This document shows, piece after piece, positions 1 to 64,000 of a stretch of 64,000 nucleotides of DNA (position 1 is the stretch's first letter; the number at the start of each line of letters is the position of its first letter). The notes beneath the pieces are model-generated. The model was not told the DNA's origin. It did no database searches and worked only from the letters and a program-made list of their open reading frames with translations. This DNA is from Peribacillus loiseleuriae. GTDB lineage: Bacteria > Bacillota > Bacilli > Bacillales > DSM-1321. The stretch covers positions 1,209,812 to 1,273,811 of the forward strand of contig NZ_LFZW01000001.1 of assembly GCF_001183985.1 (NCBI RefSeq), written 5' to 3'. A program made the translations under genes and the position numbers.

Positions 1-110
1 ATATCTCCAGCTTTGGAAGTTGCCACTGCTTTAGAATCTCCGCCGTTGCTACAAGCAGCTAGTCCAAGAAGACCCGCAATTACCATTATGGATAATGCCC
101 ATTTTTTCAT
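1..110 (-). CDS. prsA: PrsA foldase lipoprotein, N-terminal fragment
   Basis: Only the first 36 codons are inside the window; the gene continues past base 1. The peptide starts MKKWALSIMVIAGLLGLAAC, a type II signal peptide with lipobox LAAC, followed by SNGGDSKAVATSKAGD. PrsA is a membrane-anchored parvulin-type peptidyl-prolyl isomerase that folds exported proteins on the outer face of the membrane. An AGGAG ribosome site lies just upstream of the ATG. Position next to the hpr/yhaI cluster agrees with Bacillus synteny. The peptidyl-prolyl isomerase domain cannot be seen, so the name rests on the leader, the post-lipobox sequence and location. Confidence 0.8.
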   Translation of the reverse strand, partial: MKKWALSIMVIAGLLGLAACSNGGDSKAVATSKAGD

Positions 111-364
111 TTAGAACAACTCCTGTTTATCTAGATTCGTGGCTGTTATGTGAATCCACAAAACTTACTATACCATATTTGGAAGTTTTTCGAAAATTAA
201 AGTGCAAATTTTGCATCTTAGTTTGTAGAAAGTAGGTAACCGCCCACCCAATTTCCTGCCCTTTACATATGATGTAAGGATCGTTCACTCATATTGGTTC
301 TATGCAGATTAGGCAGCTTGTTCTTTAACAAAGGCTGTCAATCAATATAAAGGAGGTAATATAT

Positions 365-451
365 ATGGGCAATGGATTTAGCGGGGGATTTGCTTTGATA
401 GTGGTTTTGTTTATTTTATTAATCATCGTTGGTGCTTCTTTTTGCGGGTAA
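365..451 (+). CDS. YjcZ-type sporulation micro-protein (28 aa)
   Basis: Encodes MGNGFSGGFALIVVLFILLI then IVGASFCG: a glycine-rich head and one hydrophobic membrane segment, the hallmark of the YjcZ/sporulation small-protein family in Bacillaceae. A strong AAGGAGG site precedes the ATG by about eight bases. It is too short for ordinary gene finding. A close paralogue lies 150 bp downstream. The function of the family is poorly known; it is usually linked to sporulation. The family assignment comes from pattern and length. Confidence 0.8.
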   Translation: MGNGFSGGFALIVVLFILLIIVGASFCG

Positions 452-602
452 ACACCACTTCTAATTAAAAAAACAAAAAGCCCACGCTTCTTAAAGCTAA
501 GCTGAATAGAATATCGTAGCCGTTAAAGGGATGGTTGTAAAAAACGCAACTAGTTTTTGGAAACGGGATTGATTGTATGTACCATTGAGAGGAGGATACA
601 CA

Positions 603-686
603 ATGTCTGGAGGCGTCGGCGGAGGTTTCGCTTTGATAGTTGTACTTTTTATTCTTTTGATTATCATCGGGGCTTCATGGTTATAA
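603..686 (+). CDS. YjcZ-type sporulation micro-protein (27 aa), second copy
   Basis: Encodes MSGGVGGGFALIVVLFILLI then IIGASWL. It shares the GGFALIVVLFILLI core with the peptide at 365-451, so the two arose by tandem duplication, but the ends differ (CG versus WL). A GAGAGGAGG ribosome site lies before the ATG. One membrane-spanning helix is expected after a glycine-rich N-terminus. A hairpin terminator follows at 793. Confidence 0.8.
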   Translation: MSGGVGGGFALIVVLFILLIIIGASWL

Positions 687-792
687 AATTAGATATTAAA
701 AAAGGTGAACCACTAATGGATTCACCTTTTTTCGTTCAATAAGCAAAAAGCACATCTTTTTCGATTCATTTTGGTGTCTGAACTTACTCTTG

Positions 793-832
793 CTACCCAC
801 GGGTCATAAGTCACTCGTGGGTAGTCCTTTTT
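793..832 (+). terminator. Rho-independent terminator after the YjcZ pair
   Basis: Perfect 9 bp inverted repeat CTACCCACG (793-801) / CGTGGGTAG (816-824), followed by TCCTTTTT. It would end transcription of the two micro-protein genes. Confidence 0.7.
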
Positions 833-887
833 GCTGTATCAAGGACCGAGAACGGTTATTCCGACCGCCGCCTATACAATTCATTCT

Positions 888-1024
888 TTATGAGGTTGTT
901 CAAAAAGTCCGATAAAAAAGCTTACGATTTCTACGTCGCTCTGTCTCTCCGGTTCTCGAGACGATCGCTCGCAGACCTTCTCGGCTTTTGTTATCTTCCT
1001 TTTCGAACACACACTTTATGTAAA
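888..1024 (-). repeat. Dispersed repeat family B, copy 1
   Basis: On the minus strand it runs from GTGTGTTCGAAAAGGA through GCCGAGAAGGTC and GAACCGGAGAGACAGAGC to TTTTTATCGGACTTTTTGAAC. Related copies are at 7021-7138 and 53409-53560, with a fragment at 28960. The ends are inverted (GTTCAAAAAG-like). Its edge supplies the stop codon of the small gene at 1016-1198. Confidence 0.75.
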
Positions 1025-1198
1025 GGATATTTCAACATACGAGGACAATAGTAAAATCGTAATTAAGATATTAATAGTCCGGAATACTTTCGTCTGGCGG
1101 TCTTCAGGAATTTCTTTTTGGATACATAATGAGTTTGTCATTCTGTTAATATTATATAGAATTAAGGCCGAGAAGATGATAAACACAATTATTATCAC
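1016..1198 (-). CDS. Small two-helix membrane protein, unknown
   Basis: A 60-residue protein if translation starts at GTG 1198, which has a good ribosome site (GAGGGAGGG, eight bases of spacing). Two hydrophobic stretches (IIIVFIIFSALILYNI near the start and INILITILLLSSYVEI near the end) flank a charged linker (KEIPEDRQTK). The frame is open further upstream, but the earlier ATG at 1336 lies inside the preceding gene and has no spaced ribosome site. The stop codon falls in the edge of repeat B copy 1, so the native C-terminus may have been changed by the repeat. I do not recognise the family. Confidence 0.45.
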   Translation of the reverse strand: MIIIVFIIFSALILYNINRMTNSLCIQKEIPEDRQTKVFRTINILITILLLSSYVEISFT

Positions 1199-1307
1199 TC
1201 CTGAATCCCTCCCTCTAGAACAAGTCTGTATCTTTACGATACCAAATAATTTCATAAAAAGATACTTAAAACTTTTTAATTTGTTGTCTTCGCCATTTGT
1301 AAATATC

Positions 1308-1853
1308 CTAGTAATCTTTAAAAATAAGAATGTCATATCCTTGCTCAGTTTCTTCTACAAAGCTTTGTTCAGGTGACCCAACCATACATTTGAGCGCAAT
1401 AAAATCAGAAACGCATAATCCGGTGTGAATGGAAAGCAGTATGGTAAAATAATGCGCGTAATGTGGGAAAGCGTATGCGCCACCGATAAAAACACTGGTT
1501 AATACAAGAAAAGGAAAGAGTAAGGTTAATCTGTACAGTCGTTTTGGAATGGGGTCATTTATCTTGAATGAAATGAGTGGAACTACACCCCATTTTAAAT
1601 AAAGTGCAGGTCTAATTTTGGGATATTCCAAAATACAAGGACAGTAGTGTATAAGTTTATGAGTTGGATATAAGAAAAGCACTGAAAAAAGTAACACCCA
1701 GCCATAACCATCATACATGGAGACATTAGGAAAAAACGCGCTCATGCTTAAATAAATAACAATAAAAGAAAATAACGTGGTCATCATGGATAAAAATAAG
1801 ATAAATTGACTCCCGAATTGTCTATCCAAGTTGATCGACTTCCAGCTATTCAA
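1308..1853 (-). CDS. DUF3267-like membrane protein
   Basis: About 181 residues with four hydrophobic segments. The motif YPTHKLIHYCP in the middle resembles the HExxH-like site of DUF3267 (putative zincin-type membrane proteins), but the usual Glu is Lys here, so metalloprotease activity is doubtful. The C-terminal part has the paired segment GLCVSDFIALK typical of the family. I choose the TTG start at 1853 because GGAGG lies eight bases upstream; the frame extends to a GTG at 1868. It occupies the place of yhaJ in B. subtilis, but I do not assert orthology. Confidence 0.6.
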   Translation of the reverse strand: MNSWKSINLDRQFGSQFILFLSMMTTLFSFIVIYLSMSAFFPNVSMYDGYGWVLLFSVLFLYPTHKLIHYCPCILEYPKIRPALYLKWGVVPLISFKINDPIPKRLYRLTLLFPFLVLTSVFIGGAYAFPHYAHYFTILLSIHTGLCVSDFIALKCMVGSPEQSFVEETEQGYDILIFKDY

Positions 1854-2068
1854 AAAATTCGCCTCCACAAGCGGAATAGTAAGGATAATAAGATAAAGCC
1901 AATATGCTTTTCTTATAAAATCCTTCCCATACTTTACGATGATTAAGCAAAAAAATCAATAGAATATTACATGAAATAATCTGTTTGCGCTTGCAATCAT
2001 GGAGAAGTAACAGAAATCATGTATAATGGAGAAAAGAGGTAAATGAACAAGATTGGTGGAGGCAGGAA

Positions 2069-2404
2069 ATGCGAGACTTAGAGAGGGAAATTAATAGACT
2101 GAAATTTCATCAAAAGCTCTTATTAAATGTTATTCGGAACCCGAATGCGGAATTGGACGTTATATTTTTTGAAAAAAATCTTTCGGAAACGGAAGCACAT
2201 GAGATTCTGAGATTATGTGATAAGTTGAGCAAGCAATATGAAATAGAAAAAGCGGAAGGGTATATACACTTTCAACCGCTTTTTAATCGCCTTACAATGG
2301 AATTAACAGCAAAAGTAACAGTAAAAGAACTAATTGAAGCTTGTTTAAAGCAAGGATTATATGATTCTTTCATGAAGGATATGGTGAAAATTGCAAAGAA
2401 TTAA
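2069..2404 (+). CDS. yhaI: YhaI family protein (DUF1878)
   Basis: A 111-residue soluble, charged, mostly helical protein beginning [20 protein letters not shown], as in the YhaI/DUF1878 family found next to hpr in Bacillus. There is no signal peptide or membrane segment. Its function is unknown. It is convergent with hpr and their stop codons overlap by four bases (TTAA at 2401-2404), a tight arrangement that could let antisense transcription affect either gene. Confidence 0.85.
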
Positions 2405-2979
2405 ACAGCCTCAGTTTCTTTCTCTGACTTTTTTTTCGCAATTTTCCCTTCTTCTACGGTAAATTCTTTATCGATATTATCAAATGAACGTTCAAATATC
2501 CCCATGAAATCCTCGCCATAAATATTCCGGATAATCGCCATCATCTCCATCATATCAGGGAATTTCCCATATAGCTCTCGCGTTGGAAGGGTTCCTGAAA
2601 GAACAGAATTGTTAGCTGGGTCATACTGTTCCATTAACTCTAATAAAATGCTTTCACCCTCTAAGGTAATTTGAATATAGGTATTACGTTTGTCATGTTC
2701 TTTCTTTGAAAAACTTAATAAACCGCGTTCCTCTAACTTTTTGGAGAAGTTAAATGCGGTTGAAACATGCATAACTCCGAATTTAGCTACATCTGAAATG
2801 GAAGCTCCGTTTAAGTGATAAGCAATCCATAAGATGTGATGTTCGTTAATGTTTAAATCAAACGGTTTAATCCATTGTTGCCAATCCTTTTCCGCGGCCT
2901 TCCAAAGTGCTTTACTTAATTGAGCAATTCTCTGGCTGAAGATCATAGCATCTTTCATAGTATAATTTTTTTCCTGCAT
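2401..2979 (-). CDS. hpr: Transition-state regulator Hpr/ScoC (MarR type)
   Basis: A 192-residue winged-helix MarR-family repressor. The stretches [39 protein letters not shown] and [20 protein letters not shown] are nearly identical to B. subtilis ScoC. ScoC represses extracellular protease and other stationary-phase genes. I take the ATG at 2979, seven bases after AGGTGAG; the frame also allows GTG 2991 without a well-spaced site. The C-terminal tail is lysine-rich ([10 protein letters not shown]). Convergent with yhaI. Confidence 0.95.
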
Positions 2980-3235
2980 GAATACACTCACCTACTTATC
3001 AGAATTCTCTAGTTTTATTATGACAATAAAGTAAAGATTAATAAAGCTAAATTTGCGAAATTTTTAGAATTTTTTATGTAAATTTTTTGGAATAAGCTTA
3101 AGCTATGGTGAAAAGAAGAAAATACCGGCTAGGATTGGTTAAAAAGACCTGTTTTTCATTAAAGAATATTTACACTCTGTCGCAGAAAAATCATTATGTA
3201 AGCCGGCTTTTGGATAAATGGAACGGTCAGTTTTT

Positions 3236-3601
3236 TCATGATTGGTTTTTAGGAGAAGCAATCCTTTCCAGTTCTTGAATCGTCGCTTCGATTTCTTTCA
3301 TATTTTTTGATAATTCTTCTGAATTTGGTTCAATATCCTGCTTCCAGCCTTCAATCAAAATTTTCACATCTTCTATAAAAGCTTTAATTGTCTCTGTGCT
3401 TACTTTCGATGCATGCATGGCATCTTTTTTTAGATTCATCACTTCTGTTTTTAACTCTTTAAAGGAGTTAGAAATTTCATTTGAATTTACCTTTACCCGA
3501 CTGCGAAGCTCTGTTCCAGAACTTGGTGCGGTGAGAAGAGCTGCTGCTGCCCCAACAATAGTTCCTGTTATAACTCCAAGAATGACTGATTTTGCCTTCA
3601 T
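3236..3601 (-). CDS. yhaH: YtxH/YhaH family general-stress-type protein
   Basis: 121 residues. An N-terminal hydrophobic glycine/alanine helix (VILGVITGTIVGAAAALLTA) is followed by the PSSGTELR motif that marks YtxH-domain proteins, then a long charged helical tail. It is probably attached to the membrane by the N-terminal segment with the coil in the cytoplasm. GAGGTGG precedes the ATG. It lies between hpr and trpP as in B. subtilis yhaH. The molecular role is unknown. Confidence 0.85.
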   Translation of the reverse strand: MKAKSVILGVITGTIVGAAAALLTAPSSGTELRSRVKVNSNEISNSFKELKTEVMNLKKDAMHASKVSTETIKAFIEDVKILIEGWKQDIEPNSEELSKNMKEIEATIQELERIASPKNQS

Positions 3602-3872
3602 ATGACCACCTCATTTTTCTACTATATTAATTTCGCCTTATAGTTAAAAAAACCTGCTAGGTAAGAAAATAATAGTTGGTAATCTTTTTATTAAAATACC
3701 ATAATTTACTTATTAGTAAAAGAGTTAATTTATATATTCTTTATATCACAAAAATAATTTTTTAAACATCTTTATTTTTTTCAATAAAAATAGTTTATAG
3801 ATTGAGAATTCATAAAAAATAGAGGCTTGACATATACATGACAAATAGATTCCGAAAAGGAGGAGATGCGTC

Positions 3873-4049
3873 TTGTTTTTCTTTATTTTATCGATCGCGT
3901 TTTTAATGGCGGCCTTCTTTTATTTGGCCATTTTACAAAGACCAGGCATGTTTCCGCCAAAAAAAACTATAAAACAAAGAGTGCTGATCTTAGGTGTAGC
4001 AAGTATCGCTTTCCTTCTAATTGGAATTCTGATCCAGCTTGTTATTTAA
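3873..4049 (+). CDS. Small hydrophobic membrane protein, TTG start
   Basis: A 58-residue ORF starting at TTG 3873 behind a strong AAGGAGGAG. It has two hydrophobic helices (LFFFILSIAFLMAAFFYLAI and VLILGVASIAFLLIGILIQL) joined by a basic linker (QRPGMFPPKKTIKQR). A competing ATG frame at 3866 gives a protein without such structure. The gene is oriented against trpP and shares a bidirectional terminator with it (4064-4091). I do not recognise the family. Confidence 0.65.
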   Translation: MFFFILSIAFLMAAFFYLAILQRPGMFPPKKTIKQRVLILGVASIAFLLIGILIQLVI

Positions 4050-4063
4050 ATGATGGTTTTAAA

Positions 4064-4091
4064 AAAACACCGGAAAAAGATCCGGTGTTTT
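4064..4091. terminator. Bidirectional terminator between the 58-aa gene and trpP
   Basis: AAAACACCGGA (4064-4074) and TCCGGTGTTTT (4081-4091) form an 11 bp perfect stem with A and T runs on the two sides, so it can work for both convergent genes. Confidence 0.85.
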
Positions 4092-4104
4092 GAATTAGTA
4101 AATG

Positions 4105-4623
4105 TTATATATTTGCAGGAATGTTTGATCTCTTCACAAGTCCAGTCACAATTGGATAAATGATTGCCATGGCGATTACGTTCAATACGATTGCCGGTAG
4201 AACTGCTCCTGAGAATAGCACAAGGAAGGATTTTGGCAGACCTGCAAGGAAATAAGCGGAAGTAAGGAATACCGTGCCAGAAATAATAGTTCCAACTGCC
4301 GTTAAAATACCAATGCTGATAATTGATTTAGTGAATTTTTGAATAGCTAAAAACATGAAATAGAATAAAAAGGCACTGATAAATTTATCGATAATATTTG
4401 GTATGAACCCTCCAGGGAAGGTTGTTGTAAGTCCGGAAATGACACCGGCTGCTACTGCTACAAGAAAAACATTTTTCTTTTCTGGAAATAAGATTATGGC
4501 CAAAAACATCATAGTCAGCATCATATCGGGTTTAACCCCAAAAGCAAATCCCGGAACAACTAGATGCAGAACAGCACCTAATCCCATTAATAAGGATAAT
4601 GACACTAGTACTTTCGTATTCAT
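4105..4623 (-). CDS. trpP: Tryptophan transporter TrpP
   Basis: A 172-residue membrane protein with about five hydrophobic segments, matching the TrpP/YhaG tryptophan uptake family (VVPGFAFGVKPDMMLTMMFL, GVISGLTTTFPGGFIPNIID). It imports tryptophan. Just upstream, GAG/UAG triplets overlap the ribosome-binding region, the pattern by which TRAP blocks trpP translation when tryptophan is plentiful in B. subtilis. It ends at the bidirectional hairpin at 4064. Confidence 0.92.
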   Translation of the reverse strand: MNTKVLVSLSLLMGLGAVLHLVVPGFAFGVKPDMMLTMMFLAIILFPEKKNVFLVAVAAGVISGLTTTFPGGFIPNIIDKFISAFLFYFMFLAIQKFTKSIISIGILTAVGTIISGTVFLTSAYFLAGLPKSFLVLFSGAVLPAIVLNVIAMAIIYPIVTGLVKRSNIPANI

Positions 4624-4653
4624 TTCTCATCTCTCCCATTCTCGTCTCGTCTA
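4624..4653 (-). promoter_or_regulatory. TRAP-binding-type leader over the trpP ribosome site
   Basis: Read on the minus strand, the 30 bases before the ATG contain TAG, GAG, GAG, GAG and GAG triplets, the first three separated by two bases (TAGACGAGACGAG, then GGGAG and GATGAG). TRAP binds (G/U)AG repeats spaced by two or three bases. The last triplets coincide with the Shine-Dalgarno region, so binding would block ribosome access. A further GAG sits in GGGGAGG upstream, next to a 14 bp palindrome at 4668-4681. The TRAP gene mtrB is not in the window. Confidence 0.7.
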
Positions 4654-4767
4654 AAGTTTACCTCCCCAATAGTGCACTATTGCCTATTGCGAGAAGTTTA
4701 AACTAGTATATCATGACTAACCTTTTTTTAGAAGGAGTTTCAAACAATGCTTTGAAAAAGTTATAGC

Positions 4768-5880
4768 TTATGCATTGAACAAGGTTTTTTCTCTATTTTG
4801 GTAGGTTTTTTTAAAGTTTTTCATGAAATCAGCAAGCTCTTGGCAGTGTTCAAGTGGAACGGCATTATAAATGGATGCACGGCAGCCACCGACAGATCTG
4901 TGGCCATTCAAGCCAATAAACCCTGCGTCTTTAGCTTTTTGCAAAAATTCCTGCTCAATCTCTTTGTTCGGAAGGGTAAATGTAACATTCATATAAGAAC
5001 GGCTGTCAGGCTTGGCATGACCTTGATAAAAACCGTCGCTTGAATCAATGGCATGATAAAGCAATTCTGCTTTTTTCGCGTTATTTTCTTCAATCTTGGT
5101 AATCCCACCTAAATCCTTCGCCCAATCAAGAACAAGAGAGAGGAGGTAAATAGCTAATGTTGGTGGCGTATTATATAGAGAATTGCTAGCTTGATGTGTA
5201 TGGTAATTCAACATGGTTGGAATTTCGTCCAAAGAATCAGAAATAAGGTCTTTACGAATGATGACAACGGTAATCCCAGACGGACCAAGGTTTTTCTGAG
5301 CACCGGCATAAATTAAACCAAATTTACTGACATCAATTTTTTTACTCAAAATGTCACTGGACATATCCGCAACTAAAGGTACGTTTTTTGTATCAGGAAA
5401 TACATTCCATTGAGTTCCGTAAATGGTATTGTTCGAAGTGATATGTAAGTAAGCTGCATCTTGATTGTAGACGATGTCAGAAAGTTTCGGGATGGATGTA
5501 TAATTTACATCTTTTGTAGAAGCTACAACCCTAGTTGTCCCGATTTTCTTCGCTTCTTGTAAAGCTTTCTCCGACCAACTTCCAGTTAGAACATAATCTG
5601 CTAGGCTATCGGCTTTTAGTAAGTTCATTGGAATCATGGAGAACTGAAGGCTAGCACCGCCTTGCAGGAAGAGTACATCATAATTTTCTGGAATATCCAT
5701 TAGTTCTTTAAGCGTTTGAATGGCGTGATTATGGATCGTTTCAAATGTATCACTACGATGACTTAATTCCATGACCGACATCCCTGTGTTGTCGATATTT
5801 AACCATTCAGATTGTGCTCTTTTTAATACATCTTCAGGTAAAGCAGCAGGACCTGCATTAAAATTAAGTGCTCTTTTCAT
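4768..5880 (-). CDS. serC: Phosphoserine aminotransferase SerC
   Basis: A 370-residue PLP-dependent class V aminotransferase converting 3-phosphohydroxypyruvate plus glutamate to phosphoserine in serine synthesis. It starts MKRALNFNAGPAALPEDVL; the glycine-rich FLQGGASLQFSMIPMN motif and the PLP-lysine region YAGAQKNLGPSG (Lys near 196) are present, as are HRSVGGCRASIYNA residues near the C-terminus. Length is normal for the family. AAGGAGG precedes the ATG. It is transcribed on its own, between trpP and hit. Confidence 0.96.
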   Translation of the reverse strand: MKRALNFNAGPAALPEDVLKRAQSEWLNIDNTGMSVMELSHRSDTFETIHNHAIQTLKELMDIPENYDVLFLQGGASLQFSMIPMNLLKADSLADYVLTGSWSEKALQEAKKIGTTRVVASTKDVNYTSIPKLSDIVYNQDAAYLHITSNNTIYGTQWNVFPDTKNVPLVADMSSDILSKKIDVSKFGLIYAGAQKNLGPSGITVVIIRKDLISDSLDEIPTMLNYHTHQASNSLYNTPPTLAIYLLSLVLDWAKDLGGITKIEENNAKKAELLYHAIDSSDGFYQGHAKPDSRSYMNVTFTLPNKEIEQEFLQKAKDAGFIGLNGHRSVGGCRASIYNAVPLEHCQELADFMKNFKKTYQNREKTLFNA

Positions 5881-6012
5881 GTTTGTTCCTCCTTGTAATA
5901 TGTGAAAGGATTTGATTGTCTCTATCCTATCAGAAAATGTTTAGAAGTTGAAAGAAAAAAGTGAATGTTTAGTGAAATAAATCATGAGTTTAATAAGATT
6001 TTACTTTTTTAC

Positions 6013-6051
6013 CAAAAAAATTCACCGTTGAGGCAGGCTCCAAAGGTGAAT
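6013..6051 (-). terminator. Terminator of hit
   Basis: On the minus strand ATTCACC ... GGTGAAT forms a stem (6020-6026 with 6045-6051) followed by a run of T, directly after the hit stop codon. Confidence 0.75.
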
Positions 6052-6064
6052 TTCTTAAATTAGG

Positions 6065-6490
6065 TTAATTCTTAATGTTCTGTGAAATGGATTGTGCCAT
6101 AATTTTTAAGTCTTCAGTTGTGTATTCACTCGTATGAGTTTTCCAGACGGCTCCAAATCCGTCCCCTTCACCGTAGCGCGGAATTAGATGGAGATGGTAA
6201 TGGAAAACGGACTGTCCAGCAGCTTCACCGTTATTATTTATTGTATTTAAGCCGATTGGATTGAACGCTTGTTTCATAGCTCGAGCAATTTCTGGCACCA
6301 CTTCAAAAATGTTTTTTGCAATGTCAGGTGTTAATTCATATACATTTTCTTTATGTACTTTTGGGATGACTAGTGTATGACCTTTCGTTACTTGACTAAT
6401 GTCAAGAAAGGCAAGTACATGTTCATTTTCAAATACTTTTGTACTTGGAATCTCTCCATTAATAATTTTACAAAAAATACAATCGCTCAT
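6065..6490 (-). CDS. hit: HIT-family nucleotide hydrolase/transferase
   Basis: 141 residues from the ATG at 6490, which lies nine bases after AAGGAAGG. The zinc-like CIFCKI motif comes first, then FLDISQVTKGHTLVIPK, GLNTINNNGEAAGQSVFHYH and the histidine triad HYHLHLIPR. Family members act on nucleoside phosphoramidates or AMP-linked substrates. The frame stays open upstream into the repeat region, but that extension lacks any family similarity. Divergent from ecsA as in B. subtilis, although the intergenic distance here is much larger because of repeat units. Confidence 0.93.
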   Translation of the reverse strand: MSDCIFCKIINGEIPSTKVFENEHVLAFLDISQVTKGHTLVIPKVHKENVYELTPDIAKNIFEVVPEIARAMKQAFNPIGLNTINNNGEAAGQSVFHYHLHLIPRYGEGDGFGAVWKTHTSEYTTEDLKIMAQSISQNIKN

Positions 6491-6562
6491 CTTTGACATC
6501 CTTCCTTGGTTAATGTTTAGAGGTAATCTTATCCTATCATAGCTACATGAAAGTCGGAAAGA

Positions 6563-6965
6563 AAAAGAAACAGGATGCAGCTGATTGCTGCACCCTGCGA
6601 TTCTTGAAAAAGGGGCCATCCTTCAATACGTTTAGTTACATAGACTTTTCTTTAACAAACACCTCATTTACTAAAAGTAAGTTTTAGCGTTTAAAAAAGT
6701 TTTTGCATTCAAAGCAACCATCTCCTATATCTCTAAAGTATTACAACAGTAAAGTATATTGGATCGTGCATGAATGTTTACTTCGTCTAATGTGTGCAAA
6801 GCAACCATCTCCTTGCATAAAACGTTTGGTTCATTGAAGTTCTTGGTATATTGCAGTTAGTTGTCTTTAACTGACACCTCATTTGACAAAATGATTAAAT
6901 CATAAGTTTAATGAAGAACCCCTTCTTCACTACTTATGATAGCCACGATTCACATTTTATATACA
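6563..6965 (-). ncRNA. Family D repeat unit 1: candidate terminator-ended small RNA
   Basis: About 400 bp, nearly identical to 7192-7593. Read on the minus strand it starts near a hairpin (ATCATAAG ... GAAGAA-GGGG-TTCTTC ... CTTATGAT), holds two copies of GGAGATGGTTGCTTTG and two of AAATGAGGTGT followed by GTTAAAGA, and ends in an intrinsic terminator: CAGGGTGCAGC-AATCA-GCTGCATCCTG then TTTCTTTTTCTTT. A possible promoter (TTGGAA, 16 bases, TATAAA) lies upstream. Short ORFs starting at the GGAGATGG motif are not conserved between the copies. An untranslated RNA, or a leader of hit (70 bases downstream), is the likeliest reading; expression is inferred only. Confidence 0.45.
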
Positions 6966-7020
6966 TATGTTTTTTGTTTATATAAAAATAACGAAGTTTT
7001 CCAAATAACATGAACGTACA

Positions 7021-7138
7021 TTATAGTACGTATTCAAAAAGAAGGGTGAAAAGAGCGGAGAAGTTCGAGAACCGGAAAGACAGAGCGGTGACACAATTTG
7101 CAAGCCTTTTTACCGGACTTTTGACCATCCGTTTATAG
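7021..7138 (+). repeat. Dispersed repeat family B, copy 2
   Basis: Runs from GTACGTATTCAAAAAGAAGG through GCGGAGAAGTTCGAGAACCG and GACAGAGCGG to TTTTTACCGGACTTTTGACC. It matches the minus-strand reading of 888-1024 and parts of 53409-53560. It lies exactly between the two family D units. Confidence 0.75.
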
Positions 7139-7191
7139 AAGAGAAGTTGTTGTTATATCCTTGGTTGGGAATATATATGAATTTATATGTT

Positions 7192-7593
7192 AAAAAAGAA
7201 ACAGGATGCAGCTAATTGCTGCACCCTGCCTATGAAAAAGGGGCCACACTTCAAATACGTTTAATTACATAGACTTGTCTTCGACAAACACCTCATTTAC
7301 TAAAAGTAAGGTTAAGTGTTTAAAAAAGTTTTTGCATTCAAAGCAACCATCTCCTATAACTCTAAAGTTTTGCAACAATAAAGCATATTGGATCGTTCAT
7401 GAATGTTTATTTCGTCTAATGTTCGCAAAGCAACCATCTCCTTGCATAAACGTTTGGTTTAGTGAAGTTTCTGGTATATTGCAGTTAGTTGTCTTTAACT
7501 GACACCTCATTTGACAAGATGATAAAATCAAAAGTCTAATGAAGAACCCCTTCTTCACTACTTATGATAACCACGATTTTAGTTTTATATACA
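7192..7593 (-). ncRNA. Family D repeat unit 2: candidate terminator-ended small RNA
   Basis: Second copy of the unit at 6563-6965, same orientation, offset by about 630 bases. The terminator stem (CAGGGTGCAGC / GCTGCATCCTG with loop AATTA) and all four internal motif copies are kept. The outer stem of the 5' hairpin is weaker here (CTTTTGAT instead of CTTATGAT). One base is missing in the stretch before the second-motif region (GTTTATGC versus GTTTTATGC), which would shift any reading frame through it. Conserved motifs with unstable frames favour RNA function over peptide coding. It lies immediately upstream of ecsA but points away from it. Confidence 0.45.
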
Positions 7594-7742
7594 CGAGGAT
7601 TAATAATATTTTTTTCACTATTTAGAAAAGCGTTGTAGGTAGACAGTAAAATTCGTTAAAAAACTAAAGCTTTCTTAACTCGATAAACAAAAGGGAATTT
7701 GCTAAAATGGAACTAACATATATTATGGAAGGGATCGTTGAT

Positions 7743-8486
7743 ATGTCCTTATTAGAAATAAACAACTTAGTCGGAGGTTATACAAGAATTCCTGTATTAA
7801 AAGGAATCAGCTTTGACATTCAACCGAATGAGCTTGTTGGACTTATTGGTTTGAATGGAGCAGGTAAGAGTACAACGATTAAGCATATTATTGGATTGAT
7901 GGAAGAGAAGAGTGGTTCGATTACGATTAATGGAAAAACGTTTGCAGAGAATCCAGATGCATATCGAAAACAGTATACCTATATTCCTGAAACACCTATT
8001 CTTTATGATGAGCTTACACTTGAGGAACACTTAAGGCTTACTGCGATGGCATACGGTCTAGAGGAATCCGTGTTTAAAGATAGGATGGGGAAATTATTAA
8101 AGGAATTCCATATGGAAAAACGTTTATCTTGGTTCCCAGCCCATTTTTCAAAAGGGATGCGGCAAAAGGTGATGATTATGTGTGCGTTCCTTGTTCAACC
8201 ATCCTTGTATATTGTGGATGAACCATTTGTTGGGCTAGATCCGCTCGGAATTCAGTCGTTACTCGACCTTATGCAAAATATGAAAGAAAGCGGTGCAGGG
8301 ATCTTAATGTCTACTCATATCCTTGCGACAGCAGAAAGATATTGTGATTCTTTCGTCATTCTTCACAATGGAGAAATTCGTGCAAAGGGTGATTTAGAAC
8401 AGCTGCGAAGTCAATTTGACATGCCAGGAGCAACGCTTGATGACTTATATATTCAATTGACAAAGGAAGAAACTAAACATGAATAG
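7743..8486 (+). CDS. ecsA: EcsA, ATPase of the Ecs ABC transporter
   Basis: 247 residues from ATG 7743 (GGAAGGG upstream; the frame extends to 7707 without a ribosome site). Walker A GLNGAGKSTT, a variant signature FSKGMRQKV, Walker B LYIVDEPFVGLDPL and H-loop STHI are visible. It is very close to B. subtilis EcsA (YTYIPETPILYDELTLEEHL, WFPAHFSKGM). The Ecs transporter affects regulated intramembrane proteolysis, exoenzyme secretion and competence, possibly by exporting peptide products. Overlaps ecsB by eight bases. Confidence 0.96.
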   Translation: MSLLEINNLVGGYTRIPVLKGISFDIQPNELVGLIGLNGAGKSTTIKHIIGLMEEKSGSITINGKTFAENPDAYRKQYTYIPETPILYDELTLEEHLRLTAMAYGLEESVFKDRMGKLLKEFHMEKRLSWFPAHFSKGMRQKVMIMCAFLVQPSLYIVDEPFVGLDPLGIQSLLDLMQNMKESGAGILMSTHILATAERYCDSFVILHNGEIRAKGDLEQLRSQFDMPGATLDDLYIQLTKEETKHE

Positions 8487-9684
8487 CCAAGGATTATGGA
8501 AGGAGCGGTTCCTCGGCTATAGCCAAGAAATGCAAAAGTATTTACGATATATATTTAACGGACATTTAATGTTTGTTATGGTGATTGGTCTCGGTGGTCT
8601 CGGCTTTTATTACAGCGAATGGGTGAAAACCTTGACCGCTGATTTTCCAGCAACTTGGATCATGGCTGTTGTTCTTGGTTTTCTATTAACAAGAAGCCCG
8701 ATTATGACGTTTTTGAAAGAAGCGGATGTGGTGTTCCTATTGCCGCTGGAAATGAAGCTAAGAATGTATTTTAGAAATTCAATTTTGTTGAGTGCGATTA
8801 TGCAGGGCTTTATGTTGATCATTGTGTACATTGTTTTCCTACCGATGTATACAAAGGTAATCGATCTAAATATGGGTTACAGTCTTTGTATTATCCTTGT
8901 GTTGCTCGCTGTGAAATTTTTCAACATACATATTCATTGGTATATGTTGAAATATACGGAGCCGTCTGTAATCAAAATTGACTTCATTATCCGTTTACTA
9001 GTGAATATTGTTTTACTTTATTTAGTTTTTGCAGAGGCCGGTAATTTAGCTTTGATACTACCAGCACTTCTTTGCGGCTTGTTCTTTTATTACCGGAACG
9101 TAACGTTGAAGAAGGGCATTAAGTGGGAGCGATTAATCGAACTAGAGGGCAAGCGGATGATGTCGTTTTACCGTATTGCTAATTTATTCACGGATGTACC
9201 TAAGCTGAGAGGTAAAGTGGCCAGACGAAAATGGCTAGACTGGCTACTCACCTTTATTCCATATCGCCAAAAATCAACTTACACGTTTTTGTATGCTCGG
9301 ACGATGCTCCGTGCCAATGATTATGTGGGCCTACTAATAAGGCTGACTGTTATAGGCTTGTTTGTTTTACTTACCTTTCCTTCAATGGTTGCAAGTATAC
9401 TCGTGACGATTTTATTTCTTTATATGACAGGAATTCAAATTCTCCCGGTTTGGAAACAGCATGAATTGAAAATTTGGGTATCCCTATATCCTTTGCCTGC
9501 TAAATTACGAGAAACAGCAGTTATACAACTTGTATCTTGCTTTTTACTTTTTGAAGCAATCGTGTTTGTCCTTGTGTTACTTATTGCGGGGAATTGGTTG
9601 GGTGCCGGCGCATCATCCTTAGCGGCACTTGTATTTATTCTAATATTTAGAGGCTATTCTGCAAAAAAAATAAGGAGTTTCTAA
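8479..9684 (+). CDS. ecsB: EcsB, membrane subunit of the Ecs ABC transporter
   Basis: A 401-residue multi-pass membrane protein with about eight hydrophobic segments, matching the EcsB/YthQ-type permease family (N-terminal SQEMQKYLRYIFNGHLMFV). Its ATG lies inside the end of ecsA, so the two are translationally coupled. The last codons (AKKIRSF) contain an A-run and one arm of a hairpin AGGAGTTT/AAACTCCT that spans the stop codon. It forms the membrane channel with EcsA. Confidence 0.94.
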   Translation: MNSQGLWKERFLGYSQEMQKYLRYIFNGHLMFVMVIGLGGLGFYYSEWVKTLTADFPATWIMAVVLGFLLTRSPIMTFLKEADVVFLLPLEMKLRMYFRNSILLSAIMQGFMLIIVYIVFLPMYTKVIDLNMGYSLCIILVLLAVKFFNIHIHWYMLKYTEPSVIKIDFIIRLLVNIVLLYLVFAEAGNLALILPALLCGLFFYYRNVTLKKGIKWERLIELEGKRMMSFYRIANLFTDVPKLRGKVARRKWLDWLLTFIPYRQKSTYTFLYARTMLRANDYVGLLIRLTVIGLFVLLTFPSMVASILVTILFLYMTGIQILPVWKQHELKIWVSLYPLPAKLRETAVIQLVSCFLLFEAIVFVLVLLIAGNWLGAGASSLAALVFILIFRGYSAKKIRSF

Positions 9685-9700
9685 CAGGCAAAACTCCTAT

Positions 9701-9812
9701 GGTGTTAATACGCCACCATTAACCAGGAAGGATAAATCATGTAGCACGCAATACTCGCCTGATTACAATGGTAGCGGTGCGAAGCCCCTTTCCCATGTCT
9801 TTCATACAGAAA
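9701..9812 (+). repeat. Dispersed repeat family C, copy 1
   Basis: Contains TTAATACGCCACCATTAACC, AGGAAGGATAAATCATGTAG, CACGCAATACTC and ATGGTAGCGGTGCGAAGCCC, ending CCCATGTCTTTCAT. It parallels 41006-41190 and a fragment at 62532-62580. The outer arms CGCCACCAT and ATGGTAGCG are inverted repeats. It fills the ecsB-ecsC gap and runs into the first codons of ecsC. Confidence 0.75.
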
Positions 9813-10541
9813 CTGGAGGCGATTGCAATCGACACGTATGAACAAATTATCAACCGTGAGCTTATGGCATGGAAAAAGAAAATTTTGCGGAAATCAGGCA
9901 CCTTTGAGCGAATGTCCAAAACAGCACAAAACAAAATGAACACCTTTATTCCTAAAAAAGTACATGGAGTTATTACCGAGAGCGTCCGGAATCTTGTTGA
10001 AGCTGTCTTAAAAGGGTCTAAATTCGTATCGAAGGAAAGAGATGTTTCTTGCTTGAACTTGCAGCAAAAAGATCAATGGGTGAAGGAAACCATTGTAACC
10101 TATCGAAAAACGGCAGTAATTGAAGGGGCAGGTACAGGTGCAGGCGGTATTTTATTAGGTCTTGCTGATTTTCCGTTATTATTAAGTATCAAAATGAAGC
10201 TTCTTTTTGAAATAGCTGGTTTGTACGGTTTCGACGCAAAGAAATACGAAGAACGTCTATTCATTCTTCATATTTTTCAACTAGCTTTTTCTGGTGAAGA
10301 AAAGAGACGAGAGACACTGGATATTATTGAGCATTGGAATGAAACTGAACATACCAGGGAATTAGATTGGCAGGAATTTCAGCAAGAGTACAGAGATCAA
10401 ATTGATTTCGTCAAAATGTTTCAGCTCGTTCCAGGGATTGGTGCAGCAGTAGGGGCCTATGCCAATCATCAATTGTTGGAGCAGCTAGGGGAAACGGCGA
10501 TGAATGGGTATCGCCTGCGAATTCTATCTGAAAAGGAATAA
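9795..10541 (+). CDS. ecsC: EcsC family protein
   Basis: About 248 residues from ATG 9795. The EcsC family core starts around ELMAWKKKIL and includes KVHGVITESVRNLVEAVLKG, the hydrophobic glycine-rich GAGTGAGGILLGLADFPLLL and, near the end, PGIGAAVGAYANHQLLE. EcsC is the third gene of the ecs operon; its role is unknown. Neither ATG 9768 nor ATG 9795 has a clear ribosome site, and both lie inside repeat C copy 1, so the original translation start seems to have been replaced or moved. ATG 9864 (MAWKKK) is another possible start. Confidence 0.88.
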   Translation: MSFIQKLEAIAIDTYEQIINRELMAWKKKILRKSGTFERMSKTAQNKMNTFIPKKVHGVITESVRNLVEAVLKGSKFVSKERDVSCLNLQQKDQWVKETIVTYRKTAVIEGAGTGAGGILLGLADFPLLLSIKMKLLFEIAGLYGFDAKKYEERLFILHIFQLAFSGEEKRRETLDIIEHWNETEHTRELDWQEFQQEYRDQIDFVKMFQLVPGIGAAVGAYANHQLLEQLGETAMNGYRLRILSEKE

Positions 10542-10547
10542 GAAATA

Positions 10548-10595
10548 AGCCGCTTGTGTCAATCGTAGTAGATGAGACAAGCGGCTCTTATATAT
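10548..10595. terminator. Terminator between ecsC and the ABC ATPase gene
   Basis: AGCCGCTTGT (10548-10557) pairs with ACAAGCGGCT (10577-10586), a perfect 10 bp stem followed by CTTATATATTTT. It sits between convergent genes. Confidence 0.75.
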
Positions 10596-10620
10596 TTTAA
10601 AATAAAATTTATTAAGGAAT

Positions 10621-11436
10621 TTATACTCTGTTCTTTGATTTAATTCGAATCCAAGGACGTTCATCTTCCCATCCCAATGAAATGGGGAGACCAAAAGTCT
10701 TATCTAATAACTCCTCGGTCAAGACTGATTTTTTTTGTCCATTCGCAATAATATTTCCTTTATTTAACAACAAAGTGTGAGTAATAGATGGAACGAGTTC
10801 TTCGATATGATGGGTTACATATAATAGAGTAGGACCTTCAGCTGATTGAGCCATCTTCTCAATTGTAGAAAGGAGGTCTTCTTTTGAATAGAGATCTAGA
10901 CCGTTGCATGGTTCATCCAGGATAAGCAAGCTCGGTGAAGCCATGAGCGCTCGAGCGATCATCACTTTCCTTTTTTCTCCTTGAGAGAGAGATGAGAAAG
11001 CTTGGTTAGTTAAATCACTAATTCTGAATTGTTGAAGAAGTTCTCTAGCTTTTTCAATATCATTTTCCGTTATTTCTTCATACAATCCAACCGAAGCATT
11101 TTTTCCACTTAATACGACTTCTATAGCTGTATCACTTGGACGGGAATGAAATTTTTCATCTAATGAAGTGCTTACCCATCCAATCTTTTTACGAAGCTCA
11201 GGGATGTTTGTTTTACCGAATACATTTCCTAAAACGGAAACTTGGCCTTTATTTGGCCATTGATAACCCGTTATGATCTTTAAGAGAGAAGTTTTCCCCG
11301 ATCCATTTAATCCTAATATGGCCCAGTGTTCTCCTTTGTTCACTTTCCAGGAAATACAATTCAATATATTCTTATGATCTCTGTTCCAAATAATTTCGTT
11401 TAGTTGAATCACATTACTTTCTATTTCTTGAACCAT
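10621..11436 (-). CDS. YlmA-like ABC transporter ATPase
   Basis: 271 residues. Walker A LGLNGSGKTSLL, signature SSLSQGEKRKV, Walker B SLLILDEPCNGLDL and H-loop VTHHIEEL are intact. Sequence style (HWAILGLNGSGKTSLLKIIT, SSLDEKFHSRPSDTAIEVVL) resembles B. subtilis YlmA and the ModF-type ATPases, which usually appear without a membrane partner. No permease gene is adjacent. The substrate is unknown. It stands alone between ecsC and the amidohydrolase gene; GGAGGAG precedes the ATG. Confidence 0.85.
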   Translation of the reverse strand: MVQEIESNVIQLNEIIWNRDHKNILNCISWKVNKGEHWAILGLNGSGKTSLLKIITGYQWPNKGQVSVLGNVFGKTNIPELRKKIGWVSTSLDEKFHSRPSDTAIEVVLSGKNASVGLYEEITENDIEKARELLQQFRISDLTNQAFSSLSQGEKRKVMIARALMASPSLLILDEPCNGLDLYSKEDLLSTIEKMAQSAEGPTLLYVTHHIEELVPSITHTLLLNKGNIIANGQKKSVLTEELLDKTFGLPISLGWEDERPWIRIKSKNRV

Positions 11437-11540
11437 CTAGACTCCTCCAATAGTTAAGTTTACAAAATTATACGAGCTTATAGAAATTGAGAGTGGTTCG
11501 TAAAACTCTTCTTTAACTTATTAAATGGTAGTAGAGTTGT

Positions 11541-12725
11541 TTATTTATTTTCACTACTTTGGTGATAGGAAAGTGCAGCACTGCCCAATGTTTTAGCTGC
11601 AATAAGCATCGCTTTTTCATCGATGTCAAACTTTGGATGGTGATGTCCGTAGGAAAAATCAGGGTACGGCTTAGCACCTGTGAAAAAGAATGTTCCCTTC
11701 ACATTTTGTAAATAATACGAAAAGTCTTCTCCTGTCATATCAGGCAGCGTTTCTTCAATCGTATCTACTTCGGCTACTGTAGAAGCTGCTTCGACGATTA
11801 AATGTGTTTCTTCTTCATGATTAATCACGGCAGGGTACCCATAATCATACGTATATTTATATGTGCAATTTCCGGAAAGGCAGGTTCCTTTTACGATTCG
11901 TTCAATTTCTTCTGGAATAAATGTCCGTACATCTTCATTAAATGTCCGTACAGTGCCGCCGATTGTTGCTTTATCGGCAATCACGTTAAAGGCGTTTTCT
12001 GCCACAAAGGATGCAATAGTGACGACAGCAGAATCGAGTGGATTGACACGTCTGCTGACAATTTGCTGTAGGTTTGATACGAGTTGAGCGCCAATGACAA
12101 TGGCATCTTTCGTTTTATGTGGCTGTGCACCATGTCCGCCTTGACCAAAAAGAGTAATTTCGAATCGGTCAGCTGCCGCCATAAAAGGACCGACTCTATG
12201 TTGGATCGTTCCAGTTGGTACAGTTGCCCAAAGATGGGTTCCGAAAATGACATCAACTCCATCTAAACAGCCATCCTCAATCATTGGTTTAGCGCCGCCT
12301 GGAGCGTATTCCTCGGCATGTTGATGAATAAATACATACTCACCCATTAGTTCTTCTTTCATTGAATGAAGAACTTTTGCTAGGATCAATAAGGTAGCTG
12401 TATGCCCATCATGCCCACATGCATGCATGATACCAGGAACAGTTGACTTGTAAGGAACATCCTTTTCATCTTGTATTGGTAATGCATCAAAATCAGCACG
12501 TAGTGCGACGGTTTTACCAGGTTTAGCACCCGTAATTCTTGCCACAACCCCATTACCACCAACACCAGATTTTACTTCAATGCCAAGTTGTTGATAAAAA
12601 TTGGTAATATAAGCAGCCGTTTTCGTTTCTTGAAAAGAAAGCTCAGGGTGTTGGTGTAAATAGCGTCGAATGACGACCATTTCTTCATAAGATTTTTCTA
12701 ATTGGGTATGTAACATAGTAATCAT
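11541..12725 (-). CDS. yhaA: M20 family amidohydrolase (YhaA type)
   Basis: 394 residues of the AmhX/hippurate hydrolase branch of peptidase family M20. Metal-site residues are present: HACGHDGHTATLL (Cys and His), the QHAEE acidic pair, THLWATVP, LPDMTGEDFSYYL and a C-terminal GHHHPKFDIDEKAM. Such enzymes remove acyl groups from N-acyl amino acids or similar amides; the true substrate is unknown. It is probably cytoplasmic, with no signal peptide. Its position after ecs matches yhaA of B. subtilis. GGAGGT lies five bases before the chosen ATG. Confidence 0.88.
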   Translation of the reverse strand: MITMLHTQLEKSYEEMVVIRRYLHQHPELSFQETKTAAYITNFYQQLGIEVKSGVGGNGVVARITGAKPGKTVALRADFDALPIQDEKDVPYKSTVPGIMHACGHDGHTATLLILAKVLHSMKEELMGEYVFIHQHAEEYAPGGAKPMIEDGCLDGVDVIFGTHLWATVPTGTIQHRVGPFMAAADRFEITLFGQGGHGAQPHKTKDAIVIGAQLVSNLQQIVSRRVNPLDSAVVTIASFVAENAFNVIADKATIGGTVRTFNEDVRTFIPEEIERIVKGTCLSGNCTYKYTYDYGYPAVINHEEETHLIVEAASTVAEVDTIEETLPDMTGEDFSYYLQNVKGTFFFTGAKPYPDFSYGHHHPKFDIDEKAMLIAAKTLGSAALSYHQSSENK

Positions 12726-12841
12726 ATTTTACCTCCGAAATTGAGTGAATAATTGGTATATAGGAAATAGTATAGCATACAATGTTTGGAGAGAAGGTTT
12801 AACTGTTTTGTAAGTTCTCAGTCAAATAAACGGAGGGGAAA

Positions 12842-13504
12842 ATGAGAAAAGTTTATGAGAAGAATGTACCGATTATTCTAATTGGTTTTTTTATGTGTTT
12901 AGCTATTTACTTTATCATTTCAAAAGCTGTTCAAAGCGGCCAGCCATTGAAGCTGGATCAAGCCTTTTTACCTTTCATTTCAAGTGTTTCAGGTACATGG
13001 ATGTATGCTTTTTTTTATAAGCTTACAGAAATGGGTTCAACCATTATACTTGGAGTTTGCGCATTGATTGTAGTCGTTTGGCTGTGGATCAAGAAAAAAG
13101 ATTATCTTGCGATGGCTGTCGTTTCGATTGGAGTTGCCGGGTCTGATCAGCTGAATCGGTTTGTGAAAGGAATCATCGAACGTGACAGGCCGAGTATTAA
13201 TGCAGCGATTGATGCGGTAGGGTATAGCTTCCCAAGTGGACATGCAATGGTGAGTATTACTTGTTATGGTTTGGCTATTTATTTTATTGGGAAACAAATT
13301 AAGTCAACAATTTTGAAAAACTCGTTTAGAATCGTTCTCTGTTTACTCGTTCTACTAATAGGCTTAAGTAGAATTGTCTTAAAGGCACATTACCCGACTG
13401 ATGTATTGGCAGGTTATTCACTTGGGGGAGCTATTGTGATCGCATGCGTTTTGTTTTATAAATGGTTTACGAATAAAGGTCGAGAGTATTCCAAAAGGGT
13501 CTGA
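12842..13504 (+). CDS. PAP2-type membrane lipid phosphatase
   Basis: 220 residues with about six membrane segments. The three-part PAP2 signature is complete: KGIIERDRPSI, SFPSGHAM and SRIVLKAHYPTDVLAGY. Members dephosphorylate phosphatidate, phosphatidylglycerophosphate or undecaprenyl pyrophosphate on the outer face of the membrane; which one applies here cannot be told. CGGAGGGG precedes the ATG. The final codons (REYSKRV) and the TGA stop fall inside palindromic repeat A copy 1, suggesting the repeat trimmed or extended the native C-terminus. Confidence 0.9.
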   Translation: MRKVYEKNVPIILIGFFMCLAIYFIISKAVQSGQPLKLDQAFLPFISSVSGTWMYAFFYKLTEMGSTIILGVCALIVVVWLWIKKKDYLAMAVVSIGVAGSDQLNRFVKGIIERDRPSINAAIDAVGYSFPSGHAMVSITCYGLAIYFIGKQIKSTILKNSFRIVLCLLVLLIGLSRIVLKAHYPTDVLAGYSLGGAIVIACVLFYKWFTNKGREYSKRV

Positions 13505-13606
13505 TCTCACACTTCCTATACTGTTTATCGTGTCATGACACGTCGTATAAACGATATAGTGGATGTGGGTCTGACCCATCTTTATTTAGGATATCCTCGC
13601 TTTTTT
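13481..13606 (-). repeat. Palindromic repeat family A, copy 1
   Basis: Arms GGGTCTGATCTCAC and GTGGGTCTGACCC surround an inner CTGTTTAT ... ATAAACG pair. The left outer box (GTATTCCAAAAGGGTC) is inside the PAP2 gene and gives its stop codon; the right outer box is TTTAGGATATCCTCG followed by T6. Judged by the asymmetric centre, the unit is in minus orientation. Confidence 0.8.
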
Positions 13607-13827
13607 AATTGCTTTTAGTCTGACTATGAGGCAACAAAGGTAAGGGATATTGACAATAATCAACGTAATTTGGCTTTTACGGGCAAGTTAATCGGCTTTT
13701 TATTTACCGAATAGGAAGAAATTTCTGAAGTGAATAATGTGAGGAGCCATTTTCTTTAGATAGATGCTATTCTTGAATAGTATTTATTAAATTTCGAGAT
13801 AATACTTAAAACAAGGAGGGATTATCT

Positions 13828-14082
13828 TTGGAAAATCACGCATTTTCGGAATTGAGGTTAGTAAATCGATTACTTCTAGGGGTATTTTTAGCTGCTAATT
13901 TAGGCTATTATTTATCTCTATCTACAGTTCAATTTCCTTGGTTAGCGTATATAGGAGCAGCTGTTGGATTGGCAATCATATTGATTTTGTGGATTGGTAA
14001 GCGTTCGACTTTGTTTATTTTCGGTTTTTTTGCAGCGACAATTCTTAATACATTACATTATGAATGGCATCATTTATTTTAA
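13828..14082 (+). CDS. Small membrane protein (84 aa), unknown
   Basis: Starts at TTG 13828 after AAGGAGGG. Three hydrophobic helices are visible: LLLGVFLAANLGYYLSL, WLAYIGAAVGLAIILILWI and TLFIFGFFAATILNTL. The C-terminus is histidine-rich (LHYEWHHLF). I do not recognise a family. It stands alone, with a terminator about 170 bases downstream. Confidence 0.65.
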   Translation: MENHAFSELRLVNRLLLGVFLAANLGYYLSLSTVQFPWLAYIGAAVGLAIILILWIGKRSTLFIFGFFAATILNTLHYEWHHLF

Positions 14083-14250
14083 TAAAGTGGACATTATAAA
14101 GTAATTCGTGTTTATGGTCTTGCGATTTAGTAGCATAAACTAAGATAGGAACAATGCGATTTTTAATAAATTTTGATGTGGAGCGAGATAGTTAAACTCC
14201 AGGCTGTAGGGAAAAAATCTTATTTCTTACTTTTCGACTAATTTTTAGAC

Positions 14251-14297
14251 AAACTACCTATTTCCAAAATGCAACAGGAAAAGGTAGTTTTTGTTTT
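14251..14297 (+). terminator. Terminator in the 14.1-14.4 kb gap
   Basis: AAACTACCTATTTCC pairs with GGAAAAGGTAGTTT (to 14290), followed by TTGTTTT. Apart from this, the 14083-14404 gap shows nothing recognisable. Confidence 0.75.
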
Positions 14298-14404
14298 CTA
14301 GCATATGTTGTTAAGTCTAAATAAGGCTTAGAAATGTTTAAAGTTGTTCGATTTTGTAAAGAGTGTATGTAGTAGTAACATAAATTGAGAAAGGATAGAT
14401 AATT

Positions 14405-15085
14405 ATGAAACGTTTCCTTTTTTTTAAGATTTTTATAGGCATGATGTTTGTATTAGGGGCTTGCGGAAGCGGCAATGACAATAGTGATAATAATGGTAAT
14501 AGCGCTAGTGGTAGCAATACTGAAAAAAGTGACGAGAGGTCAATCTCAGATGAAGGGGTGAATCAAGAAGGGAATCCAGCTAATGCAGGTGTAGAGCAAA
14601 ATAACCCTCAAGAAAAGATTAAAGGTGAGGGCGAATTGGTAACTGTTTACTTACAAAATACGGAAGGTGTGAAAGTTGGGACAGTAAACCTGGAAGAAAC
14701 CGATGCAGGGGTACGCATCAGCTTAGAGGCGTCGAATTTGCCGCCAGGAATACATGGTTTTCATATTCATGAAACAGCGTCATGTGTTGCACCTACTTTT
14801 AAAACAGCGGGCGGGCATTTTAATCCTACAAATGCGAGTCACGGTATAGACCATGAAGAAGGACCACATGCAGGTGACCTTCCCAATATTGAAGTAGGAA
14901 AAGATGGCATGATTAAAGAAGAAGTTATAGCTAAACATGTTACATTAAAGACTCATCAAGAAAATTCATTGTTCGATTCAGATGGCTCGGCACTTGTGAT
15001 TCATGCAAAAGCAGACGACAATCAATCCCAGCCAGCCGGTGATGCAGGAGATCGCATCGCATGCGGTGTGATTGGTGAACAATAA
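14405..15085 (+). CDS. sodC: Cu/Zn superoxide dismutase-like lipoprotein
   Basis: 226 residues. The signal peptide ends in lipobox VLGAC, followed by a long Asn/Ser/Gly-rich tether, so the enzyme domain (from about residue 77) sits outside the membrane. SodC motifs: GFHIHETASC (copper ligands), AGGHFNPTNASHG, GPHAGDLP and GDAGDRIACGVI with the disulphide cysteine. It should convert superoxide to peroxide; B. subtilis YojM is similar, though activity of Bacillus members varies. It has its own terminator at 15103 and no clear operon partner. Confidence 0.9.
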   Translation: MKRFLFFKIFIGMMFVLGACGSGNDNSDNNGNSASGSNTEKSDERSISDEGVNQEGNPANAGVEQNNPQEKIKGEGELVTVYLQNTEGVKVGTVNLEETDAGVRISLEASNLPPGIHGFHIHETASCVAPTFKTAGGHFNPTNASHGIDHEEGPHAGDLPNIEVGKDGMIKEEVIAKHVTLKTHQENSLFDSDGSALVIHAKADDNQSQPAGDAGDRIACGVIGEQ

Positions 15086-15102
15086 TGAAGCTAGATAAGA
15101 AT

Positions 15103-15150
15103 GAAGGATGCCTAAAAGAGTGTGACCCTTTTAAACATCCTTCTTCTAGT
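15103..15150 (+). terminator. Terminator of sodC
   Basis: GAAGGATG (15103-15110) pairs with CATCCTTC (15136-15143); an inner CCTAAAAG ... CTTTTAA adds to the stem. It lies 18 bases after the stop codon. Confidence 0.65.
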
Positions 15151-15186
15151 TCGTTAGAAAATAGTTATTAATGACTTTAGGCATTT

Positions 15187-15756
15187 TTGCATACTAAGGA
15201 AAAATACGAAAGTAACTGTTCTTACATTAAAAACATTGCAAGAATGGTCGTAACAACTAATCCAAACGTCACTGGCAATAGATTTCGTCGTGCTAGTTCA
15301 AATGGATCTACATTACATATAGCTGCTGCTGGGATTAAAACCCAAGGAATTAGCGTTCCTCTACCAGATATAAATAATGCATATTTCGGTGTTAACGATA
15401 CTAGTAGGATTGTACCTTTGAAAAATAGGGTTAATAAAATTATTAATATTTATAAAAATGGTACAGTTGATACCTTTAAATGGATTAAACAAACTAATTT
15501 AGCCTATGGGAATGAAAGGGCTACTATAGCAAAGGCAGACTTCGACTCCACGGCTGAATACACAGTTTCATACATTGCTCTGGACAAAGAAAAGTTTACG
15601 GTGAATCCTGTTTCTGTTCCTGTGAGTTGGGCTGGATCATTTAAAGCAGCATTTAATGACTTATTGAATGAGCATAGTGATATTGCTACAACAGTACGCG
15701 TAAATTCCAAGCTGATTTACGATATGCTAGTTCGCATGAAAGCAGGTGGAATCTGA
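15187..15756 (+). CDS. Unknown protein at head of a phage-tail-like remnant
   Basis: 189 residues in the open frame, which begins at TTG 15187 without a visible ribosome site; ATG 15244 (MVVTTNPNVTGN) is an alternative. It is soluble with no signal peptide, rich in Asn, Thr and Val, with a beta-type pattern (AKADFDSTAEYTVSYIALDK). I do not recognise the family. It ends one base before the next ATG and heads a five-gene run ending in a holin-like protein, so a phage tail or base-plate accessory protein is a reasonable guess. The start may be truncated. Confidence 0.55.
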   Translation: MHTKEKYESNCSYIKNIARMVVTTNPNVTGNRFRRASSNGSTLHIAAAGIKTQGISVPLPDINNAYFGVNDTSRIVPLKNRVNKIINIYKNGTVDTFKWIKQTNLAYGNERATIAKADFDSTAEYTVSYIALDKEKFTVNPVSVPVSWAGSFKAAFNDLLNEHSDIATTVRVNSKLIYDMLVRMKAGGI

Positions 15757-15757
15757 T

Positions 15758-15955
15758 ATGGAAGAATTAGAAAGAGAGTTTATTCAGCGAGTTACGGAAG
15801 CAGTTGGGAAAACCGTGGAGGACTTTGATCGTGAAGTTGAAGCAGCTAAAGATGCCAATGATTTGAAAAAGGTTCTTACCGATATAAAGCAGCAGTCGGA
15901 TATAAGCGCAATGGTGCTAGACTTCATGGAATACTTATCTGGAGGTGATATCTGA
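15758..15955 (+). CDS. Small acidic helical protein of the phage-like cluster
   Basis: 65 residues, MEELEREFIQRVTEAVGKTV onward, highly charged and predicted all-helical or coiled coil. The ATG follows the upstream stop by one base, with AGGTGGA as ribosome site. Its own stop overlaps the next start (TGATG at 15953-15957), which shows tight translational coupling. I do not recognise the family. Confidence 0.6.
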   Translation: MEELEREFIQRVTEAVGKTVEDFDREVEAAKDANDLKKVLTDIKQQSDISAMVLDFMEYLSGGDI

Positions 15956-16182
15956 TGGCAGTTTTACCATTTCTAACGAAGGCATATGCTCAGAATGTTT
16001 ACATTTTCGGTAATAGGAAATTTGATGGTGGCGTGCCTGTGGATTATCACCAGTCTATTAAAGAACATGCTGTCATAGTTTATTCGGACGATCAGATTAA
16101 GGCGGCGTATACGAGTGAATATATTACGGAAGATGAATACGTGGAAACGATGCAGATTAGGGAAGCACCTGCGGTAGAGTAA
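15955..16182 (+). CDS. Small protein of the phage-like cluster (75 aa)
   Basis: MAVLPFLTKAYAQNVYIFGN then RKFDGGVPVDYHQSIKEHAV. It overlaps the upstream stop by one base, with GGAGGTG before it. The tail YTSEYITEDEYVETMQI recalls the end of XkdX-type phage proteins (ITxEEYxEITG). No signal peptide or membrane span is clear. Probably phage tail-module derived; function unknown. Confidence 0.6.
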   Translation: MAVLPFLTKAYAQNVYIFGNRKFDGGVPVDYHQSIKEHAVIVYSDDQIKAAYTSEYITEDEYVETMQIREAPAVE

Positions 16183-16217
16183 GGTGTATTTTTTATGTCT
16201 TAAATAGGAGGAGCAAC

Positions 16218-16295
16218 ATGGAATGGAGTAGTTTTTTTGGGGATGGATTGTTTGCTATTAAAAGGTTAGATACATTAGAAAAGGAGTCGGTTTAA
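16218..16295 (+). CDS. Micro-ORF (25 aa) before the holin-like gene
   Basis: MEWSSFFGDGLFAIKRLDTL then EKESV, preceded by a strong AGGAGGAG. It has the size and position of the XkdX-like protein commonly found before phage holins, but too little sequence remains to assign it. Its last codons contain the AAAAGGAG ribosome site of the next gene, so translational coupling is likely. Confidence 0.45.
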   Translation: MEWSSFFGDGLFAIKRLDTLEKESV

Positions 16296-16296
16296 T

Positions 16297-16506
16297 ATGA
16301 AAAAAGATGTTTTCACGTTACTAGGGGGGTTCCTAACAGCCCTTCTTTTTTTCTTCTCTACAATTGGGGTTAAGTTCGATTGGTTTAATGAGCAGAGCAT
16401 AAATGCATTTGTACTTGTACTATCTGCTTTTGTTTTACTTGTAGTTAATATCTATGCAGTGTGGAAGAACACTTATACAGGCTGGTTTAATTGGGTTGGT
16501 GTTTGA
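16297..16506 (+). CDS. Holin-like small membrane protein
   Basis: 69 residues with two membrane segments (LLGGFLTALLFFFSTIGV and AFVLVLSAFVLLVVNIYAVW), then a short tail WKNTYTGWFNWVGV. The VNIYAVWKNTYT pattern resembles SPP1/phi29-type holins, where WWKNNSFT follows the second helix. Holins make membrane holes for endolysin release. No endolysin gene follows, so this is a remnant or a retained accessory protein. A terminator-like hairpin at 16611 closes the cluster. Confidence 0.6.
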   Translation: MKKDVFTLLGGFLTALLFFFSTIGVKFDWFNEQSINAFVLVLSAFVLLVVNIYAVWKNTYTGWFNWVGV

Positions 16507-16610
16507 CCTGCCTGAATTTTAAGAATGATGATTTTGTCGGTTAGAAACTTTGCGGAGTTGATACCAAATTGAAAGTAATCTGAGGTTTGCCGGTGGATTG
16601 ATTCAACTAA

Positions 16611-16640
16611 CCATCAGTAGAGGATGCCCCCCACTGATGG
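16611..16640. terminator. Hairpin between the phage remnant and hmoB
   Basis: CCATCAGT (16611-16618) and ACTGATGG (16633-16640) form a perfect 8 bp stem between convergent genes. There is no strong T-run on either side, so termination is likely but not certain. Confidence 0.5.
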
Positions 16641-16653
16641 AAGCTTTACTTGA

Positions 16654-17169
16654 TTAACTTTCCTCATTTATTAACGAATATTGTGTTACATAAGCTGGTC
16701 CTGAAAAAATCTTTTTATTCAAATCGGGATTATCAAGAGATTTGTTATCTTTATTATGAGCGGATTGGAAGGAATTTGAGTTTTTCCAATTCGTGAACGC
16801 CCCCTGATTTTTCCACATGGTCAAAATAACATACGTATCCGAATTCAATGGTCGCAGAATTCGAAGTGCCGTGAATCCAGGTTCCTTTTCAATCAAGCCT
16901 GCGCGATTTTTAAACCGGAATTCAAATCCTGGACGGCCCTCCTCTGTAACCGGGATGTTATTCATCACTACATATCCGTCTTCCTTTAGTTCACCACGCC
17001 CATCGACTACTTCAAATTTTCTTGGAGAAGAAAAGATTGTATTATCAGTTGTCTCATGTAATAGAAGAGCATGTTCCACATTTTCCATGAAATAAAGTCT
17101 TTCCGTTGAATGTTTTTCTTTTACCTTCTGCAGAAATTCACGTGTTCCAGTTGTTATAAATACCTTCAT
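16654..17169 (-). CDS. hmoB: Heme-degrading monooxygenase HmoB
   Basis: 171 residues with a C-terminal ABM domain. FKNRAGLIEKEPGFTALRIL, RPLNSDTYVILTMWKNQGAF and SFQSAHNK match B. subtilis HmoB, including the catalytic-type Asn (NNIPVTEEGRPGFE), Trp and His of the IsdG-like family. The enzyme opens the heme ring to release iron, and the gene sits beside hemE/hemH, which make heme. AGGTGGGG precedes the ATG. In B. subtilis pbpF lies between hmoB and hemE; it is absent here. Confidence 0.92.
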   Translation of the reverse strand: MKVFITTGTREFLQKVKEKHSTERLYFMENVEHALLLHETTDNTIFSSPRKFEVVDGRGELKEDGYVVMNNIPVTEEGRPGFEFRFKNRAGLIEKEPGFTALRILRPLNSDTYVILTMWKNQGAFTNWKNSNSFQSAHNKDNKSLDNPDLNKKIFSGPAYVTQYSLINEES

Positions 17170-17530
17170 AATTTCCCCACCTTATTTTTATTTTGGTAAC
17201 CCTTTCAAACTGCTATGGTTAAATAATAGCAATAATAAAGCGCCATTACAAAAAAATCTGTATGCTTATTTATTAATGAAGGGGATTTTCTTGAATAATA
17301 TGTTAGGGGTTGATAGGCATTATTTATTTATTTATTTATTTATTCTACTCACATGATTCATGCGTTTAAAAAAGTCGAATTCATGACAATTTTAGACAAT
17401 TTGTATACTTCTATTGCGGAATAGCCTAAAGTAGTAAGCAGTTGCATTTGAAAATAATCTGACTTCTGTTATTCTAATATTAGGAAGACGATGAACGATA
17501 AAATTCGTCATGTTCGAAAGGTGGATATGA
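17170..17530. repeat. hmoB-hemE intergenic region with a short (TTTA)n tract
   Basis: The gap contains a microsatellite of about six ATTT units near 17320-17344 and, further on, a direct repeat GACAATTTTA / GACAATTTGT near 17394. Promoters for both divergent genes must lie here; I could not single out a convincing -35/-10 pair. The tract length could vary between strains. Confidence 0.5.
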
Positions 17531-18568
17531 ATGGTTAAGATTACGAATGATACTTTTTTAAAGGCTGCAAAAGGGGAAAAAACAGCCCACGTCCCAGTTT
17601 GGTATATGCGCCAAGCTGGAAGGTCACAGCCCGAGTATCGTAAAATTAAAGAGAAATACTCCTTATTTGAAATTACCCATCAACCGGAACTATGTGCCTA
17701 TGTTACACGTTTACCGGTTGAGCAATATGATGTGGATGCTGCTGTTCTTTATAAAGATATTATGACACCACTGCCAGCACTTGGTGTTAATGTGGAGATT
17801 AAATCTGGGATCGGTCCAGTGATTGATAATCCAATTCGTTCAATTGAAGATGTAGGCAAACTCGGTGAATTAAACCCTGAAAATGATATTACTTATGTGT
17901 TGGATACGATTAAACTGTTAACGAAAGAACAGTTATCTGTGCCATTAATCGGTTTCTCAGGTGCGCCATTTACGATTGCATCGTATATGATTGAAGGTGG
18001 ACCTTCAAAAAATTACCATAAAACGAAAGCGTTTATGTATACAGAGCCTCAAGCTTGGTTTGCTTTAATGGATAAGTTAGGTGACATGGTCATTACATAT
18101 GTTAAAGCCCAAATAAATGCTGGTGTAAGCGCAATCCAAATCTTTGATTCCTGGGTAGGTACATTAAATGTAGAGGACTACCGAAAGTATATTAAACCAA
18201 TTATGAACCGAATATTCTCTGCTTTACGTGAAGAAAATGTACCATTAATCATGCATGGAGTAGGTGCAAGACATTTGGCATTGGAGTGGAATGACCTTCC
18301 GATTGATGTTGTTGGCTTAGATTGGAGACTTCCAATCAGAGAAGCAAGAGAAATGGGCATTCAAAAGGCTGTACAAGGAAATCTTGATCCATCTTACCTT
18401 TTAGCACCATGGGAAGTGATTGAAGATAAAGCGAAACAAATCCTAGATCAAGGCATGGAGCAACCTGGCTTCATCTTTAATCTTGGGCATGGCGTTTTTC
18501 CAGAAGTTAATCCGGAAACATTGAAGAAGTTGACTGCTTTTATACATGAATATTCTTCATGGAAATAA
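17531..18568 (+). CDS. hemE: Uroporphyrinogen decarboxylase
   Basis: 345 residues. N-terminal signature [16 protein letters not shown], then [45 protein letters not shown] and the C-terminal [13 protein letters not shown] with [14 protein letters not shown] are all family landmarks. It removes four carboxyl groups from uroporphyrinogen III to give coproporphyrinogen III. GAAAGGTGG precedes the ATG. hemH follows after 116 bases, so co-transcription is likely. Confidence 0.97.
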
Positions 18569-18684
18569 GAAAAGAATAAGCTTCGATTAAGGAACTTCGA
18601 CTAAGGTCCGCCACGGCCTTGTAGTACGTTAAAAATGTAGATTGTGAAGTTAGATAGTTTATTCTAAATGAGGTGTTAACAATA

Positions 18685-19620
18685 ATGGCGAGAAAAAAAA
18701 TGGGTCTTTTAGTAATGGCTTACGGGACTCCGTACAAAGAGGAAGACATAGAACGGTATTATACGCATATTCGTCACGGAAGAAAGCCTTCTGAGGAAGC
18801 ACTTGAAGACCTTTGCGGGCGTTATAAAGCAATTGGCGGGATATCTCCACTCGCCAAAATTACAGAAGGTCAAGCAATAGGGCTACAAAATATGTTGAAC
18901 GAAGCGCAAAACGAAATTGAATTTAAAGCGTATATCGGCTTAAAACATATTGAACCGTTCATCGAAGACGCAGTACAACAAATGTATGCAGACGGGATTA
19001 CAGAAGCTGTAAGCCTTGTTCTTGCTCCGCACTTTTCTACGTTCAGTGTTAAATCGTATAACGAACGTGCGATGATAGCAGCCGAGACACTTGGTGATTT
19101 AAAGATTACATGTGTTGAAAGCTGGTATAAGGAACCGAAATTTATTCAATATTGGGTGGATCAATTAAATGAAACATTTGCAAAAATGACACCGGAAGAA
19201 AGAGATCATTATGTTTTAATCGTATCGGCACATAGCCTACCAGAAAAAATCTTACAAAATGGCGACCCTTATCCAAAACAGCTTGAAGAAACAGCTAAGC
19301 TAATCGCTGAAGCAGCAAATGTTAAGAATTATGAAATAGGCTGGCAAAGTGCTGGACAAACGCCAGAGCCTTGGCTAGGGCCAGATGTTCAGGACTTAAC
19401 GAGAGAACTGCACGCTAAAAATGGCTATAAAGCTTTTATTTACATACCAGTCGGATTCATTGCCGAACACCTGGAAGTTCTTTATGACAATGATTATGAG
19501 TGCAAGGTTGTAACCGATGAGGTTGGAGCAAACTACTATCGCCCTAATATGCCGAATGTGAATCCTGCGTTTATTGACGCATTGAAAACGATTATTATGA
19601 AAAAATTAGATCTACAATAG
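18685..19620 (+). CDS. hemH: Ferrochelatase (coproporphyrin type)
   Basis: 311 residues from ATG 18685 (GAGGTG nine bases upstream; the GTG at 18673 is an unlikely start). Key residues: [11 protein letters not shown] with the metal-site His, and [16 protein letters not shown] with the Glu. Soluble Firmicutes HemH proteins insert iron into coproporphyrin III. In B. subtilis hemY follows directly; here yhgD follows, so the coproporphyrinogen oxidase step must be encoded elsewhere. Confidence 0.97.
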
Positions 19621-19660
19621 AAACAAAACAAGAGGATAATTCCATAGAGTTCGATCTCCA

Positions 19661-19780
19661 AAGAGACTTATAACGAAAGGGTCCCCATATCTACTATATA
19701 TCTTTTATGACGTGTAAATGACATAATAAACGGTGTATAGAGTGTGAAGGTCGACCCTTTTGGGACAACCTCTCTAAATG
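19661..19780 (+). repeat. Palindromic repeat family A, copy 2
   Basis: Left box AAGAGACTTATAACGAAAGG, then GGTCCCCATATCTACTATAT, centre GACGTGTAAATGACA, then ATAAACGGTGTATAGAGTGT, AAGGTCGACCC and right box TTTTGGGACAACCTCT. Plus orientation. The rest of the 19621-20034 gap holds only the yhgD operator and no gene. Confidence 0.85.
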
Positions 19781-19996
19781 GAAGAACGACTTTGTGGAGT
19801 GTCCTTTTTTTTTGGGGGGGAAACGGTAGAGATAATAAGTAGAAAATCTAAGCAAGCTATCTCAAAGAACGTGGAGATTGAAGGAATGGGAAGATCTACT
19901 GTTAAATATTATTTTTCTCTCTGTAGTAATGATTGATCTTTTGTAATAGGTAGTTGCAATTTCAAAACCAATTTGTTAATATGTTATTGAACTTGA

Positions 19997-20019
19997 TGAC
20001 TGGATTTCTCATTCGGTCA
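19997..20019. promoter_or_regulatory. Putative YhgD operator upstream of yhgD
   Basis: TGACTGG ... TCGGTCA: TGAC and GTCA half-sites span 23 bases, the same span as in the site before yhgE at 20635-20663. It lies 15 bases before the yhgD ATG, suited to autorepression. Confidence 0.5.
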
Positions 20020-20034
20020 GTTATGAGGTGGAAG

Positions 20035-20607
20035 ATGTCAGTTAACCGAAAAAAATTAATTATCGAGGCCGCCACAAAGTCTTTTTCATTATTTGGGTAT
20101 AAAGCAACAACGATGGATCAGGTTGCCAAGATTGCCAATGTTGGTAAGGGGACTATTTATACGTTTTATGCAAATAAGGAGGAATTATTTAAAGAAATTG
20201 TTGATAACATGATTGTAGAGATGGAGCAGGAAGCTGACGATGCTATTAATCCTGAGCTAACCTTTACGGAGAATCTTCATCTAACACTCTATCGTCTATT
20301 AGAATTTAGGCGTGAACATCAATTGATGATCAAACTATTTCAAGAAGAACAAGAAATAAGAACGCCAGCTGTATTGGAAATGGTCGAGGAAATTGAAAAT
20401 GCAATTATTTCTTTTATCGCACAGAAGATTAAGATAGCAATCCAGAAAAAGTACATTAAAGATTGTGACCCTGAATTGACGGCATTTCTTTTGCTGAAAA
20501 TGTATATCACACTTATTGTAGATTGGGAGAGAATAAGGAAGCCTCTAAATAAAGAAGAGATTGCGGAATTGTTCGACCTATATTTATTTAAGGGATTATC
20601 ACTTTAA
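20035..20607 (+). CDS. yhgD: TetR-family regulator YhgD
   Basis: 190 residues from ATG 20035 (GAGGTGG upstream). The N-terminal helix-turn-helix reads KLIIEAATKSFSLFGYKATT, MDQVAKIANVGKGTIYTFYA, NKEELFKEIV. The C-terminal ligand domain is less conserved. It is followed 75 bases later by yhgE, as in B. subtilis, and both genes carry matching inverted repeats, so it likely represses itself and yhgE until a membrane-active ligand binds. The frame extends upstream to 19954 without a ribosome site. Confidence 0.88.
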   Translation: MSVNRKKLIIEAATKSFSLFGYKATTMDQVAKIANVGKGTIYTFYANKEELFKEIVDNMIVEMEQEADDAINPELTFTENLHLTLYRLLEFRREHQLMIKLFQEEQEIRTPAVLEMVEEIENAIISFIAQKIKIAIQKKYIKDCDPELTAFLLLKMYITLIVDWERIRKPLNKEEIAELFDLYLFKGLSL

Positions 20608-20634
20608 AACGGGTAATCCTCATTTTTTGCAGAT

Positions 20635-20663
20635 TAATGACCAAATAAACAAAATGGTCATTA
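20635..20663. promoter_or_regulatory. Perfect inverted repeat before yhgE (YhgD operator)
   Basis: TAATGACCA (20635-20643) and TGGTCATTA (20655-20663), 9 bp arms with an 11 bp spacer, located 20 bases before the yhgE ATG. It is TetR-operator-like and matches the degenerate site before yhgD. Confidence 0.7.
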
Positions 20664-20682
20664 TGAATCAAGGAGGCAGTTT

Positions 20683-22878
20683 ATGTTGAAAAGTGAATGG
20701 AAGTCTATTTTTACAAATCGAAAATTGCTTGTTTCTATAGTAGCTATATTATTTATACCAATTATGTACGGTGGTATGTTATTATGGGCATTTTGGGATC
20801 CCTATGAGCAATTGGACGATTTACCCGTTGCTATCGTTAATAATGATCAGGGCGCAGTACTTGATGGTAAAACCTATGAAATTGGTGAAGAATTTGTCAA
20901 GAATTTAAAGGAAAGTAAGGATTTTAACTTTAAATTTGTAGATCATGAAACAGGATATAAAAATTTAAAAGATCAAAAGTATTATTTGCTTGTTGAAATT
21001 CCTGAAAATTTCTCTAAAAATGCAACAACCTTGCTCGATGATACACCGAAAAAGCTGGAATTGAAATATGTACCGAATGAAAGTTTTAACTTCTTATCGG
21101 CACAAATCGGTGAAACAGCGATACAAAAAATTCAAATGAATCTTCAAGAAAAAGTGACCGAAACCTATGCCAAAACGATGTTCGACAGCTTAACAAAAAT
21201 GGCAGATGGATACCAAACGGCTGATGAAGCGGCAGGAAAACTGTTAACTGGTGTAGCAGATTTAAATAGTGGTGCTAAAACACTTGAAGAAAAATTAGCG
21301 CTATTAGCTGAGAAACAAGTTGAATTTACTGGTGGTGCCAATAAATTGGAAAGCGGCACTAAAGAGCTGCAAGCAGGGGTTGAAACCTTGACTAATGGGT
21401 TAGGTCAGCTCTCAAAAGCTCAAACTCAGCTAGTGGATGGTGCAAAGAAAGCGGAAGATGGAACAAGAAGCTTACAAGTTGGAATTCAACAAACACATCA
21501 AGGAATGAGCACCATTGTGCAGAAAATGGACGAAGCTATTTCGGGTACAAGTAAGCTAAATGAAGGCTCTAATCAAGTGACAGATGGACTTAAACAGCTT
21601 CAAGATGGAGCGAATTCGGCTTATATGGGAGCGACGGACGTTAAGAATGGAGTAGCCGTCCTGCAAAATCAATTAGCTCCAGTACTTGCATCTCTTCCAG
21701 AAGAAAACCAAGTTGCACTTAAACAGGCTTTAGAACAATTATCTCAAGGGACAGCTGCACTCGAAGCTGGTAACGCGAATATTGCGGCTTCAGCAGGGAA
21801 ACTGGCAGCTGGTTCAGCAACTGTCTCTAGCAATCTAGCAGGGTTAACCGAAGGACAAAAGGCTCTTCAAAACGGTTTGCAGGAGCTAAATAACGGAGGA
21901 GCTAAATTAGAAACAGGAGCAAATCAGTTGCTTAGTGGTCAAAGGCAGTTAAGTTCTGGACTAACGACGTTCTCAAGTAAATTGAATGAAGCCAAAGCAG
22001 GCGGAGATAAGCTTGTAGCAGGAGCTAGTAGCTTAACGAGCGGAGTTAGACAATTAGAGGAAGGTTCGAAAGCATTAGCTGACGGTTCCACAAAATTAGT
22101 AGACGGATCAAAGCAACTTGCTAATGGTACAACGGATCTTAAAGAAGGTTCCCAAACATTTAAAGATGAACTAAATAATGCGGCGAATGAATCAGAAGGA
22201 TTACAACCTACGGAAGAAACGTATAACATGGTTGCTAAGCCAATAACGGTAGATAGAGAAGGGATCAACAAAGTACCGAACTATGGAACAGGTATTGCGC
22301 CATATTTCTTATCTCTAGGTTTATTCGTAGGGGCATTAATGCTATCCATTGTCTTTCCATTAAGAGAACCGATCGGTATTCCGAAAAATGGATTTACATG
22401 GTTCTTTAGTAAATTTGGTGTTATTGCAGCTGTTGGGATTACCCAGGCAATACTTGTTTCTGGATTACTCATCATTCTTCTAGGTCTTGACGTTCAGAGT
22501 ATTCCATTATTCATCTTATTTTCAATCATTACAAGCTTAACATTTATGGCTCTGATCCAATTATTAGTTACAACTATGGATAACCCAGGACGTTTTTTAG
22601 CAGTTATCATTTTGATTTTGCAATTGACAACAAGTGCTGGTACATTCCCAGTGGAGTTAATCCCGTCACAGCTACAATGGTTAAATCATGTATTGCCTAT
22701 GGCGTATTCTGTACGAGGGTTTAAGGAAGTCATTTCAAGTGGTAATTTTAGTCTAATGTGGACGGATAGCTTGGTGCTATTAGCGTTCATGGTTAGCTTT
22801 CTTGTGCTTACCATTCTTTATTTTGTAGTGAAATATAAAAAAAGCTACTCAGAAATGAACGACGTAGTTCAAGAATAA
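20683..22878 (+). CDS. yhgE: YhgE/Pip-family membrane protein
   Basis: 731 residues. One N-terminal membrane helix (LLVSIVAILFIPIMYGGMLL), a long extracellular region and five or six C-terminal helices from about residue 530 (GTGIAPYFLSLGLFVGALML). The extracellular part holds many heptad-like repeats of the form L-x-x-G-x-x-x-L (GANKLESGTKELQAGVETLT, GSKALADGSTKLVDGSKQLA), as in phage-infection protein Pip and YhgE. The family includes phage receptors and ESX-associated EsaA-like proteins. Controlled by yhgD, judged from the shared operator. Confidence 0.92.
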   Translation: MLKSEWKSIFTNRKLLVSIVAILFIPIMYGGMLLWAFWDPYEQLDDLPVAIVNNDQGAVLDGKTYEIGEEFVKNLKESKDFNFKFVDHETGYKNLKDQKYYLLVEIPENFSKNATTLLDDTPKKLELKYVPNESFNFLSAQIGETAIQKIQMNLQEKVTETYAKTMFDSLTKMADGYQTADEAAGKLLTGVADLNSGAKTLEEKLALLAEKQVEFTGGANKLESGTKELQAGVETLTNGLGQLSKAQTQLVDGAKKAEDGTRSLQVGIQQTHQGMSTIVQKMDEAISGTSKLNEGSNQVTDGLKQLQDGANSAYMGATDVKNGVAVLQNQLAPVLASLPEENQVALKQALEQLSQGTAALEAGNANIAASAGKLAAGSATVSSNLAGLTEGQKALQNGLQELNNGGAKLETGANQLLSGQRQLSSGLTTFSSKLNEAKAGGDKLVAGASSLTSGVRQLEEGSKALADGSTKLVDGSKQLANGTTDLKEGSQTFKDELNNAANESEGLQPTEETYNMVAKPITVDREGINKVPNYGTGIAPYFLSLGLFVGALMLSIVFPLREPIGIPKNGFTWFFSKFGVIAAVGITQAILVSGLLIILLGLDVQSIPLFILFSIITSLTFMALIQLLVTTMDNPGRFLAVIILILQLTTSAGTFPVELIPSQLQWLNHVLPMAYSVRGFKEVISSGNFSLMWTDSLVLLAFMVSFLVLTILYFVVKYKKSYSEMNDVVQE

Positions 22879-22888
22879 AAAGCATAAA

Positions 22889-23001
22889 CAAAAGGGTCTA
22901 ACCTCACACTATATACACGGTTTGTTTGCGTTATTACACGTCATTTAAACCGTATATAGTAGGTGTGGGGTTTAGACCTTTTCGTTATGGGACAGCCCTC
23001 A
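22889..23001 (-). repeat. Palindromic repeat family A, copy 3
   Basis: AAAGGGTCTAACCTCACACT, inner ACACGGTTT matched by AAACCGTATA, then GTGTGGGGTTTAGACC and the right box TTCGTTATGGGACAGCCCTC. Minus orientation, 11 bases after the yhgE stop. The inner arm pair CGGTTT/AAACCG differs from other copies in both strands of the stem. Confidence 0.85.
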
Positions 23002-23194
23002 TGTAAAGGTTTTAATCTTATTAGGTAAAAGATGAAAAGAATAGGATAATACGATATATTTAATATATAAGTATAAGTTTTTTATGGGTTTTGATGTCTA
23101 GTGTAAGCGACTAACCACTCTAAGGTCTAACCTTTAGGTTGAACAAAGTGCATGCGTTTCTCTTTTAAAAATCATCACAGGAGGAGATTGGAGT

Positions 23195-23929
23195 ATGAAA
23201 ATTACTGTAATAGGTTGCTGGGGAGGCTATCCTGCTAAGAATGAAGCATCCTCAGGTTATCTTGTGGAATATGGAGATTACAGGGTGCTGCTCGATTGTG
23301 GCAGCGGTGTTTTGGCTCAGCTTCAAAACCATATGAAGCCGGAAGAATTAGATGCTGTTGTACTAACCCATTATCATCCGGATCATATTGCAGATATCGG
23401 TGTACTACAGCACGCATTGCTAATTGGAAGATTCTTGGGAAATTCAAAAAAAATACTCCCCATCTACGGTCATCAATTAGATGAAGAAGAATTTAAGAAG
23501 CTAACCTATAAAGATATCACAAAGGGGATTGCTTATAAAGAAGACGAGCCTCTTTTAGTTGGACCATTTACATTTACTTTTTTAAGAACAAAGCATCCTG
23601 TGCCTTGCTATGCCATAAGAATTGAGCTGGATGGCCAATCCATTGTGTATACTGGTGATAGTTCGTATATGGAAGAGTTAGCGATTTTTGCAAAAGATGC
23701 GAAAGTGTTATTATGTGAAAGTAACTTTTACGGACATACAGATGGCTCATCAGCAGGTCATATGACAGCAAGAGAAGCAGGGATGATTGCGAATCTTGCG
23801 GATGCTCACTTACTCATGCTTACTCACTTGCCTCATTATGGCGATTTACAGCAATTGAAAAAAGAAGCAGGGGAAGTATTTAAACGAGAAATTGCCCTTG
23901 CTAGAAGTGGCATGGAATTTCAATTATAA
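23195..23929 (+). CDS. yhfI: MBL-fold metallohydrolase YhfI
   Basis: 244 residues. The metallo-beta-lactamase motif VVLTHYHPDHIADIGVL is intact, with further ligands in TKHPVPCYA, VYTGDSSYM, CESNFYGHTDGSSAGHMTA and MLTHLPHY. It resembles RNase Z-type and cyclic-nucleotide phosphodiesterase-type folds, but the substrate is unknown. CAGGAGGAG precedes the ATG. lplJ begins 31 bases after its stop, so the two are an operon as in B. subtilis. Confidence 0.9.
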   Translation: MKITVIGCWGGYPAKNEASSGYLVEYGDYRVLLDCGSGVLAQLQNHMKPEELDAVVLTHYHPDHIADIGVLQHALLIGRFLGNSKKILPIYGHQLDEEEFKKLTYKDITKGIAYKEDEPLLVGPFTFTFLRTKHPVPCYAIRIELDGQSIVYTGDSSYMEELAIFAKDAKVLLCESNFYGHTDGSSAGHMTAREAGMIANLADAHLLMLTHLPHYGDLQQLKKEAGEVFKREIALARSGMEFQL

Positions 23930-23960
23930 TGTTTCAGGTAATATAAAGGAGGAAGCACGA

Positions 23961-24950
23961 ATGATCTTTGTAGATAATAAAGGGATTAACGATCCGCAAA
24001 TGAATCTTGCTATTGAAGAATACATATTAAAAAATCTTGATATCAATGAAACGTACTTATTGTTTTACATCAATGGCCCATCCATTATTATTGGTAAAAA
24101 CCAAAATACGATTGAAGAGATCAATACAGAGTATGTCGAAAAGAATGGAATTAAAGTAGTTCGGAGACTTTCTGGAGGTGGTGCTGTGTATCATGACCTT
24201 GGGAACTTAAACTTTAGTTTCATTACTAAGGATGACGGTCAAAGCTTCCATGACTTTAAGAAATTTACTGAGCCCGTTGTTAAGGCACTTAGCAAGCTTG
24301 GGATTCACGCAGAAATAAGCGGAAGAAATGATATTCTAGCTGAAGGCAGAAAAATCTCCGGCATCGCCCAATTCAGTACGAGAGGCCGTATGTTCACTCA
24401 TGGTACACTTTTGTTTAATTCCGAGATGGATCATATTGTCTCAAGTTTAAAAGTGAAAAAGGATAAAATCGAATCCAAAGGAATTAAATCGGTCAGAAGC
24501 CGTGTAGCCAATATCGCAGAGTTCCTTGGAAATCCCATGACCATTGAAGAATTCCGTTCTTTGATTCTTAAATATATTTATGAAGAAAACGAAATAATTC
24601 CTGAGTATGTTTTAACGGAAGATGATTGGATAAAAATTAATGAACTTTCTAAAGAACGCTACCAAAACTGGGATTGGAACTATGGTAAATCACCGAAGTT
24701 CAACTTACAGCATTCACATCGTTTCCCAGTCGGATCAATTGATATTCGTTTAGAAGTGAATAAAGGGAAAATTGAAAACTGTAAAGTATATGGAGATTTC
24801 TTTGGTGTCGGCGATGTAAGCGAAATTGAAGAGAAGCTTACGGGGATTCGCTATGAACGCACTGAAATTGAGCGCGTCTTAGAAGATGTAGATGTAAAGC
24901 ATTACTTTGGTAATGTAACAAAAGAAGAAGTTATAAACCTTATTTACTGA
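23961..24950 (+). CDS. lplJ: Lipoate-protein ligase LplJ
   Basis: 329 residues from ATG 23961 (AAAGGAGGAAG upstream). LplA-type motifs: FYINGPSIIIGKNQNTIEEI, RRLSGGGAVYHDLGNLNFSF, GRNDILAEGRKISGIAQ and the adenylate-lysine region. A C-terminal accessory domain is present (GSIDIRLEVNKGKIENC). It scavenges free lipoate and attaches it to the GcvH/dehydrogenase lipoyl domains. A strong terminator follows. Confidence 0.95.
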   Translation: MIFVDNKGINDPQMNLAIEEYILKNLDINETYLLFYINGPSIIIGKNQNTIEEINTEYVEKNGIKVVRRLSGGGAVYHDLGNLNFSFITKDDGQSFHDFKKFTEPVVKALSKLGIHAEISGRNDILAEGRKISGIAQFSTRGRMFTHGTLLFNSEMDHIVSSLKVKKDKIESKGIKSVRSRVANIAEFLGNPMTIEEFRSLILKYIYEENEIIPEYVLTEDDWIKINELSKERYQNWDWNYGKSPKFNLQHSHRFPVGSIDIRLEVNKGKIENCKVYGDFFGVGDVSEIEEKLTGIRYERTEIERVLEDVDVKHYFGNVTKEEVINLIY

Positions 24951-24952
24951 TA

Positions 24953-25007
24953 AAAAACTAGAACCACTTTATTTCATTAGGTTGATATAAGGCGGCTTCT
25001 AGTTTTT
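24953..25007 (+). terminator. Terminator of yhfI-lplJ
   Basis: AAAAACTAGAA (24953-24963) pairs with TTCTAGTTTTT (24997-25007), an 11 bp perfect stem ending in a T-run, three bases after the stop. Confidence 0.85.
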
Positions 25008-25010
25008 CCT

Positions 25011-25402
25011 TTACGCTTTGGGAGGAATTCGATACATAGCCATGATTATCCAATTTCATTGGTAAGCACAAGAATCATATAGGTGGAATATATAAATGGA
25101 AACCTTTTTTTTCAAAAGGTTTCAGACTAGTACATCAGAATCGCACAGTACAATCTGCAATTGAGAATTCTACACCAACACGAGGTTTATCAAGGAAGAT
25201 TCACTTTACTGATTCGGAATGAAAATAAAAACGGATATCTTTCATTCAACATTTATCGAATAAATTGGCCATGTTTTTATCATACCCCTTAAAGAGTAGC
25301 AGGAATTTTCACTTGATAAATTTCTTCATATTCGATATGATAAATCTTAAAATTTTACGCTAGAACAACGTAAAGTAAGAAATGATAGAGAGGAGAAATC
25401 GG
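25011..25402. other. Gene-free gap between lplJ and the HD gene
   Basis: No convincing gene. One frame (about 25130-25296) reads protein-like (GRFTLLIRNENKNGYLSFNI) but is broken by stops upstream and has no start with a ribosome site; a 22-codon ORF begins at ATG 25096 behind AGGTGG. This may be a decayed gene. Confidence 0.3.
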
Positions 25403-25927
25403 ATGAGAGATGTGACCCTTCTTGATATATTTCAGCATCATATTACACAGAAATATTTAAACCGTTCTGGATTAGTGCACGCTATTGCGGTTGCATATCA
25501 TGCCTTCCACTTGGCCAAAGAGCAGAATGTGGACGTTGATATAGCTGCTAAAGCCGGTTTGCTTCACGATATGGGACATTTTACATGGTATAGAAATGGG
25601 AAGTGGGATTATGACCTTTATAAACAAAATGATATACATGCAATAAAAGGTGCGGAAAGAGCTCATAAGCTACTTATTCGACTTGGAGAAAATCCAATCC
25701 AAGCTAAAACCATATCTCTCGCGATTCTATTCCATACTGATTCATTTTTACCTACAAATGATATTATTCGGACCCCACTTCAACAAATTGTAAAATGGGC
25801 CGACGAGAAAGATGAAGAAGAAGGTGGTCTTCATCATTATCGAAAGATTGATTTCGAACGTGCAAAAAAAAGTATTATTCGTCTTGATGAAATGATTGAA
25901 AAAGTAAGAAAACAGCTATCATCCTAG
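25403..25927 (+). CDS. HD-domain phosphohydrolase
   Basis: 174 residues from ATG 25403 (GAGAGGAGA seven bases upstream; an in-frame ATG at 25382 precedes the ribosome site). The HD metal site is visible: HAIAVAYHAFHLA, AGLLHDMGHFTWY, and a later His in AILFHTDSF with Asp in KWADEKDEEE. Substrates of small stand-alone HD proteins are diverse (nucleotides, phosphomonoesters); none can be assigned here. No operon partner. A terminator hairpin overlaps its last codons. Confidence 0.75.
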   Translation: MRDVTLLDIFQHHITQKYLNRSGLVHAIAVAYHAFHLAKEQNVDVDIAAKAGLLHDMGHFTWYRNGKWDYDLYKQNDIHAIKGAERAHKLLIRLGENPIQAKTISLAILFHTDSFLPTNDIIRTPLQQIVKWADEKDEEEGGLHHYRKIDFERAKKSIIRLDEMIEKVRKQLSS

Positions 25928-25944
25928 GGTGATGGCTATTTTTG
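25914..25944 (+). terminator. Terminator overlapping the end of the HD gene
   Basis: AGCTATCA (25914-25921) pairs with TGATGGCT (25930-25937) with one G-T pair, followed by ATTTTTG. The left arm is coding. The following gap to 26406 shows no gene or clear signal. Confidence 0.7.
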
Positions 25945-26406
25945 TTGAAAGACTAAAAAGAAACGTTAATAAACAGTGAAACGATGAAATAAGTAGTGGG
26001 CATTTATAGTGGAAGATGGGGAGAGGCGGCCATATTGTAGTATGATAAATCAGTTTGATTTTGTTCAACATGGTGACGATTATTTTCGAAAAGTTAGTAA
26101 TCAACTGGTGAAATAATGGGACAACAGTTGTTTACGGTGTTCCGATTTTGTATAGAATATTTGATAAACATGATTTTGTTGCTACCCAATACTCATTGTA
26201 TTTACATGGAAAGAGAGTTGTTCATTTTTCGTAATTTCCCTGTGTAATTGCTAAACTGGATGAATTTCTTAGTCGATGCTCTGATTCGGTTGCAATCATG
26301 AATGTTATATGCATAAAACTTACCATTTCAAGATTAGGGAATGGTTCTAACTTGTCCGTTATGTACTACACTTAAAGTAGGAAGTTTTGAGAAAGGGGTT
26401 TGGATC

Positions 26407-27678
26407 ATGGTGAGAAAATCGGTCTTAACTGCAATCGTTTTATTTGGTTTATATATAGTGGGTATGTATGTGTATATATTTCACGGAGCCCAATCTACTA
26501 TACCAGAAGCTTTAAAAGGGACAGTTGCTGATCCAGCTGTTTTTTTGAGTGAAAGGGAATGGGTATTGAGTGAGGAGTATTCGAAAATCAGAAATTTCCT
26601 GTTTTTTGCGGCGGCGCCATTTGATTGGTTATTTTATTTTCTTATTTTAACATTTGGAATTTCCCGAGGGTTTGAAAAGTGGTCTTTATCGCAAACCAAG
26701 TGGAAAATTGCGCAAAATGCTATTTATTTATTTTGGTTATCTTTGTTGAGTTATGTTGTAGTATTCCCGCTTAATTATTATCGCTACACCTTAAGTAAGA
26801 GCTATGGAATCAGTACTCAATCTTTTTCTTCTTGGATGAAGGATGGGGTGATTGAATTTTGGGTCGATTTCGGAACAATGATTCTAATTGTCTCTGTTTT
26901 ATATTGGCTTATGAAAAAAAGTGCGAAGAAGTGGTGGCTGTATGCTTGGTTTTTGACGATTCCTTTTTCGTTATTTATCATGTTCGTTCAACCAGTAGTT
27001 ATCGATCCACTTTATAACGACTTTTATCCACTTAAAAACAAGGAATTGGAAACAAAGATATTAGATATGGCGAACAACGCGAATATTCCTTCTGAGCATG
27101 TATATGAAGTGAATATGGCGGAAAAAACAAATGCTTTGAATGCATATGTCACGGGGATCGGTTCCAATTCCCGAATTGTTTTATGGGATACGACTTTGAG
27201 TCGGTTAAATGATCAAGAAATTCTCTTTATCATGGCGCACGAGATGGGGCATTACGTAGAGAAGCATATTTATATCGGAATTGCGGGTTATTTAGGCTTA
27301 ACTCTTGTTGGTTTGTGGTTAACTGCAAAATTGATGAATTACTTCGTCAGGCGTTATGGGAAAGTTCTGAACATATCAGAAGTTTGTAGCATACGTTCAT
27401 TACCATTATTTTTATTGATTACTTCTGTTTTGTTATTCGCTTCAAGTCCTTTATCGAATTATGTGTCAAGGTATCAGGAAAGTCGAGCTGACCGCTATGC
27501 GATTGAAATGACTCAAGATAAAGATGCTGCGATTAGTTCCTTTCAGGAGCTAACAAGAGCTGGATTGAGTCAAGTAAATCCGCCTTTGCTTGTGAAATGG
27601 TTTCGCTACACACACCCTTCCATGCTCGAGAGAATATCAACGCTTGATCAATATGATACGAGTAATCAGAATGAATAA
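26407..27678 (+). CDS. yhfN: M48-family membrane protease (YhfN/Ste24 type)
   Basis: 423 residues from ATG 26407 (GAAAGGGG upstream). About seven membrane helices surround the zinc site IMAHEMGHYVEKHIY, with the third ligand Glu in QESRADRYAIEM. The overall layout is that of CAAX prenyl protease 1 (Ste24); in Bacillus, YhfN is membrane-bound with unknown substrates. VDPLYNDFYPL, near residue 200, is also typical of Ste24 proteins. It is transcribed alone, with a UUCG-loop terminator behind it. Confidence 0.9.
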   Translation: MVRKSVLTAIVLFGLYIVGMYVYIFHGAQSTIPEALKGTVADPAVFLSEREWVLSEEYSKIRNFLFFAAAPFDWLFYFLILTFGISRGFEKWSLSQTKWKIAQNAIYLFWLSLLSYVVVFPLNYYRYTLSKSYGISTQSFSSWMKDGVIEFWVDFGTMILIVSVLYWLMKKSAKKWWLYAWFLTIPFSLFIMFVQPVVIDPLYNDFYPLKNKELETKILDMANNANIPSEHVYEVNMAEKTNALNAYVTGIGSNSRIVLWDTTLSRLNDQEILFIMAHEMGHYVEKHIYIGIAGYLGLTLVGLWLTAKLMNYFVRRYGKVLNISEVCSIRSLPLFLLITSVLLFASSPLSNYVSRYQESRADRYAIEMTQDKDAAISSFQELTRAGLSQVNPPLLVKWFRYTHPSMLERISTLDQYDTSNQNE

Positions 27679-27703
27679 GCTGGCTTCGGTCAGTTTATTT
27701 TTT
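27677..27703 (+). terminator. UUCG-tetraloop terminator of yhfN
   Basis: AAGCTGGC-TTCG-GTCAGTTT followed by ATTTTTTTG. The stem includes two G-T pairs and is capped by the stable C(UUCG)G loop. The rest of the gap to 28028 is AT-rich with no gene. Confidence 0.8.
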
Positions 27704-28028
27704 TGTAAATTAAGAATTTATATGTTTTGCAATGAGCTTTAGTGTCTAACTAACTATGCACCTGCCATATTCGAGTTTTGAATGTATATTAGACACATTC
27801 ATTTTTTGTGACCCATGGTAAGTTACGATTTTCTTATCATGTATCACCTAGGAAATTTCCTTTATAATCTGAAAAAACTATTATATTATTTTTCCTTTAT
27901 TTTTCTACTATAATAATAATTATTAGTAGAAAGAATATCTAAACCGAACAATAATTCCTGTAGACAGAGGAGTCGTTTTTAGACTGGAAATGATCAGGAA
28001 ATGTCACTGGTTTAAAGGGAGAGTAGTT

Positions 28029-28841
28029 ATGCGCAATATTTTGGTCATAATAATTGGCTCCATCATTGTGGGGGTTGCTTATAATTTATTTTTGATTCCC
28101 CATCAAATTTTAAGTAGCGGACTTAGCGGGATTGCGATTATGCTTGGAATCATTACACCCTTCAATACCGGAATTTTGAACTTCCTGCTTAATTTACCTT
28201 TATTAGTATTCGGAGTTATGAAATTAGGAAAACGTTTTATTGGGTATACAATTTTGTCTGTCGTCGTGCTTTCAGTTACTTTGTATGTGGTTCCTATTCA
28301 AGCAATCTCAAATGAAGCGATCCTGTCATCCCTGTTCGGTGGTGTTATTACGGGGATTGGGATCGGGATTATTTTTCGGGCATCCGGGTCTTCGGGCGGC
28401 TTTGACATAATTGCGATGCTGCTTACTAAGAAGAGAGACTTTCCACTGGGAGCGCTAATTTCAGCAATGAATGCCGTTGTTGTTATCATCTCTGGCTTTG
28501 TGTTTGATTGGAATGCGGCTCTTCATACGCTCGTTGCCATTTATGCAACAGGAAAGGTCATCGATACGATTCATACGAGCCATATTAAATTAACATTGAT
28601 GATCATTACAAATAAGGGTGATGAGATGAAGGAGAAGCTGCTCGCTAACCTTTATCGAGGGATTACAGTAATGGATGGAGAGGGCGCATATACAGGGGAG
28701 GGTCGAAAAGTTCTTATGACAGTTATTACTCGCTATCAGTTAACGGATGTTAAATTGATGATTAATGAAATCGATACGAATGCATTTGTTAATATTACGG
28801 AAACGACCGAGGTAATGGGCATGTTTGACAGAGGGAAGTAG
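28029..28841 (+). CDS. YitT-family membrane protein, copy 1
   Basis: 270 residues from ATG 28029 (AAAGGGAGAG upstream). Five or six membrane segments are followed by a soluble C-terminal DUF2179 domain (LTLMIITNKGDEMKEKLLAN then LYRGITVMDGEGAYTGEGRK). The RASGSSGGFDIIAMLLTKKR motif is typical of YitT/YqfU-type proteins. The role of the family is unknown. A paralogue lies at 59413-60255. Repeat A copy 4 starts 22 bases after the stop. Confidence 0.88.
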   Translation: MRNILVIIIGSIIVGVAYNLFLIPHQILSSGLSGIAIMLGIITPFNTGILNFLLNLPLLVFGVMKLGKRFIGYTILSVVVLSVTLYVVPIQAISNEAILSSLFGGVITGIGIGIIFRASGSSGGFDIIAMLLTKKRDFPLGALISAMNAVVVIISGFVFDWNAALHTLVAIYATGKVIDTIHTSHIKLTLMIITNKGDEMKEKLLANLYRGITVMDGEGAYTGEGRKVLMTVITRYQLTDVKLMINEIDTNAFVNITETTEVMGMFDRGK

Positions 28842-28863
28842 AAGAAAAAAGTGAAAGTTTTAT

Positions 28864-28961
28864 AAGGGTCTGACCGCACATACTCCATTCAGTTCATCGT
28901 GTTATACACGTAATTTATACTGTTTGAAGTGTGGTGGGGTCAGACCTTTTTCTTTTTTAGA
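28864..28961 (-). repeat. Palindromic repeat family A, copy 4
   Basis: AAGGGTCTGACCGCACATAC, inner CAGTTCAT, centre CGTGTTATACACGTAAT, then ACTGTTTGAAGTGTGGTGGG and GTCAGACCTTTTTC. Minus orientation, at the 3' end of the YitT-like gene and facing the convergent IDEAL gene. A fragment of repeat B abuts it. Confidence 0.85.
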
Positions 28962-28985
28962 GGTTGTTCAAGAAGTCAAAGGACG
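28960..28985 (-). repeat. Fragment of repeat family B
   Basis: AGAGGTTGTTCAAGAAGTC matches the outer end of family B (GAGGTTGTTCAAAAAGTCC at 892-910). The remainder of the unit is missing. It abuts repeat A copy 4. Confidence 0.45.
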
Positions 28986-29046
28986 TTCTCATCCAAATGG
29001 ACTGTGAGTGTTTTCGTGGTTGAACAAGGCGCTTGTGCTTTTGTTC

Positions 29047-29283
29047 TTAAGTACCAAACATTTTTAGCAGTTCGTTTATTTCGCTACTTAATTTTAAAAA
29101 TAAAGGCTTATTCCTCTTATCGAGTGCTTGGTCGATTTGCTGTTCAAGCTGTGTTCTTTTGTTAATAAGTATAGATTCGTGAATAATCATCTCAATGAAT
29201 GTATCCTGCAGTGTAGCGTCCTGGTTTTTCTTATTGGCCAAATACGACTTTACTAATTCTGAAGGTAATTTTTCATTTTTCAT
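29047..29283 (-). CDS. IDEAL-domain protein
   Basis: 78 residues. The C-terminal half QQIDQALDKRNKPLFLKLSSEI fits the IDEAL domain (IDxALDxRNKxxFxxLS), a short helical motif found in several Bacillus proteins such as YpiB. The N-terminal half is charged and helical. CAGGAGTG lies seven bases before the ATG. It is convergent with the YitT-like gene and divergent from comK. A protein-binding adaptor role is plausible but unproven. Confidence 0.75.
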   Translation of the reverse strand: MKNEKLPSELVKSYLANKKNQDATLQDTFIEMIIHESILINKRTQLEQQIDQALDKRNKPLFLKLSSEINELLKMFGT

Positions 29284-29495
29284 GAAGATCCACTCCTGAC
29301 CTTTTTTTTATTATATGGAATCATCAGGGGAAAAATCAATAAAAATTTTAAATTTTCAAAAAATAATTATTGCTAAAATGTTTAGATTTTGTAAATTTGT
29401 TACAAAATTTCTAAATATGTATCGAATAGGTATATATTACTATTTTTATGATATTATTGATTTCGTATGATTTAACAGGGAAGGGGAAAAGAAAA

Positions 29496-30071
29496 GTGAA
29501 AAAATCAAAACGATCATTAATTGAAAATTACGAAATTACCCCATTTACGTGTTTCATTAAGCCGATTGTATACGGTAGCAAAATCTATTCGCAAGTTGTT
29601 GAATTAAATGATGAATTTATCTCGCCATTCAAGCCTAAGGTAATTATCAATCAAAGCTGTGAGTACTTCGGAAGCAGCTATGAAGGAAGGAAAAGCGGAA
29701 CAAGGCGATTAATTGGTGTTACTCATAAAGCGCCAATTATTATTGATCAGACGAATCCTATTTTCTTTTTTCCAACGACCTCACCCTTAAGTGATGATTG
29801 TATTTGGATTGCGCATCATCATGTTATAGATTATAAAAAGAAAGGCAATGGAATGGTTCAAGTTTATTTTCGCAACAACATCACGTTAGAGGTAAATATG
29901 TCAATTGGTTCATTCACGAATCAAATGCAAAGAACTGCAGTGCTTGAGTCCAAGGTTAGTAAAATAAATAAAGAAATAGGAAAGATGGCTTATGGATTGC
30001 ACAGAATGCATAACGATATGGAAGCTTCAGAGACTCCTCGTAATTATTCAACTGAAAAAACTGACGAATAA
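29496..30071 (+). CDS. comK: ComK-family competence transcription factor
   Basis: 191 residues from GTG 29496 behind GGGAAGGGG (the frame is open back to 29448). The diagnostic segment SCEYFGSSYEGRKSGTRRL followed by THKAPIIIDQTNPIFFFPTT aligns with B. subtilis ComK (RSCRFFGSSYAGRKAGT). ComK activates DNA-uptake and recombination genes, addAB among them. The C-terminal MecA-interaction region is less conserved. AT tracts at 29330-29430 could hold ComK boxes, but I found no perfect AAAA-N5-TTTT pair. Synteny with yhjD, yhjE and addBA agrees. Many Bacillaceae have two comK paralogues; which one this is cannot be told. Confidence 0.88.
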   Translation: MKKSKRSLIENYEITPFTCFIKPIVYGSKIYSQVVELNDEFISPFKPKVIINQSCEYFGSSYEGRKSGTRRLIGVTHKAPIIIDQTNPIFFFPTTSPLSDDCIWIAHHHVIDYKKKGNGMVQVYFRNNITLEVNMSIGSFTNQMQRTAVLESKVSKINKEIGKMAYGLHRMHNDMEASETPRNYSTEKTDE

Positions 30072-30142
30072 GCGGAGGAACGGAGACGTGATGAATCTGT
30101 CTATTTCTCTATGTCTCCTTGGATAAGGTGTGAAAAGGATAT

Positions 30143-30502
30143 TTAGGTAAATACTTCTTTGAAATAACTTCGCAATAATTCTTCTACCTTATTTTTTAAT
30201 CGTGGATTGAAATAATTATGGTGCTTTTCATATCTTTTGTATAAAAAGCGATACATTGTAAATTCTTGGTCTCTTTTTAGCTCACTAACCTTAATATTTT
30301 CTTTTCCTAAGTATTTTTTAACTTGAACCAAATCGGATTGAACTAATTTCAACGCTGCTTCTACGATTTCTAAGTAAGGCCTCTTCATCTTGAGAGAACT
30401 GCCCTCAATTATTTGTAAATCGCGATTGAAAATTGTAACGACCATAGGAAGATAGAGTGCTTTTTCAATGATATTGCGGTCGTGTTCTGGAATTCGAGTC
30501 AT
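30143..30502 (-). CDS. yhjD: YhjD family protein
   Basis: 119 residues from ATG 30502 (AAGGGGG upstream; the frame also has ATG 30508 and a TTG start). EKALYLPMVVTIFNRDLQII, KRPYLEIVEAAL and YKRYEKHHNYFNPRLKNKVE match the YhjD family that sits beside comK/yhjE in Bacillus. It is soluble and helical. B. subtilis yhjD is linked to sporulation; the biochemical role is unknown. Convergent with comK. Confidence 0.8.
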   Translation of the reverse strand: MTRIPEHDRNIIEKALYLPMVVTIFNRDLQIIEGSSLKMKRPYLEIVEAALKLVQSDLVQVKKYLGKENIKVSELKRDQEFTMYRFLYKRYEKHHNYFNPRLKNKVEELLRSYFKEVFT

Positions 30503-30772
30503 TATCATCCCCCTTACTGACAATACCCATCTGGAACTTGTTTGGAAACATTTGTTCTTTTTGTTGTGATAATGGAAAATGCATCATTAATCAAGTTAAA
30601 ATTAAATGAAAATGTGAAAGTATGATTATCAGTTGCCAAGTGGGGGAAGTATGAAAATGAAGCTAAATTTCAGATAAGCCCTAAGTCATTTATTTATTTA
30701 TTTCAAAAAATAGCTTATGATTTTAGTTAAAAGGTAGGCGTATAATTGGGAAGTTTCACATTGACCAAACAT

Positions 30773-30873
30773 AAGGGTGTCCCATACCGAAAGGGTCAAT
30801 ATCGTTTAAAAGCATGTAAACTACACAATAAACGGTGTACAGAGTGTAAGGTCAGGCCTTTGGGACATGCCTA
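30773..30873 (+). repeat. Palindromic repeat family A, copy 5 (internally shortened)
   Basis: AAGGGTGTCCCATACCGAAA, GGGTCAATATCGTTTAAAAG, centre GCATGTAAACTACAC, ATAAACGGTGTACAGAGTGT, then GGTCAGGCCTTTGGGACATG. About 15 bases (the CCCCACATCTACTAT part) are missing on the left arm only. This is the sole copy in a divergent gap (yhjD/yhjE). The rest of 30503-30990 holds nothing recognisable. Confidence 0.8.
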
Positions 30874-30990
30874 TGTTTAACACATTATAAGTGGGTAAAA
30901 AGGGCATAAATGATATACATATAAGCTGACTACTTCACAAAATAAAGTAAGAGAAGAAGTGTTGGATTTTTGTACATTGAGGAGATTGAA

Positions 30991-31605
30991 ATGGATTTGG
31001 AGCATATTCGTAATTGGTTTACATTAGAAAATATATTGGGATTAATTGAGCAGTATCGTTCGTTCGGGCCATTGCCAGGAATCTTTTTACCAACGATTGA
31101 GTCATTCCTTCCTTTTCTACCGCTCTTCATATTAGTATTTGCAAATGCGAGTGCTTTTGGACTATGGCTAGGGTTTATGTATTCATGGGTTGGGACCGTT
31201 ACGGGATCGCTACTTGTCTTCTTCCTATTTCGCAAGTATGGTCACCGGAGACTATTAAAGTATCTTCAAAAAAATAAACAGATTAATAAACTTATGAATT
31301 GGGTTGAGAGACACGGATTCGGTCCGCTTTTTCTTCTACTTTGTTTTCCGTTTACACCTGCGGCACTTGTGAATATTGTAGCAGGTCTTTCGAATATTAG
31401 GCCGATGCCATATGTACTTGCATTATTAGGTGGGAAGATGGTCATGATTTTTACAATTAGTTTTATTGGATATGATATAACTTCATTGTTTCATCAGCCA
31501 TTACGCACGGCAATCGTCATCATCATTGTCTTTGTTTTATGGCTTGTTGGGAAACGAATAGAGACAAGGTTAAATAGAACCATGAGCAGGGAAAATGGGC
31601 AATAG
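30991..31605 (+). CDS. yhjE: TVP38/TMEM64-family membrane protein (YhjE)
   Basis: 204 residues from ATG 30991 (TGAGGAG upstream). Five or six membrane segments and the SNARE-associated (DedA-like) core: PGIFLPTIESFLPFLPLFIL, GFMYSWVGTVTGSLLVFFLF, GFGPLFLLLCFPFTPAALVN and AGLSNIRPMPYVLALLGGK. DedA/TVP38 proteins are thought to flip lipids across the membrane. In B. subtilis sipV follows; it is missing here and repeat A copy 6 lies before addB instead. Confidence 0.88.
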   Translation: MDLEHIRNWFTLENILGLIEQYRSFGPLPGIFLPTIESFLPFLPLFILVFANASAFGLWLGFMYSWVGTVTGSLLVFFLFRKYGHRRLLKYLQKNKQINKLMNWVERHGFGPLFLLLCFPFTPAALVNIVAGLSNIRPMPYVLALLGGKMVMIFTISFIGYDITSLFHQPLRTAIVIIIVFVLWLVGKRIETRLNRTMSRENGQ

Positions 31606-31734
31606 CATTCCAGAAAATGAAAACTGAATAATGGGGAAATTCTTGCTGTTAACCATTTACTATAATTGTTTAAAGTGTGCTACGCTACCAATCATTGAAC
31701 AAGAAAAAATATTGAATTAAGAGTATAATAAGAA

Positions 31735-31857
31735 AGAGGGTGTCTAAACGAAAGGGTCAGACCCCACATCTACTATATATCGTTTATATGTCGCGTAAAT
31801 AACACGATAAACGGTATGTAGAGTGTGAGGTCAGACCCATTTGAGACATCCTCTTTT
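31735..31857 (+). repeat. Palindromic repeat family A, copy 6
   Basis: The most complete copy: AGAGGGTGTCTAAACGAAAG, GGTCAGACCCCACATCTACT, ATATATCGTTTATATGTCGC, GTAAATAACACGATAAACGG, TATGTAGAGTGTGAGGTCAG, ACCCATTTGAGACATCCTCT, then T5. All arms pair, making one long hairpin with a terminator-like end. It sits 60 bases before addB. Confidence 0.9.
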
Positions 31858-31917
31858 TGATCAGAAACTACGATGGATGATATAGAAGATATAATCTAGA
31901 AAAAAGGGGGCAAGGTC

Positions 31918-34900
31918 ATGGCGCTGAAATTTATTACAGGACGATCGGGATCAGGGAAGACGGCAAAGGTGCTAGATGAAATAGGTGAAAAGCTTAGGGA
32001 AGATCCAGCAGGTAAACCGATTATTTATTTAGTTCCGGATCAAATGACATTTCTGTCTGAAAATAAATTAATTAAAACACCAGGCCTAGAGGGAATGATA
32101 CGAGCGCAGGTTTTCAGCTTTAGTCGTTTAGCGTGGCGAATCCTTCAGGAAACGGGCGGGGGGAACAGGCGCCATCTTGATAGTGTTGGAGTGAACATGC
32201 TCATCCGCAAGATTATGGAAGACAAAAAGGACGAGTTAAAAATGTTTCGTCGTTCAGCGGACAAACCTGGTTTCATCGTGCAAATGGAGGAAATGCTGAC
32301 TGAGTTTAAACGCTATTGTCTTGATCCTAAAGATATCAATGAATTTCGAGAACGTTCCTTACAACAGTCATCAGATGCCGTTCGTGATAAACTACATGAT
32401 TTAGAGTTAATTTATCAAGCGTTTGAAGATGAGTTGGTGGGCAAGTATTTGGATTCAGAGGATTACTTCCGTTTATTGATTGAAAAATTGGCTCAATCAA
32501 GTTATATAACAGAAGCTTCAATCTATTTAGACGGTTTCTATAGCTTAACGCCTCAGGAACTGCAAATTGTAGAAGAACTATTGAAGCTATGTAAAGATGT
32601 AACTGTAGTATTAACGCTCGATCAGCCGTATAGGATATCCCCACCTGATGGGCTGGATCTTTTCAGGCAGACCGGTTCAACCTACTTCAGTATTTATCAA
32701 GGGGCACTGGCAATAGGCGTTATTGTTGAAAATGATGAACATTTAGAGAGCGCGCCTCGTTTTATAGGAAATCCAGGAATGGCACATCTTGAAGCCAATC
32801 TTACTGTACGGCCAGCGCAAGAGTTTAATGGGGCAACGAGCGTTACAGTCGTACAGGCGATGAATCGGAGAGCAGAAGTAGAAGGAGTTGCTCGGACAAT
32901 CTTACGGTTTGTTCGCGATGGCAATCACCGCTTTCGAGATTTTGCAATATTGGTCCGAAACGGCGAATCCTATCATGATCTGATAAACACGGTTTTTCAG
33001 GATTATCAGATTCCTGTTTTTATCGATATAAAAAGAACCATGTTGAATCATCCGTTAATTGAACTCATTCGCTCTACCTTAGAGATTTTGAACACGAATT
33101 GGCGTTATGAACCGGTGTTTAGAGCCATAAAAACAGAACTTCTACATCCAATCAACCTGAATTCCGATATTATGCGTGAAAAGGTAGACCGATTGGAAAA
33201 TTACGTACTCTCTCGCGGGATAAAAGGGAATAGGTGGTATTCAAAAGAACCATGGACCTACAGGAGAATAAGAGGATTAGAGCTTGAGGATAGGCGCCAG
33301 ACTGATAAGGAAAAGCAAGTGGAAGATGAACTTAACGAAATGAAGGAACTTTTTAATACTGCTATTTTACGTTTGTCCAAACGCTTGAAGCGTGCACAAA
33401 CAGGCCAGGAAATGTGCGAATCGCTGTATTTATACTTAGAAGAGCTGCACATTCCAGAAAAGTTGGAAAAATTGAAAGTTGAAGCAGAAGAGCGAGATGA
33501 TCTGATCGGTGCAAGAGAACATGAACAGGCTTGGAATTCGGTTGTTAATTTGCTTGATCAATTCGTAGAATTACTCAGCGAAGAAAAAATAACGCTCAAG
33601 CAGTTCTCAACTGTAATGGAAAGCGGTTTTGAAACATTAAAGTTCTCCCTTGTTCCACCAGCAATTGACCAAGTACTTGTTGCAAACCTTGACTTATCAA
33701 GGCTAGATGACATTCGTACCGCATTTGTCATAGGTCTGAATGAAGGTGTTTTACCAGGTAAGGCTGGAAAGGATGGGATTTTATCAGATCAGGACCGTGA
33801 AAACCTAGCCGCTAACGGATTTGAGGTGGCACCAAGCTCAAAACTCCGTTTACTAGATGAAGAGTTTGTCGCGTATAAAGCTTTTACAACACCATCCGAA
33901 TCACTGTATTTAACGTATCCGCTCGCAGATGAAGAAGGGAAAGCGCTGCTTCCTTCTTCCTATATTAAGCGGGTGAAGGATGTCCTTCCGAAAGTGAAAG
34001 AATGGGTGTTCATGAATGACCCGTCTGACTTAGATGCAAGTGAACAAGCAGAATATGCTGCGAATTACGATGTGGCTTTGTCATATTTAACAGCGCAGCT
34101 CCAGCTTAAAAAAAGGAATTATCCAGTTCATCCTGTATGGTGGGATGTTTATAATGCCTATATGGATCATGAAGCGATGAGACCAGAAGCAGTTCGGGTG
34201 CTGTCGAGCTTATTTTATCAAAACAAGACGAAAAGAATATCTGCAGAAACGAGTAGAAAAATCTATGGAGAAAACATTTTAGCCAGTGTGTCTCGGATGG
34301 AATTATTCAATAGCTGCGCGTTTGCTCATTATGCTGCCCATGGATTAAAACTAAAAGAGCGTAAGATTTTTCGATTGGATGCTCCTGACATTGGTGAAAT
34401 GTTTCATGGCGCGTTAAAAATTATCTCGGATTATTTATATGAACGGAACATATCCTGGTCATCTTTAACAAAGGAACAATGTTTGATGCTTGCAAGAAAG
34501 GCTGTTGAACAGCTCGCACCGAAGCTACAAAACCAAATCTTATTAAGCAGTAACAGACACCATTATTTAAAGCGAAAGTTAGAACAGGTAATTGGGCGAG
34601 CTTCCATTGTCCTAAGTGAGCAAGCGAAGCAAAGTGGCTTTGTACCCGTAGGGTTAGAGCTAGGCTTTGGGAAAAATGGTCAGTTACCACCACTTTCATT
34701 TGAGTTGAAAGATGGAACAAAGATGGAACTAGTTGGCCGGATTGACCGGATTGATAAAGCAGAAGAAAACGATAGTGTTTATTTACGAGTGTTAGATTAT
34801 AAATCCAGTGAGAAGGATTTGAATTTAAGTGAAGTGTATTACGGACTAGCCCTGCAGATGCTCACATATTTAGATATCGTGATTACTCATTCAAATACTT

Positions 34901-35418
34901 TGGTTGGAAAAGAAGCATTGCCTGCTGGCGTACTTTATTTTCATGTCCATAACCCAGTTGTAAAAAGCAAGGGGATGGTCGGGCTTTCGGAACTTGAGCA
35001 AGAAATATTTAAAAGTTTTAAAATGAAAGGTCTGCTTTTAGGTGATCCAGACGTTGTTCAATTAATGGATCAATCATTGGAACAGGGTGTTCTAAGCAAC
35101 TCAAATATGATTCCAGCCGGTTTAAAAAAGGATGGAACGTTGCAGGCTAAATCTAAGATTGCAAGTCAGGAAGAGTTTTTGCTCTTGCAAAATCACATCC
35201 GTCATTTGTATCAAGAAGCGGGTAATGAAATTGTTGAAGGCAACGTAGAGATTAATCCTTATAAACTTAAGGATAAAATTCCTTGTACGTTTTGTGCATT
35301 TAAGTCTGTATGCCAATTTGACCAATCCACAGAGGATAATGAGTATCGATTATTGTCTTCAAATAAACAAGATGAAGTAATGAATGTATTAAGAAGGGAG
35401 GTTTCGACACATGAGTAA
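31918..35418 (+). CDS. addB: AddB subunit of the AddAB helicase-nuclease
   Basis: 1166 residues, normal length. Walker A GRSGSGKTAKV near residue 8, a UvrD-like fold without helicase activity, and a C-terminal RecB-type nuclease domain (GRIDRIDKAEEN ... RVLDYKSSEKDLNL). The four iron-sulphur cysteines are seen as FNSCAFAHYAAH plus CTFCAFKSVC. With AddA it processes double-strand ends and loads RecA at Chi sites. GGGGGCAAGG precedes the ATG; the end overlaps addA by eight bases. Confidence 0.97.
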   Translation: MALKFITGRSGSGKTAKVLDEIGEKLREDPAGKPIIYLVPDQMTFLSENKLIKTPGLEGMIRAQVFSFSRLAWRILQETGGGNRRHLDSVGVNMLIRKIMEDKKDELKMFRRSADKPGFIVQMEEMLTEFKRYCLDPKDINEFRERSLQQSSDAVRDKLHDLELIYQAFEDELVGKYLDSEDYFRLLIEKLAQSSYITEASIYLDGFYSLTPQELQIVEELLKLCKDVTVVLTLDQPYRISPPDGLDLFRQTGSTYFSIYQGALAIGVIVENDEHLESAPRFIGNPGMAHLEANLTVRPAQEFNGATSVTVVQAMNRRAEVEGVARTILRFVRDGNHRFRDFAILVRNGESYHDLINTVFQDYQIPVFIDIKRTMLNHPLIELIRSTLEILNTNWRYEPVFRAIKTELLHPINLNSDIMREKVDRLENYVLSRGIKGNRWYSKEPWTYRRIRGLELEDRRQTDKEKQVEDELNEMKELFNTAILRLSKRLKRAQTGQEMCESLYLYLEELHIPEKLEKLKVEAEERDDLIGAREHEQAWNSVVNLLDQFVELLSEEKITLKQFSTVMESGFETLKFSLVPPAIDQVLVANLDLSRLDDIRTAFVIGLNEGVLPGKAGKDGILSDQDRENLAANGFEVAPSSKLRLLDEEFVAYKAFTTPSESLYLTYPLADEEGKALLPSSYIKRVKDVLPKVKEWVFMNDPSDLDASEQAEYAANYDVALSYLTAQLQLKKRNYPVHPVWWDVYNAYMDHEAMRPEAVRVLSSLFYQNKTKRISAETSRKIYGENILASVSRMELFNSCAFAHYAAHGLKLKERKIFRLDAPDIGEMFHGALKIISDYLYERNISWSSLTKEQCLMLARKAVEQLAPKLQNQILLSSNRHHYLKRKLEQVIGRASIVLSEQAKQSGFVPVGLELGFGKNGQLPPLSFELKDGTKMELVGRIDRIDKAEENDSVYLRVLDYKSSEKDLNLSEVYYGLALQMLTYLDIVITHSNTLVGKEALPAGVLYFHVHNPVVKSKGMVGLSELEQEIFKSFKMKGLLLGDPDVVQLMDQSLEQGVLSNSNMIPAGLKKDGTLQAKSKIASQEEFLLLQNHIRHLYQEAGNEIVEGNVEINPYKLKDKIPCTFCAFKSVCQFDQSTEDNEYRLLSSNKQDEVMNVLRREVSTHE

Positions 35419-38400
35419 GACGAATATCCCAGTAAAACCTGATCATGTTACATGGACTGATGACCAGTGGAAAGCGATCTGGGCAACAGATCAGGATATA
35501 CTCGTGGCGGCTGCTGCTGGGTCGGGGAAAACAGCTGTGCTGGTGACTCGTATTATTGAAAAGATTCTATCTGAAAATAATCCAATTAACGTAGATGAAC
35601 TATTGGTCGTTACCTTTACGAATGCCTCAGCCGCAGAAATGAAGCATCGAATTGGTGAAGCATTGGAGAAATCAATTTCAGATAACCCAAGATCACAGCA
35701 TTTACGAAAGCAACTGAGTTTAATCAATCGTGCTTCAATCTCAACCCTCCATTCTTTTTGTTTAGAAGTGATTCGGAAGTATTATTATTTAACAGATATT
35801 GATCCTGGATTTCGGATTGCAGATTCTACAGAAGCGGAACTGCTTCGTGATGAAGTGATGGAAGAATTGCTTGAGGAACACTATGGTCAAAGTGATGAGA
35901 ATTTTTTTAGATTGGTGGATGCATTTACTAGTGATCGTAATGATGCAGCTCTTCAGCAGATTATTCGTTCGCTTCATAATTTTTCCCAATCATACCCAGA
36001 CCCTGAATCATGGTTACAACAAGCAGCAACAATGTATAACATTGCCGACGATGCAGAGATTGAAGATCTGCCATTTTTGGGCTCATTACAGTTTGATATC
36101 TCTATGCAGCTTCAATCGGCTCGGGATTTATTGGAGCAGGCGCTTGAGTTGACAAAATTGCCAAGCGGTCCCGCGCCAAGAGCCGAGAATCTGTTGGATG
36201 ATTTAATGATTGTAGAACGATTAGAAAAAGCCACTGTAGAATCATGGCAGAAAATGTATGAAAGCATGCAAACTTGGAAGTTTACAACGGCGAAGAGATG
36301 CTCGGGAGATGCCTTCGATAAAGATCTTGTTGAGCTGACTACAAAGCATCGGAATAAAGCAAAGAAAATTCTTGAAACAGTCAAGGGTGAGTTATTTTTG
36401 CGAAAGCCTGAGCATTATCTGCAAGACATCCGAGAATTAAAAGAGTATGTCGAAACATTGGTCGTGCTTGTCAATCAGTTCAATGCGCGGTTCAGGATAG
36501 CAAAAGCGGAAAAGAACATCGTTGATTTTTCCGATTTAGAGCATTATTGCTTAGCCATTTTAACGGAAAAAGTGGAAGGTTATAACCGCACGCCATCCCA
36601 AGCGGCATTGGAGTACCGTCAGCAATTTAAGGAAGTGTTAGTCGATGAGTACCAGGATGTCAACTTTGTCCAGGAATCGATTTTGAAACTGGTTACAGCT
36701 GATGGGGAGAACACGGGGAACATGTTCATGGTAGGTGATGTCAAGCAATCCATTTATCGTTTTCGTTTAGCAGAGCCGAATCTTTTTCTTGGTAAATACA
36801 AGCGATTTACTCGTGATGGGGATGAAACAGGATTACGAATTGATTTGAATCGTAATTTCAGAAGCCGTAAAGAAGTACTAGATGGAACCAATTACTTATT
36901 CAAACGGTTGATGGGAGTACTCGTTGGTGAAATTGAATATGATGAACAAGCCGAATTGAAAAAAGGAGCAGATTATCCGGAGGATTTTGAATATCCGATT
37001 GAGTTATATTTAATTGATGGTGCTAGTTCAGAGGAAGCAAGCTTTAAAGGGGAAGAAAGTAACGGAGAACATGTCGAAGGTTTTGAAGCGGATGAATTGG
37101 AAAATGCACAGCTTGAAGCAAGGATGATGGCAAAGCTTATTCAAAAAGCAATTTCTGAAAAACAGCAAATTTACGATAGTAAAACAGGATTATATCGTTC
37201 TGCAACGTATCGAGATATTGTCGTCCTGTTGCGTTCTATGCCATGGGCACCACAAATTATGGAGGAATTCAAGAAACAAGGAATTCCAGTGTATGCAAAT
37301 TTATCGAGCGGTTATTTCGAGGCAACAGAAGTGGCCATTATGTTGTCACTGCTGAAGACGATTGATAATCCACAGCAAGATATTCCACTCGTATCTGTAT
37401 TACGCTCGCCAATCGTCGGCTTAAATGAAGAAGAACTTGCACAGGTGAGACTATTCAATTCAGGCAGCTATTATGATGCGTTGGCAGATTTTTACCGGAA
37501 AGCTGATCATGATCAATATCCAGATGTTTATGAAAAAGTTTCTTTGTTTTATCGAAACTTATCCAAATGGCGGAAAATGGCTCAGCAAGTATCTTTGTCT
37601 GATTTAATATGGCAACTTTATGGTGGAACAAGATTTTATGACTTTGTTGGTGGAATGCCGGGAGGGAAGCAACGTCAGGCGAATTTACGTGCTTTATATG
37701 ACCGGGCAAGACAATATGAAACAAGCTCGTTTAGAGGATTATTCCGCTTTCTGCGATTTATAGATCGAATGCAGGAGCGCGGCGATGATCTTGGGGCGGC
37801 TCGTGCACTCGGGGAGCAGGAAGATGTGGTTCGCTTAATGACGATCCATTCATCGAAGGGACTGGAGTTTCCGCTCGTATTTATTGCGGGGCTTTCCAAA
37901 CAATTCAACATGATGGATCTTCGTAAATCTTATTTGCTAGATAAAGAGTATGGTTTCGCTAGTGACTATGTGAACCCAGAGCTGCGAATTACCTATCCTT
38001 CTCTTCCGCAAATTGCGTTCAAGAAAAAGAAACAGCTTGAAATGATTGCAGAAGAAATGCGTGTATTATACGTAGCGATGACTCGAGCTAAAGAAAAGTT
38101 ATATCTAATCGGAACGTTGAAGGATATTGAGAAAAGTGCTTCGAAATGGATTGGTGATGCAAGTGATTCTGAGTGGCTGCTAAAGGACTATGTTCGTGCA
38201 AATGCACGCAGCTATATGGATTGGATAGGGCCTGCGCTCGTTCGTCACCCTCACAGTACTACTTTCTTGGAGGGAGCGGGTCAGATATTCAACTATATAG
38301 ACGATGTCAGTAATCATCCATCACATTGGATCATTCAAACGGTACAAAGAGAACAGCTTCAAGTGCAGGAAGATGAAACGGTGAACGAAGGGGAGAGCTG

Positions 38401-39178
38401 GCTCGAGCACATTAAAAACGCTGAAAAAATGGATATAGAGTCAGAGTTTCACGATAAAATTATGTCTCAACTTGCTTGGACATATCGTGAAAGAGATGCT
38501 AGTGTAAACCGTTCAAAACAATCTGTTTCAGAGTTGAAACGTCAGCTTGAATTTCAAGATGAGCAAAGTTCAACAGACCTGTTGCGTAAATTTAAACGAC
38601 CGATAGCTAATCGACCTGCTTTTATGCAGGAAAAATCATTAACACCTGCTGAAAAAGGGACGATTGCCCATCTTGTGATGCAGCATATTAGCGTAAAAGA
38701 GCCGATAACTATCGAATCGGTTGAGCAATTACTGAACGAGCTAATCATAAGGGAGCTGTTAACGGAAGAACAGAAAAACGCTGTTAACGTCGAGGTAATT
38801 GTCTCGTTCTTTGATTCTGAAATAGGCCAAAGGATGCAAAGAGCATCTGTGATCCGCAGAGAAGTTCCATTTACATTGGCGGTTCCAGCTAGCGAAGCGT
38901 ATTCCCATTGGTGTGGGGAAGAAGAGACTGTTCTTGTTCAAGGGGTAATAGACTGTATTTTTGAAGATGAAGACGGCCTTGTTTTATTGGATTATAAAAC
39001 AGATGGCATTACCGATCGTTTCCATAATGGGTTTGAAGGTGCCAGAGAGATATTGGCTGATCGTTATCGGATTCAACTGCAATGGTATACGCGTGCAATT
39101 GAAGGGATATTAAAGAAAAAGGTGAATCACCGCTATTTATTTTTCTTCGATGGTGGATATTTACTAGAAATAGAATAG
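35411..39178 (+). CDS. addA: AddA subunit of the AddAB helicase-nuclease
   Basis: 1255 residues. A superfamily 1A helicase with Q motif (TWTDDQWKAIWA), Walker A AAAAGSGKTAVLVTRI, Walker B VDEYQDVNFVQ, motif III GDVKQSIYRFR and motif V-VI THSSKGLEFPLVF / VAMTRAKEKLYL. The C-terminal nuclease has LVQGVIDCIFEDEDGLVLLD and DYKTD. It unwinds and cuts 3' strands. Its ATG lies in the addB end with GGGAGG upstream. In B. subtilis sbcDC follow; here gerPF is next, convergent. Confidence 0.97.
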   Translation: MSKTNIPVKPDHVTWTDDQWKAIWATDQDILVAAAAGSGKTAVLVTRIIEKILSENNPINVDELLVVTFTNASAAEMKHRIGEALEKSISDNPRSQHLRKQLSLINRASISTLHSFCLEVIRKYYYLTDIDPGFRIADSTEAELLRDEVMEELLEEHYGQSDENFFRLVDAFTSDRNDAALQQIIRSLHNFSQSYPDPESWLQQAATMYNIADDAEIEDLPFLGSLQFDISMQLQSARDLLEQALELTKLPSGPAPRAENLLDDLMIVERLEKATVESWQKMYESMQTWKFTTAKRCSGDAFDKDLVELTTKHRNKAKKILETVKGELFLRKPEHYLQDIRELKEYVETLVVLVNQFNARFRIAKAEKNIVDFSDLEHYCLAILTEKVEGYNRTPSQAALEYRQQFKEVLVDEYQDVNFVQESILKLVTADGENTGNMFMVGDVKQSIYRFRLAEPNLFLGKYKRFTRDGDETGLRIDLNRNFRSRKEVLDGTNYLFKRLMGVLVGEIEYDEQAELKKGADYPEDFEYPIELYLIDGASSEEASFKGEESNGEHVEGFEADELENAQLEARMMAKLIQKAISEKQQIYDSKTGLYRSATYRDIVVLLRSMPWAPQIMEEFKKQGIPVYANLSSGYFEATEVAIMLSLLKTIDNPQQDIPLVSVLRSPIVGLNEEELAQVRLFNSGSYYDALADFYRKADHDQYPDVYEKVSLFYRNLSKWRKMAQQVSLSDLIWQLYGGTRFYDFVGGMPGGKQRQANLRALYDRARQYETSSFRGLFRFLRFIDRMQERGDDLGAARALGEQEDVVRLMTIHSSKGLEFPLVFIAGLSKQFNMMDLRKSYLLDKEYGFASDYVNPELRITYPSLPQIAFKKKKQLEMIAEEMRVLYVAMTRAKEKLYLIGTLKDIEKSASKWIGDASDSEWLLKDYVRANARSYMDWIGPALVRHPHSTTFLEGAGQIFNYIDDVSNHPSHWIIQTVQREQLQVQEDETVNEGESWLEHIKNAEKMDIESEFHDKIMSQLAWTYRERDASVNRSKQSVSELKRQLEFQDEQSSTDLLRKFKRPIANRPAFMQEKSLTPAEKGTIAHLVMQHISVKEPITIESVEQLLNELIIRELLTEEQKNAVNVEVIVSFFDSEIGQRMQRASVIRREVPFTLAVPASEAYSHWCGEEETVLVQGVIDCIFEDEDGLVLLDYKTDGITDRFHNGFEGAREILADRYRIQLQWYTRAIEGILKKKVNHRYLFFFDGGYLLEIE

Positions 39179-39190
39179 TTTGCTGAGTAC

Positions 39191-39304
39191 AAGAAGGGTC
39201 AGACCTCGCATTCTATACACAGTTTATAGTGTTAATCCACTGAATTGAACTGTATATAATAATGCGGAGTCCGACCTTTTAGTTATGAAACAGCCTTTTT
39301 TTGA
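39191..39304 (-). repeat. Palindromic repeat family A, copy 7
   Basis: AAGAAGGGTCAGACCTCGCA, inner TACACAGTTTAT matched by AACTGTATATAA, then ATGCGGAGTCCGACC and outer AGTTATGAAACAGCC with T7. The CGCAT/ATGCG segment replaces CACAT/GTGTG of other copies on both arms. It lies between the convergent addA and gerPF genes. Confidence 0.85.
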
Positions 39305-39311
39305 CCCTATT

Positions 39312-39530
39312 TTAATTATTCCCAGCAATTGGCTGATCAACACCAGCCAAATCAAGAATATTGTTTCCACTTAGTCCATTTGCATTAAAAATAAAGAGTC
39401 CTGTGTTACTAGAACCAGAACCTGCTACGGATTTTGACGAGCTTTTCGGAGAGATGGCAAGCGAGTCGCCAAATTGCACGATTCCCCCAGCATTACTGGT
39501 TACTTGAACGGGACCAACGATAGCTGGCAT
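39312..39530 (-). CDS. gerPF: Spore germination protein GerPF
   Basis: 72 residues from ATG 39530 (MPAIVGPVQVTSNAGGIVQF), then GDSLAISPKSSSKSVAGSGS, clearly GerPF. GerP proteins are spore-coat proteins needed for nutrient germinants to reach receptors in the inner membrane. A 174 base gap separates it from gerPE, larger than the other gaps in the operon, so it may have an extra promoter; a weak sigma-K -10-like CATACTAAA lies about 30 bases upstream. Confidence 0.95.
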   Translation of the reverse strand: MPAIVGPVQVTSNAGGIVQFGDSLAISPKSSSKSVAGSGSSNTGLFIFNANGLSGNNILDLAGVDQPIAGNN

Positions 39531-39704
39531 GTAAATCATCCTTTTAAGAAAGTTTAGTATGCAATTATAAATTAAATCACATCGACCTGTTCAATGAAAA
39601 TTAAAAATGAGTTAAGATAAACGAATATTTGCCGCCCTCGGATTATCATGTGATTAAGTATTTAGCTTATCAAAGGACTCAGATGAGTGTATGGTGGAAT
39701 TTTT

Positions 39705-40148
39705 TTATTTTTCATTGTCTACTGGTAGAACTCCGTTTTGGAACTGAATCGTTCCTTCAGGTAGAGTATTTACACCTGTTTTATTCTTAGAAATATAGCG
39801 AACATGCATCACCCGATTACGCATTCTAATATGATCAGTTTTCCCAATACCTACTACGGATGAAGCTGAAACAGCACTAATTTTAATAGCTCCTACAGAG
39901 ATAAATGGTTGAAGATGGTTAGTATTCATAACAACTGGCTCTACTATAGGCAAAAGGGGTGGATAAGATTGGAATAGTGGATAATCCTTAAAATCCTTTT
40001 CTTGAATGTGCATAACATCTGAACGGCGTTGAATGGCTAATACATCATTCTCACTATCAATAAATTGACAATCCCCAATCTGTATGAATGAACTATATAA
40101 AGCAATTTGAATATTAATCCGATCGACTTTAGAAATTCTAGAAAACAT
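39705..40148 (-). CDS. gerPE: Spore germination protein GerPE
   Basis: 147 residues, MFSRISKVDRINIQIALYSS then FIQIGDCQFIDSENDVLAIQ. The beta-rich repeats with SSVVGIGKTDHI match GerPE. It acts in the spore coat with the other GerP proteins to let germinants through. It follows gerPD after four bases, so coupling is likely. The C-terminus is slightly longer than usual and poorly conserved. Confidence 0.93.
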   Translation of the reverse strand: MFSRISKVDRINIQIALYSSFIQIGDCQFIDSENDVLAIQRRSDVMHIQEKDFKDYPLFQSYPPLLPIVEPVVMNTNHLQPFISVGAIKISAVSASSVVGIGKTDHIRMRNRVMHVRYISKNKTGVNTLPEGTIQFQNGVLPVDNEK

Positions 40149-40152
40149 CTTA

Positions 40153-40335
40153 TTATCCTTTTGGTGCTAATGGTAGGAATGAAGTACCGACAATTAATGC
40201 TTCGGGTGGTGTATCAAATGCAGAAGAAAGTTGTATCGTTTGCACATCTCCGATTTGAAATACAGAAGAACTGGCTACGATCCGAACCTCGATTTGCCCA
40301 ACGCATAATTCACCATTTGTAATGTTAAATTCCAT
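40153..40335 (-). CDS. gerPD: Spore germination protein GerPD
   Basis: 60 residues: MEFNITNGELCVGQIEVRIV, ASSSVFQIGDVQTIQLSSAF, DTPPEALIVGTSFLPLAPKG. SSSVFQIGD is the short repeat shared by GerPA, B, D and F. It overlaps the end of gerPC by 11 bases, and AGGAGGAAATT precedes its ATG within gerPC. Confidence 0.94.
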   Translation of the reverse strand: MEFNITNGELCVGQIEVRIVASSSVFQIGDVQTIQLSSAFDTPPEALIVGTSFLPLAPKG

Positions 40336-40939
40336 GATTTGAATTTCCTCCTGACTGTTTGTGTGAAGCTATAATAAAATTTCGAATCGCAATATGAATA
40401 TCTGTGTTGAGTTTTTCTATGATTTGTTGTTTCATTTGTTCGTGACGATGTGGAGAACGTTGATCTGGTGACGTTTGGCTTAGGTATTGTTCAATTCGCT
40501 GTTTGAGCTGCTTTTCAAGATCATTTCTAATAAATTCATGATAGGATGGGTCAAGCTTGGCGTTAATTTCACTTTCAGTATCTGTAATCAGTGTATCAAG
40601 ATTGGTAAGAATGTGATTTTGAATGTCCTGAATAAGTTCATTTCTTGCGGGAAACATGTACGGCTCAAAAGTTGAAGGATTCGATGAAGGGACTGCTAAT
40701 TCTTCAATATTGCTAAGATCATTTGGATTTAATCCGATGTTCAAAGTACCTTCGAGTGTTTCCACTTTTAATTGATCAAACTTATATTCGATTCGTTCAA
40801 CATTGACCGTTGGTTTCGCTTTTAATTGTTCCAACTGCTCCAACAAAGATTGAACCGTGGACTCGAGGTTTTCGATACGCTTATTTTGGCTGGAGAGATA
40901 TTTCTGCATTTGTATGGTATAAGAGTAGAAGTCATTCAT
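40325..40939 (-). CDS. gerPC: Spore germination protein GerPC
   Basis: 204 residues from ATG 40939 (MNDFYSYTIQMQKYLSSQNK), seven bases after GAGGTGATG; an in-frame ATG at 40948 overlaps the ribosome site. A coiled coil (RIENLESTVQSLLEQLEQLK) is followed by a helical domain ending in low-complexity SHKQSGGNSNHG. It matches the GerPC family in length and order. The frame continues upstream into repeat C copy 2, which is not part of the protein. Confidence 0.93.
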   Translation of the reverse strand: MNDFYSYTIQMQKYLSSQNKRIENLESTVQSLLEQLEQLKAKPTVNVERIEYKFDQLKVETLEGTLNIGLNPNDLSNIEELAVPSSNPSTFEPYMFPARNELIQDIQNHILTNLDTLITDTESEINAKLDPSYHEFIRNDLEKQLKQRIEQYLSQTSPDQRSPHRHEQMKQQIIEKLNTDIHIAIRNFIIASHKQSGGNSNHGI

Positions 40940-41005
40940 CGTTCTCATCACCTCGCTTTTTTCGCCAAATGATACAGGGTTACAAGTTTCATACAAAACG
41001 AATAT

Positions 41006-41190
41006 AGCGTTAAAACGCCACCATTTACCATGAAGGATCAATCATGTAACACGCTACACTCACCTAATCACGATGGTGGCGGTGCGGAGCCAGATTTCGG
41101 AATATTTCTCAATATTATAAGTCTATTTGCTAAGTAGATTGGCTATATTAGTAAGTCACGAAGACCCGCCCCATGTCCTTCATGCAACAA
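41006..41190 (-). repeat. Dispersed repeat family C, copy 2, inside the gerP operon
   Basis: On the plus strand: GCGTTAAAACGCCACCATTT, ACCATGAAGGATCAATCATG, CACGATGGTGGCGGTGCGGA, an 80 base insert-like stretch, then GCCCCATGTCCTTCATGC. It parallels 9701-9812. It separates gerPB (ends 41201) from gerPC (starts 40939), so the operon transcript must pass through it. The strand is arbitrary. Confidence 0.75.
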
Positions 41191-41200
41191 CATTCATCAA

Positions 41201-41431
41201 CTAATCTCTATGAGAAGGCTGAGTGACCGGACGGCTTGAAGCAGGCGCTGCTAAGGGCGTCGAAGGCTCTAGTTCTAACTGCGGTGCAGGCTCAGTAAAT
41301 CCACCCGTATTACTAAGCTGAGATAGCGGTTTAATAACACCAGCACTGCCAATTTGGAAAACGGAGGAATTCCCAATACTCGTGATTTTAATGCTATGAA
41401 TGTGAATGTTTTGCTGAATATTAAAAATCAT
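41201..41431 (-). CDS. gerPB: Spore germination protein GerPB
   Basis: 76 residues: MIFNIQQNIHIHSIKITSIG then NSSVFQIGSAGVIKPLSQLS and NTGGFTEPAPQLE, a clear GerPB. The C-terminal tail is proline-rich. A TTG codon directly before the ATG is also usable; AGAGAGGGG is the ribosome site. It follows gerPA by 24 bases. Confidence 0.94.
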   Translation of the reverse strand: MIFNIQQNIHIHSIKITSIGNSSVFQIGSAGVIKPLSQLSNTGGFTEPAPQLELEPSTPLAAPASSRPVTQPSHRD

Positions 41432-41455
41432 CAAGATTCCCCTCTCTAAAACGGT

Positions 41456-41677
41456 TCAAATGTTGAATAGGATTGGTTGATCAGTTACATCCGAATCATA
41501 CGTATTTGTCGTACTATTCCCGTTATATAGTGAAATGTTATCTCCAGTATTAAATGAGCCAGCACCGGAATAGGTTTTCGTAGTGGAATATGGAGTTACT
41601 TTATACACATCTCCAATATTGAAAACGGCGCTTGTTCCAAGGCTGATGACCTGAACGACCCCAACGATGGCGGGCAT
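41456..41677 (-). CDS. gerPA: Spore germination protein GerPA
   Basis: 73 residues from ATG 41677 (MPAIVGVVQVISLGTSAVFN, then IGDVYKVTPYSTTKTYSGAG), preceded by AAGGAGGAG. The frame extends to 41710 without a ribosome site. It is the first gene of gerPABCDEF, whose products localise to the inner coat. A sigma-K type promoter lies just upstream. Confidence 0.95.
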   Translation of the reverse strand: MPAIVGVVQVISLGTSAVFNIGDVYKVTPYSTTKTYSGAGSFNTGDNISLYNGNSTTNTYDSDVTDQPILFNI

Positions 41678-41709
41678 AAATAACTCCTCCTTGAAAAATT
41701 TCCCTGCCA

Positions 41710-41736
41710 TATACTATGTAATTTGTGCAACGTTGT
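41710..41736 (-). promoter_or_regulatory. Sigma-K type promoter of the gerP operon
   Basis: Minus strand AC (41736-41735), 16 bases, then CATAGTATA (41718-41710), a full match to the sigma-K consensus AC-N16/17-CATAnnnTA. gerP of B. subtilis is under sigma-K in the mother cell. Confidence 0.7.
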
Positions 41737-41877
41737 GATTCAATCGCCTAATAAGTGCTTTAGAAAATCTTTCATGTAGGTAGTGAAAAAATGATGATGA
41801 AAGAAATATTCCGTTATCAAACTACAACGTATAAAATATAAGAAAAAGCGTATCGATGGGGAGCTGAAGAGTAAGGA

Positions 41878-43059
41878 ATGAAACAAAATAGACAAATTAT
41901 TAATGAAGGTCAAAGGATTCAAAGTATCGATAGTTTGCGAGGATTAGCTATACTTGGAATCTTTCTCGTAAATATGCCTGATTTTCATTCACCGTTTTTA
42001 CATATTAATCCACTTGAGTGGTGGAGGGATAACCCTGATCGTATAATCTACATATTGGTTGATTTATTTGCTCAGGCAAGCTTTTATCCAATGTTTGCGT
42101 TTTTGTTCGGCTTTGGCGCTGTTATTCTTGCGGAGCGGGTTCAGAGCAGAAATCAATCATTTCCACTTGTATTTGCTAGAAGATTGGTCGTTCTTTTGGT
42201 CATTGGGTGTGTCCATGCCTTTCTCATTTGGCATGGAGACATTTTAATCAATTATGCGTTGTTTGGTTTTATCTTTCTGTTATTTTATAAGATGAGCGGC
42301 CAAACTCTCCTATGGCTAGGCTCACTTCTCTTTGCCATTCCAGCATTATTGTTTAGTTTATTGATGATGTTGCTTTACCTAACGATACCTGATGAGGCTG
42401 CAATCGTAACTAATTTTGAAATGGTTAAGGCTTCTATTGAAGCCTATCAATCTGGTACCTTTATGGATATTTTTCAGCAACGTTTTGAAGAGTGGTATAT
42501 GGTGAATCATTTAGGAAATGGTATCATCCTCTTTTTCTCCATCTTTCCGTTGTTTTTGATTGGTGCAGGGTTTGCAAAGCTAAAGTGGTTGGAGGAACCG
42601 ACGCACAATCAGCGAAAACTGACGATAATGGCTGTTGTAAGTTTCATCATCGGCGGTTTACTTAAAGCAAGTCCATATATAGCAGACTACAATTATTTCA
42701 CAGTGTCCCTTCAAGACATGATAGGTGGTCCTGTGCTATCGATTTTTTATCTGACCGCGATTGTATTACTCTTGCAAAACAAATTTATTGCAAAAATTTT
42801 ATCCCCACTAGCCAATGTCGGTCGGTTATCCATGAGTAATTATTTGCTACAGTCCATCATTGGGACGTTGCTATTCTATTCGTATGGCTTTGGGTTATAT
42901 GATAAAATTTCCTTTACAGCAGGAGTTATGCTAGTTGTTGTTATTTACTTTATCCAGCTTTTATTCAGTAATATCTGGTTGAGGTATTATCGAATGGGTC
43001 CTGTTGAATATGTTTGGCGGTTTGCTACCTATGGCACCCGTCCAAAGCTGAAAAAATAA
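41878..43059 (+). CDS. DUF418 (YeiB-type) membrane protein
   Basis: 393 residues with 9-10 hydrophobic segments. It starts with the hallmark RIQSIDSLRGLAILGIFLVN, then FYPMFAFLFGFGAVILAERV, and ends with GRLSMSNYLLQSIIGTLLFY and GPVEYVWRFATYG, all landmarks of DUF418/YeiB proteins, which resemble acyltransferase-3 membrane enzymes. The substrate is unknown. The ribosome site (AGAGTAAGGA) is weak. yisK begins 24 bases later on the same strand. Confidence 0.88.
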   Translation: MKQNRQIINEGQRIQSIDSLRGLAILGIFLVNMPDFHSPFLHINPLEWWRDNPDRIIYILVDLFAQASFYPMFAFLFGFGAVILAERVQSRNQSFPLVFARRLVVLLVIGCVHAFLIWHGDILINYALFGFIFLLFYKMSGQTLLWLGSLLFAIPALLFSLLMMLLYLTIPDEAAIVTNFEMVKASIEAYQSGTFMDIFQQRFEEWYMVNHLGNGIILFFSIFPLFLIGAGFAKLKWLEEPTHNQRKLTIMAVVSFIIGGLLKASPYIADYNYFTVSLQDMIGGPVLSIFYLTAIVLLLQNKFIAKILSPLANVGRLSMSNYLLQSIIGTLLFYSYGFGLYDKISFTAGVMLVVVIYFIQLLFSNIWLRYYRMGPVEYVWRFATYGTRPKLKK

Positions 43060-43083
43060 TCATAAGCAAAGGGGATGTTAATG

Positions 43084-43977
43084 ATGAAATTCGGAACGGT
43101 AAAAGTGAAAGGGCAAAGTCAGGTTGTACTTGTTGGAAAGGATCATTCTCGTGTTTTGTTGTTGCAAGCTGTAGCAATACAAATGGGTGAAACGATTCCC
43201 ATAACACTACTTGAATGTATTGCAAAGGGGGAGGTTTTTTTACAAAAGGCAAAGGAAATTGAACAATGGGCATCCACTCAAATGAACAAATCAGAATATT
43301 ATACGGATGAATTTGTTTGGGAAGCTCCAATTCCGCGGCCAACGAAAAATATCTTTTGTGTAGGGAAGAATTATGCCGAACATGCAATTGAAATGGGAAG
43401 TAAAGCTGACATTCCAGAGCATATGATTCTATTTTCAAAAGCGCCAACCGCTGTAATCGCTCATGAAGGCTTCATTCCTCTTCATGAAGACGTAACAGAC
43501 GAACTCGATTATGAGGGAGAGCTCGCTGTTGTCATTGGCAAAAAAGGTAAAGGAATCAAACGAGAAGAAGCAATGGATTATGTGTTCGGATATACGATTG
43601 TCAATGATATTACTGCAAGAGACTTGCAAACAAATCATAAGCAATATTTACTTGGAAAAAGCTTGGATGGTTCCTGCCCGATGGGTCCGGTTATTGTCTC
43701 GAAATCAGCAATCAAAAATCCTAATCAGATGGACATTGAAACCCGAGTCAACGGTGAAATCAGACAGCAATCCAACACCGAACAATTTATTTTTCCAGTT
43801 GAAGAAATCATTGCGATACTTTCGAAAGGAATGACACTTGAACCAGGTGACATCATTGCCACAGGCACACCGGCTGGAGTCGGTAAAGGCTTTAATCCGC
43901 CCCAATTTTTGCAAAAAGGGGACGAAATAGCGATAAAAGTCAAGGGAATTGGAACGCTTACGAATACTGTTCACTAA
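43084..43977 (+). CDS. yisK: FAH-fold hydrolase/decarboxylase YisK
   Basis: 297 residues. The fumarylacetoacetase C-terminal fold is intact: FCVGKNYAEHAIEMGSKADI, metal ligands in DYEGELAVVIGKKG, FGYTIVNDITARDLQ, KSLDGSCPMGPVIVSK and GDIIATGTPAGVGKG. B. subtilis YisK decarboxylates oxaloacetate and associates with the Mbl cytoskeleton. AAAGGGGA lies before a tandem ATGATG; I take the second (MKFG), and the first (43081) is equally possible. Confidence 0.9.
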   Translation: MKFGTVKVKGQSQVVLVGKDHSRVLLLQAVAIQMGETIPITLLECIAKGEVFLQKAKEIEQWASTQMNKSEYYTDEFVWEAPIPRPTKNIFCVGKNYAEHAIEMGSKADIPEHMILFSKAPTAVIAHEGFIPLHEDVTDELDYEGELAVVIGKKGKGIKREEAMDYVFGYTIVNDITARDLQTNHKQYLLGKSLDGSCPMGPVIVSKSAIKNPNQMDIETRVNGEIRQQSNTEQFIFPVEEIIAILSKGMTLEPGDIIATGTPAGVGKGFNPPQFLQKGDEIAIKVKGIGTLTNTVH

Positions 43978-44077
43978 ATGTTCATTATTTCTTGTAGCCG
44001 AGGGGATAGTTTTGTTATTAGATATTTGACTATGATATGATGAAATGGAAACTTTTAAGAGGGAGGGGCAATGTATT

Positions 44078-44428
44078 ATGACACAATATACGCATGCACA
44101 TATTACCACTTGGGTAATCGCAATTATTCTACTATTTGTAGCACTAGCTTTGCATAATAGTGGAAAAACTAAAGGATTCAAAATCGTACATATGGTTAAT
44201 CGGGTATTTTACATCCTTATTATTCTAACTGGTGGAGCTTTAATGGGAGCTGCGTTTAGTTATTATTGGATGAAAATGGTTCTCGGGTTGATTGTAATTG
44301 CCGCAATGGAAATGATATTAGTTCGAACAGGTAAAGGGAAAAGTACAGGAGTAATATGGGTGGTATTTGTTATTTCCTTGTTGATTATTGGATATTATGG
44401 ATTCTCTATCTTACCAAAAGGTGTGTAA
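44078..44428 (+). CDS. yisL: YisL family membrane protein (DUF1516)
   Basis: 116 residues from ATG 44078 behind GGGAGGGG. Four membrane segments, starting THAHITTWVIAIILLFVALA and including HMVNRVFYILIILTGGALM, typical of YisL/DUF1516. Function unknown. Repeat A copy 8 starts 22 bases after its stop and faces the convergent yisN-like gene. Confidence 0.88.
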   Translation: MTQYTHAHITTWVIAIILLFVALALHNSGKTKGFKIVHMVNRVFYILIILTGGALMGAAFSYYWMKMVLGLIVIAAMEMILVRTGKGKSTGVIWVVFVISLLIIGYYGFSILPKGV

Positions 44429-44450
44429 CAAACCAAGATGAAATACATTT

Positions 44451-44570
44451 AAGAGGATGTCCCAAATGGTCTCACCCAGCTACCAACATACAGTTTATAG
44501 TATTTACACTTCACATAAACTGTACGTAGGAGTTGTGGGTCTGACCCTTATTTATGGGGCGTCCTTTGTG
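44451..44570 (-). repeat. Palindromic repeat family A, copy 8
   Basis: AAGAGGATGTCCCAAATGGT, CTCACCCAGCTACCAACATA, inner CAGTTTAT matched by ATAAACTG, then GTTGTGGGTCTGACCC and outer TTTATGGGGCGTCC. Minus orientation. The last bases of the right side overlap the 3' flank of the DUF2777 gene. Confidence 0.85.
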
Positions 44571-44576
44571 CTAATC

Positions 44577-45149
44577 TCAGGAATGTTTGGAATTGATTTT
44601 TTCAATAATAATCCGTTTTCCTGTATTGATTGTGAATTCAAAACGGTCATGATTTGTTGATGTGTAAAAGAAATGGTGCTGTACAGAACATACGGAAAGT
44701 TCGTTGTCAAAAACCAGGAAATTCACTCCTGTTTTTGGTGATGCTCCTTCCGAGAAGTCAAGCTGATTATAACAGTAGATGCAATCGTGAATCGAGAAAT
44801 CTAGTGAATTTAAACTTGTGATAAACTGGACGAATGACTCAGTCTCTATTTTTTTCAGTAATCTTTCAAAAGATCTCAACAATGGTTTGCGAATTTTTAC
44901 TGTTTCTCCGTCGTATAAATGGATTATGTCTTTGTGGATTTTCACAACACCATTTTCTTCAATGATGCCTCTGTACCAATTTTTTCTCCGATAGATATCT
45001 ATTTCCAGTTGTGAATATTCTTCTAAAGAAGTAGCTTCATCTGTCTCGTCATCAAAGAAAATCCATTGCTGATTGATATTCTCAACCGTTCCTTCTAAAA
45101 AAGCGCGATTTTGATGATTAATAAGATTCATTCGTTGCTGATCATTCAT
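44577..45149 (-). CDS. yisN: DUF2777 family protein (YisN)
   Basis: 190 residues, soluble. FLEGTVENINQQWIFFDDET, KNWYRGIIEENGVV, CIYCYNQLDFSEGASPKTGV and VFDNELSVCSVQHHFFY fit the YisN/DUF2777 family. The clustered cysteines (CIYCYN) may bind metal, but that is a guess. TTGGAGG precedes the ATG. It lies between yisL and asnO as in B. subtilis. Confidence 0.82.
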   Translation of the reverse strand: MNDQQRMNLINHQNRAFLEGTVENINQQWIFFDDETDEATSLEEYSQLEIDIYRRKNWYRGIIEENGVVKIHKDIIHLYDGETVKIRKPLLRSFERLLKKIETESFVQFITSLNSLDFSIHDCIYCYNQLDFSEGASPKTGVNFLVFDNELSVCSVQHHFFYTSTNHDRFEFTINTGKRIIIEKINSKHS

Positions 45150-45654
45150 AATTTACCTCCAAAAATGGATTACCTCCCCTTCTTTTTAGACAAAATGTCT
45201 CTATTTTATAACCATTTAAGCGTAGATTTATTCCCCAATTGTAAACTGAAGAAACATTAATACATAAAATGAACAAGAAATTGAAAAGATATTTGGATTC
45301 AAATCAATTATCTTTCATAACCCTCATCTTAAAAAGTACTGAAGAATAGAGAAACTTAGCTGGAAAAGTGTAGAACGCAGATTTTAATCATTATATCCTC
45401 ATACTTCGGTCTTTATAAATCGCATCCTGTGGGCTAATCTTCAATTATGGAAATTTTACTTTTTTGGACAAATAACCATCCATCGCCTTAAGCATAGGCT
45501 ATGTTATACTCTCGCTGCATGGCTCATTTAGGAATGTGTCAAAGTAGGGCTTGAATAAGGAGTCAGCAGTTAAATCAGAATGTTAGTTGGCATTAATACT
45601 TATGCGGCTATAAGAATAGTGAATTCTGTGATGCTGATTGAAAGGATGAAGGTT
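45150..45654. other. yisN-asnO divergent gap
   Basis: About 500 bases. AGACAAAATGTCT (palindromic AGACA/TGTCT) lies near 45189-45202 in the yisN promoter area. A TATACT box near 45503 could be the asnO -10, but no good -35 is seen. The asnO frame is open from 45580 with no ribosome site until 45645. No other gene is seen. Confidence 0.35.
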
Positions 45655-47505
45655 ATGTGCGGTATTACAGGTTGGATTCACTTTAAACGAGATCTGCGCA
45701 AGGAAAGAACGGTTATAGAACAGATGACGAATACACTGGTGAAAAGGGGTCCAGATGAACACAACATTTGGCATGATACCCATATGTTGTTTGGTCATCG
45801 CCGATTGACTGTCGTCGATTCAGAAGGCGGTAAACAGCCAATGGCGAAAGAGAAAGACGGAAATTCTTATATCCTTTGCTACAACGGTGAACTTTATAAT
45901 ACCGAAGAACTTCGCAAAGAACTACTATTAAAAGGATATTCCTTCAAAGGTCATTCTGATACAGAAGTTTTACTAACTTCTTATATAGAATGGAAAGAAA
46001 AATGCGTGGATTTTTTTAATGGCATTTTTGCCTTTGCAATCTGGGATGTAAACGAGCAGAAACTATTTATTGCCAGAGATCGCTTGGGTGTGAAGCCACT
46101 TTTTTACTCAGAAACAAATGGCGGTTTTTTGTTCGCCTCAGAAATTAAAGCCATTCTCGCACATCCTGAAGTGAAGGCAGAAGTAACAAGAGAAGGATTG
46201 GCCGAAATATTCGGGCTTGGTCCATCGCGAACGCCTGGATCAGGGATATTTCGTGGCATAAAGGAACTGCGGCCTGCACATGCATTAACTTTATCACAGC
46301 AAGGTCTTAGAGTATGGCGTTATTGGAATGTGAAGAGTATGGAACATCAAGATTCGCTTGAAGAAACATCAGAGAAGGTAAGGTTTTTAGTTTGTGATGC
46401 TGTGACTCGCCAGCTCGTTTCAGATGTACCATTATGTACGTTCCTATCAGGAGGTGTTGATTCCAGTGCAATAACAGCAATCGCAGCCAATGCCTATAAA
46501 AAAGAAGGAAAAGGGAGGCTGCATACCTATTCGATTGACTATGAAGACAATGACAAGTTTTTTCAATCAAATGAATACCAACCAAATTCTGATGCTCAAT
46601 GGATTAAGCTGATGTCGGATCAATTCGACACAGTGCATCATTATTCAGTTATCAAGCAGGAGACTTTGATTGATTACTTAACCGAGGCCGTCAGAGTAAG
46701 AGACTTTCCAGGAATGGCAGATGTGGATTCTTCCTTATTGTGGTTTTGTAAGGAAATCAAACCAGACTTTACGGTCGGGCTATCAGGCGAATGTGCGGAC
46801 GAAATATTCGGTGGGTATCCGTGGTTTCATCGCAGTGAAGATTTAAATCGTTCAGGGTTTCCATGGATGCGTTCCACAGCTGAACGAGTGTCTTTGCTAA
46901 AAGAAAATTGGCGGAGCAAATTAAGACTGAAAGAATATGCTGAAGCGAAATACTTGGAGACGATAGCAGAAATGCCAAAGCTCGATGGAGAAATAGGAGA
47001 AGAAGCAAAAAGGAGAGAGCTATTTTATTTGAATATACTATGGTTCATGACCACGCTGCTTGATCGGAAAGACAGAATGAGCATGGGAGCAAGTCTTGAA
47101 GTAAGGGTGCCGTTTGCCGATCATCGTCTAGTGGAATATGCATGGAATATCCCTTGGGAAATGAAAATGACAGGAAATCGGGAAAAAGGAATTTTGCGCA
47201 AAGCGTTAGAAGGTCTCTTGCCGGAAGAAATCTTATATCGCAAAAAAAGTCCATATCCGAAAACACATAATCCAGTGTATACGGATGGAGTCAACAACTG
47301 GCTAAAGCAAATACTAGAGGATAGAAATTCAGTTCTTCATGAGTTCTTCGATCAGCAAAAGCTAAATGATTTGGTCGAATCAAAAGGAGAGGCGTTTAAA
47401 GAACCATGGTTTGGTCAGCTCATGTCAGGCCCACAGCTTTTAGCACATCTTGCTCAAATCGATGTATGGTTTAAGACTTATGGAATTCAAGTCATTGAAT
47501 CATGA
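45655..47505 (+). CDS. asnO: Glutamine-hydrolysing asparagine synthetase AsnO
   Basis: 616 residues from ATG 45655, which places the nucleophile Cys at position 2 (MCGITGWI) after processing; AAAGGATGAAGG lies upstream. The class II amidotransferase domain (KRGPDEHNIW, FGHRRLTVVD, CYNGELYNTEELR) is followed by the ATP-pyrophosphatase domain (FLSGGVDSSAITAI, GLSGECADEIFGGYPW, MSMGASLEVRVPFADHRLVE). It makes asparagine from aspartate and glutamine. AsnO of B. subtilis is used during sporulation. Confidence 0.95.
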   Translation: MCGITGWIHFKRDLRKERTVIEQMTNTLVKRGPDEHNIWHDTHMLFGHRRLTVVDSEGGKQPMAKEKDGNSYILCYNGELYNTEELRKELLLKGYSFKGHSDTEVLLTSYIEWKEKCVDFFNGIFAFAIWDVNEQKLFIARDRLGVKPLFYSETNGGFLFASEIKAILAHPEVKAEVTREGLAEIFGLGPSRTPGSGIFRGIKELRPAHALTLSQQGLRVWRYWNVKSMEHQDSLEETSEKVRFLVCDAVTRQLVSDVPLCTFLSGGVDSSAITAIAANAYKKEGKGRLHTYSIDYEDNDKFFQSNEYQPNSDAQWIKLMSDQFDTVHHYSVIKQETLIDYLTEAVRVRDFPGMADVDSSLLWFCKEIKPDFTVGLSGECADEIFGGYPWFHRSEDLNRSGFPWMRSTAERVSLLKENWRSKLRLKEYAEAKYLETIAEMPKLDGEIGEEAKRRELFYLNILWFMTTLLDRKDRMSMGASLEVRVPFADHRLVEYAWNIPWEMKMTGNREKGILRKALEGLLPEEILYRKKSPYPKTHNPVYTDGVNNWLKQILEDRNSVLHEFFDQQKLNDLVESKGEAFKEPWFGQLMSGPQLLAHLAQIDVWFKTYGIQVIES

Positions 47506-47713
47506 ATGACCAGTCAAATTTGTATTCTCCCACTTAGCAGAGAAAATTTCTGTAAAGAGGGGGCTTGTCTTAGAGCAATTCTTTTCAAATTAAGGTAAAA
47601 AATCTGAAAGGTCATAGATCAAAAAAATACAGTTTTTTGTAAAAAAAAGCTTTTGACTATACTTGTTAATAGATAGGTAATCACAACGTATTTAAAGTTT
47701 ATATGGCAGGAGT

Positions 47714-47761
47714 ATCATTATTAAGAAGATATATTGTCTTCTTGGTGATGATTATTTTTTT
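47714..47761 (+). terminator. Terminator about 200 bases after asnO
   Basis: ATCATTATTAAGAAGA pairs with TCTTCTTGGTGATGAT (to 47752; three G-T pairs and one A-A mismatch), followed by TATTTTTTTG. Confidence 0.7.
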
Positions 47762-47855
47762 GAGGAAATCATGTAGTAATCCAGTGTTAGCCCATTTTTA
47801 ATCTATTTTTCTAAATCGGAGGAATTAAAAATGGAAAAAAATTCGAAAAATTTGC

Positions 47856-47883
47856 TTGTCAAAATCAAAAAAAATTGTATAAT
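47856..47883 (+). promoter_or_regulatory. Sigma-A promoter of the maltodextrin operon
   Basis: TTGTCA (47856-47861), 16 bases, TATAAT (47878-47883). It lies 190 bases before the binding-protein gene, leaving a long leader that holds two LacI-type operators. Confidence 0.75.
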
Positions 47884-47899
47884 TAGGATAATAAAGTTG

Positions 47900-47913
47900 C
47901 GCAATCGGTTTCA
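47900..47913. promoter_or_regulatory. Maltose-regulator/cre-like operator just after the promoter
   Basis: CGCAATCGGTTTCA. The reverse strand TGAAACCGATTGCG fits the cre consensus TGWAANCGNTNWCA with two mismatches, and the CGCAA half matches known MalR operators. It starts 17 bases after the -10, a repressing position. Confidence 0.5.
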
Positions 47914-47998
47914 TCAGTTATTTCCGAATCTTAGAATTCTTTATTTTTGAAGAAGTTTTCAAAGAAAAAGATGCAAGATTTTTATTTTTAGGATAATT

Positions 47999-48012
47999 TG
48001 TTAGCGTTTACA
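47999..48012. promoter_or_regulatory. cre site before the maltodextrin-binding gene
   Basis: TGTTAGCGTTTACA matches the cre consensus TGWAANCGNTNWCA with one mismatch. Placed 60 bases before the ATG and downstream of the promoter, it would give CcpA roadblock repression on glucose. Confidence 0.7.
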
Positions 48013-48073
48013 TACATAGTTTCCATTAACAATTGCCACCTTATACATCAAATACATACATGGGGGTTAATTC

Positions 48074-49366
48074 ATGAAGAAGCCATTGTCTATTTTTATG
48101 ATGCTTATGTTGTTAATCGGAATACTTGCTGCATGTGGAGCACCTGAACGAGAAATAGGAACAAAATCCACAGATGAAACTAAAAATAAAGATAAAACGG
48201 CTGAGGAAGCAAAACCAGAAAAACTAATTGTATGGGAAGACATTGATAAAGCGGTAGCCCTAAAGCCAGCAATTGAATCATTTGAGAAAGAATACGGCAT
48301 TAAAGTTGAATTTCAAGAGTTAAATATGGCTGATAAAATGCGCGATCAATTGCGACTAGACGGACCAGCTGGAAAGGCACCTGACGTAGTGACATTGCCT
48401 CATGACCAAATCGGTCAAGTGGTAATAGAAGGTTTGATTCAAGAAATCAATGTATCAGATGATGTTCTTCATACATTTACTGATTCATCTGTAAACGCTC
48501 AAATGTATGATGGGAAATTATTCGGTCTGCCAAAAGCGACTGAAACACCTGTATTCATCTATAACAAAGCATTAATGAGTAAAGCTCCAAAAACGATGGA
48601 TGAATTATATACTCAAGCAAAAGAGTTAACAAAAGGTGACCAATACGGATTCTTGGCACTATGGGATAACTTCTACTTTGCACATGGTGTAATCGCAGGT
48701 ATGGGCGGATATGTATTTAACGGAACGGACAAAGGCCTTGATCCCAAAGATCTTGGTTTGAATAACGAAGGCGCGGTTAAAGGTGCAGAATACATTCAAA
48801 AATGGTACAAAGAAGGATTATTTCCTAAAGGGATCATCGGAGATAACGGTAGTTCAACGAAAGACGGTTTATTCAACCAAGGTAAAGTTGCCTCTGTTAT
48901 GGATGGCCCGTGGGCATTCCAAGGAATGAAAGATGCTGGAATTGATATAGGTGTCTCTGAGATGCCTACACTCCCAAATGGAGAGCATATGAAAACGTTC
49001 ATGGGTGTTAAAGGATGGAATATAACAGCGTTTACAAAAAATCCATACTGGTCAACAAAATTAATCGAGTGGTTGACAAATGAAGAAAATGCAAAAATTC
49101 GGTTCGAATTAACACAAGAAATTCCACCGGTGAAAACATTGATTGAAGATCCGATTATTACAGAAAATGAAGGTGCTAAAGCTGTAGCCGTTCAATCTCA
49201 ATACGCAGTTCCGATGCCTAATATTCCAGAAATGGCAGAAGTTTGGAAACCTGTAGCTTCAGCATTACAAACGATTGCAACTGGAAAAGCTGAACCAAAA
49301 GTAGCGATGGATGATGCAGTCAAATCAATCGAAACAAACATATCAGCAAATCATCCTTCAAAATAA
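48074..49366 (+). CDS. mdxE: Maltodextrin-binding lipoprotein (MdxE/MalE type)
   Basis: 430 residues. The signal peptide ends in lipobox ILAAC, followed by a charged linker. The solute-binding family 1 domain includes KLIVWEDIDKAVALKPAIES, DVVTLPHDQIGQVVIEGLIQ, MYDGKLFGLPKATETPVFIY and VMDGPWAFQGMKDAGIDIG. It captures maltose and maltodextrins outside the cell and hands them to MdxF/MdxG. GGGGG is the ribosome site. It heads the operon; no ATPase gene is present, so the shared MsmX-type ATPase must be encoded elsewhere. Confidence 0.93.
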   Translation: MKKPLSIFMMLMLLIGILAACGAPEREIGTKSTDETKNKDKTAEEAKPEKLIVWEDIDKAVALKPAIESFEKEYGIKVEFQELNMADKMRDQLRLDGPAGKAPDVVTLPHDQIGQVVIEGLIQEINVSDDVLHTFTDSSVNAQMYDGKLFGLPKATETPVFIYNKALMSKAPKTMDELYTQAKELTKGDQYGFLALWDNFYFAHGVIAGMGGYVFNGTDKGLDPKDLGLNNEGAVKGAEYIQKWYKEGLFPKGIIGDNGSSTKDGLFNQGKVASVMDGPWAFQGMKDAGIDIGVSEMPTLPNGEHMKTFMGVKGWNITAFTKNPYWSTKLIEWLTNEENAKIRFELTQEIPPVKTLIEDPIITENEGAKAVAVQSQYAVPMPNIPEMAEVWKPVASALQTIATGKAEPKVAMDDAVKSIETNISANHPSK

Positions 49367-49401
49367 TATAATAAAAAAACAGTAGCCAAATAATTAAGCA
49401 G

Positions 49402-49425
49402 CGTTTCGGGTCAGACCCCTTATAG
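49402..49425. repeat. Palindromic repeat family A, half copy (9)
   Basis: CGGGTCAGACCCCTTATAG carries the family A arm (GGGTCAGACCCC) without the partner arm. Either a decayed copy or chance; it lies just after mdxE. Confidence 0.4.
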
Positions 49426-49465
49426 ATGAAAGTTTGGTTGGTTAATATTAGCAATAGAATCACTG

Positions 49466-49485
49466 ACGGCGTTTTGCCGTTTTTT
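49466..49485 (+). terminator. Short hairpin with T-run between mdxE and mdxF
   Basis: ACGGC-GTTTT-GCCGT followed by TTTTT. A stem of five pairs is weak, as expected for partial termination that lowers permease expression relative to the binding protein. Confidence 0.6.
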
Positions 49486-49497
49486 AAGCCCTTATGA

Positions 49498-49511
49498 GGC
49501 AAGCGTTTGCG
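49498..49511. promoter_or_regulatory. MalR-type palindrome before mdxF
   Basis: GGCAAGCGTTTGCG is close to the CGCAAACGTTTGCG operator known for firmicute MalR (two mismatches). It lies 110 bases before mdxF, so a second regulated promoter may be present. Confidence 0.5.
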
Positions 49512-49620
49512 CATTCGTCAATACAAAGTGAACTTCCATCAGTGAAGACTTTTGTAATTCCCATTAATGGTTAGGTAAACAGGGATAAAATTATGCTCTC
49601 CTTTGAAAGGGAGGTTGATT

Positions 49621-50907
49621 ATGGTGGATGTTATAAAACCTGCAACTAAGCATGGCAGAAATGCTACACTTTTATCTATTATACCTGGATTTGGGCAGTT
49701 TTATAATAAACAATATGTAAAAGGATTCACCTTCCTTATTCTAACAATTTCTTTTTTTTTCAGCTTCTTAGATACTTTGAACTGGGGCTTTTGGGGCTTG
49801 CTCACACTAGGAACGATTGCTGGACTCGATCATTCGATTTTTTTGCTAATTGATGGAATTATCGCCTTAATCATTACGGCGATTGGTCTAGGTATCTATG
49901 TATTCAATATGTACGATGCGTATAACACAGGAAAAAAGCGTGATCTTGGATTTATGATTTCTTCAGTGAAGGAGCAATATCATAATTTACTAGATAGTGG
50001 CTTTCCCTATTTAATGATTTCACCAGGTTTTCTGCTATTAATCTTTGTCGTTATTTTCCCATTACTTTTCGTTATTTTATTATCATTTACGAACTACGAT
50101 TTATATCATTCACCGCCGGCAAAGTTAGTAGACTGGGTAGGAATACAAAACTACATTGATATCTTTACGCTGGATTTATGGCGCAAGACATTTATCGGCG
50201 TTCTTGGCTGGACGATTGTATGGACATTTGTGGCAACAACATTCCAGGTAGCACTTGGTATTTTTCTAGCGATAATTGTGAATCAAAAGGATTTAAAAGG
50301 CAAAGCGATAATCCGCACGGTATTTATTTTACCTTGGGCAGTACCGGCTTTTGTTTCAATTCTAATTTTCTCAGGAATGTTTAATGAATCATTCGGTGTT
50401 ATTAATACAGGCATCCTTCATGCATTCGGAATTGATCCAGTTCCTTGGATGACAGAAGAAAACTGGACTAGATTTGCGTTGATCTTCATTCAGACATGGT
50501 TAGGCTTTCCTTTTATCTTCGCCATGACGACAGGGGTGCTTCAATCGATTCCTGATGAGTTATATGAAGCAGCAAATGTGGACGGAGCGACCATTTGGCA
50601 AAAATTCACGAAAATTACCTTGCCGATGATTTTATTTGCGACAGCACCGATCATAATCACCCAATATACCTTTAACTTTAATAATTTTAATGTAATTTTC
50701 TTATTTAACGGTGGTGGTCCAGCGATTCCAGGCCAAAACGCCGGCGGTTCAGATATTTTGATTTCCTGGATTTATAGTCTGACCATGACTTCTGCGCAAT
50801 ATGGGAAAGCAGCTGCCATTACAATGCTTCTTTCAATAGTTGTTGTGACAGTTGCACTGTGGCAATTTAAACGGTCTAAATCGTTTAAAGAGGAGGATAT
50901 GAACTAA
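49621..50907 (+). CDS. mdxF: Maltodextrin ABC permease MdxF (MalF type)
   Basis: 428 residues from ATG 49621 (GAAAGGGAGG upstream). An N-terminal extension with extra helices begins NATLLSIIPGFGQFYNKQYV, as in B. subtilis MdxF. The permease core has the EAA loop ELYEAANVDGATIWQKFTKITLPM. It pairs with MdxG to form the membrane channel. mdxG begins two bases after its stop. Confidence 0.93.
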   Translation: MVDVIKPATKHGRNATLLSIIPGFGQFYNKQYVKGFTFLILTISFFFSFLDTLNWGFWGLLTLGTIAGLDHSIFLLIDGIIALIITAIGLGIYVFNMYDAYNTGKKRDLGFMISSVKEQYHNLLDSGFPYLMISPGFLLLIFVVIFPLLFVILLSFTNYDLYHSPPAKLVDWVGIQNYIDIFTLDLWRKTFIGVLGWTIVWTFVATTFQVALGIFLAIIVNQKDLKGKAIIRTVFILPWAVPAFVSILIFSGMFNESFGVINTGILHAFGIDPVPWMTEENWTRFALIFIQTWLGFPFIFAMTTGVLQSIPDELYEAANVDGATIWQKFTKITLPMILFATAPIIITQYTFNFNNFNVIFLFNGGGPAIPGQNAGGSDILISWIYSLTMTSAQYGKAAAITMLLSIVVVTVALWQFKRSKSFKEEDMN

Positions 50908-50909
50908 TC

Positions 50910-51752
50910 ATGAGTATGAAAAAAAACAAAATCATTCGCTTAACTGTTTCATACCTGATCATCCTTCTGATGTGTGCAGTCGTCATTTATCCATTGCTGT
51001 GGGTGATCGGTTCTTCCTTTAATCCAGGTCAAAGTTTATCAGGCGCAACGATGTTTCCGAAAGATCCAACGACTGCACACTATGCGTATTTATTCGATCA
51101 GGAAAAATCTAATTATATTAGCTGGTACGTTAACTCTCTTAAAATCAGTATAATCACGATGATCTCGACAATCATTCTTGTATCATTTACAGCGTATTCA
51201 TTTTCTAGATACCGTTTCCTTGGACGGAAAAATGGGCTGCTTACGTTTCTGATTTTGCAAATGATTCCTAATTTTGCCGCATTAATTGCGATTTTCGTAT
51301 TAGCGAATCGCACAGGCTTAATCGATACGCATTTAGGTTTAATCTTGATTTATGTCGGTGGCCAAATTCCAATGAATACGTGGTTAATGAAAGGCTATTT
51401 AGATACAATTCCTAAAGAACTTGATGAGTCAGCAAAAGTGGATGGTGCAAGTCATATAAGAATATTCGTGCAAATCATTATGCCTCTTGCTAAACCAATC
51501 ATTGCTGTTGTTGCTTTGTTCGCATTTATTGCTCCATTCGGTGATTTTATTTTAGCGAGAATTATACTACGAAGTAATGAGAAATTTACAATGGGGGTAG
51601 GGCTATATGAAATGGTAGCGAAACAATTCGGCAAAGACTTTACCACCTTTGCAGCAGGTTCTGTTTTAATCGCAATTCCGATTGCAATTTTATTCCTTTG
51701 TTTCCAAAAATACTTCGTTTCAGGTTTGACGGCAGGGGGCACGAAAGGCTAA
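50910..51752 (+). CDS. mdxG: Maltodextrin ABC permease MdxG (MalG type)
   Basis: 280 residues, six membrane helices. The EAA motif ELDESAKVDGASHIRIFVQI and the MalG-type ending (YFVSGLTAGGTKG) are present. The GAGGAGGAT ribosome site lies inside the mdxF end, so the two are coupled. The amylase gene follows after 40 bases in the same operon. Confidence 0.93.
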   Translation: MSMKKNKIIRLTVSYLIILLMCAVVIYPLLWVIGSSFNPGQSLSGATMFPKDPTTAHYAYLFDQEKSNYISWYVNSLKISIITMISTIILVSFTAYSFSRYRFLGRKNGLLTFLILQMIPNFAALIAIFVLANRTGLIDTHLGLILIYVGGQIPMNTWLMKGYLDTIPKELDESAKVDGASHIRIFVQIIMPLAKPIIAVVALFAFIAPFGDFILARIILRSNEKFTMGVGLYEMVAKQFGKDFTTFAAGSVLIAIPIAILFLCFQKYFVSGLTAGGTKG

Positions 51753-51792
51753 TCTTAAAGGCGTGAAGAAGTTACATAAGGGGGAAACAGAT

Positions 51793-53334
51793 ATGAGAAA
51801 AAGAGCATTTTCACTCATTTTGTTTTCGTTCTTACTTATTTACGCCCTACCCGCAGGTGCTGTTTACAAGGAAGAACGAAAATGGCAGGATGAAATCATT
51901 TATTCATTAATGATTGACCGTTTTAATAATGGGGATACAAAAAATGACAAAGATGTGGATGTGAAAGATCCACTTGCTTATCAAGGTGGTGATTTTGCCG
52001 GTATAACAGATAAACTTGACTATATTAAAGATATGGGATTTACAGCAATTATGCTGACACCTGTTTTTGATAATGAGGATGGTGGCTACCATGGGTATTG
52101 GGTCAATGATTTCTATAATACGGATGAGCATTTCGGGACAATGGATGAATTCAAGCAGCTTGTAGCAGAGGCACATAAGCGTGATATGAAAATTATCCTT
52201 GATTTTGTTGTCAATCATGTAGGACCGAACCATCCATGGGTAAACGATCCAGAAAAACAGGATTGGTTCCATGAAAAGAAAGGAATCACAAATTGGAATG
52301 ATCAGAGTGAAGTAGAAACAGGCTGGGTGTATGACTTACCTGATTTAAACCAAGATAACCGAGAAACACGGAAGTATTTATTAGATGCTGCTAAATGGTG
52401 GATTCAAGAAACAGATATTGATGGATATCGGCTAGATACAGTAAAACATGTTGCTAAAGATTTTTGGCGTGATTTTTCTAAAGCGGTTAAAGAAGAGAAG
52501 AAAGATTTTTATTTAATTGGTGAGGTTTGGGTGGAAGACCCCAATATTATTGCCGATTATCAAGATACAGGCATAGATGGCTTCATGGACTTTCCGCAAA
52601 ATTCAAGTATGCGTGATGCTTTTTCTAAACCTGATCAATCATTGAATTTTCTATTCTCTGCACTGGACCGAAATGAAAAAATGTTCACCCATCCTGAATT
52701 GCTTGGGCAGTTTATTGATAACCATGATATGACAAGGTTTACTCATGAAATTGCTGCAAATAAGGAAAATCCGGAAACTCGTTGGAAGCTTGCTCTAACG
52801 TATATGTATACAACACCAGGCATCCCAATCATTTATTATGGTTCAGAAATTGCGATGAATGGTGGAAATGATCCGGATAACAGACGACTTATGGGATTTA
52901 AGGCTGACCCTGTTTTAATGGACTATATTACGAAAATAAGCGAAATAAGGCAAAAGCATCCGGCACTAATGAAGGGTGAACTTGAATTGCTTCATGCTAA
53001 TGATAGTTCGGCAGTTTTTAAACGAACTTTTGAAGATGATACGATTGTTGTCGTGATTAACAATTCATCGAAATCACAAACGATTGACCTAGACGCTGAT
53101 AAATTGGGTAATGATAAAGAATTAAGAGGATTGGTTGAGTATGATTTGGTACGTAATAATGATGGGAAATATTCGATTATTATTGATCGTGAAAAGGCTG
53201 AGATATATACGTTATCAGATAAATCAGGCCTGAATATTCCGTATTTGGTTGTGACGGGAGTTGTCATTTTTGCATTTGTTATTTTCATTGTCTTCATTTT
53301 GAAAAGATCAAAGCGTAATCGATCTTTTCAATAG
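51793..53334 (+). CDS. Membrane-anchored GH13 alpha-amylase
   Basis: 513 residues from ATG 51793. A signal peptide (FSLILFSFLLIYALPAGAVY) and a C-terminal membrane helix followed by Lys/Arg (ILKRSKRNR) place the catalytic domain outside the cell, tethered to the membrane. GH13 regions: DFVVNHVGPNHP, DGYRLDTVKHV (nucleophile Asp), FYLIGEVWVED (acid Glu) and GQFIDNHDMTRF. It should trim starch or maltodextrin into oligosaccharides for the binding protein. The anchor is unusual compared with freely secreted amylases. Confidence 0.9.
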   Translation: MRKRAFSLILFSFLLIYALPAGAVYKEERKWQDEIIYSLMIDRFNNGDTKNDKDVDVKDPLAYQGGDFAGITDKLDYIKDMGFTAIMLTPVFDNEDGGYHGYWVNDFYNTDEHFGTMDEFKQLVAEAHKRDMKIILDFVVNHVGPNHPWVNDPEKQDWFHEKKGITNWNDQSEVETGWVYDLPDLNQDNRETRKYLLDAAKWWIQETDIDGYRLDTVKHVAKDFWRDFSKAVKEEKKDFYLIGEVWVEDPNIIADYQDTGIDGFMDFPQNSSMRDAFSKPDQSLNFLFSALDRNEKMFTHPELLGQFIDNHDMTRFTHEIAANKENPETRWKLALTYMYTTPGIPIIYYGSEIAMNGGNDPDNRRLMGFKADPVLMDYITKISEIRQKHPALMKGELELLHANDSSAVFKRTFEDDTIVVVINNSSKSQTIDLDADKLGNDKELRGLVEYDLVRNNDGKYSIIIDREKAEIYTLSDKSGLNIPYLVVTGVVIFAFVIFIVFILKRSKRNRSFQ

Positions 53335-53408
53335 CAAATAGCAAATTGCCCATTCTCGCATTCTATTTACAGGCCAATCATTAGTACACTCTAAATTGGA
53401 AGTGGTAC

Positions 53409-53560
53409 TTATAGTGCGTGTTCAAAAGGAGGATACAAAGAGCCGAGAAGTTCGAGGAGCAATCGTCTCTAGACCTGCGCGATTTTAACAGAAGGTTATT
53501 CATGAGCGGCGCAGCAATTCGACAGCTATTTTTACCGGACTATTTGAACATCCTTTTATA
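53409..53560 (+). repeat. Dispersed repeat family B, copy 3 (longest)
   Basis: ATAGTGCGTGTTCAAAAGGA, GGATACAAAGAGCCGAGAAG, TTCGAGGAGCAATCGTCTCT, a stretch not in copy 2 (CATGAGCGGCGCAGCAATTC), then TTTTTACCGGACTATTTGAA and CATCC. It lies between the amylase and malL genes, splitting the maltodextrin cassette. Confidence 0.8.
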
Positions 53561-53608
53561 AGAATTCCAACTAAAAAGCCGATACAATAAGAATCGGGAG
53601 GGGATTTA

Positions 53609-55270
53609 ATGAAAAAGCAATGGTGGAAGGAAGCAGTTAGCTATCAGATTTATCCGAGAAGTTTTATGGATAGCAATGGTGATGGTATTGGGGATATCAA
53701 GGGAATTATTTCTAAGCTCGATTATCTTAAAGATCTGGGAATCGATGTAATTTGGATTTGTCCGTTTTTCAAATCCCCCAATGCGGATAATGGCTATGAT
53801 ATTAGTGATTATCAAGATATATCTGGACAATTCGGTACGATGGAGGAATTCGACGAGTTGTTGGCAGAAACGCATGCACGTGGGATGAAATTAATCCTGG
53901 ACTTAGTTATTAATCATACAAGTGATGAGCATCCATGGTTTATCGAATCAAGATCTTCGAAAGATAATCCTAAACGTGATTGGTATATTTGGAAAGAAGG
54001 AAAAGGGGATTTGCCACCAAACAATTGGGAAAGTATCTTCTCTGGAAGTTCGTGGGAATATGATCCTGTAACAGATGAATATTATTTGCATCTTTTCGCA
54101 ACAAAACAGCCAGATTTAAATTGGGAAAATCAAGAGGTTCGTTCAGCTTTGTATGACATGGTAAACTGGTGGCTTGATAAAGGGATTGATGGTTTCCGCG
54201 TTGACGCGATTAGTCATATTAAAAAACGGGAAGGCTTCCCTGATATGTTTAATCCATATGGCCTTAATTATGTACCTGCATTTGAGATGCATACAAACCA
54301 AGAAGGGATTCAAGATTATCTCAAAGAATTAAAAGAAGATACCTTTGCGAAATACGATATTATGACTGTTGGAGAAGCGAATGGGGTCGGAATTCATCAG
54401 GCAGATGATTGGGTCGGTGAACAAAATGGCAAGTTCGATATGATTTTTCAATTTGAGCATCTTGGTCTTTGGCGAAAAGGGATTGAAAAAGATGTTGATG
54501 TTGTCAAGCTGAAGGAAACTCTTTCAAAATGGCAAACAAATTTACATGAAAAGGGCTGGAATGCTTTGTTCTGGGAAAATCATGATCAGCCCAGAAGCGT
54601 GTCAAGTTGGGGAAATGATAAGGAATATTGGAAGGAAAGTGCGAAAATGCTCGCAGCTTGTTATTTCTTCATGCAAGGAACTCCATTCATTTACCAAGGG
54701 CAGGAAATTGGCATGACAAATGTCCAATTTGAATCGATTCAGGATTATGATGATGTAGGTATGATTAATTTTTATAATATTGAAGTGGCTAAAGGCACTC
54801 CACATGATCACGTGATGGAAGTAATCTGGAACAGTGGAAGAGATAACTCAAGAACGCCGATGCAATGGAGTGATCGTGAAAATGCTGGATTTACGGATGG
54901 AACTGCTTGGATGAAAGTAAATCCGAACTATGAAACGATAAATGTTGAACAACAGAAAAAAGATTCCGATTCGATTTATCATTTTTATAAAAAAATGATC
55001 CAGCTTAGAAAGAAGCATGAAGTGTTTGTGTATGGCGAGTATAGGCTACTTCTTAAGGAACACCCTGCTGTATACGCATATACCAGAACGCTAGAAAATC
55101 AATCGGCGGTTGTGCTTAGCAATTTCAAAAATACAGAACAAGTAGTCAGCTTACCTGAAATTAAAGCGGAAGCAACGCAACTCCTGCTAGGGAATTATTC
55201 GGATGGTGATGGAGGGCTTGCGAAAGAGATTATCCTTCGTCCTTATGAAACAAGAGTATACTTGTATTAA
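53609..55270 (+). CDS. malL: Alpha-glucosidase / oligo-1,6-glucosidase (MalL type)
   Basis: 553 residues, cytoplasmic GH13 subfamily 31. Regions: SYQIYPRSFMDSNGDGIGDI, DLVINHTSDEHPWF, GIDGFRVDAISHIKK (nucleophile Asp), MTVGEANGVG (acid Glu) and ALFWENHDQPRSVSSWG. The GVG after the acid Glu and HTSDEHPWF are typical of oligo-1,6-glucosidases and sucrase-isomaltase-type enzymes. It splits imported malto- or isomalto-oligosaccharides into glucose. GGGAGGGG precedes the ATG. Confidence 0.93.
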   Translation: MKKQWWKEAVSYQIYPRSFMDSNGDGIGDIKGIISKLDYLKDLGIDVIWICPFFKSPNADNGYDISDYQDISGQFGTMEEFDELLAETHARGMKLILDLVINHTSDEHPWFIESRSSKDNPKRDWYIWKEGKGDLPPNNWESIFSGSSWEYDPVTDEYYLHLFATKQPDLNWENQEVRSALYDMVNWWLDKGIDGFRVDAISHIKKREGFPDMFNPYGLNYVPAFEMHTNQEGIQDYLKELKEDTFAKYDIMTVGEANGVGIHQADDWVGEQNGKFDMIFQFEHLGLWRKGIEKDVDVVKLKETLSKWQTNLHEKGWNALFWENHDQPRSVSSWGNDKEYWKESAKMLAACYFFMQGTPFIYQGQEIGMTNVQFESIQDYDDVGMINFYNIEVAKGTPHDHVMEVIWNSGRDNSRTPMQWSDRENAGFTDGTAWMKVNPNYETINVEQQKKDSDSIYHFYKKMIQLRKKHEVFVYGEYRLLLKEHPAVYAYTRTLENQSAVVLSNFKNTEQVVSLPEIKAEATQLLLGNYSDGDGGLAKEIILRPYETRVYLY

Positions 55271-55278
55271 AAGAAACG

Positions 55279-55317
55279 GCGGAGCCGATTAGTATGCATC
55301 GCTCCGCTTATTTTTTC
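55279..55317 (+). terminator. Terminator of malL
   Basis: GCGGAGC (55279-55285) pairs with GCTCCGC (55301-55307), then TTATTTTTTCG. Confidence 0.8.
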
Positions 55318-55395
55318 GATAAAAAATAGAAATAATGTAGATTCAAGGTGTATGATAGATACATAATTTTTTTTGGTTCAGTACAACAATATGGA

Positions 55396-55409
55396 TGTAA
55401 GCGCTTATA
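55396..55409. promoter_or_regulatory. cre/LacI-type operator before the regulator gene
   Basis: TGTAAGCGCTTATA, nearly palindromic, fits cre (TGWAANCGNTNWCA) with one mismatch. It lies 16 bases before the regulator ATG, suited to autorepression or CcpA control. Confidence 0.65.
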
Positions 55410-55425
55410 TAGGAGTGGATGAATC

Positions 55426-56460
55426 ATGGCAATTACAATAAAAGACGTTGCAAAATTGGCGAGTGTTGCTCCCTCGACTGTTTCGCGTGTCATCGCAAAT
55501 AATCCTCGAATAAGCGAGAAAACAAAGGTTCGCGTCCGAGAAGCCATGGTAGAGTTAGGGTACCATCCAAATTTTATTGCACGAAGTCTTGCTAGTCAAT
55601 CTACTCAAGTTATTGGTCTAGTATTGCCGAGCTCATCCGATGTATTTTTTCAAAATCCATTTTTTTCAACGGTCCTTCGCGGATTAAGTGAAGGAGCTCA
55701 TGAAAAGCAATATGCATTGCAAATGAGTACTGGAAAAACGGAAGAACAAATTTATCAGGATGTTGTCAACATGGTTCAAGGAGGGAGGGTAGATGGCATT
55801 ATACTGCTTTATTCTCGAATAGATGATGAAATTTTAAAATATTTGCGTGATCGTCAATTTCCGTTTGTCGTCATTGGCAGACCATGCGAGTGGGAAGAAG
55901 AAATTACTCATGTGGATAATGATAATTACCGGGCTTCAAGGGAAGCAACGGAATATTTAATAAGACTAGGCCACGATAAAATTAGTTTTATCGGAGGAAA
56001 CAAAAACCTAGTTATGACAATGGAGCGCCTGCAAGGATATCAAGAGGCTCTGAAAGGAGCAGGAATTCCAATTGTTCCTGAATATGTTAGACATGATGAA
56101 TTCTTGCTTGAACGTGGCCAAGAGGCGATACAGGGATTACTATTGCTGGAAACCCCACCAACCGCACTACTTGTAACAGATGAGTTGATGGCAATAGGTG
56201 TCGTTAACACGTTAACGAAACTAGAAGTAGCCGTACCAGAGAATATGTCCATAGTTAGTTTTAATAATGTCTTTTTTTCAGAATTAGCTAGACCGCAATT
56301 GACGTCAATTGATATTAATATTTTTGACTTAGGCTACCAGGCCGCGAAAAGTTTGATACAAATGCTTTTAAATCCTAAAGAACCAGTGAAGCGAATTATC
56401 GTTCCTCATCAGCTGATTGAACGGGTTTCCTGTACGAATGTACAAAGCCTAAAAAAATAA
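55426..56460 (+). CDS. malR: LacI-family maltose regulator (MalR type)
   Basis: 344 residues. LacI-type helix-turn-helix: ITIKDVAKLASVAPSTVSRV then IANNPRISEKTKVRVREAM. The periplasmic-binding-like effector domain follows (IGLVLPSSSDVFFQNPFFST, HVDNDNYRASREATEYLIRL, VSFNNVFFSELARPQLTSID). FFxNPFF is typical of maltose-operon regulators. It likely represses the mdx/mal genes in the absence of maltodextrin through the palindromes at 47900 and 49498. Confidence 0.88.
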   Translation: MAITIKDVAKLASVAPSTVSRVIANNPRISEKTKVRVREAMVELGYHPNFIARSLASQSTQVIGLVLPSSSDVFFQNPFFSTVLRGLSEGAHEKQYALQMSTGKTEEQIYQDVVNMVQGGRVDGIILLYSRIDDEILKYLRDRQFPFVVIGRPCEWEEEITHVDNDNYRASREATEYLIRLGHDKISFIGGNKNLVMTMERLQGYQEALKGAGIPIVPEYVRHDEFLLERGQEAIQGLLLLETPPTALLVTDELMAIGVVNTLTKLEVAVPENMSIVSFNNVFFSELARPQLTSIDINIFDLGYQAAKSLIQMLLNPKEPVKRIIVPHQLIERVSCTNVQSLKK

Positions 56461-56574
56461 ACGGGGTGTCTCAAGTCAGACATCGTAACAATTACATACA
56501 AGATAAGGTTAGTGTAAAAACACAATGGACTGTATGTTAAAACGACGTCAGAACGTTTGAGACATCCCTTTTAT
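56461..56574 (+). repeat. Palindromic repeat family A, copy 10 (diverged)
   Basis: ACGGGGTGTCTCAAGTCAGA ... ACATACA ... TGTATGT ... GTCAGAACGTTTGAGACATC with CCTTTT. The outer stem GGGTGTCTCAA/TTGAGACATCCC and the ACATACA/TGTATGT pair remain; the middle has drifted. It lies between convergent malR and the SDR gene and would terminate both. Confidence 0.65.
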
Positions 56575-57438
56575 TCATCCATTTATGACAGTTCCGCCAT
56601 TTACATGTATCGTTTGCCCACTAATATAGCTTGCCTCATCACTTGCTAAAAACACGTAGGCACCTGCAAGTTCTTTAGGTTGACCAGCTCTGCCCATTGG
56701 GGTGTCCGCTCCAAATTTGGCGACATCTTTTTCATTGAATGATGCAGGAATTAAAGGTGTCCAAATCGGACCTGGAGCCACATTATTGACACGAATTCCA
56801 TCTTTCGAAATGGAATTGGAAAGAGCTCGAGTAAAGGAAACAATCGCCCCTTTTGTAGAAGAGTAATCGATTAATTTGGGATTTCCTTCATACGCTGTGA
56901 TGGAAGCTGTATTAATAATGCTGCTACCTTTCTTTAAATGTGGCAATGCCGCTTTTGTTAGATGGAACATAGAGAAGATATTCGTTTTGAACGTTTTCTC
57001 AAGCTGCTCAGATGTAATATCAAGGAAGTTTTCCTGGACATGCTGCTCCCCAGCATTATTAACGAGAATATCTAAAGCACCAAACTTTCCAATTGTTTGA
57101 TCTACGACTTCTTTACAAAAAGATTCATCCCCTATATCCCCTGAAAGTAGAAGACATTTTTGACCTTCTTTTTCGACAAGTTCCTTTGTTGTTTCTGCAT
57201 CACTTTGCTCATCTAGATAAACAATCACGACATTTGCGCCTTCTTTTGCATAGTAAATCGCGACTGATTTACCAATTCCACTATCACCACCTGTAATAAT
57301 CGCTGTTTTTCCTTGTAATTTACCGCTTCCTTGATACTTTGAACAGACGGAATCTGGTTTTGGATGCATTTCTGATTCAACCCCAGGTTGATGATTCTGA
57401 TGCTGTGGTGGAAATGTTTGCTTGTCCTTGTTTTCCAT
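56575..57438 (-). CDS. Short-chain dehydrogenase/reductase (YhxC/YdaD-like)
   Basis: 287 residues from ATG 57438 (GGAGGG upstream). A 45-residue polar N-terminal tail (PPQHQNHQPGVESEMHPKP) precedes the Rossmann fold: TGGDSGIGKSVA cofactor motif, NNAGEQHVQENF, catalytic Ser in NTASITAYEGNP, and YSSTKGAIVSF (Tyr/Lys). N-terminally extended SDRs of this kind are general-stress proteins in Bacillus. The substrate is unknown. Confidence 0.88.
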   Translation of the reverse strand: MENKDKQTFPPQHQNHQPGVESEMHPKPDSVCSKYQGSGKLQGKTAIITGGDSGIGKSVAIYYAKEGANVVIVYLDEQSDAETTKELVEKEGQKCLLLSGDIGDESFCKEVVDQTIGKFGALDILVNNAGEQHVQENFLDITSEQLEKTFKTNIFSMFHLTKAALPHLKKGSSIINTASITAYEGNPKLIDYSSTKGAIVSFTRALSNSISKDGIRVNNVAPGPIWTPLIPASFNEKDVAKFGADTPMGRAGQPKELAGAYVFLASDEASYISGQTIHVNGGTVING

Positions 57439-57559
57439 ATAGAACCCTCCTATTTCGTAATGATCTACATCATTCATATTCCTTCGAATTGAAAAATAAA
57501 AACGTGGGAAAATATGGGACAAGCATAAAAGTGAGGTAGGGAAGGCTTACGAGGAAATA

Positions 57560-57684
57560 AAGAGAAAAGTGCCAAAAAAAGGGGGGCAGAATCGACATCT
57601 ACGATATATCATTTAGGTAACGTGTAAATGATACGATAAACCGTGTATAGGTGTGAAAACTTATCCTTTTGGGACGTACTCTTA
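57560..57684 (+). repeat. Palindromic repeat family A, copy 11 (diverged)
   Basis: AGAGAAAAGTGCCAAAAAAA, GGGGGGCAGAATCGACATCT, ACGATATATCATTTAGG, centre AACGTGTAAATGATAC, ATAAACCGTGTATAGGTGTG, then TTATCCTTTTGGGACGTACT. The arm G/C pairs are eroded, so the stem is weaker. It lies upstream of the SDR gene. Confidence 0.7.
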
Positions 57685-57760
57685 TTATTCTGCTTTGTTA
57701 AAAGCGCACATTTTTTCTTTAATTACAGTCATTCTAAGAACTACCGCTTATCTAAGAAAA

Positions 57761-57807
57761 AAGAAGCTTAGGAAGTTAAAATACGGACTTCCTAGGCTTC
57801 TTTTTCA
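57761..57807. terminator. Bidirectional terminator after yajQ
   Basis: AAGAAGCTTAGGAAGT (57761-57776) pairs with ACTTCCTAGGCTTCTT (57787-57802), 16 bp with one mismatch, with A/T runs on both sides. It serves yajQ on the minus strand. Confidence 0.85.
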
Positions 57808-57809
57808 CA

Positions 57810-58301
57810 TTAGCGATAATTCATAAATTGCACGTCAATCGACAAGTCTGCGCCACGTATGGCAGAGATAATGCCTTGCAGATCGTCGCGGTTCTTTCCG
57901 GTTACGCGGATTTGATCATCTTGAATTTGGCTTTTAACTTTAAGGCCACTATTTTTAATAATGGTATTAATTTTCTTGGCCTGTTCTTTATCAATCCCTT
58001 GGATTAGCTTTGCACGCTGGCGGACGGTACCACCTGAAGCCCCTTCGATTTTGCCGTAATCCAGGTTTTTGATGGGGACATTACGTTTTACCAATTTGCT
58101 GATCAATACGTCTTTTAGTTGATCAAGCTTGTATTCGTCATCAGAAACTAGAACAAGGTCTTCTTTGTCGAGTGTAATCGTGCTAGTGCTTCCTTTAAAA
58201 TCATAGCGGGTTTGAATTTCTTTCATTGCCATTGTTACAGCATTTGTTACTTCTGAAAAATCAACTTGTGAAACAATATCAAATGAACTATCTTTAGCCA
58301 T
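57810..58301 (-). CDS. yitK: YajQ-family nucleotide-binding protein (YitK)
   Basis: 163 residues: [60 protein letters not shown] and [20 protein letters not shown] match UPF0234/YajQ throughout. Some YajQ proteins bind cyclic di-GMP or RNA; the role in Bacillus is not settled. TGGAGGT precedes the ATG. Confidence 0.93.
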
Positions 58302-58405
58302 TTTCTACCTCCAGAGTACATTATTTCTACTATTATAGTGAATGTGACGATGTAACACAACTAAAAGTGCATGCTAAGTAGGTGAGTTACGTAGCTAAAA
58401 TCATA

Positions 58406-59275
58406 TTAGGACGATGTTTCTGGTAACTTATTTAGGAAAAATAATGCAACTGTTCCTGGTCCGGCATGTGAGCCAATAACTGCACCTATCGAATTAATCA
58501 CAAAACTATCTGTCCCAAATTCGTCATGAATAGCTTGCTTCCATTCGAGCGCTGTCTCTTCATTATCGGCATGGCTGATTGCGATGGTTTGATTGTCTAA
58601 ATTTGCGCCGCGTTCATGCATAATTTCAATGACCCGTTTCAATAATTTTTTCTTGCCACGGATTTTTTCAAGGGGAATCAGCTTACCATCTTCAACATGA
58701 AGAAGCGGCTTAATATTTAAAAGGCCACCGACTATCGCAGAGGCTTTTGAAATCCGCCCGCCGCGTGCAAGGTACTCAAGATTGTCGACTGTGAATAAAT
58801 GTTCCATATGTTGGGCTTGGAAAGTGATAATCTCTACTAATTCATCCTTTGAAGCGCCATTGCTAGCAGCATTGACCGCAGATTTAACGACAAGTCCATA
58901 CCCAAGAGAGGCACATTTTGTATCGATTATTTCTAAATCAAAATTAGGAAACTCTTCCTTTACTTGATTTCGGGCCATTACAGCTGTTTGATATGTACCT
59001 GATAATTCAGATGAAAAAGCTATATATATCCCTTGCTTCTTCTCTTTAGCCAACTCCGTAAATATTTCAAACAAATCTTCGGGAGAAGCTTGAGCAGTTT
59101 TAGGAGATTGTCCGTTACGCATGGCCTCATAGACTTCATTGGGCTCGATCGTTTGTAGATCTTGATAATTTTGTCCGTCAAGCAAAACTTGTAACGGTAT
59201 AAAACGAAGCTTGTTTTCTTTATAGTAAGACAGAGGCAAATCGCTTGCACTGTCAGCTAGGATGGTAATTGTCAT
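58406..59275 (-). CDS. yitS: DegV-family fatty-acid-binding protein (YitS)
   Basis: 289 residues. DegV landmarks: ILADSASDLPLSYYKENKLR, AQASPEDLFEIF, YIAFSSELSGTYQTA, LARGGRISKASAIVGGLLNI and HAGPGTVALFF. DegV/FakB proteins hold a fatty acid for phosphorylation by FakA. No kinase gene is nearby. Its place before yitT fits B. subtilis yitS. AGGTG precedes the ATG. Confidence 0.92.
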   Translation of the reverse strand: MTITILADSASDLPLSYYKENKLRFIPLQVLLDGQNYQDLQTIEPNEVYEAMRNGQSPKTAQASPEDLFEIFTELAKEKKQGIYIAFSSELSGTYQTAVMARNQVKEEFPNFDLEIIDTKCASLGYGLVVKSAVNAASNGASKDELVEIITFQAQHMEHLFTVDNLEYLARGGRISKASAIVGGLLNIKPLLHVEDGKLIPLEKIRGKKKLLKRVIEIMHERGANLDNQTIAISHADNEETALEWKQAIHDEFGTDSFVINSIGAVIGSHAGPGTVALFFLNKLPETSS

Positions 59276-59412
59276 GATAACACCTGCTTTCTAAACTTGA
59301 ATATATATGACTAATAATAGTGTAGCATGGCAAAGAAAAAAAACAATCCAATAGAGCATGGAATAACTGCTAATGGGTAGTTGGATACTATAGCTAAGAT
59401 TGGAGGGAGAAT

Positions 59413-60255
59413 ATGTATCTTTTAGAAGGTAAGAAAATCATGATTGTTATTATCGGTGCGCTTTTTAATGCGGTAGCCATGAATTTGTTCCTTATTCCTG
59501 CCAACATTTATTCAAGCGGGTTTACTGGAGTTGCTCAATTAATCTCCACATTACTTGCAACATACGCACCATTTACGATTTCAACAGGAATTATTTTATT
59601 TATCTTAAACGTTCCGATTACCATTATTGCTTGGAAAAAAGTCGGACGATCATTTACTGTATACAGTTTTTTTAGTGTCGTATTAATGACTGTATTTATG
59701 GAGGTGATACCCGTTTACAAAATGTCGCCTGATATTTTATTAAATGCAGTATTTGGTGGAGTTATAGCGGCTGTTGGGGTTGGAATAACTCTGAAATATG
59801 GGGCATCGACTGGAGGAATGGATATTATCGCAATGCTTCTTTCCCGTGTAAAGGATAAGCCGGTAGGTACATACTTGTTTTTACTAAATGGGGTCATTAT
59901 CGTGACTGCTGGAGCAATTTATGGACCTGAAAAGGCGCTTTATACATTAGTCACCCTCTATACATCAACAAGAGTCATTGATGCCATTCATACACGTCAT
60001 GAAAAGCTTACAGCGATGATTATAACGAAGAAGGGAGATGTGCTTAGGCGTGCAATTCACTCAAAACTTGTCCGCGGCATAACCACAGTCCCGGTAAAAG
60101 GGGGGTATACAAATGAAAACAAAGAGATGCTATTAATCGTGGTTACTCGGTATGAGCAATATGATTTAGAAAAAATTATCAATGAAGTGGATCCCCATGC
60201 GTTTACGAATATTCTTCAGACAACGGGAATAGTAGGCTTGTTTCGAAAGGAGTAA
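59413..60255 (+). CDS. yitT: YitT-family membrane protein, copy 2
   Basis: 280 residues. Five or six N-terminal membrane helices (IMIVIIGALFNAVAMNLFLI), the GASTGGMDIIAMLLSRVKDK motif and a C-terminal DUF2179 domain (LTAMIITKKGDVLRRAIHSK). Divergent from yitS as in B. subtilis. Paralogue at 28029-28841. GGAGGGAG precedes the ATG. Repeat A copy 12 begins at its stop codon. Confidence 0.92.
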   Translation: MYLLEGKKIMIVIIGALFNAVAMNLFLIPANIYSSGFTGVAQLISTLLATYAPFTISTGIILFILNVPITIIAWKKVGRSFTVYSFFSVVLMTVFMEVIPVYKMSPDILLNAVFGGVIAAVGVGITLKYGASTGGMDIIAMLLSRVKDKPVGTYLFLLNGVIIVTAGAIYGPEKALYTLVTLYTSTRVIDAIHTRHEKLTAMIITKKGDVLRRAIHSKLVRGITTVPVKGGYTNENKEMLLIVVTRYEQYDLEKIINEVDPHAFTNILQTTGIVGLFRKE

Positions 60256-60352
60256 AAAAAGAGTCAGACCCCACAACTCCTTTATGCAGTTCAATTAAGG
60301 TGTGTGTAACATGATGAACTGTATATAGAGTGTGGTGTCAGACTCTTTTAGG
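60256..60352 (-). repeat. Palindromic repeat family A, copy 12
   Basis: AAAGAGTCAGACCCCACAAC, inner CAGTTCA matched by TGAACTG, then GTGTGGTGTCAGACTCTTTT. The outer pair GAGTC/GACTC replaces GGGTC/GACCC on both arms. It abuts the yitT stop and would also serve the convergent small genes. Confidence 0.85.
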
Positions 60353-60428
60353 GTTTAATATAAGCAAAAAATCTCAGACTTAGATTTGGCATCTAGTTCT
60401 TCTGCGCTTATGGACACTTGCGCTTTGC

Positions 60429-60608
60429 TTATTTTGACTCTAACTTATTCTGGAGCTCTCTCAACTGTACTTGTTCTGCTTCAGTCGAATTGGCGTAGGC
60501 AGAAGAGAGTGCATTTTTGGCGATCTCCATTGTTTGCTCTTGGTCATGATCTTCACTCACTGCTTCTTCGACAAATTTTCTAGCTTGCTGAAATAGTTTG
60601 TTTGCCAT
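60429..60608 (-). CDS. DUF3813-type small protein (59 aa)
   Basis: MANKLFQQARKFVEEAVSED then HDQEQTMEIAKNALSSAYAN, a charged helical protein resembling DUF3813 family members found near yitU in Bacillaceae. Its ATG overlaps the stop of the upstream gene (TAATG), so the two are translationally coupled. Function unknown. Confidence 0.6.
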   Translation of the reverse strand: MANKLFQQARKFVEEAVSEDHDQEQTMEIAKNALSSAYANSTEAEQVQLRELQNKLESK

Positions 60609-60760
60609 TATAATCCACCATAGCTTTGTTCAGACATAAGTTGAGTTCTTTTTTCTTCAGCTTCAGCGTACGTAGAATGATAAGGTATCCGTTCAGCGTG
60701 CTGCGAGACTGTATTCTTCCCTTGCTGTACAAAACGTTTGGATTTACTACTTTTACCCAT
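60608..60760 (-). CDS. Small basic protein (50 aa), unknown
   Basis: MGKSSKSKRFVQQGKNTVSQ, HAERIPYHSTYAEAEEKRTQ, LMSEQSYGGL. ACGGAGGCG precedes the ATG. A basic head and acidic middle, no hydrophobic segment; size and composition recall small spore proteins, but I recognise no family. It is coupled by TAATG to the following gene. Confidence 0.55.
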   Translation of the reverse strand: MGKSSKSKRFVQQGKNTVSQHAERIPYHSTYAEAEEKRTQLMSEQSYGGL

Positions 60761-60899
60761 TCTTATCGCCTCCGTATTCTAAAGCGTCTGAGATAGGTTC
60801 AAAAGGGGTTTTCCCCCTTCTTAGTCGACCTCACTAATAGTTTGGCTTACTCAGCAAGAATTAAAGGAGGGAAAAAATAGTAAATATTATCTGATCTCT

Positions 60900-61715
60900 T
60901 TAAAATTTCAGGTTGAATTTGTCCTCAAGAAAAACAGCGATTCCATCTTCTTCATTCGTTAGTGTGGTGACGTTGGCGAGCGATTTCAAATCATCAATGG
61001 CATTGCCCATTGCTACGCCAATCCCAGCATATTCGATCATTTCGAAATCATTGTCTTCATCACCGAAAGCAATGATACGGTTTTTTGGTATATCTAAAGA
61101 TTTGGAAACACGGTCAAGACCAACCGCCTTATTTAAGCCGGTCTGGATAATTTCAATTACGTGGAATGGATCAGCCCAGCGTCGATGGTCAATAACCTCA
61201 GCATGGACATCAGACAAATGCTTTCTTATTTCTTCTACATATTGTTGTTCAGTATGGATTAACATACTTGTGGGAGACGCGTTAAGAAAATTACGCAAAT
61301 CACCAGTCGTAATGCTTGTACTGCCCATTTGCAAAAGATCAATTAGTTTTTCATCATGGTAATGAAAGAATACATCATCGCGTACTTCAGCAATAATATT
61401 ATGATAAGTAAAATTTTGAACAGCTTCGACGATATCTTTCGCCACTTTTATATCAAGTGGTGAATGAAAGGCTCCCCAAGCACTGTTTTTAGGATGGTGA
61501 ACGAATGCCCCGTTGAAATTTACGATTGGGGTGTGTAAATCGAGCTCACGATAATATGGTTCACTGGAACGGTACGGTCTTCCTGTTGCAATCATAACCT
61601 CATGACCATCATCTTTTAATTTTGCTAATGTTCTTTTTGTCCGATTGGAGATGTTTTTTTCATTTGTAAGTAATGTGCCATCAAGGTCTAAGACAATCAG
61701 ATGTTTTTCAGTCAT
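60900..61715 (-). CDS. yitU: Cof-type HAD phosphatase YitU
   Basis: 271 residues. HAD motifs: VLDLDGTLLTNEKN (nucleophile Asp), ATGRPYRSSEPYY, Lys in TGLNKAVGLD and IIAFGDEDNDFEMIEYAG. A C2-type cap lies between. Cof-like enzymes such as YitU dephosphorylate sugar phosphates and flavin precursors (ARPP in riboflavin synthesis). AAGGTGAC precedes the ATG. Confidence 0.9.
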   Translation of the reverse strand: MTEKHLIVLDLDGTLLTNEKNISNRTKRTLAKLKDDGHEVMIATGRPYRSSEPYYRELDLHTPIVNFNGAFVHHPKNSAWGAFHSPLDIKVAKDIVEAVQNFTYHNIIAEVRDDVFFHYHDEKLIDLLQMGSTSITTGDLRNFLNASPTSMLIHTEQQYVEEIRKHLSDVHAEVIDHRRWADPFHVIEIIQTGLNKAVGLDRVSKSLDIPKNRIIAFGDEDNDFEMIEYAGIGVAMGNAIDDLKSLANVTTLTNEEDGIAVFLEDKFNLKF

Positions 61716-61924
61716 TTAGTCACCTTCAATTTCTATTTTTTTATAGGATATACTATCCATATTACCCCTATTTGTAAGCAATGTTAAATGTTTTTAATTT
61801 TGTACTGCCTTTGTGGAGTAATAAGTAAATTTGATATGACTTATTCTAAAAAAGTATTTGCTTAATTAATGAGGACAAGTTTGATATGATAGAGTTATCG
61901 AAGTAGATAAAGGAGTGAATAGAA

Positions 61925-62233
61925 ATGGATCAAGATTTAAAAGATAATTTAATGGGAGCATTAGAACAGGTCATTGACCCTGAACTTGGAGTAGATATTG
62001 TGAACTTAGGTCTCGTATACGATGTTGATATGGACGAAGCTGGAATGGTAATCGTTACGATGACACTAACAGCTATGGGATGCCCGCTTGCTGGAACGAT
62101 TGTAGATAATGTGAAATATGTCCTAGAAGACATTCCAGAAGTGAAGGACTCAGATGTAAACATTGTCTGGAGCCCGCCTTGGTCAAGAGACCGTATGTCA
62201 AGATATGCGAAAATCGCATTAGGTATTAAATAA
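61925..62233 (+). CDS. yitW: MIP18/SufT-like iron-sulphur assembly protein YitW
   Basis: 102 residues: ALEQVIDPELGVDIVNLGLV, then VTMTLTAMGCPLAGTIVDNV with the conserved Cys, and VNIVWSPPWSRDRMSRYAKI. This DUF59 family helps mature iron-sulphur proteins. AAAGGAGTG precedes the ATG. Repeat A copy 13 follows. Confidence 0.92.
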   Translation: MDQDLKDNLMGALEQVIDPELGVDIVNLGLVYDVDMDEAGMVIVTMTLTAMGCPLAGTIVDNVKYVLEDIPEVKDSDVNIVWSPPWSRDRMSRYAKIALGIK

Positions 62234-62240
62234 ATGTTAT

Positions 62241-62372
62241 GAAAAGAGGTTGTCCCATAACGAAGGGTCAGACCCCAGATCAACTATATATCGTTTATAT
62301 GACATGTAACTGACACAATAAACGGAGTATAGTATGTGAGGTTAGACCCTTTTGGGGCACCCTCTTTTATTT
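62241..62372 (+). repeat. Palindromic repeat family A, copy 13
   Basis: GAAAAGAGGTTGTCCCATAA, CGAAGGGTCAGACCCCAGAT, ATATCGTTTATATGACATGT, AACTGACACAATAAACGGAG, GTGAGGTTAGACCCTTTTGG and GGCACCCTCTTTT. A near-complete unit with the terminator-like outer stem AGAGGTTGTCCC/GGGGCACCCTCT, directly after yitW. Confidence 0.9.
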
Positions 62373-62388
62373 AATTATATTACATAAG

Positions 62389-62420
62389 TAAAGCCGTCAG
62401 TCTATCTGGCGGCTTTATTT
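62389..62420 (+). terminator. Terminator in the yitW-argC gap
   Basis: TAAAGCCGTCAG (62389-62400) pairs with CTGGCGGCTTTA (62406-62417), then TTTCG. It follows repeat A copy 13, giving yitW two hairpins in a row. Confidence 0.75.
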
Positions 62421-62531
62421 CGTGAGATTCTCCATGTATTACCGAGGCATTTTTTAATAAAACATCCATGAGAGATTGTTCTAAAGCCCAACGATAAAAA
62501 AGGTTCAGGTTCTAAAAGCTGTATCACTTTA

Positions 62532-62580
62532 TGAAGGTGGCGGTGCGGAGCTGATTTTGCGAAGCCCCGCCCCTTTTCTA
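62532..62580 (+). repeat. Dispersed repeat family C, fragment
   Basis: GAAGGTGGCGGTGCGGAGCT then GCGAAGCCCCGCCCCTTTTC matches the right half of family C (41073-41093 and 41165-41175). The left half is missing. Confidence 0.6.
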
Positions 62581-62623
62581 CAGAAAAATGCTGATATTTA
62601 AAAATAGTTTAAAAAATTCACTT

Positions 62624-62669
62624 ATTTCATAAAAATACATTTGATTTTATTTTTATTCAGTCATATAAT
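62624..62669 (+). promoter_or_regulatory. argC promoter with ArgR (ARG-box) sites
   Basis: TTGATT (62641-62646), 17 bases, TATAAT (62664-62669). The spacer on the reverse strand reads TGAATAAAAATAAAAT, matching the TGAATAAAAAT core of the ArgR/AhrC box, and TTCATAAAAATACATTTG lies just upstream. AhrC bound here would block the promoter when arginine is present. Confidence 0.7.
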
Positions 62670-62715
62670 ACTATTATTATAGAATCGTAGGGAAGAATAC
62701 AATGGAGATGATAAT

Positions 62716-63747
62716 TTGAACGTTTCAATTGTTGGTGCTACAGGCTATGGCGGATTAGAACTTATTCGTCTTTTGAAAAATCATCCAAACATGAAAATTG
62801 CCTCATTGCATACATCGTCTAAATTTGATAGGAAAATAAGTGAAAATCATACACATTTATTGCATGAAGATTTTGTTTTAGAAGAAGTTAATCCTGAAAA
62901 AATTGCAGATAAATCTGATATCGTTTTTCTGGCTACACCATCAGGGGTATCAGCAGAGCTTGTATCCGCTTTTTCTCAGGTGAATGTTAAAGTCATTGAC
63001 TTATCTGGTGATTTACGCTTAAAAACCCCAGGAGAATATGAAAAATGGTATAAAAAAACGGCTGCACCGCAGAAAATCATTGATTCAGCTGTGTACGGTC
63101 TTTCGGAATGGAACGCACAGCAAATTAAAGAAGCAAACATTATCGCAAATCCAGGCTGTTATCCAACTGCAACTCTGCTTGGTCTTGCCCCATTATTTAT
63201 AGAAGGTCTAGCTACAGAAGATGTGATTATTGATGCAAAATCAGGTGTATCAGGAGCAGGAAAGTCTCCATCAGAAATGACCCATTTTAGCGATATGAAT
63301 GAAAATTTTAAAATATACAAAGTCCATGAGCATCAGCATATCCCGGAAATTGAACAACAGCTATCCACGTGGTCACAAAATATGCAGCCCATTACCTTTA
63401 CAACACATCTTGTTCCAATGACGCGAGGAATCATGGCGACTATGTATGTAAAGGTAAACAAACGAATTTCTACACAAGAGCTTTATGATCTATATCAAAC
63501 GAGTTACAATTCCCATCCTTTCGTAAGAATCCAAAGGTCAGGGCAGTTCCCGGTCACGAAACAAGTATATGGCTCTAATTTCTGCGATATCGGGATGGCT
63601 TATGATGAACGAACAGGAAAAGTAACGATTGTATCGGTTATTGACAACCTTGTGAAAGGTGCAGCCGGGCAAGCGATTCAAAATGCAAATATTATGATGG
63701 GCTTGGATGAAACAGCAGGTTTATCCACAATTCCCATTTATCCATAA
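62716..63747 (+). CDS. argC: N-acetyl-gamma-glutamyl-phosphate reductase
   Basis: 343 residues from TTG 62716 (GGAG eight bases upstream). NVSIVGATGYGGLELIRLL NADP-binding start, IANPGCYPTATLLGLAPLF with the catalytic Cys, DAKSGVSGAGKSPSEMTHFS and VHEHQHIPEIEQ (catalytic His) are present. Third step of arginine synthesis via acetylated intermediates. argJ follows after 17 bases. Confidence 0.97.
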   Translation: MNVSIVGATGYGGLELIRLLKNHPNMKIASLHTSSKFDRKISENHTHLLHEDFVLEEVNPEKIADKSDIVFLATPSGVSAELVSAFSQVNVKVIDLSGDLRLKTPGEYEKWYKKTAAPQKIIDSAVYGLSEWNAQQIKEANIIANPGCYPTATLLGLAPLFIEGLATEDVIIDAKSGVSGAGKSPSEMTHFSDMNENFKIYKVHEHQHIPEIEQQLSTWSQNMQPITFTTHLVPMTRGIMATMYVKVNKRISTQELYDLYQTSYNSHPFVRIQRSGQFPVTKQVYGSNFCDIGMAYDERTGKVTIVSVIDNLVKGAAGQAIQNANIMMGLDETAGLSTIPIYP

Positions 63748-63764
63748 CTATTCGGAGGTAAGTC

Positions 63765-64000
63765 ATGAAAACACTACAGCGTGTTGCATCTATAAAGAAA
63801 ATTGAACAAGGAAATATTGTTACACCACAGGGGTTTAAAACAGCAGGTGTTCACGCTGGATTACGCTATTCGAAGAAAGATCTTGGGATCATCTTATCGG
63901 ATATACCAGCTTCAGTTGCAGCTGTTTACACACAAAGTGTTATCCAAGCAGCTCCCCTTGACGTGACGAAGGATAGCATTCAGGTGGAAGGGAAATTACA
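63765..64000 (+). CDS. argJ: Glutamate N-acetyltransferase ArgJ, N-terminal part
   Basis: Starts at ATG 63765 after CGGAGG; 78 codons are in the window. IVTPQGFKTAGVHAGLRYSK followed by KDLGIILSDIPASVAAVYTQ matches the ArgJ/OAT N-terminal domain. It transfers the acetyl group between ornithine and glutamate. The gene runs off the right edge. Confidence 0.93.
   Translation, partial: MKTLQRVASIKKIEQGNIVTPQGFKTAGVHAGLRYSKKDLGIILSDIPASVAAVYTQSVIQAAPLDVTKDSIQVEGKL

Follow-up and report, generated by a model that had tools for sequence, protein, structure and literature searches.

Between a hit gene and a divergent ecsA-like gene in the window (the whole stretch of 64,000 nucleotides analysed), the minus strand carries two units of about 360 nt each, and the RNAs predicted from them are 91.6% identical. 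In each unit, motifs in the order A-B-B-A lie between a 5' box and a 3' box, followed by a strong intrinsic terminator. The features, with their positions in the window, are as follows.

7707–8486, plus strand: ecsA-like ABC ATPase, divergent, synteny marker (PF00005, E 2.1e-29)
7563–7592, minus strand: unit 1 promoter-like site GTATA-N15-GGTTATCATA, sigmaF/G type by match to the consensus
7541–7556, minus strand: unit 1 5' box GAAGAAGGGGTTCTTC, pairing with the 3' box (family-wide swap test)
7502–7512, minus strand: unit 1 motif A, copy 1, AAATGAGGTGT
7426–7442, minus strand: unit 1 motif B, copy 1, AGGAGATGGTTGCTTTG (ribosome-binding site and UUG)
7354–7428, minus strand: unit 1 micro-ORF 1, UUG start, 24 codons and stop (family test)
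7339–7355, minus strand: unit 1 motif B, copy 2
7312–7341, minus strand: unit 1 micro-ORF 2, UUG start, 9 codons and stop
7288–7298, minus strand: unit 1 motif A, copy 2
7234–7245, minus strand: unit 1 3' box GGCCCCTTTTTC
7193–7229, minus strand: unit 1 intrinsic terminator
6985–7180, minus strand: spacer between the units, a dispersed genomic repeat outside the RNA
6935–6964, minus strand: unit 2 promoter-like site GTATA-N15-GGCTATCATA
6913–6928, minus strand: unit 2 5' box
6874–6884, minus strand: unit 2 motif A, copy 1
6797–6813, minus strand: unit 2 motif B, copy 1
6725–6799, minus strand: unit 2 micro-ORF 1, 24 codons and stop
6710–6726, minus strand: unit 2 motif B, copy 2
6671–6712, minus strand: unit 2 micro-ORF 2, 13 codons and stop
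6659–6669, minus strand: unit 2 motif A, copy 2
6606–6617, minus strand: unit 2 3' box
6562–6598, minus strand: unit 2 intrinsic terminator
6065–6499, minus strand: hit (HIT-domain protein), downstream gene, synteny marker (PF01230, E 3.4e-29)

Gap-free direct repeats of 215, 146 and 37 nt (89, 91 and 97% identical) recur at a spacing of 628–631, which bears out the two near-identical minus-strand units described by the first-pass annotation. Its tandem unit of about 400 bp fits the conserved unit but not the repeat period, which is approximately 630 bp. The paired internal motifs it reported are likewise correct in part: motif A (AAAUGAGGUGU / AAATGAGGTGT) and motif B (AGGAGAUGGUUGCUUUG / AGGAGATGGTTGCTTTG) do occur twice in each unit, but unit 2 alone has GTTAAAGA after each A motif, the second copy in unit 1 being GTCGAAGA. 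The strong terminator it assigned to each unit was found at 7229–7193 and 6598–6562, and from the 5' box to the terminator the two predicted RNAs span 357 and 360 nt. In unit 2, micro-ORF 2 ends in UAG, which is followed immediately by the UAA of ..UAAAUGAGG in motif A. The name ecsA for the gene at 7707–8486 was taken from the synteny given in PMC9147052.

In the whole genome the unit occurs only as the two copies of the window, while the 196-bp spacer has 50 matches in the genome (itself included), some of them as two separate halves, and looks like a MITE-type element. A relative whose EcsA is 98.8% identical (L164) also has two units, and the window units are 95.5% and 96.9% identical to their positional counterparts there, as against 91.6% to each other; the duplication is therefore not recent, both copies predating the split from this relative. 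Peribacillus huizhouensis (L069, EcsA 96.5% identical) also has two units, with positional pairs slightly closer than cross pairs (89.4 versus 88.2% and 91.1 versus 87.8%), but window unit 1 is nearer to window unit 2 than to unit 1 of P. huizhouensis, so that a shared duplication plus some homogenisation is likely, though not proven. In two genomes of another genus (G565 and G611), R1, the covariance model described below, matches three times in each at a spacing of approximately 560–630 bp, which suggests that tandems of this sRNA gene have had more than one origin.

By DNA similarity, the unit is present in all 25 genomes of the same genus (own included) and in none of 16 others, and five of the same-genus genomes show a second, distant match. 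In three Peribacillus-like genomes (L028–L030), the second family locus adjoins a small conserved ORF; our reading of the translations places a nucleotidase-like gene nearby in two of them (L028 and L029). The first-pass annotation had proposed a covariance search between hit and ecsA in relatives, and a model of the 3' part of the RNA built from the genus (R1) indeed places the RNA there. At E 0.01, R1 has matches in 25 of 398 genomes of the class, four of which look false. Of 24 R1 loci from further genomes, 17 lie between hit and ecsA, three (L047–L049) have the motif elsewhere, and four are without the motif; the weak matches L046, L051, L052 and L055 were taken as false for want of it. 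Across the order, R1 has matches at E 0.001 in 101 of 299 genomes, which represent 37 of 116 genera, and all 25 loci newly fetched after this search, which were the best-scoring ones and included seven from the same genus, lie between hit and ecsA.

A pattern scan for motif A in named genomes returned at least 119 stretches. Among the 119 listed, 84 have both flanking genes with the motif between them, in genera including Bacillus, Cytobacillus, Metabacillus, Priestia, Neobacillus, Heyndrickxia, Niallia and Rossellomorea; the other 35 were left out as having no such pair of flanks or being placed elsewhere. The pattern matches L058, L090, L134 and L149 were taken as chance. The genus-level R1 extends to the copy of B. 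nakamurai (L054) and matches two genomes of the B. subtilis group, G108 (E 0.006) and G199 (E 0.004), both in the hit-ecsA gap, while three other genomes of the same genus in the sample (G054, G275 and G362) were not reached by R1. Each of the 18 genomes of the class search whose hit-ecsA gap holds the RNA (own included) has a sigma-G match too, as against 267 of 398 overall, a co-occurrence that shared ancestry alone could explain. Rfam 15 at the gathering score gave no matches in the window and none in the family loci L036, L045 and L053, and a lax Rfam search of 6450–7720 gave sub-threshold matches only.

Small RNAs have been detected experimentally at the same place. In B. velezensis, the 294-nt Bvs196, located between hinT and ecsA, gives an independent Northern band of about 300 nt; its expression is forespore-specific, weak under sigmaF and strong under sigmaG, its deletion changes spore resistance, and it binds spo0A and sspN-tlp mRNA in vitro (PMC9147052). 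Its homologue in B. subtilis is S357, for which the discussion section of the same paper writes S547 (PMC9147052), the latter being CsfG (PMC8216469). The 256-nt ncr1670 from hinT-ecsA, with an Hfq co-immunoprecipitation ratio of 2.77 (PMC3574147), has been equated with S357 (PMC4410918), and the 323-nt BLi_r0844 of B. licheniformis lies at yhaA1/hit (PMC3871023).

The window RNA shares with Bvs196/S357 the place between hit/hinT and ecsA, the strand of hit, a sigmaF/G-type promoter-like site, an intrinsic terminator and a stable fold, together with homology to B. subtilis-group members via R1 and the motif A array. It differs in number and length, the window having two tandem genes of about 365 nt and Bvs196 being a single gene of about 294 nt, and also in layout, since a window unit is A-B-B-A with micro-ORFs, whereas motif B is absent from the B. 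subtilis group, where the pattern is A-A-A with no micro-ORFs in 8 of 8 loci checked. With an assumed start, the predicted lengths are approximately 295–299 nt in three B. subtilis-group loci (about 299 nt in B. nakamurai, compared with 294 nt for Bvs196).

Since the RNA occupies the Bvs196/S357/ncr1670 place between hit and ecsA, we consider it probable that the window holds two tandem genes that are a local form of this known sRNA family, made in the forespore under sigmaF/sigmaG. The window units themselves show the homology and the conserved position, and they carry the promoter-like sites, the terminator signals, the array of motifs and the micro-ORFs; forespore expression would follow by analogy with the published relative. 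The duplicated small RNA gene proposed in the first-pass annotation is thus supported by promoter and terminator signals, conserved structure, synteny across many genera and the relatives that experiments have revealed at this position. The RNA itself is already known, and it is the extent of the family, the motif array and the micro-ORFs that we did not find in print: a literature search, with most subscription papers outside its scope, returned no report of the three, and the terms ‘motif’, ‘open reading frame’ and ‘peptide’ do not occur in the main text of PMC9147052. Bvs196 has hitherto been studied as an antisense sRNA of Bacillus, and the same gene is now placed in those 37 sampled genera of the order.

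By match to the sigmaF/G consensus, each unit has a promoter-like site of sigmaF/sigmaG type, with the general form GTATA-N15-GGYTATCATA in both. In 33 of 101 intergenic regions (IGRs) of the family, the first motif is preceded by a strict sigmaF-like site, as compared with 0.003 per IGR in shuffled upstream sequence.

The predicted fold of unit 2 is stable (−100.8 kcal/mol, z −5.0), and none of 100 shuffles was as good. The 5' hairpin of the first-pass annotation, GAAGAAGGGGTTCTTC, can form, but the relatives favour instead a closing stem in which GAAGAAGGGG pairs with CCCCTTTTTC at the 3' end. When the 5' and 3' boxes were swapped among RNAs, pairing within the same RNA was better than pairing with the boxes of others, and none of 5000 permutations reached the observed sum (n = 32, remaining from 101 IGRs after 50 with no automatic boxes and then 19 of 51 redundant ones were dropped); taken singly, the true pairing ranks within the top 10% of an RNA's own swaps for 14 of the 32 RNAs, and several among the remainder look mis-picked. 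In an alignment of 14 sequences from the genus, 96.4% of cells pair, as against 43–44% when slid by one column. Two-sided changes are found at three pairs only, a number equalled in 134 of 500 shuffles, indicating that covariation within the genus is modest.

Motif A occurs 336 times, in 100 of 101 IGRs, with 2–7 copies per IGR (one IGR can hold two units). It should be noted that 84 of these IGRs were picked by one exact A pattern, and the 35 model-chosen IGRs form the fairer set. In the latter, exact AATGAGGTGT is found 90 times in the sense direction and never in antisense (0.02 expected by shuffling), and 34 of the 35 contain at least two ATGRGGTG, of which one copy falls within the model. 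In one genome (L008/L209), a module containing motif A repeats every 76 nt. A second member of the family in Priestia aryabhattai B8W22 (L083, contig44), located away from hit/ecsA, has four ATGAGGTG and one motif B.

The GAGGUG of motif A is complementary to the anti-Shine-Dalgarno sequence. The base preceding it is U in 309 of 311 cases and never G (U in 94 of 94 in the model-chosen IGRs). Motif A is accordingly not tuned to the anti-Shine-Dalgarno; pure Shine-Dalgarno mimicry, which would allow G, is weakened by this fixed U. The pairing energy of motif A with the anti-Shine-Dalgarno reaches only the 2.7–5th percentile of window tiles. The first-pass suggestion that Shine-Dalgarno-like motifs may bind ribosomes is plausible for motif B and possible for motif A.

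Several other roles of motif A were considered and rejected. As an ORF start it meets in-frame stops at codons 4–5 (TGA 5, TAA 3), and positions −10 to −6 upstream of it are almost free of G, that is, there is no Shine-Dalgarno sequence; the fourth codon is a leucine codon (TTG, TTA, CTA or CTG) in 228 of 257 cases. The signal for a small hairpin within the motif is weak (best position pair 0.79 versus 0.68 shuffled). KrrA was set aside as a partner, the published passages on it giving no binding motif. A genome scan for the complement ACACCTCATT returned 19 places, four of which are the units' own complement, whereas the backwards control gave 10. Three further genomic AATGRGGTG sites that were retrieved (L176–L178) proved unrelated.

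Motif B has the form of a ribosome-binding site followed by a UUG start codon. Of 125 motif B sites in the first 101 IGRs, 124 have NUG at the same distance (TTG in 118, ATG in 6), and of the non-redundant sites, left after 78 of the 124 were dropped as redundant or too short, 43 of 46 open an ORF of 5–20 codons, while shuffles give a mean of 22.3 and a maximum of 35 (2000 rounds) and the other two frames 46% and 43%. Where an A motif follows, the stop codon precedes it in 118 of 118 cases, counting three AUGA overlaps, and is directly adjacent to it in 11. The later-fetched loci, which were filtered only against themselves and are thus not fully independent, agree with this: 33 of 38 motif B-like sites have NUG, the other five, in as many related loci, being near-identical copies of one sequence with AAA; 18 of 19 non-redundant sites have 5–20 codons (10 and 13 in the other frames), the exception being the AAA site; and the stop lies before A in 19 of 19.

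This anatomy suggests, tentatively and at somewhat less than an even chance, that the RNA may act as a multivalent decoy. The repeated AAUGAGGUGU sites, held in a closed multi-hairpin scaffold, would titrate a single partner, be it an RNA-binding protein or the anti-Shine-Dalgarno region of the 30S subunit. The start sites of motif B would load ribosomes, which would make a peptide of about 10 codons with no conserved sequence and halt just 5' of the next A site, and the number of sites would be raised by gene tandems and expanded A arrays. That the number of A sites varies through array expansion and tandems while the site itself hardly changes speaks for the decoy; predicted folding speaks against it, as A is left unexposed, with a mean unpaired probability of 0.27 (0.26 for B, 0.25 for other G-rich 10-mers, 0.38 for the rest).

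CsrB/RsmZ-type protein sponges carry many copies of a short G-rich motif on a hairpin scaffold, and the window RNA is similar to them in its repeated G-rich motif and scaffold. The repeated GGA in hairpin loops that marks this family was not found, however: CsrA requires GGA, which motif A (AAUGAGGUGU) lacks; GGA is present in motif B, but that motif is missing from the B. subtilis group. In its widest form, the decoy reading is of a forespore RNA spread over the Bacillaceae, in which the invariant AAUGAGGUGU sites would either sequester an RNA-binding protein dedicated to them or hold 30S subunits in reserve, ribosomes on UUG micro-ORFs would terminate before each site, translation capacity would be tuned or stored at dormancy, and tandems and A arrays would set the dose; we regard this as rather doubtful. 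Motif A offers a concrete starting point in the search for what this conserved forespore RNA binds, and a connection of a sporulation sRNA with the ribosome becomes testable.

Another possible, if on balance unlikely, explanation is that of a classical antisense sRNA that base-pairs with spo0A, sspN-tlp and other mRNAs, the repeated motifs being merely structural. Dissociation constants of Bvs196 measured by MST, mutants included, are 73.9 nM for sspN-tlp and 3.57 uM for spo0A, and the deletion has resistance phenotypes (PMC9147052). The published target pairing involves nucleotides 74–131 (PMC9147052), which, placed on the B. nakamurai relative with an assumed start, fall between the A copies at 29 and 146, whereas the strong conservation is that of the motif array.

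The constraint on start, distance and length of the micro-ORFs might also mean that the micro-peptides are the product of a dual-function or coding RNA, which we consider improbable. Across the family, the peptide sequences show no conservation beyond the first residues, six of the eight codons of micro-ORF 1 that differ between unit 1 and unit 2 alter the residue, and the B. subtilis group does without motif B. The micro-ORFs are thus not essential to the family as such, and, with peptide sequences unconserved, what is kept would seem to be the act of translation or the point at which it ends. The first-pass annotation had judged peptide coding unlikely, which is right as regards peptide sequence but overlooks that, across the family, motif B leads into a start codon and a short ORF whose length is constrained.

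Pairing with C-rich targets was also put forward in the first pass, and one reading of the RNA is that of a G-rich sponge of the C-rich forespore sRNA CsfG, as RosA is for RoxS/FsrA. RosA (S345) of B. subtilis is stand-alone and G-rich like the window RNA, and one of its G-rich regions may be the Shine-Dalgarno sequence of a 7-codon ORF (PMC8216469); it is set apart by sigmaA/CcpA control and pairing with C-rich sRNAs, whereas the window RNA is of sigmaF/G type. CsfG (Rfam ylbH, RF00516) resembles the window RNA as a conserved forespore sRNA of endospore formers, is described as under sigmaF/G and with no known target, and its RF00516 element is present in 41 of 41 genomes searched; it differs in being CU-rich, at another locus, and devoid of motif A in 30 copies aligned. 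CsfG corresponds to the reverse strand of RF00516, and its CU-rich segments are nearly invariant in these copies (L179–L208). Motif B is in the best 4–6% of window tiles for pairing with CsfG, but no better than shuffles (0.22–0.79). The universal element, motif A, does not surpass shuffled sequence either (fraction 0.53–0.59) and falls in the 24–49th percentile of tiles. The match to a C-rich sRNA expected of a RosA-like sponge was thus not found between motif A and CsfG, CsfG fails as the partner of motif A, and such a sponge is very unlikely.

It is highly improbable that the RNA is a cis-acting leader (attenuator) of hit, despite being on the same strand, directly upstream of it and ended by a terminator, as relatives occur away from hit (the second Peribacillus-like locus and the P. 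aryabhattai member), each unit has its own terminator, twice in succession, and Bvs196 runs as an independent Northern band (PMC9147052). A decayed mobile or dispersed repeat with no function, which the first-pass annotation had named as the finding that would speak against its proposal, can practically be dismissed: the spacer is dispersed and the units are duplicated, but the unit occurs only twice in the genome, and its motifs, matching closing stems and synteny between hit and ecsA are kept over many genera.

Motif A was also seen in a second type of RNA of approximately 170 nt, together with a GGGGTG-N2-GG-N2-TTGG site, which is also similar to a Shine-Dalgarno sequence with UUG. Its closing stem is GCAAGG/CTTGC, a terminator of its own is usually present, and it was observed at L047, L077, L081, L103, L106, L125, L131, L141, L142, L156, L166, L167 and L059; the three R1 loci with the motif outside the hit-ecsA gap (L047–L049) belong to it. 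By our own reading, it lies downstream of desK/desR-like two-component genes at L047, L077, L106 and L166, and an sRNA in yocG-yocH is mentioned in PMC9147052. The same 8-kb loci contain Rfam matches to T-box, BsrG and c-di-GMP-II (L141) and to 6S RNA (L081).
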